38,258 nt of DNA from the IMG/VR virus record IMGVR_UViG_3300043313_001413, positions 1-38,258 of that record, one strand, 5' to 3'. Below the pieces are notes generated by a model. It was not told the origin of the DNA. It worked only from the letters and a program-made list of their open reading frames with translations, and did not search any database. Shown here piece by piece: positions 1 through 38,258 of this stretch (within the stretch, counting starts at the first letter, position 1; every line of letters starts with the position of its first letter). The DNA comes from a virus. Made by a program: the position numbers and the translations under genes.

Positions 1-68
1 CTGTAGATCCCGACGTGAACGTTACCGGGATATTTACCGAAGATCCAACACTAACAACGTTGGCTCCA
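1..68. repeat. Left copy of 68-bp terminal direct repeat (circular closure)
   Basis: Positions 1-68 are identical to 38191-38258. The minus-strand reading frame is open across the join when the two copies are merged. The simplest reading is assembly overlap of a circular or circularly permuted genome of about 38,190 bp. A true short terminal repeat is less likely, because the repeat lies inside a coding sequence. Confidence 0.9.
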
Positions 69-997
69 AGAGAAACAGACAACGGTGTTACTTCCGGAGG
101 AGGTGGGGGTGGGGGCGGCGGAGGCGGAGGAGGCGGTGGCGGTGGCGGCGGGGGAGGAGGACATTCCGGGCCCGTCAAAGTACATTTCGCTCCGCAACTG
201 TCCAAGCCATCAGCCGTCTGGCCGCAAGCGGGAATTTCTCCCTTACAAGTCCCATCCGGTACGCAAGGCGGAGGAGGCGGCGGGGGGGGTGGTGGAGGTG
301 GAGGCGGTGGTGGAGGACATACAGGCCCTGTAAGCGTACATTTATTGCCGCAGTTGTCTACTCCGTCACCCGTCTGGCCGCAAGCCGGAGCCGTCCCTTT
401 ACAGGAACCGTCCGACACACAAGGCGGCGGTATTTCGCATCCTGAACAATCATTCCCCCCGCATCCCGGCACAGACGCACATGCTCCGTCAACGCAAGCC
501 TCATGCGGATCACTCTGCCCTTCTGGGCAGGCTCCACAAGCCTGATCATCTGAGCAAACATCAAGACCGCAACCAGCTATGGCAACACACGTTTTACCCG
601 AACAAACCTTGTGCGGGTCCGACTCGCCCACAACGCATTCTACAGTTGGCCCAGTGATCGTTATGAAGAGTACCGCAGTCGCCGTACCTCGCCAATTGGA
701 CGCTTCTAAAGTCACAGTCGAAACGCCAATCGTTGACGGTATCCCAGAGATAATCCCAGTCTTTTTATTCACCGACAAGCCTTCCGGCAACCCGGAAGCC
801 CCGTAGGAGGTCGGGTGATGCCTGGCCTGAATCTGATAAGTAAACGTGACGTTGACTTCTCCGGTCACAGCCCCGGCTATGATTTCTGGCGCGTGTCTCC
901 TGTGCTTCTCCGATTGTCCGTGAGCTTGCGCTACAGGCAATGCCCCGAAGAAAATCATCATCGGCAAAACCATTAACCATCCGTGAAGTCTTTTCAT
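1..997 (-). CDS. Origin-spanning secreted Ig-like / Cys-repeat / poly-Pro / cohesin-like protein, N-terminal part
   Basis: This gene starts at ATG 997, behind an AGGAGGA ribosome site, and runs off the left edge in frame. It continues at 38190 and stops at 37877, giving 436 residues. Residues 1-25 are a Sec signal peptide ending in AQA. Residues 37-118 look like a He_PIG-type Ig fold (GLPEGLSVNKKTGIISGIP core). Residues 121-192 hold two Cys-rich repeats sharing SDPH and GCG. Residues 193-227 and 245-279 are two 35-residue Cys modules (shared CGQT, TLTGP) followed by runs of 17 and 22 prolines (228-244 and 280-301). The cohesin-like domain starts near residue 302. It lies near the end of the late unit after the lysis genes. 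Function is unknown; a surface adhesin, an exclusion factor or a virion fiber are all possible. The domain calls are my reading of the residues. Confidence 0.85.
   Translation of the reverse strand, partial: MKRLHGWLMVLPMMIFFGALPVAQAHGQSEKHRRHAPEIIAGAVTGEVNVTFTYQIQARHHPTSYGASGLPEGLSVNKKTGIISGIPSTIGVSTVTLEASNWRGTATAVLFITITGPTVECVVGESDPHKVCSGKTCVAIAGCGLDVCSDDQACGACPEGQSDPHEACVDGACASVPGCGGNDCSGCEIPPPCVSDGSCKGTAPACGQTGDGVDNCGNKCTLTGPVCPPPPPPPPPPPPPPPPPCVPDGTCKGEIPACGQTADGLDSCGAKCTLTGPECPPPPPPPPPPPPPPPPPPPPPPEVTPLSVSLGANVVSVGSSVNIPVTFTSGST
95..160 (-). repeat. 22-proline codon tract
   Basis: This is a run of 22 consecutive CCN codons on the minus strand, linking the second Cys module to the cohesin-like domain. 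All four proline codons are mixed, so the tract is not a simple slippage product. It would form a stiff polyproline II linker outside the cell, and translation of it would be expected to depend on EF-P. Confidence 0.9.
266..316 (-). repeat. 17-proline codon tract
   Basis: This run of 17 consecutive mixed CCN codons on the minus strand separates the two 35-residue Cys modules of the origin-spanning secreted protein. Confidence 0.9.
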
Positions 998-1010
998 AGA
1001 TCCTCCTATT

Positions 1011-1553
1011 TTAGCCTCTATGCCAATTCGGCAAATTTAACCGCGATTCCTCTGACGGCGCAGGCGCAGGCGGCTCCTTCGGCGGAACAGGCTCAGTTGA
1101 TCCCCCGCCAAAACCAAGCACTAGATCAAAGAATGGGATAAATACGTGAGGCGTCGTCACCAGGGTCGTACTCAGCGACGGCCCAACCACCATATTTTTC
1201 AGTAAAGCAGGCGGCTCATCGACAAAATCAGTCAAAAAATACCCCAGGTTAATTCCGATCTTGCCCGTATCCAGGGCCTTCAGCGTCCCGTTGTTCTGGG
1301 GCACGAAGGTCCCGCCCGCTGATAGATTTAAGAACCGATAATCGACAAGAGAAGCCAGCGCACTCCCGCAGTATTGCCCCGCCTTCACATTGACGGAATC
1401 ATCGCTCCGCATGGCAATCGCCATTCCTGCCTGCGCGGAACTCCCCAATCTCCATTTTGTCTCAGATTGGAGATCCTGCCATAGATCAAACGCCGCACAA
1501 GGTTTAAGTGGTCCGGCTAAAAATAGCCCAATGGCTAATAGAACCTTTTTCAT
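1011..1553 (-). CDS. Secreted hypothetical protein with Pro-rich C-terminus
   Basis: I do not recognise this 180-residue protein. It begins with a lysine pair and a hydrophobic stretch ending near CAA (about residues 1-20), which is a good Sec signal peptide. The middle alternates short polar and hydrophobic stretches that could be beta-strands. Residues 150-168 are rich in proline and glutamate. The ATG sits behind a GGGGGG ribosome site and overlaps the stop of the upstream small membrane gene as ATGA. It is followed after 13 bases by the origin-spanning secreted protein, so the two are probably co-translated and may act together in the envelope. An outer-membrane barrel is possible but unproven. 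Confidence 0.7.
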   Translation of the reverse strand: MKKVLLAIGLFLAGPLKPCAAFDLWQDLQSETKWRLGSSAQAGMAIAMRSDDSVNVKAGQYCGSALASLVDYRFLNLSAGGTFVPQNNGTLKALDTGKIGINLGYFLTDFVDEPPALLKNMVVGPSLSTTLVTTPHVFIPFFDLVLGFGGGSTEPVPPKEPPAPAPSEESRLNLPNWHRG

Positions 1554-1798
1554 GTAAGCCCCCCTTTATTTTGGAAACGCAGCCGTAAGTAATCCTCCAA
1601 CGCTTCAAGCGCCGCCAGAAGCGCGCCCCCCGCCCCCGCTTGAAACATCACCGAATCCAACGTCCAGCCGAACCGGGCCTGCAGCGCAACCATCTTGCCG
1701 GAAGCAAAGAAAGCCGCCGCCCACTTGACAACAATGATAATGACTTTCCTGGCCGCCACGCTGAAAAGATAATTCTTTGCTTTCAGGACAAAATCCAT
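1550..1798 (-). CDS. Small hydrophobic protein, holin candidate
   Basis: This 82-residue protein starts at ATG 1798, preceded by a GGGGGA ribosome site. A start further upstream at 1882 is possible but has no such site. Residues about 11-33 and 45-63 are hydrophobic, so there may be two membrane segments, and the C-terminus is charged. It lies directly after the M15 endolysin and overlaps the next gene by ATGA. A holin is the obvious guess from size and place, but there is no diagnostic motif. It could also be an unrelated small membrane protein. Confidence 0.6.
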   Translation of the reverse strand: MDFVLKAKNYLFSVAARKVIIIVVKWAAAFFASGKMVALQARFGWTLDSVMFQAGAGGALLAALEALEDYLRLRFQNKGGLT

Positions 1799-1896
1799 AG
1801 AGTCCCCCGCCGAACAATAAAAGCAAGCTCTCCCAAAAACCCGAGCGATACCTGCTCGAAAATAACGAAGGCCAGAACGCAAACCATCTCAGTCAT
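1783..1896 (-). CDS. Possible 37-residue membrane mini-protein
   Basis: This frame starts at ATG 1896, overlapping the endolysin stop, and ends 16 bases inside the next gene. The product would be a single hydrophobic helix with a basic tail. Such overlapping membrane genes are common in phage lysis cassettes (holin, antiholin or spanin). The ribosome site is weak and the frame is short, so it may be a chance frame. Confidence 0.3.
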   Translation of the reverse strand: MTEMVCVLAFVIFEQVSLGFLGELAFIVRRGTLWILS

Positions 1897-2263
1897 AGCA
1901 CAATCCGATAACTCCTTGAACATAATCCGGCGGCGCGCCAACATCGACATGGAGGTGCGCTTGATACAAAAATATCCTGACAAAACCCGCGCTCAAAAGA
2001 GCCTGAACCATCCTAAACCGCGCACCGTCCCGCTCTCCGCCTTCGACTAAATGACCAAGCCCAAGATCTACCGCTAAACCCCTAATATGCGCCGAACGGT
2101 CAGCTCCCATCGCAGCGGCATTAGCCGCGCATGACCGTAAACCGGAAGTGATGAAAAATGGAATCCCCGCAACTTCTCGCGCGGTATCTAACTTAGACAT
2201 GAGTTCCGGCGCAAGCCCGACCATTAATGGATCTTTCTCCGGCGTGAACCATTTAAAAGTCAC
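1889..2263 (-). CDS. Endolysin, peptidase M15 family (D-Ala-D-Ala carboxypeptidase type)
   Basis: This 124-residue enzyme is expected to cut cell-wall peptide cross-links at the end of infection. The M15 signature is clear: ITSGLRS at 38-44, S-x-H-x-x-G-x-A-x-D with zinc ligands H59 and D66, and a final H-x-D at 105-107 supplying the third ligand. The length fits a single catalytic domain without a cell-wall binding domain. It starts at GTG 2263, overlapping the upstream stop as GTGA, so it is translationally coupled. No signal peptide is seen, so a holin is needed for release. Neighbouring small membrane genes support a lysis cassette. Confidence 0.88.
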   Translation of the reverse strand: MTFKWFTPEKDPLMVGLAPELMSKLDTAREVAGIPFFITSGLRSCAANAAAMGADRSAHIRGLAVDLGLGHLVEGGERDGARFRMVQALLSAGFVRIFLYQAHLHVDVGAPPDYVQGVIGLCYD

Positions 2264-2457
2264 GGCCAGTTCTCATCTTTGTTGTCGGCTCCATGCCCGT
2301 CAAAATTATCCACATTGCGGACATACCCACACTCGTCACACGTCCACCGAATATTGCCTCCACCCCATTTCTGAAAACTCAAGAACCTGTCTTTCCGTTC
2401 GTCCAGACATTTCGGACACAACAACGTCGATACACGCTTGCGCGATTCCTTATCCAT
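2260..2457 (-). CDS. Small zinc-ribbon protein
   Basis: This 65-residue protein has two CxxC pairs (CPKC near residue 14, CDEC near residue 40), the pattern of a four-cysteine zinc ribbon, and an acidic C-terminus. It lies immediately before the endolysin and shares a GTGA overlap with it. Its function is unknown. There is no strong ribosome site, so it may be expressed by readthrough from the gene before it. Confidence 0.7.
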   Translation of the reverse strand: MDKESRKRVSTLLCPKCLDERKDRFLSFQKWGGGNIRWTCDECGYVRNVDNFDGHGADNKDENWP

Positions 2458-2470
2458 GCTGAAAAATGCG

Positions 2471-2800
2471 TCATTTCCAGTATTTCAAGACAAGACCCAT
2501 TCCAATCTGAACGATGAAAACAGCTCCCGTCATCGTCCATTGAAATTTCTGCAAAACTTCTATTCCGGATCTTAGAACTTCATGCTTAGACTCGTATTCC
2601 ACGCGGCTGATGAAATTGCCGCGCTCGGCTGTAATCTGCGTACGCAGCTCATTCATTCCCTCCAGCCGTCGGTCGATTTCTTTTTTTGCGGTATCGACCG
2701 CCTGCGTGGAATACTTGAGTTGCTCTTCCAAGCGAACGATTTTCTCAGATAAACATTGAATTTGAGAAGGCTCGCTTTGATCAGTAGACCTTCGTTTCAA
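2471..2800 (-). CDS. Coiled-coil protein with C-terminal membrane helix
   Basis: This 109-residue protein has a long charged coiled coil (about residues 15-70) and one membrane segment near the C-terminus (about 88-106). It resembles the small coiled-coil membrane proteins often found next to phage endolysins. Holin-associated or spanin-like roles are possible. It starts at TTG 2800 behind a GGCGGTGGG stretch. No ATG lies near the start, so the N-terminus is uncertain. Confidence 0.6.
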   Translation of the reverse strand: MKRRSTDQSEPSQIQCLSEKIVRLEEQLKYSTQAVDTAKKEIDRRLEGMNELRTQITAERGNFISRVEYESKHEVLRSGIEVLQKFQWTMTGAVFIVQIGMGLVLKYWK

Positions 2801-2838
2801 CCCACCGCCGTCAATCTCTGTAATCGAATTAAGCCTCC

Positions 2839-3087
2839 TTAGGCTGGCTCTGTCGGCGGCGGATTTACCTTGTCCAGCTCAGCCTGCACTTCCGCGTTGT
2901 CGCCCTTTAAGTCCGCAATCGCGCCCGTCACTTCGTCAACGAGCGGCTGCAAGTCCGCTCCGCCCGGAACCGCCGCGATCAGCTTTTCTACCGCCGCGAT
3001 CAAGTCCCTGGTTTCCTTCAACTGCTCAACCACCGCGTCTCGCAAGTCTTTTACCGCCGCCAATGCTTCTTCTAATGTTTTAGCCAT
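2839..3087 (-). CDS. Small coiled-coil protein
   Basis: I favour ATG 3087, which has an AAAGGAG ribosome site about 11 bases upstream and gives 82 residues beginning MAKTLEEAL. A longer frame to 3153 begins right after the upstream stop without a ribosome site. The sequence is alpha-helical with regular heptads of Ala, Leu, Val and Ile, no cysteine, and a Pro-rich acidic end. It may be a trimeric coiled-coil structural accessory. Function unknown. Confidence 0.65.
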   Translation of the reverse strand: MAKTLEEALAAVKDLRDAVVEQLKETRDLIAAVEKLIAAVPGGADLQPLVDEVTGAIADLKGDNAEVQAELDKVNPPPTEPA

Positions 3088-3153
3088 TTTCTTAAACTCC
3101 TTTGTTAATTTTTTGAACTGCTTTTCAAAATAAACGCATTCTTTTTTTGTCAT

Positions 3154-3519
3154 CTATTTACAGATCGTCCCAGTCGAGAGAACAAAATCATTCCCAGCCC
3201 CAGGAGCCGTTGTGATTGTGGAAATACAAACTGTTCCAGAACCGCCGTTAGCAGCGCAATTATTGCAATATACCATCTGCCCAACGACAGAAGGCGTACT
3301 TGCGGCAATCTGCGCGATTGTTTGACTGATGAGTCCTACGGTCACCGAAGAAATCACGACTCCCGCATTCTGAGACAATCCCCAATCATATCCATTGGAA
3401 ACAGGGACCGATCCGTTCGGACTCTGCGGCGGCAACGTTTCCGTATAGCGCGTCGGAACAGCATACAGCAATCCAACAACAACCGTAACAGCAAAAACAC
3501 TACCTAGCAGCTTTTTCAT
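3154..3519 (-). CDS. Secreted hypothetical protein
   Basis: This 121-residue protein starts at ATG 3519 with an AAAAGGA ribosome site. Residues 1-20 form a Sec signal peptide. The C-terminal half holds a CNNC pair and a Thr/Gly-rich segment ending at a final Cys-Lys, consistent with exported disulfides. It is the first gene of the late unit downstream of the plus-strand HNH gene. It resembles in style the other secreted proteins of this phage but has no family I recognise. Confidence 0.65.
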   Translation of the reverse strand: MKKLLGSVFAVTVVVGLLYAVPTRYTETLPPQSPNGSVPVSNGYDWGLSQNAGVVISSVTVGLISQTIAQIAASTPSVVGQMVYCNNCAANGGSGTVCISTITTAPGAGNDFVLSTGTICK

Positions 3520-3554
3520 TTTGTTTTTTCCTTTTGTATCTAGTATAGTGGTTT

Positions 3555-4073
3555 ATGATCTGCAATAAATGCCAGATCGATAAACCCATCGACAGTTTCA
3601 AGAATCGATACCATCAATGTACGTCCTGTCGTTACAAATGGAACCAACAATGGTTTCTTAAACATCCTACGTATAGAAGAAATTATCTGAGAAAATATAG
3701 GAACAATAATCCAGAAAAATATAGACGATATCTTCTTAATTCGAGAGCCTACCAAAAAGAATGGCGCAAAACACATCCTTTGTATCAGGCACAATATAGA
3801 GCAAAAAAACATGCACAAGATAGAGCAAAAAATCGCCTTTACTTTACCTTGTATAGACGGAAATATAGAAAAACTCATAAATTGTGGAAGCATAAAGAAC
3901 AAAAAGCGCGTGCGGCAGTTTATCGCGCTATTCGTTTCGGAAACATGACTAAAAGCTCCTGTCGGGACTGTAAAATTATTGAGAAAGTTCAAGCTCATCA
4001 TCCAAATTACGACCGTCCCTTAGATGTCATTTGGCTTTGTCAGCAATGCCATCGAAATGAACATAGAAAATGA
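3555..4073 (+). CDS. HNH-type endonuclease with N-terminal zinc knuckle
   Basis: This 172-residue protein begins with a CxxC...CxxC zinc-binding segment (residues 3-25). A very basic helical region rich in Arg, Lys and Tyr follows. It ends with an HNH-like core near residues 143-170: AHHPNYDRPLDVIWLC then CHRNEH. This ending is frequent in free-standing phage nucleases. It lies antisense within the minus-strand late unit, convergent with the 482-residue gene, and is visibly richer in A and T than its neighbours. Both facts fit a mobile homing-type gene. Confidence 0.8.
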   Translation: MICNKCQIDKPIDSFKNRYHQCTSCRYKWNQQWFLKHPTYRRNYLRKYRNNNPEKYRRYLLNSRAYQKEWRKTHPLYQAQYRAKKHAQDRAKNRLYFTLYRRKYRKTHKLWKHKEQKARAAVYRAIRFGNMTKSSCRDCKIIEKVQAHHPNYDRPLDVIWLCQQCHRNEHRK

Positions 4074-5522
4074 TCATTTTCCTTTTCCTTGATATTTCTT
4101 ACTTAGGAAATCGCTTAATTGAGCCGGAATTGTTCGTCCTACATTCGCCGCTGTACTGCCTGCCATTTTTGGGATACCTTCGCCAACAAGAAGATCGTGA
4201 ATCGCCGCAGCCGTCTTAGCAGATAATCGATAGCCTGCGGCGTCCGCCATCTTTTGAACGAAGGACTTTCCTAAACTCATCCCACCACGCCCAGCTATAT
4301 CTCTAAGCTCTCCGCGTTTCTGGAGATGTTCCAAAGGATGAAGTCTCGTTTGTTCTTCTAATAGGTCAAGATATTGTTTTCCCTTATCAGCTCCAAGAGT
4401 TTGAACAATTCCGGCATTATTCTCACGACTCAAAGCATTCGCTACGTCAGTCTCCGCCGTGATGGGCTGATACATCTTGTTTCCAGCCGCATACTTATTT
4501 ATGTCCGTTGCCGCTTCCGCATACCCTGCATGAGTCGGAGGCCTGGAAACGACATCTAACGGAGCTTGCCCTAACTCAGCAGCTTTGGGAGTTTGTCCGA
4601 CAACTTCAATCCCCTTGGCTTGCAAATCCTTGAAAGGGACATTCCCAGTTGTTTGAATTCCTGTCAATTTCGGATCACCGTAAACTTTATAGGACGACAC
4701 GCCTGTAATGGGGTCGTTATAATCAAAGAGCGCAACGGGTTTCCCTGTCATCGGACCTTTTGCGACAACAGGCAATTTACCCGTCGCTTCCCGAACGGCC
4801 TCTATCGTCTTTTCAACAGCTGGAGCTTCTGCCGAACGTAAAGATTTTGGACCGTATTTTCTCATCACATAATTTTTAACTTTCTCAAGAATTCCAGATT
4901 GAGCTGGACCCGCTTCTGCTCTCAAATTGCCGATTCCTTCGCCCGTTGATTCGAGTAAAGATTCTAGTTGCTTATCTCGTCCAATGCCTGTGCTCCAAAC
5001 ATCAGCCAATCCCTTATCACGAGCATATTTTGCCGCTTTATCAAGGCCTACTCTTCCCTCGCGACCTTGTGCCATCCTCGCAATCTGCCCCATCGTTCCA
5101 CCAAGACTCTTTAAAGTCTGATTGTCAGCAATACGCCCAATCGAAGGGACGATATTTTCAGTATTCGGAATAAGCTTTCCAACCGTCGGAATTTTACTCG
5201 CCGCTGGCAACGCATCGCTCAATACAGACCCCGCCGCTTTTCCTGCCAGCCCAACCCCCAGCTTTCCAAGACCATAAGCTCCTTGCGCGGCCAAAGCGTC
5301 AGTTACCGATACATCCTGAAGGCCAGGCTCATTCCTGATCTCACTTTCAGGAGCCATCAGAATGGGTTTTCCCGCCTGAATATCCCATCCATGCGATGAA
5401 GTTGTATCCGGCTCAATAGTTTGACCGAACAATCCAACTTCAGAAGGTGGCGGCTCATCTGTAAAAAGGCTGTCCAAAGAAGCGTTAGGAGGCGGTTCGT
5501 CAGTAAAGAGGTCGTCGTTCAT
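4074..5522 (-). CDS. Putative internal virion protein (482 aa)
   Basis: No known domain is recognised. The N-terminus repeats LFTDEPPP twice (about residues 5-26). This is followed by a small-residue-rich, glycine-rich stretch near 78-105 that could insert into membrane, and then helical charged regions. Such acidic repeat openings occur in large podovirus ejection proteins. It starts at ATG 5522 overlapping the previous stop as ATGA, last of three adjacent low-complexity virion genes. A role in DNA ejection is inferred from place and composition only. Confidence 0.65.
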   Translation of the reverse strand: MNDDLFTDEPPPNASLDSLFTDEPPPSEVGLFGQTIEPDTTSSHGWDIQAGKPILMAPESEIRNEPGLQDVSVTDALAAQGAYGLGKLGVGLAGKAAGSVLSDALPAASKIPTVGKLIPNTENIVPSIGRIADNQTLKSLGGTMGQIARMAQGREGRVGLDKAAKYARDKGLADVWSTGIGRDKQLESLLESTGEGIGNLRAEAGPAQSGILEKVKNYVMRKYGPKSLRSAEAPAVEKTIEAVREATGKLPVVAKGPMTGKPVALFDYNDPITGVSSYKVYGDPKLTGIQTTGNVPFKDLQAKGIEVVGQTPKAAELGQAPLDVVSRPPTHAGYAEAATDINKYAAGNKMYQPITAETDVANALSRENNAGIVQTLGADKGKQYLDLLEEQTRLHPLEHLQKRGELRDIAGRGGMSLGKSFVQKMADAAGYRLSAKTAAAIHDLLVGEGIPKMAGSTAANVGRTIPAQLSDFLSKKYQGKGK

Positions 5523-6463
5523 TTTTTAAGATGATATTTACCAGTCGATGGAACCCATACGTATGTTTTCCCGCCCCTTTGCGTTTCCTCTCCTTCTGGC
5601 CCAATGGACTGCTTGCCTAAAAACTTTTGGATTCCAGTTGCGATAGGATGAGTTGCCTCAAATTCTTGGCCACGTTGTGTCCTAGCGAGTTCTCCCGCCT
5701 TCAAATCTTCAATCTGTTTCAAACGCGCCTGTTCTTGAGCTTTCCTTTGAGCTTCAAAAGTCAACTCATGCAAAGAGTGAGACTCTTCCGCTCTCGTTTT
5801 GCTTTCTTCATAACTTAATGCGCTCTTGGCCGCTTCCTCTGCCGTGTTGCCTGAAACTTTATTGATTTGCTCATCAGTCCATCCCAATTTTAAGAGCGTC
5901 GGCCTTTGTGCATTTTGAGCTATTTTCGACAGCGGACTATTCGGGTCATCCATCGACATTTTCATTTCCGCCTGTATCTGAGCCATCTTTCCGCCCTGCG
6001 CCCGCTCCATCGTGGCCATCGTGTCATCCATTGTCTTGTTCTGCTGATTCGTGATGCTCTGCTGAAAATTGGACGGCCCCGCCCGCGCTACACCTTGCAT
6101 GACCGCATCGGCAAACCCGCCGCCAGCTCGCGCAAGAGATGGAAGAAAACCAGCGTTTGATTTCGTCAACGCCGCCCGCATCGCCATCTGTTGCTCGGGC
6201 CCGTATTGGTCCATACCGGATTTGTAGCGGCCCAGCATCTGCTGTAGCGCGTCAGGCTGGACATCCTGCCCCATCCCTGGCAACGGTTTTCGCGGCACAA
6301 CAGGCGAAGGAGCCGGAGGTCCGACAAAAGGCTGTTTGGTCTGTTCATCATCAACAATCCCGCCATCGGCTAAATAAGGCGTCAAACGACCTGCCATCGG
6401 ATTGTATGGGTCCTTAGAGTCGCCTTTCTGCTCTTCCTCTTCTTCAGGACGGTAATTATCCAT
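5519..6463 (-). CDS. Putative internal virion protein (314 aa)
   Basis: This is an unrecognised 314-residue protein. The N-terminus is very acidic (a run of Glu), followed by a short ADGGIVDDE motif of the kind seen in phage internal proteins. A Pro-rich stretch and a long Gln/Lys/Glu helical region come next, and the C-terminus is basic (TGKYHLKK). It is coupled by ATGA to the next gene and separated from the preceding virion gene by an antisense HNH gene. A structural or ejection role is inferred from context. Confidence 0.65.
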   Translation of the reverse strand: MDNYRPEEEEEQKGDSKDPYNPMAGRLTPYLADGGIVDDEQTKQPFVGPPAPSPVVPRKPLPGMGQDVQPDALQQMLGRYKSGMDQYGPEQQMAMRAALTKSNAGFLPSLARAGGGFADAVMQGVARAGPSNFQQSITNQQNKTMDDTMATMERAQGGKMAQIQAEMKMSMDDPNSPLSKIAQNAQRPTLLKLGWTDEQINKVSGNTAEEAAKSALSYEESKTRAEESHSLHELTFEAQRKAQEQARLKQIEDLKAGELARTQRGQEFEATHPIATGIQKFLGKQSIGPEGEETQRGGKTYVWVPSTGKYHLKK

Positions 6464-6511
6464 TTAAGTAACTCCTGCTAACCCTGTTATTCCAATTTGT
6501 AGAATATCGCC

Positions 6512-7072
6512 ATGGCCGAAATCTGGAAAGATGTGCCTGGATATAAAGGTTTTTATAAAGCATCCAACTTTGGAAGAATTAAAAGGCTCTATAAAACAAA
6601 AGAAAAAATACTGTCTGCAAAACCACGAATCAATAAACCACGATGCGGATATATTTTTGCAACATTGAGCAAACATGGAACGGATAGAGATTATCCTATT
6701 CATCAAATAATTGCGTCGTGCTTCCTGTCGCCAAAACCTTTTAAAAAGGCCGAAATAAATCATAAAGACTTTGTCAAAACAAATAACCGACCTAATAATT
6801 TGGAATGGTGTACTCATGCAGAAAACATGAGACACGCTTTTAAGCGCAATGCTAATATCAGAAAAACCGCATTTTCTTTTGGAATCAGAACACGTGAAAT
6901 TAACAATAAGCTGACCAAACAACAAGTCATAGAAATCCGCAATATGCTTGCCAATGGAAAACCGTGTCGTGATATTGCTTCTATTTTTCATGTTTGCAGA
7001 AAGAGCATCGGAAATATAAAACACGGAAAAACTTGGTCATGGCTAAGCAGTCCCCATTCGCAATTCCCTTAA
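6512..7072 (+). CDS. NUMOD4-HNH homing endonuclease
   Basis: This 186-residue protein has the classic homing endonuclease order. NUMOD4 lies at about residues 1-50 (EIWKDVPGYKGFYKASNFGR). The HNH_3-type core lies near 86-112 (INHKDFVKTNNRPNNLEW). A C-terminal helix-turn-helix segment lies near 129-170. The gene lies antisense between two virion genes, and its last 30 bases overlap the end of the 422-residue gene. It is AT-rich relative to its neighbours. Homing enzymes of this type cut intronless alleles of a neighbouring site and spread with their gene. Confidence 0.88.
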   Translation: MAEIWKDVPGYKGFYKASNFGRIKRLYKTKEKILSAKPRINKPRCGYIFATLSKHGTDRDYPIHQIIASCFLSPKPFKKAEINHKDFVKTNNRPNNLEWCTHAENMRHAFKRNANIRKTAFSFGIRTREINNKLTKQQVIEIRNMLANGKPCRDIASIFHVCRKSIGNIKHGKTWSWLSSPHSQFP

Positions 7073-8311
7073 TGCCTTCAATATAGTTGCAACATCATGA
7101 GAATGAATTTGCGGAGGTGATTCTCCAAGCATTCCCAAAACTTCGGGAAGATTCTCCTGCGTTGTCGTTCTACTTAAAATCGCCTCACCTGGGCTGAGCA
7201 TCGCATGGACTTTGTCATTTTGAACAGAATCCCCAGGCACCTTTGCTTTACCAGGAACCACCCCGCCGCCTTCTAAACAAATCCCACCGCCGTGATAGCA
7301 CCCTTCATGATCGGAGACAATTCCGCCATGCGCTCCGTAACCAGAGTAGCTATTCTGACCATATCGCATCGGCTGAGTCGTCGCTTGTTTTGCCGCCATG
7401 CCTGCCGCCGGACTACCAAATGCAGTAATTCCTGACCCAATCAGCCCGCCCCAAAGTCCAGCTTCCTGCTGCCCAGCAGCCGTCGCTTGATTAGCTTGCT
7501 GGCCGGAAATATTCGCTTGTCCGCCCGCCTTCTGGATCGCATTCTGAAAGACCTGTTGCGGAAGTTGCGTGTTGTACATCGTCCGCTGATTAGCCAACCC
7601 CGTATTCTGGTTTCCAACGTTCTGCGCGTTCTCGGTATTGTAGGCGTTGGCCTGCTGTCTCATTTGAGCGTTATTGGCGGCCGCGTTCTGCTGGTTCTGA
7701 GCGTTAAATTGTTGCATCGCATTCTGAGCGGCGGAAACCGTGTTGGCTTGCGTATTCTGCTGGCCTTGCAACTGCCCGCCTAACTGTCCGCCCTGCGCCA
7801 TAGCGTTTACGGCCTGCTGATAAGCTTGCGCTTGACCTTGAAGAGCGTTCTGATAGGCTTGCTGGGCATCTTGCCCCGCATTCATGCCGGAAGTTGCCAT
7901 CTGAATCATCGCCGCCGGAGTCCCACGCGCCGCCGCCGCTTGTTCCGCCGCGCCACGGTTGCCGCCAACCGCCTGATTCATCGCCTGAATCGTTTGGGCT
8001 TGCTGAGCGCGTGAAACAGGCGTTCCTTCCGCTCCGGCGTTCGCCACGCCAGAAAGCTGATTGAGGGCCGCAATCTGTGCGGCAGTTCCTTCCTGTGGAA
8101 TGTTTTGAGTGTTGTAGGCGTTGCTTTCCTGAAGATACGCTTCCATCTGAGCTGGCGTCATCAGCCCTGCATTGACATATTGCTGAAGTTGCGGAAGCGT
8201 CAGTTGTTCAATGCCCGGAGCCTTGATCGCATCAAAACGCGCCTGGGCTTCCCTTAAAGCCCTGACCGCATCTTCATTTTTGCCGCCCGTCAAAATGTCC
8301 ATTAAACCCAT
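7043..8311 (-). CDS. Putative internal virion protein, Gln/Ala/Asn-rich (422 aa)
   Basis: The central 250 residues are almost wholly Ala, Gln, Asn and Gly with helical spacing. Around residues 330-395 there are repeated Gly-Gly-(Ile/Val) turns, and a segment VPGDSVQNDKVHAMLSPGEA resembles a C-terminal motif of many phage internal or tape-like proteins. It starts at ATG 8311 behind GGAGAA. It is probably inside the capsid and ejected with DNA, as inferred from composition and from its place between tail-hub and lysis genes. Confidence 0.7.
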   Translation of the reverse strand: MGLMDILTGGKNEDAVRALREAQARFDAIKAPGIEQLTLPQLQQYVNAGLMTPAQMEAYLQESNAYNTQNIPQEGTAAQIAALNQLSGVANAGAEGTPVSRAQQAQTIQAMNQAVGGNRGAAEQAAAARGTPAAMIQMATSGMNAGQDAQQAYQNALQGQAQAYQQAVNAMAQGGQLGGQLQGQQNTQANTVSAAQNAMQQFNAQNQQNAAANNAQMRQQANAYNTENAQNVGNQNTGLANQRTMYNTQLPQQVFQNAIQKAGGQANISGQQANQATAAGQQEAGLWGGLIGSGITAFGSPAAGMAAKQATTQPMRYGQNSYSGYGAHGGIVSDHEGCYHGGGICLEGGGVVPGKAKVPGDSVQNDKVHAMLSPGEAILSRTTTQENLPEVLGMLGESPPQIHSHDVATILKALRELRMGTA

Positions 8312-8320
8312 AAAATTCTC

Positions 8321-9955
8321 CTACCCAAAATCAGGACGATTCATTGGAAAGAATCCAGGACGATAGCCTGTATAAGGAACTTCTTTAGGTGGCGGCGTTA
8401 CTGTTGAAGGAATAGGCGGCATAATACCCGGACCAGGACCACCGCCCGTCGAAGGAACTTCAGGCGAAGAAGGCAATACCGAAGGAATCGGCTCCGCCGC
8501 AAGAGCTCTCCCTGCATATTGGTCAGAAATAAGGCGATTCAACGCTTCAATAGTCGCCGCATCCGGATTTACTCCTTGCCCTGGACGCGACCTAATAACA
8601 GCTTGCGCCGATTGTTGAGGCGTCACATTTTTCCAACCACCAGGAACGTTTGCGTTCGTAAGACCATAGGGATTTCCGTAAAGACTGGCTATATCGTTCA
8701 TATACTGAATCTGTCCAGTTGGATCTTGAGCCGTCCCGCCAATGGCCGGGACCGTATATGATCCGGCTTGCCCGATATCTTCTTGATTTAAACGCGGCAT
8801 ATAATCCGCTCCAAGTAATTGTGCTAGTGCCGCATCTTCACCATATTGGCCCGCTGTCGCTGTATTCGCTAATGTTCCCGGTTGCGTAATGGGCTGACCG
8901 CTTAGATATTGAGCAAGTCCACTTAATTGAGATTGCGGATCAATCAATCCTCCAATTCGAGTATTTTGCTCAGCCCCGGATATCGGATTGCCAGCCATAT
9001 TCCTTACATTGCCTGTATATTTACTGATCGCATCCTGTTGAGCTTGAAGAAGCCGACGTTGATAATCCTGAGCATTAGTTTGGTTCTTTCTGACAGCCTC
9101 ATTGTAGGCATCCCTATTTTTATTCGTTGTCGCTAATTGTGTATCCAACGTATTTCCAAAATCTTGCGTTACTGGAATGGCTTGATCACGTGCATATTTC
9201 GCTGACTGTTGTGCCGATTGCTGCGCCGGAGACACTAACTTGTTAGCCGACTGCACCGCCTGGTTCAAATAGTCCGTCAAACCTCCGTACTGCCTGGTCG
9301 CGTCCGTCACCATCTTCTGAGCGTTCGGGTTGGCTTGCAACAACGTCGTGTCCAGCGTGTTCATTCCAGGCGTGTACTGACCCGTCGCTTTACTCTTCAA
9401 ATAGTCCGATAACCCGCCGGAGGAGCCTAGGAGCCCAGCGTTCTGCACCGCACTCGATACGTCACCTTGGACCTTGCCGTACGGAGAAAAACTCTCAAAG
9501 TTCTGCGGACCCGTGTAGGCGTTGTTCAGTTGCTTTTGAAAAGCCGACACATCCCCCGCATTCTTCACAAACCCAGCCGGGTCACTCGTCGCCCGCTTGA
9601 CCAGATCAGGATTGGCGGCCGCATATCCGCCAGAAACCGCCGATCCGAAATCACTGCCCGCTTTATTGATGTCGCCTTGCAACTGGCCATACTGCGTGTT
9701 GAATTTTCCGGCAATATCAGAACCCATGCTCTCAATCTGTGGCGCGTTGGCCGAGAGATAATCCGACAGCTTTGACGCACTCGACCCGAACTGCGTCGAA
9801 GTCGCCTGGGTAGGTGCAGATCCCGCACCGCCCGCACCTGCACCCGCCCCAGTCGATCCGGTATCCGGCGGAGCTTCAGGACTCGGGGTCGTTGTCCCCG
9901 TCGGACCGAATTTGTTTTCTTCCGATTCGTCAATTGCCGGATTTACAAATGCCAT
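8321..9955 (-). CDS. Putative internal virion protein (544 aa)
   Basis: This is a large protein with a Gly/Ala/Ser/Pro-rich disordered N-terminus (residues 1-55) and a long helical middle with Gln- and Asn-rich repeats of the type SDYL/TDYLNQ. The C-terminus is Pro-rich. No enzymatic motif is seen. It is placed right after the tail-hub genes, where podoviruses carry ejection proteins. The ATG is preceded by an AGGT-type ribosome site. Confidence 0.7.
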   Translation of the reverse strand: MAFVNPAIDESEENKFGPTGTTTPSPEAPPDTGSTGAGAGAGGAGSAPTQATSTQFGSSASKLSDYLSANAPQIESMGSDIAGKFNTQYGQLQGDINKAGSDFGSAVSGGYAAANPDLVKRATSDPAGFVKNAGDVSAFQKQLNNAYTGPQNFESFSPYGKVQGDVSSAVQNAGLLGSSGGLSDYLKSKATGQYTPGMNTLDTTLLQANPNAQKMVTDATRQYGGLTDYLNQAVQSANKLVSPAQQSAQQSAKYARDQAIPVTQDFGNTLDTQLATTNKNRDAYNEAVRKNQTNAQDYQRRLLQAQQDAISKYTGNVRNMAGNPISGAEQNTRIGGLIDPQSQLSGLAQYLSGQPITQPGTLANTATAGQYGEDAALAQLLGADYMPRLNQEDIGQAGSYTVPAIGGTAQDPTGQIQYMNDIASLYGNPYGLTNANVPGGWKNVTPQQSAQAVIRSRPGQGVNPDAATIEALNRLISDQYAGRALAAEPIPSVLPSSPEVPSTGGGPGPGIMPPIPSTVTPPPKEVPYTGYRPGFFPMNRPDFG

Positions 9956-9965
9956 TAAAGTGACC

Positions 9966-10376
9966 TCATATAATGACCAGCGTCAGATTGTAAATCGTCC
10001 CTGCCGTCAGGCCCGCAATGTTGTCAACCACAACCAAATTACTGCTCACATGCCAAAACGCCTGAACCGCCGAGGCCGGATGAGTGGACGGAACACCCGT
10101 CCAAACATTCGCCACCAACACCGCACTCGGCTGAATCCTGAGCGGATTGGTAAACGTGAACGTCGTGATCGTCGCCGCCGTGATCGTCTTAATTAGAATT
10201 TGCGGACTCACCAAATTCTGCATCGTTACGCCGCCGTTCAAGATGTCGTAGACGGGCGAAATGAAATTGTTCAACATCGCAATCAATGACTGCATCCCTT
10301 CCTGCCACGTCTTTTCACGAGAGACTTCCTCCCATTTAAGACGCTGGATCGTCGGAAGATTCGATTGATTAGCCAC
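9966..10376 (-). CDS. Small virion-associated protein (136 aa)
   Basis: This 136-residue protein has a helical N-terminal half (WQEGMQSLIAMLNNFISPVY) and a beta-rich C-terminal half. It starts with GTG 10376, overlapping the stop of the tail-hub gene by one base, so the two are probably coupled. It is most likely a tail accessory protein by position. No family is recognised. Confidence 0.65.
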   Translation of the reverse strand: MANQSNLPTIQRLKWEEVSREKTWQEGMQSLIAMLNNFISPVYDILNGGVTMQNLVSPQILIKTITAATITTFTFTNPLRIQPSAVLVANVWTGVPSTHPASAVQAFWHVSSNLVVVDNIAGLTAGTIYNLTLVII

Positions 10377-12889
10377 TATCGCCCCCGCGTCCCGACCACA
10401 TCAAATATGCCCGACAACCCGCTCAGAGACAAACTTGTGAAAGCTTGCGTCAGTTGCAATTCAATAATCACCCAATGCGCGTACGCCGTGTTCGTTGTCG
10501 GATACGCCGGAATCACTTGCTCGGCAATCGTCGCTACGCCCCACGGAAAAGTCCCCCAGGCAATTACGCCCCATCCGCCAGAAGCTTGCGGGCTGAGCTG
10601 TTGAAGTTCCGGCACGTTCGCATAATCCGACGACCAAAACACGTCAATCGTCTCGAAATTCGCATTCTCAAACATGAACCCCCACCAGGAAAACTTCTTG
10701 TTGTACTGGGCAAACCCGCACGTAATGGGCGCATACTGAATGTCAGTCGCAATCGACCGATAACTTTGCGCGGACCCCGCCACAAAACCCGTCGCATCAT
10801 CCACATCCACAACGCCGCCGACAAGATCGTTGCCCGTCACTTGCGTCGAATATTGATTGCCAAGCGTGGTCTGCTGAATCACATCGCCGATCTCCACGTC
10901 GGCAGAGCTGACAAGCGTCAGCGTATTGTTGGTTGTGCTCGTCGAGCTGATCGTGACGGTATACAATTGGTCGGAATAATCAAGATTGGTCAAACTCTTT
11001 CGTTCCTCAAAAACATTGCCGTTCTCATCAGTCACATACATCTTGTTATTTGAAGGATTTACGATTGCCGCCGAACAAGCCCGCGTCCAGAGCGTCCAAG
11101 CCTGCGTAATCCAGTTGTAGACGTGGGATTGTTGCGCAATCGTGTCGGAACCAATGACGGGCGAGAATAAAAAGTATTTCCGATCGCTTTCGTAAGTCAC
11201 GCCATACGCTAAAGACGTGAAATTTGGCAAAACAGCCAACGCCTCAATATCTTTTTCAATAGCACGGCTCTGAATCTGAGTCCCGCCCGCCGCCACGCTG
11301 CAAATGCCCTGCGAAGAGTTGAAATAGATCGAATTGTTCAAAATGCGCGGCGTCTGAAGGCCAATAATCAAGGCAGAGGAGTCAAAAAGCACCACTTGCA
11401 GATTCGTCGGGTCCGTCCCTGTCACGCGAAAGATTCCGGCGTTGGAAAACAGGTAAACGGCGTCCTGTAACGCTAAAGCACGATACAAAACTACGCTGAT
11501 GTCACCCGTCTGCACAGGCACATCAAAAATAAGCGGCACAGCTTCCGGTTGGCTGATCTTTGAAACGATAAAATGGCCCGTCTGCTGTAAATTCCCACTC
11601 AAATAGGTCGCCGCCGCCGTCGGGAGTACAGGCGTCCAGCAAGTCGTACGCGAAGAATTGGCGTAAAACGTCCCCTGCTGAAGGTTGCGGGCCGTAATGA
11701 TGATTGACCCAGGCAAAATCGACGTGCCAGTCTGATAATAGGCATACCAGAGCGTGTTGTTTGGGTCTTGGTTAATCATGGCGGTCAGATTCCGCGCCGT
11801 CGCATCAATATTCTGGGCAATCGTGCCGCCAGTCACAATGGCAAACGTTCTGAGCGCAGCACTGTTCCCCACCGCACCCGTGTAAACATAAGCCGCCGCA
11901 CTCGTCGTGTCCGTCAGCGTGAACGTGTCACCGATCTGTATGCCGCTCGGAGCACCTACCGCGTCCATCGTCACGTTCGCCTGCTGGATCGTCTGCCAGT
12001 TGACGTAAAAGGTCATACCGTTAAAAGTCGTGATGTCCTGCGCCAATGGCGGCGGCGTGTTCGGAAACGGGCTCGGCTGGCTGTCCGCCGTATAAAGGTA
12101 GGCCCCTAGGAGACTGTCAGGAATAGAATCCGTGATCGTTAACGTCCTGGCCGTTATCTCTCCAGCCGTCGGGATTCTCACAATCGCAAGCTGGAAATTG
12201 TTCCCCGGCACAATCGCCGAACTCGCCGTGGCAGGCGTACGGTAGATTTGCAGAAAATGGCTCGTCGTAATCGTCGATGGAATCGTCACCGTCAGCGTCA
12301 CATTTTGAGTCGTTCCCGCCGCATTGGCCAGAAATGCCCAGGATGACGGCGCACCAAGAATCAAATTGTTGTTGGCGTCCGTATACCCCCACACGACCGA
12401 ATAGGCCACTTGTGAATTCGTCACCATCGCTGATCCAACACCCGCCAAAGCCGCCAACACGTCCAACGCCGGAGGACTGCCCGCTTGTTGCGGCGTCCCG
12501 GTCAACCCGGCAATCTTGTAAATCCCATTATTGGTCGTGAAATAGAAGTTGCCGTTGGCCTGAGTCGAATTGACGAAGTTGCCCGTCGGCGGATAATACG
12601 TGCCGGAGTACGCTACCCAAGTCCCGAGCCCGTCAGAGTCATACATCAAGCTGCCGTTGGACGTGTACCAAACAAGCTCCGACATGTAGATAAAACCCTT
12701 CAGCGCATAATTGGCCCCTAACGTCGCTAAACTGGTCCCGTAAAAATCAAACCCACGCCGCGTTTCGGCAATGCCGGGCCGATCAATCACGATATTCTCA
12801 GCAATCGTCATCGCGCCCGGCGGCACTTCGGAAAGCTGGTTTGAAAACGTAAAAAGGCCACGATTTTGAAGCTGAACGGTCGGAAGCAT
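10376..12889 (-). CDS. Tail hub / stabilisation-type protein (P22 gp10-like beta-propeller)
   Basis: At 837 residues this is the longest gene. The opening (NRGLFTFSNQLSEVPPGAM then ENIVIDRPGIAETRRGF, residues 8-46) matches the N-terminal pattern of podovirus tail-hub or stabilisation proteins that close the connector after packaging. The remainder is beta-rich with repeated short strands, as expected for a propeller. It lies between fiber-side genes and internal virion genes, the usual order. Assignment comes from the N-terminal pattern, length and context. Confidence 0.78.
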   Translation of the reverse strand: MLPTVQLQNRGLFTFSNQLSEVPPGAMTIAENIVIDRPGIAETRRGFDFYGTSLATLGANYALKGFIYMSELVWYTSNGSLMYDSDGLGTWVAYSGTYYPPTGNFVNSTQANGNFYFTTNNGIYKIAGLTGTPQQAGSPPALDVLAALAGVGSAMVTNSQVAYSVVWGYTDANNNLILGAPSSWAFLANAAGTTQNVTLTVTIPSTITTSHFLQIYRTPATASSAIVPGNNFQLAIVRIPTAGEITARTLTITDSIPDSLLGAYLYTADSQPSPFPNTPPPLAQDITTFNGMTFYVNWQTIQQANVTMDAVGAPSGIQIGDTFTLTDTTSAAAYVYTGAVGNSAALRTFAIVTGGTIAQNIDATARNLTAMINQDPNNTLWYAYYQTGTSILPGSIIITARNLQQGTFYANSSRTTCWTPVLPTAAATYLSGNLQQTGHFIVSKISQPEAVPLIFDVPVQTGDISVVLYRALALQDAVYLFSNAGIFRVTGTDPTNLQVVLFDSSALIIGLQTPRILNNSIYFNSSQGICSVAAGGTQIQSRAIEKDIEALAVLPNFTSLAYGVTYESDRKYFLFSPVIGSDTIAQQSHVYNWITQAWTLWTRACSAAIVNPSNNKMYVTDENGNVFEERKSLTNLDYSDQLYTVTISSTSTTNNTLTLVSSADVEIGDVIQQTTLGNQYSTQVTGNDLVGGVVDVDDATGFVAGSAQSYRSIATDIQYAPITCGFAQYNKKFSWWGFMFENANFETIDVFWSSDYANVPELQQLSPQASGGWGVIAWGTFPWGVATIAEQVIPAYPTTNTAYAHWVIIELQLTQAFTSLSLSGLSGIFDVVGTRGR

Positions 12890-13282
12890 TTAGTCGCCCT
12901 GGCCCCCCGTAATTTTGTTCTGCACGGCATTCTTAAATTGTGCCCCAGTCCGCGCCGATGCCGCCGGAATCAACAAGCTTCGGATCGTGTTAATTTCGTC
13001 CAATACCGTCATCAAGATCGCTTTTTGCAGAACCGTCAAAGGATGCGTGCTTGCCGTCAATTCCGATCCCGCTTGCGAGCGTAGAGCCGCGATAATTTGC
13101 GCCGCTGTCGGCGGCACAGGTCGATGAGCTGTGACAAAAGTGTCGTAAGCAGCCTGTGTTATAAAATCAAAAGGAAAACCAGTTTGTGTTACTAAAACCG
13201 TCACTGTGGCAATATCCATTCCATCATAAGATGCAACTTTTTCGCCCGCCGGATCGTGAATTTGAACAAATAGGTTTGCCAT
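12890..13282 (-). CDS. Small structural protein (130 aa)
   Basis: I do not recognise this protein. Residues 1-35 look like beta strands and residues 60-120 are helical with Ala, Leu and Ile heptads. It sits between the fiber and tail-hub genes with almost no spacing, so a tail assembly or chaperone role is plausible. Confidence 0.6.
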   Translation of the reverse strand: MANLFVQIHDPAGEKVASYDGMDIATVTVLVTQTGFPFDFITQAAYDTFVTAHRPVPPTAAQIIAALRSQAGSELTASTHPLTVLQKAILMTVLDEINTIRSLLIPAASARTGAQFKNAVQNKITGGQGD

Positions 13283-13283
13283 T

Positions 13284-14618
13284 TTATCGAATCCTTCTGG
13301 CCGACAGGCGACCCTTAAATTGAGGCGTGGCTACCGAATAGATGGCATACATCTTAGCGTACACCGTTGTCGTTCCTGACAATGAGAATCGGCGTTCTGG
13401 AATAGAATTAGTAACTTCTGCGGTTGAAGTAAGAGTTATGTTGTTTGTAGATTGCGTATCTCCTTCAACAAGCCCTGTGTTGAAATTCCCCGCAGTGACC
13501 GAAATGCCGAGATCGTACCGAGTTACCGTTGCACCATTCGCGTAAATGGCGCATGAAAAAGTCACGTTCCAATCACCAGCCGTCAAGGAAATACTCGTTA
13601 AGTCTCCAAACTCTCCTGAAGTAGGAGCACTCGAAAAACCTGCCAACGAAGTTACATACTCTCCAACCATGCCAGTCGCCGCGCTATCGTTGGTGGTTGT
13701 TCCTCTTAGAATAACCCCCGCAACTCCGATACTAGCTTGAATTACGCCATTAGCGGCTAAGCCAAAAGCGTTAGTCCCGAACCGATACATTCCACAATCT
13801 TGATCGTTATTAAATGATATGCCTGGAAGAGAAACGGTCCCGTCCGCAAAAAGCGCAGCCGCCGAGAATGTTTGCTGTCCCACAACCGTCTGGGCCGCCT
13901 GGGTCATCATGAAACTGGCCGTCGTTCCGGCATCGGGGATCGTATAGACGCGGCTGGCCGCCGGAGCCGGAGAAGTTATAGTCGTAGTATTGGTCGTTCC
14001 GAGAACAAGCTGGTTCGTAACAGCCGTCAATGTCTCGGAGGCAAACGTCGGAGTGGCTGCGACGTTGATGTTCTGGGGAGTCGAAAGCGTGATCGTGCCT
14101 GATCCCAACGTCGCTACAATTTGGTTGGCCGTTCCGGTAATCGTCCCCAATACGGGAATGTTCCCCGTGGAACCAATCAAAAACTGACCATTCGTCGGAG
14201 CCGCCGTCGAAGCAATGACGCCAGCCGCATCGCTGTAAAGAAACGATTTGGCCGTGAAAGCCGCATTGGAAATAATGACGCCGTTGTAAACGAGCCGATC
14301 TGAAGAATCCACTCCAAGCGTCAAGTTTCCGCCGTTAGCCGCATTACGCCACTCAATCAAATCGGCATTCGCTAACCGTACAATTCCCGCCGTAGCGATA
14401 TTGGCCGTGCGCGATTTGTAGTAAAGCGACACCAACCCGAAACTGCCGCCCAGGTTCGCATCCGCCGTCAGCGTGATCGTCCCGCCAGCCGTCGTGAAGT
14501 TGCCCGTCGCTAAAGCAATGAGATAGGCGGAAAGATTGCCTGCGCCTTGAGCCCAGCCTGAATCACCGTAAGCCGGGATACTATAAAGATTATTTACGTA
14601 CGAAACCGAAGTCGAAAT
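13284..14618 (-). CDS. Tail fiber-like protein with apparent ATT start
   Basis: The frame is open and protein-like from just after a stop at 14631-14633. No ATG, GTG or TTG occurs until TTG 14435, which would discard about 61 well-formed residues (YVNNLYSIPAYGDSGW and a following beta-rich segment). ATT at 14616-14618 lies six bases after an AGAGGTGG Shine-Dalgarno-like run inside the end of the upstream nuclease gene, so I place the start there (444 residues). The body is a Thr/Ala/Gly-rich beta repeat typical of fibers, and the basic C-terminus ends LSARRIR. It probably binds the host surface. Fiber identity is moderate and the start is an inference. Confidence 0.7.
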   Translation of the reverse strand: MSTSVSYVNNLYSIPAYGDSGWAQGAGNLSAYLIALATGNFTTAGGTITLTADANLGGSFGLVSLYYKSRTANIATAGIVRLANADLIEWRNAANGGNLTLGVDSSDRLVYNGVIISNAAFTAKSFLYSDAAGVIASTAAPTNGQFLIGSTGNIPVLGTITGTANQIVATLGSGTITLSTPQNINVAATPTFASETLTAVTNQLVLGTTNTTTITSPAPAASRVYTIPDAGTTASFMMTQAAQTVVGQQTFSAAALFADGTVSLPGISFNNDQDCGMYRFGTNAFGLAANGVIQASIGVAGVILRGTTTNDSAATGMVGEYVTSLAGFSSAPTSGEFGDLTSISLTAGDWNVTFSCAIYANGATVTRYDLGISVTAGNFNTGLVEGDTQSTNNITLTSTAEVTNSIPERRFSLSGTTTVYAKMYAIYSVATPQFKGRLSARRIR

Positions 14619-14619
14619 G

Positions 14620-15210
14620 TTAGTCCACCTCTAAATATCTTTTAACTTCCGTAAGATATTTCTCATAAAAACCAAGTTTCAAATTGCAACTTGTGCAGAG
14701 CAATCCTCTTACTTTGCCTGTCGCATGGTCATGGTCAACAGAAAGCCATTGTTTTTGCATCCTCTTGCAAATAGCACATGAACCTTTTTGTTCGGCAAAC
14801 ATCAATTCATAATCCGCCATGGTCATTCCAAATTTATTCAATAAAACCTGACGCTCCAAAATCCGATTGTGTTCGTAATTTCTGGCCCTCCGTTCACGAT
14901 CCTGTTTTCTATAAAGCTCTGGAACTTCAGCGCGTCGCTTTCTATTCCACGCATTAATACATGATTTGCACCCACCACCAACAAAAAGTAATTTAGAACT
15001 CCGATAATGTCCGTTAGAACAGTAAAGATTGCAATATCCTTTTCCTTCTACTCCACGATTTTGCCTAACTTTTGGATGCGCTAATCTATACGCTTTTACT
15101 TTTAAATAGTTGCACATTTTGCAAAGAGGGTCTATCCGATATTCATCTCGACGTTTTCTGAAAACCATTTCATAATCGGGTTTCTCGATGTTACAGCGGT
15201 TACATTTCAT
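14620..15210 (-). CDS. Endonuclease VII-like HNH nuclease
   Basis: This 196-residue protein starts at ATG 15210, overlapping the connector gene stop as ATGA. A longer frame to 15246 would lie inside the connector gene. The C-terminal half has the recombination endonuclease VII pattern: CAIC at 145-148, VDHDH at 158-162, GLLCTSC at 169-175, then a helical end. The N-terminal half has three further Cys pairs, probably extra zinc knuckles. Classical EndoVII resolves branched DNA before packaging. Here the gene is wedged between connector and fiber genes and ends two bases before the apparent fiber start, so a mobile free-standing nuclease is more likely. Confidence 0.85.
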   Translation of the reverse strand: MKCNRCNIEKPDYEMVFRKRRDEYRIDPLCKMCNYLKVKAYRLAHPKVRQNRGVEGKGYCNLYCSNGHYRSSKLLFVGGGCKSCINAWNRKRRAEVPELYRKQDRERRARNYEHNRILERQVLLNKFGMTMADYELMFAEQKGSCAICKRMQKQWLSVDHDHATGKVRGLLCTSCNLKLGFYEKYLTEVKRYLEVD

Positions 15211-16244
15211 CGACAGAACGGGAACCCAAAACCCGAACCCCACCAAGACCCTAAATTACGATTGACAATCTTCTTCGGAGTTCCATCAATGCGAGGGCTC
15301 ACCGTCCGCGCAAAATCAACCGCCATGTCCTGATACCGCCGCTCGGCAATCGTCAGATTCTGCGTGTCTCCCAACGCCTCCAAAATCTTGATCGCCCCGC
15401 GCTGCGCCAAAAGCGGAAACATGTCGTAGGGAATCTGCGGAACACACGACACCATCGACGGACAAACCCAGTCGCCTACCGTTAAACCAACTGGCAGCCT
15501 CGGTAACGCCACGCCCGTCACAGGGTTTGTCCCAGGACTCGAAAACGTCAGCGTGTAAGGACCGCCAGCCGGAAGACTGACCGCGCTTACCGTCTGGTCG
15601 TCCTGCCTGGAAGTAAATTGCGGAGAATTCGGAATAATGTCGAAAGTAGTCGCCGTCGTCCAGCTCGTATCGGCATTGTCCAGCGTCACAACAAATGTTC
15701 CCGTATTAATCGCCGTGATCTGCCCGCAATTGTCTGACGAGGTAAGATTGTTTGGACGCCTCTTAATCTTCATGCGCAACAAGTACTGCGTCGGGACGCC
15801 GGAGTTCGGCGGCCAAAGAACTACCTGGTCGTTCACCAACACAAACCCGAACACGTAAAGCGGCGGATTGCCGCCAGCCGGGAAAGTCAGCTTCAAATAT
15901 TCAGGAGCCAGGTCGGTGAGATTGATTTCCATGCCGTTCGTATCAACGAACACCACGTCCCGCCACGTCGCAAAAGCGGCACGCGGAGGGATCGTGTAAT
16001 TGTAAGTGCCCGCTACAATCGCCTGGTCAAAATTCTTGACCCAAAACTCCTCCTGCGCCGCCAGCACTAACGGAACAATCGTCGAGCGCATCTCCTCGTC
16101 CAGAAACGTAATCACATCATCCGGCTGAATCGCGCCCGCCGCGTTCGGAGCCAAAGTCCGACGATACGCGCTGGCTACAAGCGATTGAGCCGACGACCCC
16201 TGCGTCCCCGTCGCATCAACCGTAAAGTCGATTGTCGCCGTCAT
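15207..16244 (-). CDS. Head-to-tail connector / adaptor protein
   Basis: This 345-residue protein has an alpha-helical N-terminus (SLVASAYRRTLAP; FLDEEMRSTIVPLVL), a beta-rich middle, and a helical C-terminal part with Arg-Arg-Tyr (residues 285-310). This is the arrangement of podovirus adaptor proteins (P22 gp4 or T7 gp11-like) that sit beneath the portal. It lies between capsid-side genes and tail genes, as adaptors do. I rely on arrangement and position rather than a diagnostic motif. Confidence 0.65.
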   Translation of the reverse strand: MTATIDFTVDATGTQGSSAQSLVASAYRRTLAPNAAGAIQPDDVITFLDEEMRSTIVPLVLAAQEEFWVKNFDQAIVAGTYNYTIPPRAAFATWRDVVFVDTNGMEINLTDLAPEYLKLTFPAGGNPPLYVFGFVLVNDQVVLWPPNSGVPTQYLLRMKIKRRPNNLTSSDNCGQITAINTGTFVVTLDNADTSWTTATTFDIIPNSPQFTSRQDDQTVSAVSLPAGGPYTLTFSSPGTNPVTGVALPRLPVGLTVGDWVCPSMVSCVPQIPYDMFPLLAQRGAIKILEALGDTQNLTIAERRYQDMAVDFARTVSPRIDGTPKKIVNRNLGSWWGSGFGFPFCR

Positions 16245-16558
16245 CGTTTGCCGTGAAGCTGCTGCATCATCGAAGACATGCCGCCAATCCCTTTCAGACG
16301 GTCTTTGTCCTCCTTCTTCTCAAGATCGTCGTCGCCCGACGATAGTTTTCCGCTTTCCGCCGTCGCTCTCATCAACGGCTCTATCGTAATCTTGACCCCG
16401 CCCGATTCAGACGATTCCGGCTTGGCGTTGTCCGCCGCTCCGCTGACCGCTGAATCCGCGTCGCTGAATAAAGATTTCGATTCGATGCGGTCTAAATCCC
16501 CAAACATCTTGTTGAATACGTAATTCTGCACGTCCTCGTCCGACATTCGCTTGACCAT
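16241..16558 (-). CDS. Small acidic helical protein (105 aa)
   Basis: This protein is not recognised. It has a helical N-terminus, a disordered Ser/Ala/Asp-rich middle, a Lys/Asp-rich segment and a Met-rich end (GGMSSMMQQL). It is coupled by ATGA to the connector gene. It may be a virion assembly helper. Confidence 0.6.
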   Translation of the reverse strand: MVKRMSDEDVQNYVFNKMFGDLDRIESKSLFSDADSAVSGAADNAKPESSESGGVKITIEPLMRATAESGKLSSGDDDLEKKEDKDRLKGIGGMSSMMQQLHGKR

Positions 16559-16567
16559 ACAGCCCCC

Positions 16568-17143
16568 CTAAAGTCCCGCGCTCAACGTCGCGTTATGCGC
16601 CTGCGTTCCGCCCGTCGCAAACGTCGTCGCCACCAGCGTAAAGTTGTTCGTCGATTCCGTAATCGTGGTTGTCAGACCCGTCGATCCAGGCACGACCGCG
16701 TAAAACGTCACAACTCCCAACACCGATGTCGCTCTCACGGTATTGATAATCCGCGCCGTCACAGACGCATTGATCGCCGCCGCCAGTGCCGCCGCGTTCG
16801 CCGTCACAGAACCCGCCGTGATGTTGTATTCATTCGCCACCGCACCCGAAGCCCGCGCCGTAAACGCCACGCCGTTAATCGTCACCGTGTCGCCCGCCGA
16901 CGGATCGCCCGTAAATGTCCCGGTCGTCGAAGCCGATACCGCCGTGTCAAAATAAACCACGTTGATGCCGCGCCCAGCCGTCGCTTCCGCCTCCAGAAAC
17001 CCCGCAATCTTCTGAATCGACGCCCAAGCTCCCGCACCCGTGGTCAGCGAACTACCACCAACCCCTGTCGGCGCAATCTCACTGGCCGTCGTCAATGCGT
17101 CGTTTGTCGTCGTCACAACCAAAACAAATTTACTCGAAGCCAT
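16568..17143 (-). CDS. Probable virion decoration protein (191 aa)
   Basis: This is a 191-residue Thr/Ala/Gly-rich beta protein. The segment GDTVTINGVAFTAR followed by AALAAAINAS and a beta hairpin recurs in phage structural proteins and probably forms one small domain (residues 78-165). It is the first gene after the major capsid protein, separated from it by two hairpins, so it may be a head decoration or completion protein. The ATG follows AGGAG. Confidence 0.65.
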   Translation of the reverse strand: MASSKFVLVVTTTNDALTTASEIAPTGVGGSSLTTGAGAWASIQKIAGFLEAEATAGRGINVVYFDTAVSASTTGTFTGDPSAGDTVTINGVAFTARASGAVANEYNITAGSVTANAAALAAAINASVTARIINTVRATSVLGVVTFYAVVPGSTGLTTTITESTNNFTLVATTFATGGTQAHNATLSAGL

Positions 17144-17165
17144 GATTAGTCTCCTTGTCTACACT

Positions 17166-17192
17166 CCCTGGGGCCGCCACAAGCCCCCAGGG
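17166..17192 (-). terminator. Hairpin downstream of the capsid gene (8-bp stem)
   Basis: CCCTGGGG (17166-17173) pairs with CCCCAGGG (17185-17192) around an 11-base loop. Read on the minus strand it lies between the capsid stop and the next ribosome site. There is no T-run after it, so it may be a partial terminator or an RNA-stabilising structure that sets the capsid-to-decoration ratio. Confidence 0.55.
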
Positions 17193-17209
17193 TTTATATG
17201 AATCTTTGC

Positions 17210-17234
17210 AATCTTATTGTTTCGCAATAAGATT
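17210..17234 (-). terminator. 10-bp perfect hairpin at the capsid stop codon
   Basis: AATCTTATTG (17210-17219) and CAATAAGATT (17225-17234) form a perfect 10-bp stem with a five-base loop. The base of the stem overlaps the capsid stop codon. It precedes the second, GC-rich hairpin in the transcript. Confidence 0.6.
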
Positions 17235-18501
17235 ACTGGTTCACGATCGCGCTAATGAGAATACCCTTCGCCGGAGCGTTTAAAAACGCCGCCTGCAAGG
17301 TGTAGCATCGCAACTCATAGGCGGTGTAGCCAGGAAGCTGAAGGAAAAATTCTCCAGGCATCCCAGGCAGCGTGAACGTCAAGTCCGTCGCGCCAGTCCG
17401 CTGACACCGCTTCATGGGCAGAATAAATGCGTAACCCTGCTTCATGAAGATGTGCGGAACCAGCTCGATCTTTCCGTTCGGGCCCCAGAAGGTAAGAGCC
17501 GTGAATCCGTTCTCAGCCTCCGCGCTCTTGTACGAACTGTCGTAACGCCGCGCGCCTGCCTGGCTCGTCACGATGTTGGCAAAGGTCGTCGGATTGACAT
17601 AAACCACCACATCCTCAATCAACCCACGAGCTGTTCCCAACGCCACCGCACTTTGAACCTTTCCGAAATTCAACGCTGTGGAAGCCGCCGAGTACGTGTT
17701 GGCCTGCCACAACGCATAAGTCGTTGCCGAGATGTTGAACAACGACCCCGTATTGACCAGGATGTTGTAGAACCCGTTCATCTCGTTGCCAACCGCCGCG
17801 TACGGATAGATCTGCACAGCCGTCGCGCTGGCCGTCTGCAGAGCCGTCATGTCACCCGCCACACCGCTCACGCTAATCACCCGCGTCGACGGATTGACCG
17901 CCGTCACGATGACAGGGCCAAGCGTATTTACTTTCACCGTTCCAGCCGTCGTGTACAAGTCCAATGCCATGTTTTCAACGCCGGACCAAATACCCGTCGC
18001 CCATTCCGCTAAGTCAATCGTCAAAGTCCCGGTCGCGCCAGTTCCCGTGTTGACCGAACTCTGCCCCATTGTCCCCGTCGCCGAATTGCCCCACATCAAC
18101 TCAATTTCAATGAACTTCGACATCGATTGAGTCAACGCATCAACAATCAGCTCGGTTGCTTCCACAAACGCACGCACGCCGCCGGAGGCCGCTTTAGCCG
18201 CCACGTCATAGGTGATCCGGTCCGCCAACGTCATCCCTGCTCCCTGAATCTGCGCGTCGCCCATCGTCGAAGCAATGGGATTGTTCAACGCCACCGCGCC
18301 CACTCCGAACGTTAAACCCGACGGAAGAGAAAGCAACACGGGCTGATGCAACATGCGCCCTTCCCGCTTGTCGTTCTCAACGAACTTGACCCGCTTCTGC
18401 AACACCGAACTTTCCGGCACTAAGTTGACAATCGCGTCCTCGTACACGTCTTTAAACAAACCCGTAAGGGTTGTCTGGGTTTCAAATTGGCTACTAGCCA
18501 T
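17233..18501 (-). CDS. Major capsid protein (HK97-fold type)
   Basis: This 422-residue protein lies directly after the scaffold and before connector genes. It begins TTLTGLFKDVYEDAIVNLVPESSVL, a helical N-arm frequent in podovirus capsid proteins. Later it has the long mixed alpha/beta core (GVRAFVEATELIVDALTQSM near 107-127), an ARRYDSSYKSAE segment near 318-330, and a beta-rich C-terminus. A good AAAGGAG ribosome site precedes the ATG. Two hairpins follow the gene. Confidence comes from size, position and overall pattern. Confidence 0.85.
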   Translation of the reverse strand: MASSQFETQTTLTGLFKDVYEDAIVNLVPESSVLQKRVKFVENDKREGRMLHQPVLLSLPSGLTFGVGAVALNNPIASTMGDAQIQGAGMTLADRITYDVAAKAASGGVRAFVEATELIVDALTQSMSKFIEIELMWGNSATGTMGQSSVNTGTGATGTLTIDLAEWATGIWSGVENMALDLYTTAGTVKVNTLGPVIVTAVNPSTRVISVSGVAGDMTALQTASATAVQIYPYAAVGNEMNGFYNILVNTGSLFNISATTYALWQANTYSAASTALNFGKVQSAVALGTARGLIEDVVVYVNPTTFANIVTSQAGARRYDSSYKSAEAENGFTALTFWGPNGKIELVPHIFMKQGYAFILPMKRCQRTGATDLTFTLPGMPGEFFLQLPGYTAYELRCYTLQAAFLNAPAKGILISAIVNQ

Positions 18502-18641
18502 GTTATTTCTCCTTTAGTTTTTTTAGGAGAACCTTATACTTCTAGCGAGTTGTGTTTTGGAGAGAGGTTCGAGAGGTCGGTTCCACTCGGGAAGAGAGGT
18601 CTCAAATGTCGGTCCGTATGTCCAAAAGCTAACGCGGTTCT
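18502..18641 (-). promoter_or_regulatory. Capsid leader with repeated ACCTCTC motifs
   Basis: This 140-bp gap between the scaffold and capsid genes is the longest in the structural block. Read on the minus strand it has three ACCTCTC copies and an A-rich stretch just before the AAAGGAG site. I see no good promoter, but a capsid-specific promoter or leader structure would fit here. Confidence 0.35.
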
Positions 18642-19631
18642 CTACTTCTTGTTCTTCAGTGAATCCAAATAGTCGTGAAACTGGTCCGAATTAATCGTCT
18701 TGCGCTCGCTGGTCCGCTCACGCGGTTTGCCAGTCGATTCCTTCGTGTCCTTCTCGGCAGCTTTCACAGCTTTCAAAAAGTATTTGCGGACCTTCTCGGC
18801 ATTCTCTTTGCCAAGCTCCTCGACAAGTTTGTCCTCGTCAAGAGCGTCATAATAAAGCTTCTGATATTCCTTCAGCTCCGTCCTTACTTTAGCCGCCGCG
18901 TCTTTGGCTGTGCAAGGCTGATGCGCTAAGTAACTCACCCGCATCACGTCCGCTACACGCTTGGCTAACTGCGCGCCAATCGGCGTGTCAATGTTCGGCA
19001 ACCCAATCTCCGCCAACGCTTCTTTGATCTGTCCCGACAACTGCGCCATCGCCTGCTGTACGCGAACCTGGTTCTCCTGCGCTAAAAGTTGCTCCGACCG
19101 AGCCTTTTCACTAGCCGACAACTCCGCAATGCGTTCATCACGCTCCAAAATAGCGCGGTCCCGCTCGTCCATCGTCTCGCGCTTGTAAACGTTCTCATAG
19201 TACCACCGTCCGACCGTCTCCTTGATCGGATCAGAAATCTTCGTCGATTGCAAAATCTTCTGTAGCGCGACTTCAGGCGTCAACCCTACCTTCGGATTAA
19301 AAAGAACTTGCGCCGGATCGGTTTTCAGAAGATCCAGAAACTGCGCCGTCTCAGTCTGCAACCGCGCCAGTTCGCTGATGCGCGGCTCAAAACGAATTCC
19401 TTTGTGAACGTACGTTTCTACTTCATCCGGTCGCAACCAGAACTCTTTGCCATCAACAAGATATTTCTGCTTGCCAGCGTTCGGGTCTACGGGAAGAGGC
19501 TCTTTACCGCCGCCCTTTGCTTCAATAGGCTTTTCAGGAACCTTGCCAGCGGCTTTATCTGTAATTCCCTTAACGAGATTCTTCGCTGTCTCGCTGGCCC
19601 CCTTAACTTCCGCGACGCCTGCCTCAGCCAT
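18642..19631 (-). CDS. Capsid scaffold protein
   Basis: This 329-residue, highly charged helical protein lies between portal and capsid genes, the standard place for a scaffold. The N-terminal 60 residues are disordered and Lys/Glu/Pro-rich. A predicted coiled coil spans about 150-200 (RDRAILERDERIAELSASEK). The C-terminal 50 residues are basic, matching the helix that binds capsid subunits in other scaffolds. No enzymatic motif is present. Confidence 0.75.
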   Translation of the reverse strand: MAEAGVAEVKGASETAKNLVKGITDKAAGKVPEKPIEAKGGGKEPLPVDPNAGKQKYLVDGKEFWLRPDEVETYVHKGIRFEPRISELARLQTETAQFLDLLKTDPAQVLFNPKVGLTPEVALQKILQSTKISDPIKETVGRWYYENVYKRETMDERDRAILERDERIAELSASEKARSEQLLAQENQVRVQQAMAQLSGQIKEALAEIGLPNIDTPIGAQLAKRVADVMRVSYLAHQPCTAKDAAAKVRTELKEYQKLYYDALDEDKLVEELGKENAEKVRKYFLKAVKAAEKDTKESTGKPRERTSERKTINSDQFHDYLDSLKNKK

Positions 19632-20029
19632 TACTCACTCCTAAACCGCAACAGCGAACTTCCGCCAGCACCCGTCGACACCGCCCACATCGCACCCGTG
19701 TACGGCTCAGAACCATCCGGCGTAAAAGGAACACTAGACCCACCTACCAAATAAAATGAGCCCGTCGTCAAACTGATCGAAAATGCCGCCGCCGTGTCAC
19801 CGGAAACCGATGCCGTAGAAGGCCCCACCAAGTAAATCGTGTTGGTGCTGGTGTTGATTAACCAAGTCCGCTTAATGTTGGCATTCTTCGTCAAAACCTT
19901 CGTCGGAGAAGCCGCCGTATTGGAAACTACCACGCCGCCCGTGTCCACAGGATCAACCGCTAAACTATATGCCCATAACCCATAACTGAAAATCCCGGTC
20001 AAAATCAATGCAAAGAATGCTGTTTTCAT
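19631..20029 (-). CDS. Secreted protein encoded between portal and scaffold
   Basis: I choose ATG 20029, preceded by AAAGGAGAGG; a longer frame to 20050 overlaps the portal gene. The 132-residue product begins MKTAFFALILTGIFSYGLWAYSLA, a clear Sec signal peptide, followed by a Thr/Ser/Gly-rich beta domain without cysteines. A signal peptide in the middle of the head gene cluster is unusual. Either the protein is exported early or the peptide is used for something other than secretion. No family is recognised. Confidence 0.7.
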   Translation of the reverse strand: MKTAFFALILTGIFSYGLWAYSLAVDPVDTGGVVVSNTAASPTKVLTKNANIKRTWLINTSTNTIYLVGPSTASVSGDTAAAFSISLTTGSFYLVGGSSVPFTPDGSEPYTGAMWAVSTGAGGSSLLRFRSE

Positions 20030-20046
20030 ACCTCTCCTTTGTCTCG

Positions 20047-22155
20047 TCAAACCACTTCCGCTAACTGCGGGCCCACAGGCTGCGGCCCGGGAATCCCCGT
20101 CTGTGGCAATACCTGACTCGGCTGCGACGGCATCCCAGGACGGCCCGTAGGCTGAACAGGATTTGTTCCGTTCACAGGCGGACCAGGAGCACTAGGCGGA
20201 GCTAGCGGCGGCCCTTGCAGACCAGGCTGTTGCGGCTGAATCTGTAACTCCGTCGGAGTCCCAGGCGGAATCGCCGGGTCGCCAATAATTCCAGCCAGAA
20301 TCGGATTAAGCGTCGCTAACGCCTGAATGTGCGCCTGAATGTGAATCAACCCCGCCTTCACGTACGGCAAATCAGGATTCAGACGCGCCTCAAGGGTGTC
20401 CAACATCGCCGTGTGCTCAAGTATGTGCATCACGTGATTGTCCGTCGCTAACACCTGCGGCTGCTGGCCTTTCATCATCGCTTCATTCTCAGCCTTCACA
20501 AGCTTCAACTGCGATTCCTGGCGATGATACAACTGCGGCAAGTCGCCTTCCGTGTACACGCCGATGTACTGCTGCGCGTCTTTAATCAAACCCGTCTTCA
20601 TCAAATTGTCCGCCATCTGCATCTTACCCGCCGGAGTCTGAAGCATCGGATTGGTCAATTCCACACTCACCGAATCAATATCGTTTAAATCCGCCGACGT
20701 GAACTCTTTTAAATACGGCTCACTCGAGACCCCGACAATCGAAGCCACTTTCGTGCCGATCATGTTCTTCTTGATCGTCTTGATCGTCCCAGTCATCGTC
20801 CCTTCAATCAACCGCGCATACGCTTTCTGCGCCCCCGAATTAAATATCACCGACTGCACCGACACAAGAGCCGCATACTGCCCGCTCGTCACGTTCTGGT
20901 CCGGTTGCCCGCGATCCATCGCGCTCAAGCCCCCAATCGTTTCCATCGCCTCCACGCACTTGTCCATCAACTGATAACTCTCCGGGGCCGAATGCAAAAG
21001 GTTCAAACTCTCCGGCTTGGCATTCTGGCCCATCTTCGGGTCATATTCCAAGTACGTCATCCCAGTGGCCAAATTCTGATAATGCAGATTCGCGCCCTTC
21101 GGACCCATGATGAGCTGCGTCGCAAAATTAATGTTGTTGGAGCTGACCGCACTCAAAAGCTCGTTGAACATCTGCTGAATCGGAATCAAATCAAATCCCA
21201 CCGTGTAGCCAAACGGCGATCCCTGCATCGTCGTCACAATCATGTCGTAAACGGGAATGTGGTCATAGCCGCCTTGCCCCTCGCCTTTATCAAGCGGCCC
21301 GTCTTCAAAGACCGTGGTTGGATCAGCCATGACCAGTAAACGACCTTGCGGCACCGCAGGCGTCCGTTCGTGAAAGAAATAAAATACCGGGATCGTTTCC
21401 GAATCATGGTGTATAAGTGTGACGAGTTTCGTGCCGTACGTCGATTCGGTATCACTGAGATTCACCACCTCATCATGAAATTTGGGATACATCGCCGCCC
21501 AATCGTACTTGTTCACCCAACGCCTAATGCACCGCCACTGCACCATATCGCGGTCCTGATGCGTCGTGTTGATGATTTGATCCAGCGGCGTCACGTTGAA
21601 ATACTCCATGTCGCCGTCGCGATGCATGAACCCAGTAGCAGGATCGCTTACGACTTCCTCGCCCTTAAACCGATTCCACAGCCCGCAAATGCTCGACTCG
21701 CCGAACACCAGACAATCCTCTACCGCCTGCTTGCCCTTGGAATCCAAATCGTACTCCTGCGCCGTGCAATAGCGATTCGACAGCCCGTTCGCAAACTCGA
21801 TAATCTCCGCCGAGCGACTGTTGCTGTTGAGCACCTGCGCTTTAAATGCGATCTTGTTTTGCGTCGTCTTGATCTTGATGTGCAGAAGAATGTTGCGGAG
21901 ATGATTCCAAAATGAACGCGTCAGCTCGCCCATCTCGCCGCTCTTGTACATCGAGGCACGCATAATCCAACCCATGTAAAAATTCATGAAGCTGTTACGA
22001 TAAAGAGCCAAGCGTCCAGTCCTGCGACATTCGTTGTAGTAACTTTCAATGCGGTCCCAAATCTCGTTAGCGCATTCCATCGTCGGAAGATTGGCAAAAT
22101 ACTTTTCCGCGCTGGCGCGTAAAGGCTTCTTCGTCGTGTCCGTCTTGTCAATCAC
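20047..22155 (-). CDS. Portal protein
   Basis: At 702 residues the length suits a podovirus portal. The N-terminal part is helical and aromatic (YYNECRRTGRLALYRNSFMNFYMGWIM). The centre has the VGFDLIPIQQMFNELLSAVSSN segment, typical of the long crown/stem helix, and the C-terminal 90 residues are Pro/Gln/Gly-rich and disordered. It is adjacent to the terminase and scaffold genes. It forms the ring through which DNA enters and leaves the head. Confidence 0.85.
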   Translation of the reverse strand: MIDKTDTTKKPLRASAEKYFANLPTMECANEIWDRIESYYNECRRTGRLALYRNSFMNFYMGWIMRASMYKSGEMGELTRSFWNHLRNILLHIKIKTTQNKIAFKAQVLNSNSRSAEIIEFANGLSNRYCTAQEYDLDSKGKQAVEDCLVFGESSICGLWNRFKGEEVVSDPATGFMHRDGDMEYFNVTPLDQIINTTHQDRDMVQWRCIRRWVNKYDWAAMYPKFHDEVVNLSDTESTYGTKLVTLIHHDSETIPVFYFFHERTPAVPQGRLLVMADPTTVFEDGPLDKGEGQGGYDHIPVYDMIVTTMQGSPFGYTVGFDLIPIQQMFNELLSAVSSNNINFATQLIMGPKGANLHYQNLATGMTYLEYDPKMGQNAKPESLNLLHSAPESYQLMDKCVEAMETIGGLSAMDRGQPDQNVTSGQYAALVSVQSVIFNSGAQKAYARLIEGTMTGTIKTIKKNMIGTKVASIVGVSSEPYLKEFTSADLNDIDSVSVELTNPMLQTPAGKMQMADNLMKTGLIKDAQQYIGVYTEGDLPQLYHRQESQLKLVKAENEAMMKGQQPQVLATDNHVMHILEHTAMLDTLEARLNPDLPYVKAGLIHIQAHIQALATLNPILAGIIGDPAIPPGTPTELQIQPQQPGLQGPPLAPPSAPGPPVNGTNPVQPTGRPGMPSQPSQVLPQTGIPGPQPVGPQLAEVV

Positions 22156-22330
22156 GCTGGATGCACCCCAAATGAATGAACACCTTGCAGTTCGGATCAG
22201 GACTCACAGGCTTCAGCCAATTCATCCCCTCCGGCTTGCCGCCGCAAATCTTGCACTTCACGTAATCGGGCATGAGCTTACTCAGCTTCGGAACTTTAAT
22301 AATCTGCTCAATCAAACTGTCGTTCACCAA
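22148..22330 (-). CDS. Small zinc-binding protein
   Basis: This 60-residue protein has the pattern CKICGG...C...HLGC, consistent with one zinc site. It overlaps the portal start by 8 bases and the preceding gene by 7, so the trio is coupled. Function unknown. Confidence 0.65.
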   Translation of the reverse strand: MVNDSLIEQIIKVPKLSKLMPDYVKCKICGGKPEGMNWLKPVSPDPNCKVFIHLGCIQRD

Positions 22331-22581
22331 GCCACCATCAACTGATTATTTTCAAAAGACGTTTTGTACCCCAGCTGATTCAAAAGAGTCTGAGAATATT
22401 TCGCCACGCCGGGAGCCGTCCGTATGATGCTGATAGACGCCGTCCTGAGTCCGGCCGCAGCCTGCGAAATAATGGTAGCGGCCAGAAGAGCCTTGAACGT
22501 TACAGCAGGGTCCGTCGTAATCCGACCCGCAACATCCGAAGCGAGCCTTGCATCAATAAACAAGTCCATTCCTTCAGCCAT
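22324..22581 (-). CDS. Small hypothetical protein (85 aa)
   Basis: This is an Ala/Ile-rich helical protein between the terminase and portal genes, overlapping both neighbours by a few bases. There are no motifs. Composition looks like a short soluble helical domain with a hydrophobic stretch near residues 28-42. Confidence 0.6.
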   Translation of the reverse strand: MAEGMDLFIDARLASDVAGRITTDPAVTFKALLAATIISQAAAGLRTASISIIRTAPGVAKYSQTLLNQLGYKTSFENNQLMVAW

Positions 22582-24037
22582 ATTGAAATGCCTCCTCCAA
22601 CGCGCGGGCGTCCTGAGATTTCCGGTTCGGTTTGTCGAAGCTCAAATCAACAACGCGCACGCCGTCAATCATGTAGTCGGGAGGGATGGGATTATGATTG
22701 AAATCGACGTTGCGCGTCAGATAGACCAGCTGCATCAAATGATCAAAATGCCGGGCAAATACGTCCTGGTCCAGCTTGTCACGCTTCTCGTCCCAGACCG
22801 CATTAGCCAAGCAATGAATCGTCATTGCGCATTCAGGCGACACCAAAATTTTGCCCTGGTTCACTAACTGCCGGAACTGATTGAGCATCGCGTCCAGCGT
22901 CTCAGCTTTGTGCACAGGCACAAACGACATTCGAGGATGCACGTTGATCTCGTTGATAAGAATCGGGTCCGCACTGTCCGACACCATCGTCGCTTTCCAA
23001 CCGTCGCCCCACAACTTCACAGCCTGGCGATCAATCGCCTCCGCAATGCGATCCGCACGAACGTCTGTGCCGGAAAACATCAATTCGCTCTCGACTTGAA
23101 GCACCGCTTCCCGATACAAATATGACCCAAAACCGACAGCCGTGTAATCTTTGTAGCCCCAGTCAATTCCAATGTAGCGATCATAAAACGCATAGTACGG
23201 ATCTTTCTTGACGGGCCGCACATACGCACCCTTCCACTCCGGCACAGCCGCCCGCGATTTGTTGACGACCCACTCGCATTCGTACTCACGTTTCCATTTG
23301 TCGTCGCCGTCCACGCTCTTCAACGTCTCGCGCTTCCATTCGTTGATCCGCTCTTCGGTGTATACGTCCGGGTCCATCCGGTGCGCATCCCAGATCGTTA
23401 ACCGAATAAGCCATCCCTCCGCTTCCGCTAATTGCCGATACCGATACAACGGATGCGACCGCGTATCCGCCGGAGTAGAACTCAAATAAAGATACCCGCC
23501 CTCGGCGGAGAAGAGAGCGGGCATCACGACCGAATCGACCAGCGAATCAAGGGAATCGACATCTCGCGCTTCATCAATTCCGGCCTCATGAAACTCCTGG
23601 CCGCGACGAATCCGATGCTGCTGGTTATTCGAGCCGCGAAAAATGATGGAGGATTTATTCGGAAATTCCAGAATGAACCGCTGCCGATTGAAAACGGGCC
23701 GACTGTCGTCAGGACACTCTTCGTAAGTTTTCTGAATGATCGGCTCAATGTAGTCGAGCAACCCGTCTTTGACAGGCGCAAAGAACCCCGCCTTCCAGCT
23801 AGGTTTTTCCAGGCAATGCTCCGTAAACATCATCAACATCTCGGAAGATTTCCCGAGGCGGCGGGTCGTTTCAAAATAGATTTTGCGGCTGATGAGTTTC
23901 GCTTTCTCGATGGCGGCCTTCAAAAACTTCTGAGTACTGCGACGGCGATAATTCAACCGCCCGAGCTTCCAGCTATATGCAATCGCTTCCTCGCGCGTCG
24001 GAGGCGGCGCGTTCAAAATCATATTAGTGACGCCCAT
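22574..24037 (-). CDS. terL: Terminase large subunit
   Basis: This is the ATP-driven packaging motor and nuclease. The Walker A-type loop is TTRRLGKSS near residues 57-65. The Walker B is GIDEARD near 153-159, with the catalytic Glu after Asp. The RNase H-fold nuclease follows, with IGIDWGYKD supplying the first Asp, MVSDSAD the second, and HFDHLMQLVYL at the third position. ATG 24037 follows a GGGGGTGGGA run; a GTG two codons earlier is also possible. It overlaps the small terminase gene. All key acidic residues appear intact. Confidence 0.95.
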   Translation of the reverse strand: MGVTNMILNAPPPTREEAIAYSWKLGRLNYRRRSTQKFLKAAIEKAKLISRKIYFETTRRLGKSSEMLMMFTEHCLEKPSWKAGFFAPVKDGLLDYIEPIIQKTYEECPDDSRPVFNRQRFILEFPNKSSIIFRGSNNQQHRIRRGQEFHEAGIDEARDVDSLDSLVDSVVMPALFSAEGGYLYLSSTPADTRSHPLYRYRQLAEAEGWLIRLTIWDAHRMDPDVYTEERINEWKRETLKSVDGDDKWKREYECEWVVNKSRAAVPEWKGAYVRPVKKDPYYAFYDRYIGIDWGYKDYTAVGFGSYLYREAVLQVESELMFSGTDVRADRIAEAIDRQAVKLWGDGWKATMVSDSADPILINEINVHPRMSFVPVHKAETLDAMLNQFRQLVNQGKILVSPECAMTIHCLANAVWDEKRDKLDQDVFARHFDHLMQLVYLTRNVDFNHNPIPPDYMIDGVRVVDLSFDKPNRKSQDARALEEAFQYG

Positions 24038-24368
24038 TCCCACCCCCGGCAGGCACTAATTGTTTTGAATCATCCTCCAGCTTTTTGATCATGTCAAAGA
24101 TTTGCTGTGCACTGCGTACACTGTCGTTCGGCGTGATGTTCGGATTCGTGATCACAACCTGGATCGGTTTGCCGATCCCCCACTCCGCCAGCATCTTAAA
24201 CGCCTGCAATCTTTCCGTCAGACCAGCAGGCATCTTCGTAATCCCTTCTCTGCTTAACTTGTAATCGTTTTCCTTCCCCGCCGCGACACGACCCACAAAC
24301 TCAACTAACTTTTCTTCGTCGATTATTTCCGCGCACCGCTCAAGAAACCAATCACACCGCCGCGCCAT
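24024..24368 (-). CDS. terS: Probable terminase small subunit
   Basis: This helical, charged protein (114 residues from ATG 24368) overlaps the large terminase start, where the small subunit is normally encoded. It has a helix-rich N-terminal half (WFLERCAEIIDEEKLVEFVG), a segment ITKMPAGLTERLQAFKMLAEWGIGKP that resembles small terminases or DNA-binding packaging factors, and a C-terminal helix. It should recognise the packaging start and regulate the motor. Assignment rests on position and helical pattern. Confidence 0.7.
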   Translation of the reverse strand: MARRCDWFLERCAEIIDEEKLVEFVGRVAAGKENDYKLSREGITKMPAGLTERLQAFKMLAEWGIGKPIQVVITNPNITPNDSVRSAQQIFDMIKKLEDDSKQLVPAGGGNGRH

Positions 24369-24408
24369 AAGCACCCCGCCTCTTTAAATTCAAAACACCA
24401 CGTCCACG

Positions 24409-24639
24409 CTACCAAAATTTGAGACGGTACAACAGCCGTTTAGCCCTGAGCGGCACCAAGTAATGAAAAAACCAAAACCGCTTGAACTCCTCAGTCTCCG
24501 CCAAGAAAATCATCGAACGCGCGTCTTGAGCGGCCCACCATTGCTGTTTCGAGTCAAGATCCAGCCGCGCAATCCGCTTTTTGTCGTCGGGCCAGCGGTA
24601 CTCAGCAATCGTCGGCCAATGAATCGGTCCGCAATTCAT
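24409..24639 (-). CDS. Small Trp/Arg-rich protein (76 aa)
   Basis: This basic, aromatic-rich protein (six Trp) has a C-terminus ending LLYRLKFW. It is coupled by ATGA to the preceding gene. I recognise no family. Its position upstream of the terminase fits a late-unit accessory gene. Confidence 0.6.
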   Translation of the reverse strand: MNCGPIHWPTIAEYRWPDDKKRIARLDLDSKQQWWAAQDARSMIFLAETEEFKRFWFFHYLVPLRAKRLLYRLKFW

Positions 24640-24878
24640 CGCTCCAGTGATCCAGCTAGAGCGTTTCCATGCGTCCCGTACCCCATCGCCAAATTAAATT
24701 TGTTCGCCTCGAATTCCAGCTTGACCACGCGAGCCGTCAAATCCGCTACATTTCCGGACATACCGTTAAACGATTGAACCAGGGAATCGTATTGGAGCTG
24801 CGTGACGACAACACGATCCGGAAATTTCCGGTCCAACCACGCCACTAAGCCGCGCAACATACTTTTTAGAGCCGTCAT
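24636..24878 (-). CDS. Small helical protein (80 aa)
   Basis: The ATG at 24878 forms a TGATG overlap with the upstream stop, so I use it rather than a TTG one codon earlier. The basic, hydrophobic N-terminal helix may be membrane-associated. A coiled-coil stretch (NVADLTARVVKLEFEANKF) follows. Function unknown. Confidence 0.6.
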   Translation of the reverse strand: MTALKSMLRGLVAWLDRKFPDRVVVTQLQYDSLVQSFNGMSGNVADLTARVVKLEFEANKFNLAMGYGTHGNALAGSLER

Positions 24879-25198
24879 CAAAAACCCCGGTTCGCAAAAA
24901 TATTCCCAATAGCTGCGAGCACGTTCGGAAGCGCGTCAGCGTCGATAATCTTTTCAATCGGATGCCCCTTCGCATCAACGCTCGTCAGTTCCCAGAGCCC
25001 GGCAAAATTTGTGTTCTTGAATTGCCGGAAGCGAAAAGTAAAGGATTCCGAGAATACGTACGGGTCCTGCTCGACGGAATCAAGCTGTTTCTGACGATCC
25101 AAGAGCTGCAACCGGACACGCTGCTGGTCTTCGCGAATCGAAACGTCGTTTGGATTATCAACGGACCTCTGCCCGCCGAGCGTCCGCGTCTCAGGCAT
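24878..25198 (-). CDS. Small hypothetical protein (106 aa)
   Basis: This soluble protein has a charged helical N-terminal half and a mixed C-terminal half (TFRFRQFKNTNFAGLWELTSVD). It overlaps the upstream gene by eight bases. No motif is recognised. Confidence 0.6.
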   Translation of the reverse strand: MPETRTLGGQRSVDNPNDVSIREDQQRVRLQLLDRQKQLDSVEQDPYVFSESFTFRFRQFKNTNFAGLWELTSVDAKGHPIEKIIDADALPNVLAAIGNIFANRGF

Positions 25199-25469
25199 TG
25201 CCCGCCCCGTCTATCTTTTGCGTGAGGTCTTCGATTTGCCGTGACGACTGAGAAATCAGTTGATCCAGAAACGCAAGCCCCATCGCCACGGCGGGCGCGT
25301 CACGACCTGACACCTGAGAGGCATGGATGACCGCTTGGAAATCACGAAGCATCGAGTGCGTTTTGCGGGCCATCTCCAGAATCGGCGCGTAGTCGCCAGA
25401 CTCGACGGCTTTTTTGAGTTCGGCATTGAAATCGACGGTGACGGGCGGCGCGGCGTTGTTCCCGCTCAT
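25191..25469 (-). CDS. Small helical protein (92 aa)
   Basis: This all-helical 92-residue protein has regular hydrophobic spacing and no cysteine. It is coupled by ATGA to the KTSC gene upstream. It may be a structural or regulatory partner of its neighbours. No family is recognised. Confidence 0.6.
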   Translation of the reverse strand: MSGNNAAPPVTVDFNAELKKAVESGDYAPILEMARKTHSMLRDFQAVIHASQVSGRDAPAVAMGLAFLDQLISQSSRQIEDLTQKIDGAGNA

Positions 25470-25822
25470 CGCGCAAGCCCTGCTGGAATGAGGCCGTGGT
25501 CGGACATTCCGGCATTGAGAACCTTGGGGGTTTTCAACGCTTGCTTCTTGACGCGCCCGACGGGATGCGCTTGCAACGGGACGGAAACGAAGCGGCCTTT
25601 GAGCGCACGAGAATAAAACGAGCTGTGGTCGGGCGCGGTCTGGAATGACTGAAAAGCCACAGGCGACACGTTGACGTAGCGGCGTTTGGAGCCCGACTTA
25701 AACGTGATGTCGAGCGATTGCTCTTGAGGATTGTATTCGCACAGCTCGAGGAAAGACGAGGCAGGCGCAAACTTATGTTTCCCGACGCCTGTTGCCTGGT
25801 CCAGAGTGGGGAGAGCCGCCAT
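25466..25822 (-). CDS. KTSC-domain protein
   Basis: Residues about 23-75 follow the KTSC domain pattern: SSFLELCEYNPQEQSLDITF, then GSKRRYVNVSP, then YSRALKGRF. In bacteria and phages KTSC domains occur alone or fused to lysyl-tRNA synthetases and are thought to bind RNA, but their role is not settled. The basic C-terminal part (residues 80-118) is extra. This is the first gene of the minus-strand late unit and diverges from the early zinc-ribbon gene. Confidence 0.78.
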   Translation of the reverse strand: MAALPTLDQATGVGKHKFAPASSFLELCEYNPQEQSLDITFKSGSKRRYVNVSPVAFQSFQTAPDHSSFYSRALKGRFVSVPLQAHPVGRVKKQALKTPKVLNAGMSDHGLIPAGLAR

Positions 25823-25890
25823 AGCCCTTTAGTGATACGTTAAATAGACGCAAAAAGTAAAGCTTTGTTTTTGGACCCACTTGGAAAGAT

Positions 25891-25906
25891 TGGGCCTTAC
25901 GGCCCA
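25891..25906. promoter_or_regulatory. Palindrome in the divergent promoter region
   Basis: TGGGCC and GGCCCA form a 6-bp stem with a four-base loop (GTAA when read on the minus strand). It lies in the 119-bp gap between the divergent KTSC and zinc-ribbon genes, just upstream of the plus-strand promoter, so it could be an operator or a leader hairpin for the late unit. Confidence 0.5.
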
Positions 25907-25935
25907 TTGCTTATTACTACTACTACTGTTAGACT
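25907..25935 (+). promoter_or_regulatory. Possible early promoter PR1, six bases from a start codon
   Basis: TTGCTT, 17 bases, then TAGACT with a TG extended -10 element. Only six bases separate the -10 box from ATG 25942, so transcription would start at about the ATG itself. Box matches are moderate (3/6 and 4/6). Confidence 0.45.
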
Positions 25936-25941
25936 TGGGAC

Positions 25942-26088
25942 ATGAGAACATGCACAAAGTGTGGACATCAGTGGAACCCGAAAGTGCCGAGACCCCAGCG
26001 GTGCCCGCGTTGCGGCAAGTGGCTTAATCCGACCCCGAAACCAAAGGAGACCCAATGGCAACCATACTCGTCATCGCCCTCGGCGTAG
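25942..26088 (+). CDS. Zinc-ribbon mini-protein, first gene of plus-strand unit 1
   Basis: This 48-residue protein begins MRTCTKCGHQW and continues with CPRC about 18 residues later, a four-cysteine zinc ribbon followed by a Pro/Lys-rich tail. No Shine-Dalgarno precedes the ATG, and the promoter -10 box ends six bases upstream, suggesting a leaderless message. Its pattern (CxKCGxxWxP...CPxC) is shared by the gene at 31713, also first in its unit. It could be an early transcriptional regulator; that is inference. Confidence 0.65.
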   Translation: MRTCTKCGHQWNPKVPRPQRCPRCGKWLNPTPKPKETQWQPYSSSPSA

Positions 26089-26201
26089 CACTAGCCCCCT
26101 TCGTTGCCTCCGTCTTATGCTGGGTTGCATACATGTTTTTCATAAGCTTATTCGGCATAGTCCTCCTCATCGATAAAGCAACCCAAAGGAGACCCAATTA
26201 A
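26055..26201 (+). CDS. Membrane mini-protein A
   Basis: This 48-residue protein is almost all hydrophobic, with one long or two short membrane helices and a basic end. AAAGGAGACCCA directly precedes the ATG. It overlaps the end of the zinc-ribbon gene. It shares its opening (TIL-IA--VALAP) and its ribosome-site sequence with the next gene, so the two look like tandem paralogs. Confidence 0.6.
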   Translation: MATILVIALGVALAPFVASVLCWVAYMFFISLFGIVLLIDKATQRRPN

Positions 26202-26202
26202 T

Positions 26203-26370
26203 ATGACCCTCTCAACAATCCTCTGCATCGCCGCCGCCGTCGCACTAGCCCCCGTCATTCTGTTCATCGCGTTCTTTGCCGTCTGCATCGCCGGACTAGC
26301 CCTCATGTACATCCTGGCCGTCCTGCTTGAACTCTGCAACGGCAAAAGCTTGAAAAAGGCCCTGTCATGA
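26203..26370 (+). CDS. Membrane mini-protein B (paralog of A)
   Basis: This 55-residue hydrophobic protein probably has two membrane segments and a short Lys-rich tail. The leader again contains CAAAGGAGACCCAAT, as before gene A. It overlaps the next gene as ATGA. Early phage membrane mini-proteins often alter the host envelope or exclude other phages, but there is no direct evidence for either here. Confidence 0.6.
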   Translation: MTLSTILCIAAAVALAPVILFIAFFAVCIAGLALMYILAVLLELCNGKSLKKALS

Positions 26371-26621
26371 AACCCGTGTGCGCCGTGATAGATTGCCCAA
26401 GCCCAGGACGGGCTTATGTCTGCCCGTTTGACAACAGGCAACATCACCACGGCATGATCCATTACAGTTGTGGATACCCGCCCAGCACTTTGAAATTCCG
26501 CGACGACGGCTGGCATCTCATCTGTGAGGCTCATTATCAGCACGTTAAAGCCGAACGCGAAAAATGGGAAGCAAACAGGCCCAATGTCAGGATCGGAGAA
26601 ACAGAGGCCAAAAATGGATAA
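26367..26621 (+). CDS. Cys/His-rich small protein (84 aa)
   Basis: Cysteines at about residues 5, 10, 19, 35 and 53 together with a HHH cluster and a late CEAHY motif suggest one or two zinc sites. The C-terminal third is a charged helix. It starts by ATGA overlap, and its stop overlaps the next start in ATGGATAA. Function unknown. Confidence 0.65.
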   Translation: MKPVCAVIDCPSPGRAYVCPFDNRQHHHGMIHYSCGYPPSTLKFRDDGWHLICEAHYQHVKAEREKWEANRPNVRIGETEAKNG

Positions 26622-26633
26622 GCACACGCCGAC
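26613..26633 (+). repeat. 21-bp direct repeat, copy 1
   Basis: This is identical to 26713-26733 exactly 100 bases downstream. Each copy begins a gene and contains ATGGATAA, which is both the stop of one frame and the start of the next. Confidence 0.9.
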
Positions 26634-26721
26634 GCGCAATCAGTATTGGGACGAAATAGAGAAACAGGAATTACAGGCCGAGATTGACTGGTACGTAGGA
26701 ACGGAGGTTGGCAATGGATAA
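26614..26721 (+). CDS. 35-residue protein MDKHTPTR-type A
   Basis: This short charged helical protein begins MDKHTPTRNQYWDE. Its ATG overlaps the upstream stop, and its own stop overlaps the next start, both within the same 21-bp repeat. The first seven residues are identical in the following gene. It may be a remnant produced by local duplication. Confidence 0.45.
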   Translation: MDKHTPTRNQYWDEIEKQELQAEIDWYVGTEVGNG

Positions 26722-26733
26722 GCACACGCCGAC
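26713..26733 (+). repeat. 21-bp direct repeat, copy 2
   Basis: This is the second copy of the 21-bp start/stop junction repeat (see 26613-26633). Confidence 0.9.
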
Positions 26734-26947
26734 CAGGTCTGATTTATTCAATGTAGAAATTAACGAAGATGGTTCGATTATTTCTTTGCTTTCTACTTGG
26801 AGAGGCTACGGAAAAAGAGAAATGATCCCACCAATCGCCGTGGGAGATCAGTATATGCTGTTCGGGCACAAACCCCCGTTCAAGTTTACCCATGCTAGAT
26901 GTGAGTGGACTAAAGAATCTGCCATCGCTAAAGCCGAGGAGAAATAA
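26714..26947 (+). CDS. Small hypothetical protein (77 aa)
   Basis: It begins MDKHTPTRSD, sharing its first seven codons with the preceding mini-gene, and then continues as a mixed alpha/beta protein (DGSIISLLSTWRGYG). It has one cysteine and no motif. ATG 26714 is preferred over a TTG two codons upstream because of the repeated junction. Confidence 0.6.
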   Translation: MDKHTPTRSDLFNVEINEDGSIISLLSTWRGYGKREMIPPIAVGDQYMLFGHKPPFKFTHARCEWTKESAIAKAEEK

Positions 26948-26948
26948 C

Positions 26949-27167
26949 ATGAACGAATTGGAACAATTGTGCCTCGACAAAGCCGACGAGCTTGCGACGG
27001 TTGCGGAAGGTTTCGTAAAACAGTTCAACGACGACTCCGAATTAAAACTCATCGGCCCGTTGAGACTTCTTCTAGCCGAATACAAGACAAACCGAACCTT
27101 GCTCGAATACCTAACGAAAACACTTTCATTATCGCCGGAGCCGAAGAAACCAGGGGCGAACGCATGA
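26949..27167 (+). CDS. Small helical protein (72 aa)
   Basis: ATG 26949 follows an AGGAG ribosome site. The product is a charged helical protein with a Pro-rich tail and no motif. It overlaps the next gene as ATGA. Confidence 0.6.
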   Translation: MNELEQLCLDKADELATVAEGFVKQFNDDSELKLIGPLRLLLAEYKTNRTLLEYLTKTLSLSPEPKKPGANA

Positions 27168-27454
27168 ACCATCTCATCGAAAGTCACGGCCCGATTGTCC
27201 CGCACCCGTCAGAATTGACGGTTGAGATTCAGGAGTTCGGACGGTGGCTCAGGACCAACGACAACAAACTGCGGACCTACGCGCCGGACCAAACCGCGAC
27301 GCTGGCTCTGGTTTGCGGATTCCCCAGAGAAATCGTCTACGCCGGGATCAACGACCAGTTAATCCACATCAAACGGATGCTGACGTTCTGGGAATCGCCG
27401 TTGGCCGAGCAATGGTTGCGGATGGTAGATTATGATCGGGGGATAAACGAATGA
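27164..27454 (+). CDS. Small hypothetical protein (96 aa)
   Basis: This soluble mixed protein begins MNHLIESHGP and contains Trp-rich helical segments (FWESPLAEQWLRM). It shares ATGA overlaps with both neighbours. I see no recognisable family. Confidence 0.6.
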   Translation: MNHLIESHGPIVPHPSELTVEIQEFGRWLRTNDNKLRTYAPDQTATLALVCGFPREIVYAGINDQLIHIKRMLTFWESPLAEQWLRMVDYDRGINE

Positions 27455-27687
27455 TCCCAGAACGCTGCACCTTCTGCAAAAAGCCGAGCGTCGAGAGCCT
27501 GGAATTTGAGGCGGGTAACAACGCCGAGACCGCCGTGTGGGTCGAGCTGTGCCAGAAACATTTCGATGAGTATGATAAAGACGAATGGGCATTTCAAGAT
27601 AAGCACTGCGACAAGCTCAATGACATGGCCGGGCAAGTGCTGATTAACGAGGTTGATGCCCTGATCGACCGAGCCAAATATGAGTAG
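27451..27687 (+). CDS. Small CxxC protein (78 aa)
   Basis: CTFC at residues 6-9 and a later C...H pair (LCQKHFDEY) form a probable zinc site. The rest is a charged, acidic helix. It is coupled by ATGA and is one of several zinc-type mini-proteins in this unit. Confidence 0.65.
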   Translation: MIPERCTFCKKPSVESLEFEAGNNAETAVWVELCQKHFDEYDKDEWAFQDKHCDKLNDMAGQVLINEVDALIDRAKYE

Positions 27688-27859
27688 TGAGATCGGCAAA
27701 ATCACCCGCAAGCAAATGAGAGAAAAAATGAACCACGAAGAATGGAAACGTTTGAACCAGCGCGAACAAGAACGAAAACACTTTTGGATTCTGTTGACAA
27801 TTCTTGTCGGTCTTGGCCTTTCAGCCCTGTTCTGGCTGTGCTTCGTGAAGCCGGAATGA
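27680..27859 (+). CDS. Coiled-coil mini-protein with C-terminal membrane helix
   Basis: This 59-residue protein has a charged helix rich in Glu, Lys and Arg (residues 1-34) followed by one membrane segment (about 35-56). It begins inside the upstream gene's last codons and overlaps the next gene by four bases. Confidence 0.55.
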   Translation: MSSEIGKITRKQMREKMNHEEWKRLNQREQERKHFWILLTILVGLGLSALFWLCFVKPE

Positions 27860-28032
27860 CCCCCTTCGACCCCTGGGCGACGCATATCCGTTGGTATCAG
27901 ATCTGGCGGTCGTTCGTGAAAACGCTCCATTTGTTCCCACTGAATAAAGTTGTTGCCAAGCAAGCCTGTACCGCACAGGCCTTTTACGTCATGTACGAAG
28001 CCATCGACAAAGTGGAGAATTATCATGCCTGA
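27856..28032 (+). CDS. Small hypothetical protein (58 aa)
   Basis: This 58-residue protein begins MTPFDPWATHIRWYQ and is basic in the middle. I take ATG 27856, which overlaps the upstream stop as ATGA; the longer upstream frame is only a shadow of the membrane mini-gene. Function unknown. Confidence 0.5.
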   Translation: MTPFDPWATHIRWYQIWRSFVKTLHLFPLNKVVAKQACTAQAFYVMYEAIDKVENYHA

Positions 28033-28222
28033 GCTGAAAGATTTGGGTTGGGTTAATGCCGGGGGTGAAACGTGCAAAACTATCGATAAAGCCGTCGCGA
28101 TCTGCATGAGCCTAGGCCATGCAGACAACGGCGTTGAGGATCACATTGGTTTTTGCGGCATGGACAACCGTATTTGTTGCGTAAAATGCGGCTATATTTA
28201 CCACACGGACACGGAGGAATGA
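28025..28222 (+). CDS. Zinc-finger mini-protein (65 aa)
   Basis: The C-terminal half has CGMDNRICCVKCGYIYH, a compact Cys/His cluster. There are additional cysteines near residues 17 and 27. It overlaps the preceding gene by eight bases. Confidence 0.6.
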   Translation: MPELKDLGWVNAGGETCKTIDKAVAICMSLGHADNGVEDHIGFCGMDNRICCVKCGYIYHTDTEE

Positions 28223-28223
28223 C

Positions 28224-28358
28224 ATGGAATTTATCTGCCCAGAATGCGGTTCAGACGTTTACTGGAACCCGCCGCCGGGTCAAGTGCAGACATCGGGATG
28301 GAAGCGGCTGTGTGACGATTGTCTGGCTGCGATGGTAAAACTCAATGCCGCCCATTAA
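28224..28358 (+). CDS. Zinc-ribbon mini-protein (44 aa)
   Basis: CPEC near residue 5 and CDDC near residue 30 form a typical four-cysteine ribbon. The ATG is preceded by GGAGGAATGAC. It overlaps the following gene by 14 bases. Confidence 0.6.
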   Translation: MEFICPECGSDVYWNPPPGQVQTSGWKRLCDDCLAAMVKLNAAH

Positions 28359-28563
28359 ATGCAATAACCGCCGTAAATTGCAATCAGCAGACGGCCAATT
28401 GATTGATTTCGACCCTAAAAAGCACATCGATATTTGCGATTGGTGCGGCTACCCGTTCAACGCTTCGTACCCGCGTCACATCAAAGCGATTGACTGCCCA
28501 ATTCACGAACCCGGCCATTGGAAATACCTACGGAGGCAAAATCATGGCGAAACCACCGATTAA
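28345..28563 (+). CDS. Cys-rich small protein (72 aa)
   Basis: CDWCGYPF near residue 31 and CPIH near residue 51 suggest one zinc site. The N-terminus is basic. The start lies within the upstream zinc-ribbon gene. Function unknown. Confidence 0.6.
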   Translation: MPPIKCNNRRKLQSADGQLIDFDPKKHIDICDWCGYPFNASYPRHIKAIDCPIHEPGHWKYLRRQNHGETTD

Positions 28564-28675
28564 ATCCGACGAGTTGCTCTTGGATGAATTCATTGAGCAG
28601 GACATCCGTGCGTGGATTGAGGCGAAGAACTATGAACCGAAACAGCAAGACTTCGAGTTTGAGGAAAACGAATAA
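28544..28675 (+). CDS. Acidic mini-protein (43 aa)
   Basis: This is the last gene of the first plus-strand unit. The ATG follows CGGAGGCAAAATC. The product is acidic and helical, ending FEFEENE. It could mimic DNA or inhibit a host protein, as many small acidic phage proteins do, but nothing specific supports this. Confidence 0.55.
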   Translation: MAKPPIKSDELLLDEFIEQDIRAWIEAKNYEPKQQDFEFEENE

Positions 28676-29112
28676 AACTTTGCATAACTAATGCTAAATC
28701 AAATTTCAAACTTGAAATTTCGCGCTTAACCTTCCAAACCCTCACGTGGTTGAGAAGCCATAAAAATTATGCGATTCTAGGGCCCTAGCGTGGCCCAGAA
28801 ACGCCTTTCTTGCCTTTTGCGTACCTACTTCCCCAAAACGGTAAAACCGCAAGAAGCGTTACGCCTCAAAAAATTGTTAAGAAAATTAACATGACACCCC
28901 CCTTATTGGGACATTTCGACCCCCCCCTCTCCCCCTTTTAAATAAGCACTACAGGGCACCTTTAGTCTATATATATAAGAAGAGAGGAGGGGGGGGGGGA
29001 ATAAGGGTAATAAGGGGGTCGTTTCCGTCTCAAAACTTTTTGGGACAAAAGTGTCCCAATTATGTCCCAATAAGCCCCCCCTTATTCCCCTTATTGGGAC
29101 AGCATTGTCCCA
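28676..29112. other. Non-coding region with iterons, TA-rich block and G/C runs; candidate replication origin
   Basis: These 437 bases carry no convincing gene. The motif TTATTGGGACA or its core occurs six times in both orientations (28903, 29041, 29052, 29063, 29090, 29106), with CCTTATTGGGACA repeated exactly at 28901 and 29089. A TATATATATAA block lies at 28968-28978, between an 8-C run at 28920-28927 and an 11-G run at 28989-28999. The primase-helicase unit ends next to it. Iterons plus an easily melted block are typical of phage origins; function is inferred. Confidence 0.55.
28903..28913 (+). repeat. Iteron TTATTGGGACA, distal copy
   Basis: This lies within the 13-base CCTTATTGGGACA that recurs at 29089-29101. 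Confidence 0.75.
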
Positions 29113-29117
29113 TTAAG
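29041..29117. repeat. Cluster of five GGGACA/TGTCCC iterons
   Basis: Copies lie at 29041-29047 (+), 29052-29059 (-), 29063-29074 (-), 29090-29101 (+) and 29106-29117 (-). Adjacent opposite copies can form two short hairpins. The last copy overlaps the helicase stop codon. The cluster could bind an initiator, act as a bidirectional terminator, or both. Confidence 0.75.
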
Positions 29118-30261
29118 TTTGCCACCTAATTACGCTCCTTTTCCGGCCTCCGGTTTCTTCAATTTTTTGGGTTATTTTGCCATCCTGTTCAAGACCGTAA
29201 AGGATCGCAGTCAGCTTTTGCGCTTTAATGCCCCTGATATCATCTAGAATGTTTGTCCGGTCAACGATTCCGTTCTTTTTTATATAAGATTCAACGCGAT
29301 TGGCTTCCCGGTCCCACTCTTTTTCAGTCATGCGCTCTAAAAGCGTGGGCCATTCTCGTTCAACAGGCCACAAGAGAGCCGAAGTTTCAGCCACGTCTTC
29401 TACTTCAATAACAGCGGATTCACGCTCAAAAGCCGCGAGCATTGCGACTTTATGGAAATGTTCATCCCGGAGTTTTCGATAGAAAGCCGACAAAAGGACT
29501 TCACAAGATTCAGCGCGTTTATTAAATTCGATCAGCCATTTATGTTTGGCCTTCAGCGCGGCGGCGGAATAAGAGTATTCGCGTTCACCCATTAAAGACA
29601 AGTCTTTTAGGCGCGTAATCAAAGCGGAACGTTTTACCGGATCATACGGCGGCGGGTCTTCAACGTGCGATTCGGCTCCAAAATAAGGCACAAGCAGGAA
29701 TCGCGGAAATAGGCCGGACAAAAAATCGGTTGTTGATCCTTGAAGACTGGCAGCGATTTGAAATGGCGTAGAGGCTCCCTCCCAACAAATGTAGGCGTTA
29801 GTGATGGTATGGATTTCGCCTTTTCCAGTTTTGCCTTTGATCTGGCGTTGAATCGGCACTCCGGCGTAAAGTGACATCATGGCCGAGCGCATAGGAGCGT
29901 TATAGGTTTGGGCCATCATCTTAAAATAGTATTCCGCCTCGTCATAAAAGAAAACGCGGTGCGGGTTTGCGGCAATATCTTCAATTAAAGCTTCGTGGCT
30001 GTACTCTTGTGAGGCTAAGACTCCCGAACAAGCTTCAAAAAGCAAGCGGCGGCCGCTGTTTAGAGCGATGGATTTGTAAGAAGAGGAGTTTCCCATGAGC
30101 AGTATCCAAAGGTTCGGCCTGACGTCCCAATCGCCACGCCGGAGTACATGTTTTGATCCGGCAACTGCGGAAAGGACAAGCAGGGCGGTCCATCGGATAA
30201 ACGGCTCCGGCGATCCTGTGAAATCGCGGCAGTAGGCGTAGAAATCATCGACAAATGTCAT
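29113..30261 (-). CDS. DUF3987-type helicase/ATPase
   Basis: This 382-residue protein has a P-loop GNSSSYKS at 57-64 and an acidic Walker B-like VFFYDEAE at 103-110. It has the length and layout of the DUF3987 family, which often sits beside prim-pol primases and is thought to be a replicative helicase. The last 70 residues resemble a winged helix (NILDDIRGIKAQKLTAIL). The gene overlaps the primase gene by 17 bases, indicating a coupled primase-helicase pair. Confidence 0.8.
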   Translation of the reverse strand: MTFVDDFYAYCRDFTGSPEPFIRWTALLVLSAVAGSKHVLRRGDWDVRPNLWILLMGNSSSYKSIALNSGRRLLFEACSGVLASQEYSHEALIEDIAANPHRVFFYDEAEYYFKMMAQTYNAPMRSAMMSLYAGVPIQRQIKGKTGKGEIHTITNAYICWEGASTPFQIAASLQGSTTDFLSGLFPRFLLVPYFGAESHVEDPPPYDPVKRSALITRLKDLSLMGEREYSYSAAALKAKHKWLIEFNKRAESCEVLLSAFYRKLRDEHFHKVAMLAAFERESAVIEVEDVAETSALLWPVEREWPTLLERMTEKEWDREANRVESYIKKNGIVDRTNILDDIRGIKAQKLTAILYGLEQDGKITQKIEETGGRKRSVIRWQT

Positions 30262-31258
30262 TGGCTAAAGACAGGACTTCGGAAGATACAAGGCAGGCAG
30301 ACAATTCGGGCCACGGTTGGGTGGTTTTGGTCCATTCAACAGCCATTTTATCGTAAGCGTCCATCTTCAAAAATAATGATTCGATAATGGCCGGGTGCAG
30401 TTTCATAGCAAGCTTTGAGATGGGGGGTATTTTGGCCATCCATTGTCTGGTGTGATTCTTCATTTCTTCAAATCGGGCGGCTTGTTGTTTTGCAGATGCA
30501 GGAGTGTCCATGTCGGAGAGGGGGTATCGTCGCGTTAGATCGACCACTAATTTCACCAGATCGCTTTCGAACTCACAAGATTTAGCGACGGGCATCAGTG
30601 TTTGAATGATTTCTTCCGGCGAGAATCGGGCGCGGTGCAGTTTCCCTGCATACGACAAGAAAGCGTTATGGCGGTTATTGTTTTCTTTTGAGATTTCAGC
30701 GTAAGGGATCAGTTTTTTAGCTTTTCGCGCCTGCCTATCGGACACTTTCAACAGAAAAGTTTTGATCCATTCCGGCAATCGAGCCAATGCTGTTGTTGAC
30801 GGCGCAATTTCCCAGGTTCGGATGGGATCGTTGTCATTAGGGACAATGGCGTATCCTCCTTGTCCACGGATATCAAATCCTTTGACATGTCCTACCCAGG
30901 AATTTGTTGTGGGAATTGAGAACATCCAATCTTCCCATTTGTAGAAATAATGGCAGCCATGAGTCGAGCGTGATTTCCAGGTAATGCCAAAATCAGCATC
31001 AGGGAAATGTTTGACCCATTCCTGGCCGTCGATATCGACGACAAAAAACCCTGAGACGGGGCCCGTCACCGCACCGACGGACATTTTGGGATGCTCTTTT
31101 TGCCATTGGGCGATTTCAAAAGAAGTGGGCTTTCTGGATTGATAGGGCTTCCATGTTTCCAGGAGCGGTCGTTTCGTGTCGCCGTAATCTTTGCCGTAAA
31201 CAGGCCCTTTGACAGGGAAAACCGACCAGCCCATGGCAATATAGGATTGGAGATTCAC
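30245..31258 (-). CDS. Bifunctional DNA primase/polymerase (prim-pol)
   Basis: This 337-residue protein carries the archaeo-eukaryotic primase fold. The catalytic VDIDG lies at 74-78 (Asp75, Asp77), STHGCHY at 98-104 and GFDIRGQGGYAIVP at 127-140. A C-terminal helical region (residues 205-300) matches the usual primase C-terminal extension. The start is GTG 31258, overlapping the upstream stop as GTGA. It should make primers, and perhaps DNA, for a genome that has no other polymerase. Confidence 0.9.
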   Translation of the reverse strand: MNLQSYIAMGWSVFPVKGPVYGKDYGDTKRPLLETWKPYQSRKPTSFEIAQWQKEHPKMSVGAVTGPVSGFFVVDIDGQEWVKHFPDADFGITWKSRSTHGCHYFYKWEDWMFSIPTTNSWVGHVKGFDIRGQGGYAIVPNDNDPIRTWEIAPSTTALARLPEWIKTFLLKVSDRQARKAKKLIPYAEISKENNNRHNAFLSYAGKLHRARFSPEEIIQTLMPVAKSCEFESDLVKLVVDLTRRYPLSDMDTPASAKQQAARFEEMKNHTRQWMAKIPPISKLAMKLHPAIIESLFLKMDAYDKMAVEWTKTTQPWPELSACLVSSEVLSLANDICR

Positions 31259-31461
31259 GAATCAATCACATTTTTTGTTTGGGCTTCCCAACAATCGCGC
31301 AAAAGCCGGATCGCCAGATTTTGAGCGCATTGAGGATGCATGAAAATAAAAGAAGTGCCATGCCAGACGATGTTCGGATATTGAACAACGATAAGACAGT
31401 AAAAGCATTTTTCATCTTTTACTGGATCAAACGCTTTTGTAGGTTCCAGGTTTAGAGACAT
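31255..31461 (-). CDS. Small Cys/His protein upstream of primase
   Basis: This 68-residue protein has CFYC at about 19-22 and an HPQC motif near 42-45, giving one probable zinc site. ATG 31461 has a strong AAAGGAG site. It is the leader gene of the primase-helicase unit and is coupled to it by GTGA. It may assist priming, but no family is recognised. Confidence 0.7.
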   Translation of the reverse strand: MSLNLEPTKAFDPVKDEKCFYCLIVVQYPNIVWHGTSFIFMHPQCAQNLAIRLLRDCWEAQTKNVIDS

Positions 31462-31470
31462 AAAAACTCC

Positions 31471-31534
31471 TTTAAAAACAAACCCCCGCAGACGTAGCGC
31501 GTTGTCCCGGTTAAAAGGCAGGGCTACGTTGCGG
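31471..31534 (-). terminator. Attenuator-like hairpin before the primase unit
   Basis: Read on the minus strand, a 12-bp stem with one bulge (31523-31534 pairs with 31486-31498) is followed by a G-run and TTTGTTTTT, right before the ribosome site of the first gene. This is the layout of an intrinsic terminator inside a leader. The loop contains AACCGGG, complementary to CCCGGTT further upstream in the transcript. Confidence 0.6.
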
Positions 31535-31557
31535 AGGAAATCGTAAAGTTAGGATTC

Positions 31558-31564
31558 AACCGGG
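31558..31564 (-). promoter_or_regulatory. Possible antiterminator arm CCCGGTT
   Basis: This CCCGGTT (minus strand) is the perfect complement of AACCGGG in the loop of the downstream hairpin (31506-31512). Pairing would give a pseudoknot or compete with the terminator stem. Confidence 0.45.
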
Positions 31565-31577
31565 CCAACATGGTCCG

Positions 31578-31605
31578 ATTAAAGCAAATCTTTAAAAATT
31601 GTCAA
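31578..31605 (-). promoter_or_regulatory. Sigma70-type promoter for the primase-helicase unit
   Basis: TTGACA, 16 bases, then TTTAAT on the minus strand. Predicted start near 31571, giving a leader of about 110 bases containing the attenuator-like hairpin. Confidence 0.65.
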
Positions 31606-31676
31606 AATACGAACCTAAGGCCTCAAAATGCCGTCCCAGGAAGGCCCCTAAAAAATCTTTTTGAGGGTTTACTGCC

Positions 31677-31706
31677 TTGACTGCCTACTTGATGTTGTAG
31701 TATAAC
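31677..31706 (+). promoter_or_regulatory. Sigma70-type promoter PR2, six bases from GTG start
   Basis: TTGACT, 18 bases, TATAAC (5/6 in each box). Six bases separate the -10 box from GTG 31713, so transcription should begin at or next to the start codon. Confidence 0.65.
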
Positions 31707-31712
31707 AAACGG

Positions 31713-31829
31713 GTGAAAACATTAAAACAACTGATCTGCCGGAAATGCGGTTATCGATGGTTTCCGCGCAGTAACAGAATCCCTGTCAAATGTCCTGAAT
31801 GTCAGTCGAGAGATTGGGACGAAAAATAA
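31713..31829 (+). CDS. Zinc-ribbon mini-protein, first gene of plus-strand unit 2
   Basis: This 38-residue protein starts at GTG 31713. Its pattern is CRKCGYRWFP and then CPEC, closely like the zinc-ribbon gene at 25942. There is no Shine-Dalgarno, and the promoter position implies a leaderless message. It precedes an HNH gene and the recombination module. Confidence 0.6.
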   Translation: MKTLKQLICRKCGYRWFPRSNRIPVKCPECQSRDWDEK

Positions 31830-31845
31830 GCAAAAACTCGTAAAA

Positions 31846-32328
31846 ATGCCAATGGGAATTTATCCTAGGAAACCGCTCAAAGAACGATTTTGGAAATTTG
31901 TACGGAAAGGAAAGAATTGCTGGGAATGGAAAGGCGCGACTTACGTAAAGGGTTATGGCGAAATCGGAGTAACCAATCAGCTCATTGGAGCCCATCGCGT
32001 TTCCTGGCAAATTCATTATGGACCAATTCCAAAAGGACTCTGCGTTTTACACCGTTGCGATAACCCCCCTTGCACGAATCCGAAACATTTGTTTTTGGGG
32101 ACCAAGGGTGACAACAATCGGGACAAGGTTAAAAAATGGCGGCACCGTTACGGAGTTCATCATCATTTGACAACTTTAACGGAATCCCAAATCGCGCAGA
32201 TTAAGAAATACGGGCAGGCAAGACTTGTTCCCTTTATGCACCTAGCAAAGATTTTTAGAACATCGGAAATGACAATCCATAACATCGTCAAAAATCGTAC
32301 CTGGAGGTACATCAATGCTGAAAGCTAA
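31846..32328 (+). CDS. HNH_3 homing-type endonuclease with HTH tail
   Basis: This 160-residue protein has an AHRVSWQIHYGPIPKGL segment near residues 46-62. It is followed by the HNH_3 core LHRCDNPPCTNPKHLFLGT (about 65-83) and a C-terminal helix-turn-helix (residues 108-152). It overlaps the next gene by 14 bases and contains that gene's GGAGG site. It is AT-rich and probably mobile, inserted between the leader gene and the recombination module. Confidence 0.88.
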   Translation: MPMGIYPRKPLKERFWKFVRKGKNCWEWKGATYVKGYGEIGVTNQLIGAHRVSWQIHYGPIPKGLCVLHRCDNPPCTNPKHLFLGTKGDNNRDKVKKWRHRYGVHHHLTTLTESQIAQIKKYGQARLVPFMHLAKIFRTSEMTIHNIVKNRTWRYINAES

Positions 32329-33187
32329 AAAAGCAGAACTCGTAACACCCAGCAAACCGAAATTCATGTTGAGCGGAAAATCCGGCGTTGGAAAGACATT
32401 TTTTGCCCTGAATTTTCCAAAACCGTATTTTATTGATTGTGAGCGCGGAGCCAGTCGAAAACAATACACAGATAAATTGATCGCCTCAGGCGGCGTTTAC
32501 ATGGGGCCCGATGAAGGAAGTCAGGATTTCAGAGAAGTGATTGCTCAAGTTCGAGAACTAGCGACAACACAGCATCCGTTTAAGTCGTTAATCCTAGACA
32601 GTTTTTCCAACCTATATTTATTGGAAGCTTCAGCCGCAGAAGAACGAGTAGGTGCTGATTTTGGAAAAGACAAGCGGGAAGCAAACCGTCCTAGCCGTCA
32701 ATTGATGCGTTGGCTTGAGCGCATTGATTTGAATGTGGTTCTAATCTGCTTTCAGCGAGACAAATGGGTTAGGCAAGGGAAAGAATTGATTATGGAAGGA
32801 AGCACTTACGAAGGGCCGCCGCGCCTCGATTATTTTTTGGATTTATGGATTGAGGCTCGAATGGTCGGGATCAGACGGTTTGCAACAGTTATAAAAAGCC
32901 GTATCGACGAGTTCCCTGTAGGCACAGATATTCCGCTGGATTACGAGACGTTCAAGAAATTGTACGGCGCGGCAATTGTAGAAGGACCTGTAAAACCAAT
33001 CACGTTAGCGACTAAAGAACAAATTGACGAGATACAGCGTATTACAGAACTTCTAAAAGTGCCTGAAGAAGATATTGAAAAGTGGCTCACTAAAGCACAG
33101 GCCGTAGAGATCGAAGACCTGAGCCACGAAAACGCGACGAAATTATTGGAATTTCTCACGAAAAAATTAAAGGGGGAATCCAAGTGA
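32315..33187 (+). CDS. Sak4-like RecA-core ATPase (AAA_24)
   Basis: This 290-residue protein has Walker A GKSGVGKT at 21-28, followed by FPKPYFIDCERG, and Walker B LILDS near 92-96. It is the single RecA-like core typical of phage Sak4 proteins, which promote strand annealing together with their own SSB. A helical tail (residues 230-290) is extra. It overlaps the SSB gene as GTGA, the expected partner. Confidence 0.85.
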   Translation: MLKAKKAELVTPSKPKFMLSGKSGVGKTFFALNFPKPYFIDCERGASRKQYTDKLIASGGVYMGPDEGSQDFREVIAQVRELATTQHPFKSLILDSFSNLYLLEASAAEERVGADFGKDKREANRPSRQLMRWLERIDLNVVLICFQRDKWVRQGKELIMEGSTYEGPPRLDYFLDLWIEARMVGIRRFATVIKSRIDEFPVGTDIPLDYETFKKLYGAAIVEGPVKPITLATKEQIDEIQRITELLKVPEEDIEKWLTKAQAVEIEDLSHENATKLLEFLTKKLKGESK

Positions 33188-33567
33188 GCATGGAACCGAT
33201 TAACACAAGAGGCCAATTCGACACGTCACTACCCGACGGAGAGCGGGAATTCCGCATTGAGGAAATCCGGCGCGTTGAAAAAGGCGTCAATGTCTTTTAC
33301 ATCTGGCGGTTATCCTTTGATGGGTCCGGGGAGCGCGAGGAAGGCGAACAACTCTTATTGCCGAGCATGATGGGTGATCTTTTACGCGTATTGGGATGTG
33401 AAGAAACTGGGCCGAAGAAATTTAATTGGGACCGCGACCTTCTGCCGGGCAAGCATTTTATCGCCACGGTGTCGCATAGCCCGGACAAGAAAAAGCCGGA
33501 GGTTATCCGGCAATATATGGACGGGTTTAAGAAATCGGGCAAAGCCGACGAGGATCTTCCTTTTTGA
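33184..33567 (+). CDS. Phage single-stranded DNA-binding protein
   Basis: This 127-residue protein has a beta-rich body consistent with an OB fold and ends DEDLPF, the acidic aromatic tip bacterial SSBs use to recruit partners. Family resemblance is to DUF669-like phage SSBs. It starts at GTG 33184 overlapping the Sak4 stop; ATG 33190 is an alternative. It acts in recombination and replication with the Sak4-like ATPase. Confidence 0.82.
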   Translation: MSMEPINTRGQFDTSLPDGEREFRIEEIRRVEKGVNVFYIWRLSFDGSGEREEGEQLLLPSMMGDLLRVLGCEETGPKKFNWDRDLLPGKHFIATVSHSPDKKKPEVIRQYMDGFKKSGKADEDLPF

Positions 33568-33992
33568 GCGTTACTTTCTCTCTCAAAAAAAGCCGAGAGG
33601 AGTTGATCAAGCAAGGTTATGACACCTGGATCGTCGAAAAGCCGTGGAATCAGTACACGAAAAAGCGCGAAGATTTATTTCACTTCGCCGACCTTGTTGC
33701 AATCCGTGATGATATTGTTGGGGTCACAGCTATTCAAGGAACCGGAGAGGACGCGTCAAGCCACGTCAAGAAACTGCTTGAAGGGTTCGCTGATGCGAAA
33801 GGCAATGCGATACCGCCCAATCCGCATCTTCGGACTTGGCTCAAAACGGGGAATCGCTTCTTTATTTGGTCCTGGCGTCTCCGGGGCAAAAAAGGGAAAA
33901 GAAAGCTGTACAAGTTAAGACAGATCGAGTTTTTCATTGAAAATAACAGTGTTATCCATCGAGAAATCCCAGAGGTAGAAGTTGAAGATTGA
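33564..33992 (+). CDS. Probable PD-(D/E)XK nuclease
   Basis: This 142-residue protein contains a REDLFHFADLVAI segment, then VTAIQGT, then SSHVKKLLEGF, and a Trp-rich end (FIWSWRLRGKKGKRK). This is the layout of small phage PD-(D/E)XK nucleases of the VRR or Holliday resolvase kind, although the canonical ExK appears as IQ here. The start is TTG 33564, overlapping the SSB stop. It probably processes recombination intermediates. The nuclease call is moderate because one active-site position differs. Confidence 0.6.
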   Translation: MSVTFSLKKSREELIKQGYDTWIVEKPWNQYTKKREDLFHFADLVAIRDDIVGVTAIQGTGEDASSHVKKLLEGFADAKGNAIPPNPHLRTWLKTGNRFFIWSWRLRGKKGKRKLYKLRQIEFFIENNSVIHREIPEVEVED

Positions 33993-34116
33993 CCAGACCT
34001 GGTGGTTGGAGCGATTCGTTCTGGAAATGCAGATTTCCAAGTATCGTCCCGATGAGAGCGAAAACGCTGTTGAGATCGCCTATCAAATTATGGCAACCGT
34101 GAGAGGATTGGCCTGA
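33982..34116 (+). CDS. Small helical protein with TTG start (44 aa)
   Basis: TTG 33982 follows AGAGGTAGAAG and overlaps the upstream stop. The product is an acidic helical protein (LKIDQTWWLERFVLEMQIS). Function unknown. Confidence 0.55.
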   Translation: MKIDQTWWLERFVLEMQISKYRPDESENAVEIAYQIMATVRGLA

Positions 34117-34118
34117 TT

Positions 34119-34322
34119 GTGACGTTTCTGCTTGATCCGCATCACGTTTGGGAGAACTCTTGGACCACCGAACATCCCGAACCGTTCATTAAAGAGAACG
34201 GCTGGACATGGGAGGAAACTTTGGCCAGAGCTGAATGGCATCAAGCCCGGTGGGAAGCCTACAAGCAACAGTTTCCGCTGGAGTGGCAACGGGCGACTAG
34301 CGTTTTGGATGATCCCGCATGA
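34119..34322 (+). CDS. Small Trp/Glu-rich protein (67 aa)
   Basis: It starts at GTG 34119 and overlaps the next gene as ATGA. It has six Trp in 67 residues and a helical, acidic composition. No family is recognised. Confidence 0.55.
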   Translation: MTFLLDPHHVWENSWTTEHPEPFIKENGWTWEETLARAEWHQARWEAYKQQFPLEWQRATSVLDDPA

Positions 34323-34522
34323 TCTCGTCCGACAAATTTATCGATCTGCTGAGACGCGAACGAATCCAGTTGCACAAGGAAGATCGGGATTCAGATTACG
34401 TCAAGGGGATGATGCAAGGCTTAAGGCTAGCGACGGTCCTTGTTAAAGAGCTGCAAGCTTCCTGCAAAGGACGCCGCGTATCCAATCCTGACGGCAGGGC
34501 CGGGCATGACAAAAAAGAGTGA
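34319..34522 (+). CDS. Small basic protein (67 aa)
   Basis: This charged helical protein has a basic, Gly-rich end (GRRVSNPDGRAGHDKKE) and is coupled by ATGA. Function unknown. Confidence 0.6.
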   Translation: MISSDKFIDLLRRERIQLHKEDRDSDYVKGMMQGLRLATVLVKELQASCKGRRVSNPDGRAGHDKKE

Positions 34523-34658
34523 GCAGAAGGTGCGCCATAAAATCACGTTATCCAGAAAAGGTACGAAGCTTGCCTGTAGTGAGCTTATGTGGCTGGCGGA
34601 AATAGCAATGCAATGGCGTGATGTGACTTGTCCAAAATGCTTGGCAAAGAAAAAATGA
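34506..34658 (+). CDS. Basic mini-protein with CPKC motif (50 aa)
   Basis: ATG 34506 lies inside the upstream gene. The product is Lys/Arg-rich and carries a late CPKC. A longer frame to 34440 is possible but overlaps more. It may bind nucleic acid, based on charge only. Confidence 0.5.
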   Translation: MTKKSEQKVRHKITLSRKGTKLACSELMWLAEIAMQWRDVTCPKCLAKKK

Positions 34659-34798
34659 TCTTTCACTTTGGCCCCTCTAGCTCTCAATGGTCCATTGAGC
34701 CCGACTACAGCCTGGGCGTCAGGCAGGGGCCTCTCACTTTTGCCCCGGCCGCTCCCAACGGACCCTCCAACGTTACGTTGGGCTGGCGGAGCTTTTAG
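34655..34798 (+). CDS. Pro/Ser-rich mini-protein (47 aa)
   Basis: ATG 34655 overlaps the upstream stop as ATGA. The product is low in charge and rich in Pro, Ser, Trp and Phe. The region holds two inverted repeats, so it may also be an RNA structure. Confidence 0.4.
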   Translation: MIFHFGPSSSQWSIEPDYSLGVRQGPLTFAPAAPNGPSNVTLGWRSF

Positions 34799-34806
34799 CT
34801 TTGGGG

Positions 34807-34914
34807 ATGAGCGAGCAGACGCATCGACTACCGTCTCTCGCCGGAGAGTTTAGATGTCATCCATTACTCCGTTTAGCTGAGAGCAAGGGTTCTAAAAGTC
34901 GAGCATCCCCTTAG
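34807..34914 (+). CDS. Possible 35-residue protein
   Basis: This short frame begins MSEQTHRLP, in the 120-bp gap before the basic Cys mini-gene. The ribosome site is weak and composition gives little help. It may be chance. Confidence 0.25.
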   Translation: MSEQTHRLPSLAGEFRCHPLLRLAESKGSKSRASP

Positions 34915-34918
34915 AACT

Positions 34919-35056
34919 ATGGGACAACTAAAATTCCTCGGACGAGTAAAACCTAAAAGCCACAAGAAACTTCCTGTGAAAGGCTGTGATTGCTGGAAAT
35001 GCAAACATGGAATGTATCAGTTTGCGAAGAAGAAAAAGGCAGCAAAGAACAAATGA
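34919..35056 (+). CDS. Basic CxCWKC mini-protein (45 aa)
   Basis: This 45-residue protein is very basic (VKPKSHKKL; FAKKKKAAKNK) with CDCWKCKHG in the middle. It probably binds one metal and nucleic acid. No Shine-Dalgarno precedes the start. Function unknown. Confidence 0.55.
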   Translation: MGQLKFLGRVKPKSHKKLPVKGCDCWKCKHGMYQFAKKKKAAKNK

Positions 35057-35089
35057 CATTTCTTGCGTTAAACCATGAAAGGAGGCTCA

Positions 35090-35380
35090 ATGAAAAATAA
35101 AAAAGTGGTCATCGTACGGACTTATAGCGCGGGTGTATTTATGGGGGTATTAAAATCGCGGAAAGGTCAGGAAGTTGTGCTTGAAAATGCAAGGCGTATC
35201 TGGTATTGGGCTGGAGCGGCTTCTTTAAGTCAATTGGCTATGGAAGGGACTTCTAAACCGGAAAGCTGTAAGTTTCCTTGTCCTGTAGATCGCGTTGAAC
35301 TTTTACAGGCTATCGAAATTCTCGACGTCACTGAACGAGCGCGTAAAAGCATAGAAGCAGTCCCTATATGGCAACAATAG
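35090..35380 (+). CDS. DUF6948-type conserved protein
   Basis: ATG 35090 follows AAAGGAGGCTCA and is preferred over the in-frame ATG at 35075. The product is 96 residues, with VVIVRTYSAGVFMGVL, then ARRIWYWAGAASLSQLA, then FPCPVDRVELLQAIEI. I recognise this as a widely conserved phage family, DUF6948, of unknown function. It is followed directly by the hexamer repeat. Confidence 0.75.
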   Translation: MKNKKVVIVRTYSAGVFMGVLKSRKGQEVVLENARRIWYWAGAASLSQLAMEGTSKPESCKFPCPVDRVELLQAIEILDVTERARKSIEAVPIWQQ

Positions 35381-35571
35381 GGTCCGGGTCCGGGTCCGGG
35401 TCCGGGTACGGGTACGGGTACGGGGACGGGTCCGGGGACGGGTCCGGGTCCGGGTACGGGTCCGGGTACGGGTACGGGGACGGGTCCGGGGACGGGTCCG
35501 GGTCCGGGTACGGGTCCGGGTACGGGTCCGGGGACGGGTACGGGGACGGGGACGGGTACGGGGACGGGTAA
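35368..35571 (+). CDS. Gly-(Ser/Tyr/Asp) dipeptide-repeat protein (67 aa), possibly translated
   Basis: ATG 35368 lies in the last codons of the upstream gene, and the frame stops at 35571. The product would be MATI followed by 31 Gly-X pairs, where X is only Ser, Tyr or Asp. Gly is always GGG and X always ends in C. Translation is uncertain, but the frame stays open along the whole repeat and ends with a clean stop just before the next gene's start region. Such a peptide would be flexible, acidic and sticky (Tyr/Asp). Confidence 0.4.
   Translation: MATIGSGSGSGSGYGYGYGDGSGDGSGSGYGSGYGYGDGSGDGSGSGYGSGYGSGDGYGDGDGYGDG
35380..35568 (+). repeat. GGGNNC hexamer minisatellite with a 54-bp higher-order repeat
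   Basis: This is 189 bases of the unit GGG-NNC, where NNC is TCC, TAC or GAC. A nine-unit block (YYDSDSSYS in translation) occurs twice in tandem, so the array has second-order structure. A G-run every three or six bases makes it a strong G-quadruplex candidate on the plus strand. Confidence 0.9.
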
Positions 35572-35577
35572 GAACAA

Positions 35578-35739
35578 ATGGAGCGAAACGAAGAATTGAT
35601 TGAGGAGTTTATATTGATAGGCGCGCTAAGATTTGCGATTGATTGTTCTACTGGCTATGTTGAAAATGCGTTGTATTTAGGCCCTCAATGGTCAGAAATG
35701 GCCGAAGCTCTGGTATGCGAGGCGTATGGGTACTGCTGA
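35578..35739 (+). CDS. Acidic mini-protein (53 aa)
   Basis: ATG 35578 begins MERNEELIEEFILIGALRF, a helical acidic protein ending EAYGYC. It lies just after the hexamer repeat. No motif is recognised. Confidence 0.6.
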   Translation: MERNEELIEEFILIGALRFAIDCSTGYVENALYLGPQWSEMAEALVCEAYGYC

Positions 35740-35856
35740 ATGACCATCCGCCTTCAAACGCTTGTTGGGCTTATCTGCGGAATGATCGTCGGATATCACT
35801 ATTACCGATGGTGGGGAGTGTTGATGGCTCTGGCGGTTTACGGATTAAAGTCATGA
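35740..35856 (+). CDS. Membrane mini-protein (38 aa)
   Basis: This starts directly after the preceding stop. It has two short hydrophobic segments with HYYRWWG between them. It overlaps the next gene as ATGA. Confidence 0.5.
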   Translation: MTIRLQTLVGLICGMIVGYHYYRWWGVLMALAVYGLKS

Positions 35857-36107
35857 GTGAGGAAAACATGGCCATGAAAACAAAAGAGCAAAAAAAAGCG
35901 GAGCGTGAAACCTATCGGCGAGAAGTTGATGCTTGCGATTGTCTTTCGCCGGAGCGTAAGAGTTATATCCAATCCCAAATGGATTTCGCGGAGGACTTCT
36001 CCGACGGTGCGTTTATGGCTTTCATGGAAGAGTCCGGTATTGACGTCTCGGAGTTGAAATGTTTTTCGACAACGCATTATGCGGAGACGCACCAGGGAGC
36101 TCAATGA
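35853..36107 (+). CDS. Small acidic helical protein (84 aa)
   Basis: ATG 35853 overlaps the upstream stop. The product has a Lys/Glu-rich N-terminal helix and an acidic, Phe/Met-rich C-terminal part. Two cysteines sit close together (DACDCLS). Function unknown. Confidence 0.6.
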   Translation: MSEENMAMKTKEQKKAERETYRREVDACDCLSPERKSYIQSQMDFAEDFSDGAFMAFMEESGIDVSELKCFSTTHYAETHQGAQ

Positions 36108-36223
36108 TAAGTCTCTTAAAACAATACATTCATTGCTTACTGCATTTTCACCGTCCGGTCGACTACTTTAGACTAAATGGTTCTATTTCTCGGGAATGCG
36201 AATGCGGATGGCCAAGACCGTGA
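36104..36223 (+). CDS. Cys-rich mini-protein (39 aa)
   Basis: This is coupled by ATGA. A late ECECGW and an early CLLHFH may form a metal site. Its 3' end overlaps the lipoprotein start. Confidence 0.45.
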   Translation: MISLLKQYIHCLLHFHRPVDYFRLNGSISRECECGWPRP

Positions 36224-36369
36224 CGACAATTCTTTTGCTCTTGCTGCTTCTTTCCGGCTGCGGGACCTACAAGCCCTGCCACTTGCCGAGCGGGGAACCT
36301 TTGACGCAGGCGGATGCGAATTTGCTGAAGAATCAAGGACTGACTGTAAGTTGCCCGGGCGATGAATGA
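36196..36369 (+). CDS. Lipoprotein (57 aa)
   Basis: Basic residues, a run of Leu and the lipobox LLSGC (Cys near residue 22) mark a lipoprotein signal. The mature part has about 36 residues, with two more cysteines. Three in-frame ATGs (36196, 36202, 36208) are possible starts. It may act as an exclusion factor or outer-membrane spanin partner, but it is far from the lysis genes. It overlaps the HNH gene as ATGA. Confidence 0.65.
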   Translation: MRMRMAKTVTTILLLLLLLSGCGTYKPCHLPSGEPLTQADANLLKNQGLTVSCPGDE

Positions 36370-36839
36370 TTCCGGAAATTTTCTGGTCTAAGGTTAAAAA
36401 AACAAAAACCTGTTGGCTGTGGACCGGAGCTAAAAATAGTCGCGGACATCCTGTGAGATATGGAAAGGTTTCAATTAGCGGCAAGTGGTGGAAGCATGAA
36501 ACAGCACACCGAGTTGCATGGAAATTAACTCACGGAAAAATCCCTGCCGATAAGATGGTTTGCCATAAGTGTGCCATCCCTTTGTGCGTAAAACCAACAC
36601 ATTTATACCTTGGTACAGACAGTGATAATCAACTAGATCAAATCGATACGTCGCGGTGGAAACATATAAAAAAACGGAAATCCGTTAATAAGCGATACAA
36701 AATTACGGAGAAAACTGTTCGATGGATTCTTGAAAATTACAGGCGCGGAAAAGGCAGGAAAATGGCTAAACGATTTAAAATAAGTCCGCCTCAAATATCC
36801 AGAATCGTAAATCGTAAAGGATGGGCCTGGGTTCGATAA
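36366..36839 (+). CDS. HNH_3 homing-type endonuclease
   Basis: This 157-residue protein has AHRVAWKLTHGKIPADKM near residues 46-63 and a core VCHKCAIPLCVKPTHLYLGT close behind, then a helix-turn-helix tail (YKITEKTVRWILENYRRG). Its layout matches the HNH gene at 31846. It is AT-rich and last in the plus-strand unit, so it may have inserted at the unit end. Confidence 0.88.
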   Translation: MIPEIFWSKVKKTKTCWLWTGAKNSRGHPVRYGKVSISGKWWKHETAHRVAWKLTHGKIPADKMVCHKCAIPLCVKPTHLYLGTDSDNQLDQIDTSRWKHIKKRKSVNKRYKITEKTVRWILENYRRGKGRKMAKRFKISPPQISRIVNRKGWAWVR

Positions 36840-36853
36840 GATCGCCACAGCCT

Positions 36854-36873
36854 GCGGTTTCGGGGATAACCGC
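36854..36873 (+). terminator. Weak hairpin between convergent units
   Basis: GCGGTT and AACCGC form a 6-bp stem with an eight-base loop between the HNH gene and the convergent secreted gene. No clear T-run follows on either strand, so termination is uncertain. Confidence 0.35.
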
Positions 36874-36887
36874 TAACCCTTCCTAAT

Positions 36888-37517
36888 CTACCTTTGCTGT
36901 GATAGGTTTAGTTGCTGAGCTACGACAGCAATACTCCCGATACTCCCCCAAGCGTTTGCACTTGAATTCGCATTTGTTCCCGTATCGGTCGAACTCACGA
37001 TTTTAGCCTGAAGCTCGATCTTCACATTTCCGGCAGTGGTTGGCTTGGCAAACACAAACGAGTTGGCGTCCATCGTCTGCAAGATTAACCCAATCGACTC
37101 GTCGGCATACTCGCAATCCGCCGTCGAGATAACCCCGTCCACAACCGGGCACTGGTCGATAATTCCCTGCAACGCCGCGCTCAAGGTCTGCATCCGACTG
37201 CAATACGTGACCTGTGTAGGCGTAGACGGAACTCCATTTACCAGAACTCGGAAATACACCGCTCCCGTCGCCGTCACGCTCTCTTTCTTGCCCTTCTGAG
37301 TGCTGACGTTGGTCTCGGTATAAATACCGCACTCGCCAGTGGTAAGAAGCGTCAAGAGCTTGTTATTGGAAGTCTTGGTACTGAAACTCCCAATCGTCGT
37401 CCAGTCCATATTGGCCTTGACTAAACTAACGTCGCTGGCTGTGAACCCCGTTCCGATCGCCTGAACGGTAGAACTCAACATCCCTAACAGACACATCAAA
37501 CTAAGTACTTTTTTCAT
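36888..37517 (-). CDS. Secreted protein, last gene of the late unit (209 aa)
   Basis: Signal peptide at residues 1-20 (MKKVLSLMCLLGMLSSTVQA). The mature part is a Thr/Ser/Val-rich beta protein with four cysteines (GECG, TYCSR, IIDQC, TADCEY), which may form disulfides. The ATG follows GAGGGG. It is convergent with the HNH gene. I do not recognise a family, and its role is probably in the envelope or virion surface. Confidence 0.7.
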   Translation of the reverse strand: MKKVLSLMCLLGMLSSTVQAIGTGFTASDVSLVKANMDWTTIGSFSTKTSNNKLLTLLTTGECGIYTETNVSTQKGKKESVTATGAVYFRVLVNGVPSTPTQVTYCSRMQTLSAALQGIIDQCPVVDGVISTADCEYADESIGLILQTMDANSFVFAKPTTAGNVKIELQAKIVSSTDTGTNANSSANAWGSIGSIAVVAQQLNLSQQR

Positions 37518-37579
37518 GTTTTAACCCCTCTTGAGGCGTCGCCTGTTGGCAGGCAAAAGCCCGTTTTTACTTCTTTCGA

Positions 37580-37873
37580 CTAAATTTCCTGGGTTCTAAG
37601 ACCCCCTTCGGCAATAGGCGACCCCACATTGTGCGCGCCTTGGACTTGGCGGCTGAGTAACGCGCGTCCGAGAATCGCGTAATCGAAACATCCGGGACCT
37701 TGATATAAAACACCATGAAACGCTTCGGAATAAGGCGTAGTGTGTGAGCCATTCTCCCACATAGGCACCTCGTCCCCAATCCCCCAGACTCGATGAAGAA
37801 ATGCAGGAACTCGTCGCAAAACAAGAACCGCAGTTGTTGCCGCCCACCTAAATTCAGCGTTTCCATGCGCCAT
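37580..37873 (-). CDS. Hypothetical protein after the cohesin-like gene (97 aa)
   Basis: Three frames overlap here. I favour this one because about 40 percent of its codons begin with G, against about 24 percent in the alternative frame 37567-37866, and its residues look globular (GVLYQGPGCFDYAILGRALL). ATG 37873 follows the upstream stop by three bases without a clear ribosome site. Function unknown; possibly a small partner of the secreted cohesin-like protein. Confidence 0.45.
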   Translation of the reverse strand: MAHGNAEFRWAATTAVLVLRRVPAFLHRVWGIGDEVPMWENGSHTTPYSEAFHGVLYQGPGCFDYAILGRALLSRQVQGAHNVGSPIAEGGLRTQEI

Positions 37874-37876
37874 TGA

Positions 37877-38190
37877 TTATTGAATCGTCAATGTTCCGGG
37901 CGTTGCCGTCATAGGCACATTGGCCCCGGACGCATCGGAAGCTACAACGTTAGTAACAGAGATTACGTATGACTTCTTGACAGCTGAATCAGCCGCCTGC
38001 GCTGTCACAATCGCTACAATACCCGTCTTCATTGCGTTCTGGTTTAACCCGAAGACAATCACCTTCACGCCGCCCGCTATGAAAGACTCCGTCACGCTCT
38101 TACCTGCATCGGAGGCCGAAGGCCCTACAACGACTTTCGTCGCTGTAATCCCGGTAGGAAGCATCAGATCAAACTGAAGAGCACTTACTC
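37877..38190 (-). CDS. Origin-spanning secreted protein, cohesin-like C-terminal part
   Basis: This is the C-terminal 103 residues (about 334-436) of the gene that starts at 997. Together with the residues just before the join, the segment reads VSVGSSVNIPVTFTS, then STGVSALQFDLMLPTGI, and later VPMTATPGTLTIQ at the end. That is the strand pattern and loop spacing of a cohesin (or related carbohydrate-binding) fold. Cohesins bind dockerins in cellulosomes, but many bacterial cohesins outside cellulosomes have unknown partners. No dockerin is seen in this phage. Confidence 0.75.
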
Positions 38191-38258
38191 CTGTAGATCC
38201 CGACGTGAACGTTACCGGGATATTTACCGAAGATCCAACACTAACAACGTTGGCTCCA
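38191..38258. repeat. Right copy of 68-bp terminal direct repeat
   Basis: Identical to 1-68; joins the ends of the circular map. Confidence 0.9.

Follow-up and report, generated by a model that had tools for sequence, protein, structure and literature searches.

We propose, tentatively, that a 436-residue protein encoded by a phage from an environmental metagenome is a late-expressed, soluble, modular adhesin that is exported by the Sec pathway and carried as accessory cargo, and whose adhesion is tied to phage attachment. The window, by which we mean the whole 38,258-base virus record that was analysed, holds the gene in two parts, one at each end. Behind a Sec-type signal peptide the protein combines an Ig-like domain of the He_PIG type, cysteine-rich modules, two polyproline rods and a cohesin-like C-terminal domain (Table 1). 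As an adhesin, it is best read as either a tail-fibre-type accessory or an envelope binder.

Bases 1–68 of the window recur with 100% identity at 38191–38258. When position 38190 is joined to position 1, a single minus-strand frame runs from 997 to 1 and then from 38190 to 37877, comprising 437 codons and 436 amino acids; the join is read from the assembled contig. An earlier note on this DNA had obtained a 436-residue protein by joining the ends, and the 68-bp exact overlap and the continuous frame bear this out. The note had also called the gene split by the map ends; the split is real, but it only marks where the assembly opened a genome that is circular or circularly permuted. An artefact, with a faulty join or frame and no such protein made, is extremely improbable. 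The plus strand is likewise open owing to the repeats, and the join is supported by the contig rather than by reads, but the frame passes unbroken through the exact overlap, the join completes the cohesin-like domain, the Shine–Dalgarno match is perfect and the gene is packed as in an operon. The long glycine-rich frames on the plus strand simply reflect the proline codons of the opposite strand. Contamination from a host contig was considered and rejected, since phage genes flank the gene and the two ends of the contig overlap.

Table 1. Coordinates in the window of the 436-residue protein gene, its encoded segments and its neighbours.
Feature	Position	Strand	Basis or remark
N-terminal 332 codons of the 436-aa gene, ATG at 997	1..997	-	open frame
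C-terminal part of the 436-aa gene and stop codon	37877..38190	-	joined translation
Shine–Dalgarno AGGAGG	1002..1007	-	perfect match, 4 nt before the ATG of the 436-aa gene
Predicted Sec-type signal peptide MKRLHGWLMVLPMMIFFGALPVAQA, residues 1–25, AQA cleavage site, no lipobox	923..997	-	sequence; simple rule-based filter
He_PIG Ig-like domain, residues 37–118	644..889	-	PF05345; phrog_8763
Cys-rich repeat region, residues 119–192, 12 Cys	422..643	-	sequence
Cys module 1, residues 193–227, 35 aa, 6 Cys	317..421	-	sequence
17-proline rod, residues 228–244	266..316	-	sequence
Cys module 2, residues 245–279, 35 aa, 6 Cys	161..265	-	sequence
22-proline rod, residues 280–301	95..160	-	sequence
Cohesin-like domain, first part, residues 302 to about 332	1..94	-	PF00963
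Cohesin-like domain, remainder to residue 436	37880..38190	-	Pfam, fold comparison, phage homologues
68-bp direct repeat of bases 1–68	38191..38258	none	assembly overlap or terminal redundancy
Upstream neighbour with signal peptide, common transcription unit	1011..1553	-	13 nt before the ATG of the 436-aa gene
Membrane-segment protein in holin position	1550..1882	-	no family support
M15 peptidase endolysin	1889..2263	-	PF08291, 41.3 bits; phrog_894
Downstream small gene	37567..37866	-	weak homologue by the endolysin in G001, E 0.001
Further signal-peptide protein, closes the unit	36888..37517	-	

All of the other parts that had been described from the sequence (signal peptide, cysteine repeats, two 35-residue cysteine modules and linkers of 17 and 22 prolines) are present in the joined translation. 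The N-terminus suggests that the protein is exported. Its cleavage region, PVAQA-HGQ, contains no cysteine, the first one being residue 121; assignment as a spanin or as a lipoprotein of the superinfection-exclusion type was rejected because no lipobox cysteine follows the signal peptide. Next comes the He_PIG domain (PF05345, 36.7–37.3 bits against a cut-off of 24, Pfam E 4e-9, match at residues 43–115), and this stretch also matches a phage tail protein family, phrog_8763, with E 3e-6. The He_PIG score upholds the previously proposed Ig fold of residues 37–118 at the level of sequence, whereas a single-sequence model of the N-terminal part (pLDDT 44) is too poor for fold calling; within it, residues about 170–201 reach a pLDDT near 78. 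The protein has 24 cysteines in total, spread over the repeats and the two 35-residue modules, where they are likely to form disulphides. Family searches gave no match for the repeat region (residues 119–192), and neither a DNA-pattern scan of viral contigs nor a PDB search found a relative of the modules. Besides He_PIG and the isolated cohesin-like domain, no Pfam domain scored over its cut-off. The proline runs, exactly 17 and 22 residues long, are encoded by all four proline codons and therefore are not a simple slipped DNA repeat; they may well be rod-shaped.

By sequence, the assignment of the C-terminal domain to the cohesins is borderline. PF00963 scores 24.3 bits on isolated residues 302–436 against a cut-off of 24.1, and 20.5 bits, below the cut-off, on the whole protein. 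Because sequence-profile searches of the PDB gave no significant cohesin match, the assignment draws its support from Pfam and the fold comparison. A 126-residue model of the domain, built with three sequences, has nine strands at low-to-medium confidence (pLDDT 65, pTM 0.60). Compared with solved structures by VIA-align, it is closest to Clostridium perfringens 2jh2 (Z 10.7 over 109 residues); the top 38 rows are all cohesins or cohesin-like modules (Z 10.7 to 8.4), and unrelated pilins enter at Z 8.4. Foldseek concurs, with 2xdh, 2vo8 and 4uyp as its best matches (E 0.0025 to 0.0042). The cohesin-type C-terminus suggested in the earlier note thus passed the check by structure prediction, with cohesins as the best fold matches of a model at this pLDDT. 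The likeness is to the non-cellulosomal cohesins of Archaeoglobus fulgidus (2xdh) and C. perfringens (2jh2, 2vo8) and consists in the nine-stranded sandwich of the model and the best fold matches; identity to the cohesin chains listed is 10–19%. Both bacteria and archaea have cohesins outside cellulosomes (PMC9012536). The domain differs from PF00963 cohesins in its setting: a late gene of a phage encodes one copy of it, preceded by a polyproline rod. Nor does the protein resemble a cellulosomal scaffoldin: it has one cohesin, He_PIG is the only other Pfam domain over its cut-off, and no dockerin-like pattern was found in the phage. In a viral structure library, the phage protein A0A6J5M064 has a weakly similar fold (E 0.011, TM 0.61).

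Homologues of this domain occur in other phages. A DNA pattern for LQFDL.LP.G, run on viral contigs, gave nine matches, two of which are real (L150 and L151, leading to records G050 and G051, respectively). A hit from a separate pattern scan, L145, in a repeat-rich tail protein, was rejected as a chance match. G050 (IMGVR_UViG_3300032156_000049) encodes a 174-residue protein with the domain at 39% identity and a Pfam Cohesin score of 31.4 bits, above the cut-off. The ATG of its gene overlaps the stop codon of the preceding gene, whose tail-like product has a signal peptide and a poly-Thr linker; downstream lie genes for coiled-coil, hydrolase-like and membrane-segment proteins. Unlike the window protein, the G050 protein has a short N-terminus with no evident signal peptide, He_PIG domain, cysteine modules or rods. 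In G051 (IMGVR_UViG_3300012362_000005), the contig end truncates the domain (35% identity); small coiled-coil genes come after it, and the fragment has no Pfam Cohesin match. At its other end the contig breaks off within the gene for a 1,489-residue, tail-fibre-like protein that carries a signal peptide; were the contig circular, this frame and that of the domain would be one. We call the neighbours in both records tail-fibre-like from their sequences and place; family searches gave no match for them. The domains of the window, G050 and G051 have the motifs LQFDL.LP.G and FG.NQ in common. The head proteins of G050 and G051 fall outside the family of the window's head protein; these are phages unrelated to the window phage, with different capsid families.

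A profile of the three phage domains (A6), in a search whose positive controls were recovered, matched 3 of the 52 records searched, exactly the window, G050 and G051. Relatives of the 436-residue protein were found neither among INPHARED phages nor in plasmids nor in an exact-peptide scan of viral contigs. The one cellular relative, from a single genome-contig scan, is a metagenome-assembled genome titled Prevotella with seven weaker matches to the profile, and it is more distant (27%) than the phage homologues (38 and 33% in A6). The earlier impression of a host surface protein is accordingly too narrow, since phage relatives are closer than the sole cellular one found. The statement that no phage system is known to be built on such a domain needs correcting as well: two unrelated IMG/VR phages carry the domain by tail-fibre genes, and A0A6J5M064 has a weakly similar fold. 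Because the same domain occurs in two unrelated phages and is absent from the other related records searched, including the syntenic G001, it is probably a sticking tool that phages swap, an accessory and exchanged cargo.

The genome around the gene is that of a phage: a terminase and a major head protein were identified by family match, a portal by a weak P22_portal match and also by homology, and primase-polymerase and DUF3987 genes are present. The 436-aa gene belongs to a late operon, because it begins 13 nt after the previous gene and the next gene lies within about 10 nt of its stop; promoter and terminator scans did little or no better than on shuffles. The earlier note had placed it directly after the lysis genes; the late unit stands, but gene 1011–1553 intervenes. 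The closest full-length relative, G001 (IMGVR_UViG_3300009148_000018), has a head protein 77% identical and is syntenic from terminase to endolysin. Sequence and profile searches found neither the 436-aa gene nor a cohesin-like domain in it. Between its endolysin and the weak homologue of window gene 37567–37866 it has one 71-residue frame, where the window has the holin-position gene, gene 1011–1553 and the 436-aa gene; this difference fits an accessory insertion, with a weak anchor on the far side. At 35927–37063, G001 has what looks by sequence like a tyrosine-recombinase integrase, but no counterpart turned up in those window genes that were examined; the two phages may differ in lifestyle. 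The window also contains three HNH_3 homing-endonuclease-like genes (6512–7072, 31846–32328 and 36366–36839, all on the plus strand), an endonuclease VII gene (14620–15246, minus strand) and a short frame at 35368–35571 of near-pure Gly, Ser, Asp and Tyr low-complexity repeats that overlaps the end of a small gene. In another contig, L005, terminase-like matches at 21–1184 and 3047–4420 (33% and 30% to the window's terminase) lie close together, perhaps a duplicated or split terminase.

Predicted Sec-type signal peptides begin several late or virion-module genes of the window (19631–20050, 3154–3519, 1011–1553 and 36888–37517). They also begin genes of G050 (L155 at 3291, 5447, 14041 and 15456; L150:2003–3976) and of G051 (L157:1–4467 and L158:4627–6003), including ones beside portal or head genes and genes for tail-fibre-like proteins. 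A strict rule-based filter retained three in the window and three in G050, against 0.14 per 10 kb in 132 related loci, and none in T7, P22 or 50 kb of SU10. Signal-peptide proteins of different phages near terminase or portal genes, at L158:4627–6003 (G051) and L003:4495–4731, have a motif such as NE(S/T)ALAY(N/S)NTY in common and are possibly a family of exported or virion-surface proteins from one host group.

To our knowledge, phage adhesins reported to date work through Ig-like, PKD or BACON domains that virions carry. Modular Ig-like phage adhesins are an established class (PMC13370021, PMC10385173), and cohesin is absent from the text of the former paper. T4 Hoc and the BACON/PKD proteins of gut phages (PMC10385173, PMC13370021) are similar to the window protein as phage-encoded strings of Ig-like β-sandwiches near structural genes; they are displayed on virions, whereas the window protein has a Sec signal peptide, cysteine modules, polyproline rods and a cohesin-like domain. 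T4 Spackle, gp61.3 (PMC7650644), is likewise phage-encoded and exported by a signal peptide, but it has 97 residues and inhibits the tail lysozyme. Members of the TMEM132 family (PMC6030884), for which an adhesive role has been proposed, join Ig domains to a cohesin homologue; this is a likeness of architecture only, TMEM132 proteins being animal membrane proteins. No paper on a phage cohesin domain was found in the limited set of open-access literature searched. What is new here is a putative modular phage adhesin of the Ig-like type with a domain that this literature describes for no phage.

The protein looks designed to space two binding heads outside the cytoplasm. Disulphide-rich modules and two stiff rods would keep a He_PIG head at the N-terminus away from a cohesin-like head at the C-terminus; as polyproline-II helices, the rods would measure about 5 and 7 nm. 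We propose that the protein is made alongside the lysis proteins, crosses the inner membrane and becomes free or exposed at about the time of lysis. It probably attaches to polymers of the host envelope or the extracellular space and may aid phage adsorption or retention, working in the manner of tail-fibre-associated Ig-like adhesins. Adhesion in phage attachment is our leading reading because the domain recurs by tail-fibre-like genes and moves between unrelated phages. Homologues stand at the end of a tail-fibre cluster, ahead of coiled-coil and putative lysis genes (G050), and at a contig edge (G051), presence across the records searched is patchy, as expected of swapped adhesion cargo, and the He_PIG part resembles a tail protein family. 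Against adhesion, a Sec signal peptide is odd for a component of a virion assembled in the cytoplasm, the window gene sits after the lysis genes and outside the tail cluster, the G050 version has no evident signal peptide, and the domain model reaches a pLDDT of only 65.

The signal peptide and the position by endolysin and holin-like genes would also suit an envelope-acting exclusion or lysis-phase protein that, like T4 Spackle or T5 Llp, works in the periplasm or at the surface to mask a receptor, block a second phage or stop progeny from binding debris. Phage periplasmic proteins with cleaved signal peptides do exist (T4 gp61.3, PMC7650644). Known examples are, however, small single-domain proteins or lipoproteins, and this one has 436 residues, rods, two heads and no lipobox; PADLOC defence profiles gave no match at E 0.01, and the domain homologues adjoin tail-fibre genes, so that we consider exclusion unlikely. 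We give about the same low weight to a host-derived moron, a captured adhesin gene that alters the host surface so that infected cells stick or aggregate. Modules of the He_PIG, cysteine-rich and cohesin kinds are characteristic of proteins on cell surfaces, the Prevotella-titled genome carries seven matches, and presence among related phages is patchy; but a long-term change of the host makes little sense for a gene in the late lysis unit, the window genes examined include no integrase, and the closest homologues found are phage-borne. True cohesin–dockerin pairing, in which the domain would bind enzymes or surface proteins from the host or its neighbours through their dockerins, is more doubtful still. 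The fold does match dockerin-binding cohesins, but a crude pattern scan of the window, G050 and G051 found no dockerin-like repeat, many cohesin-like modules have no known dockerin partner, and there is only one cohesin per protein.

Adhesion in phage attachment thus remains the reading that we prefer, and the recurrence of a cohesin-like domain by the tail-fibre genes of unrelated phages, once in a putatively exported, rod-like protein, would point to an undescribed exchangeable binding module. If binding in the cohesin–dockerin style were true, phages would gain one of the strongest protein grips known. A broader idea, which we regard as quite improbable, is that environmental phages of one short-tailed family use Sec to export adhesion proteins and exchange a cohesin-like docking domain among their tail-fibre loci, so that phage-made extracellular proteins dock, outside the cell, on virions or host surfaces. 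If this is true, Sec-exported adhesins with a shared docking domain would amount to a cellulosome-like assembly logic in phages.
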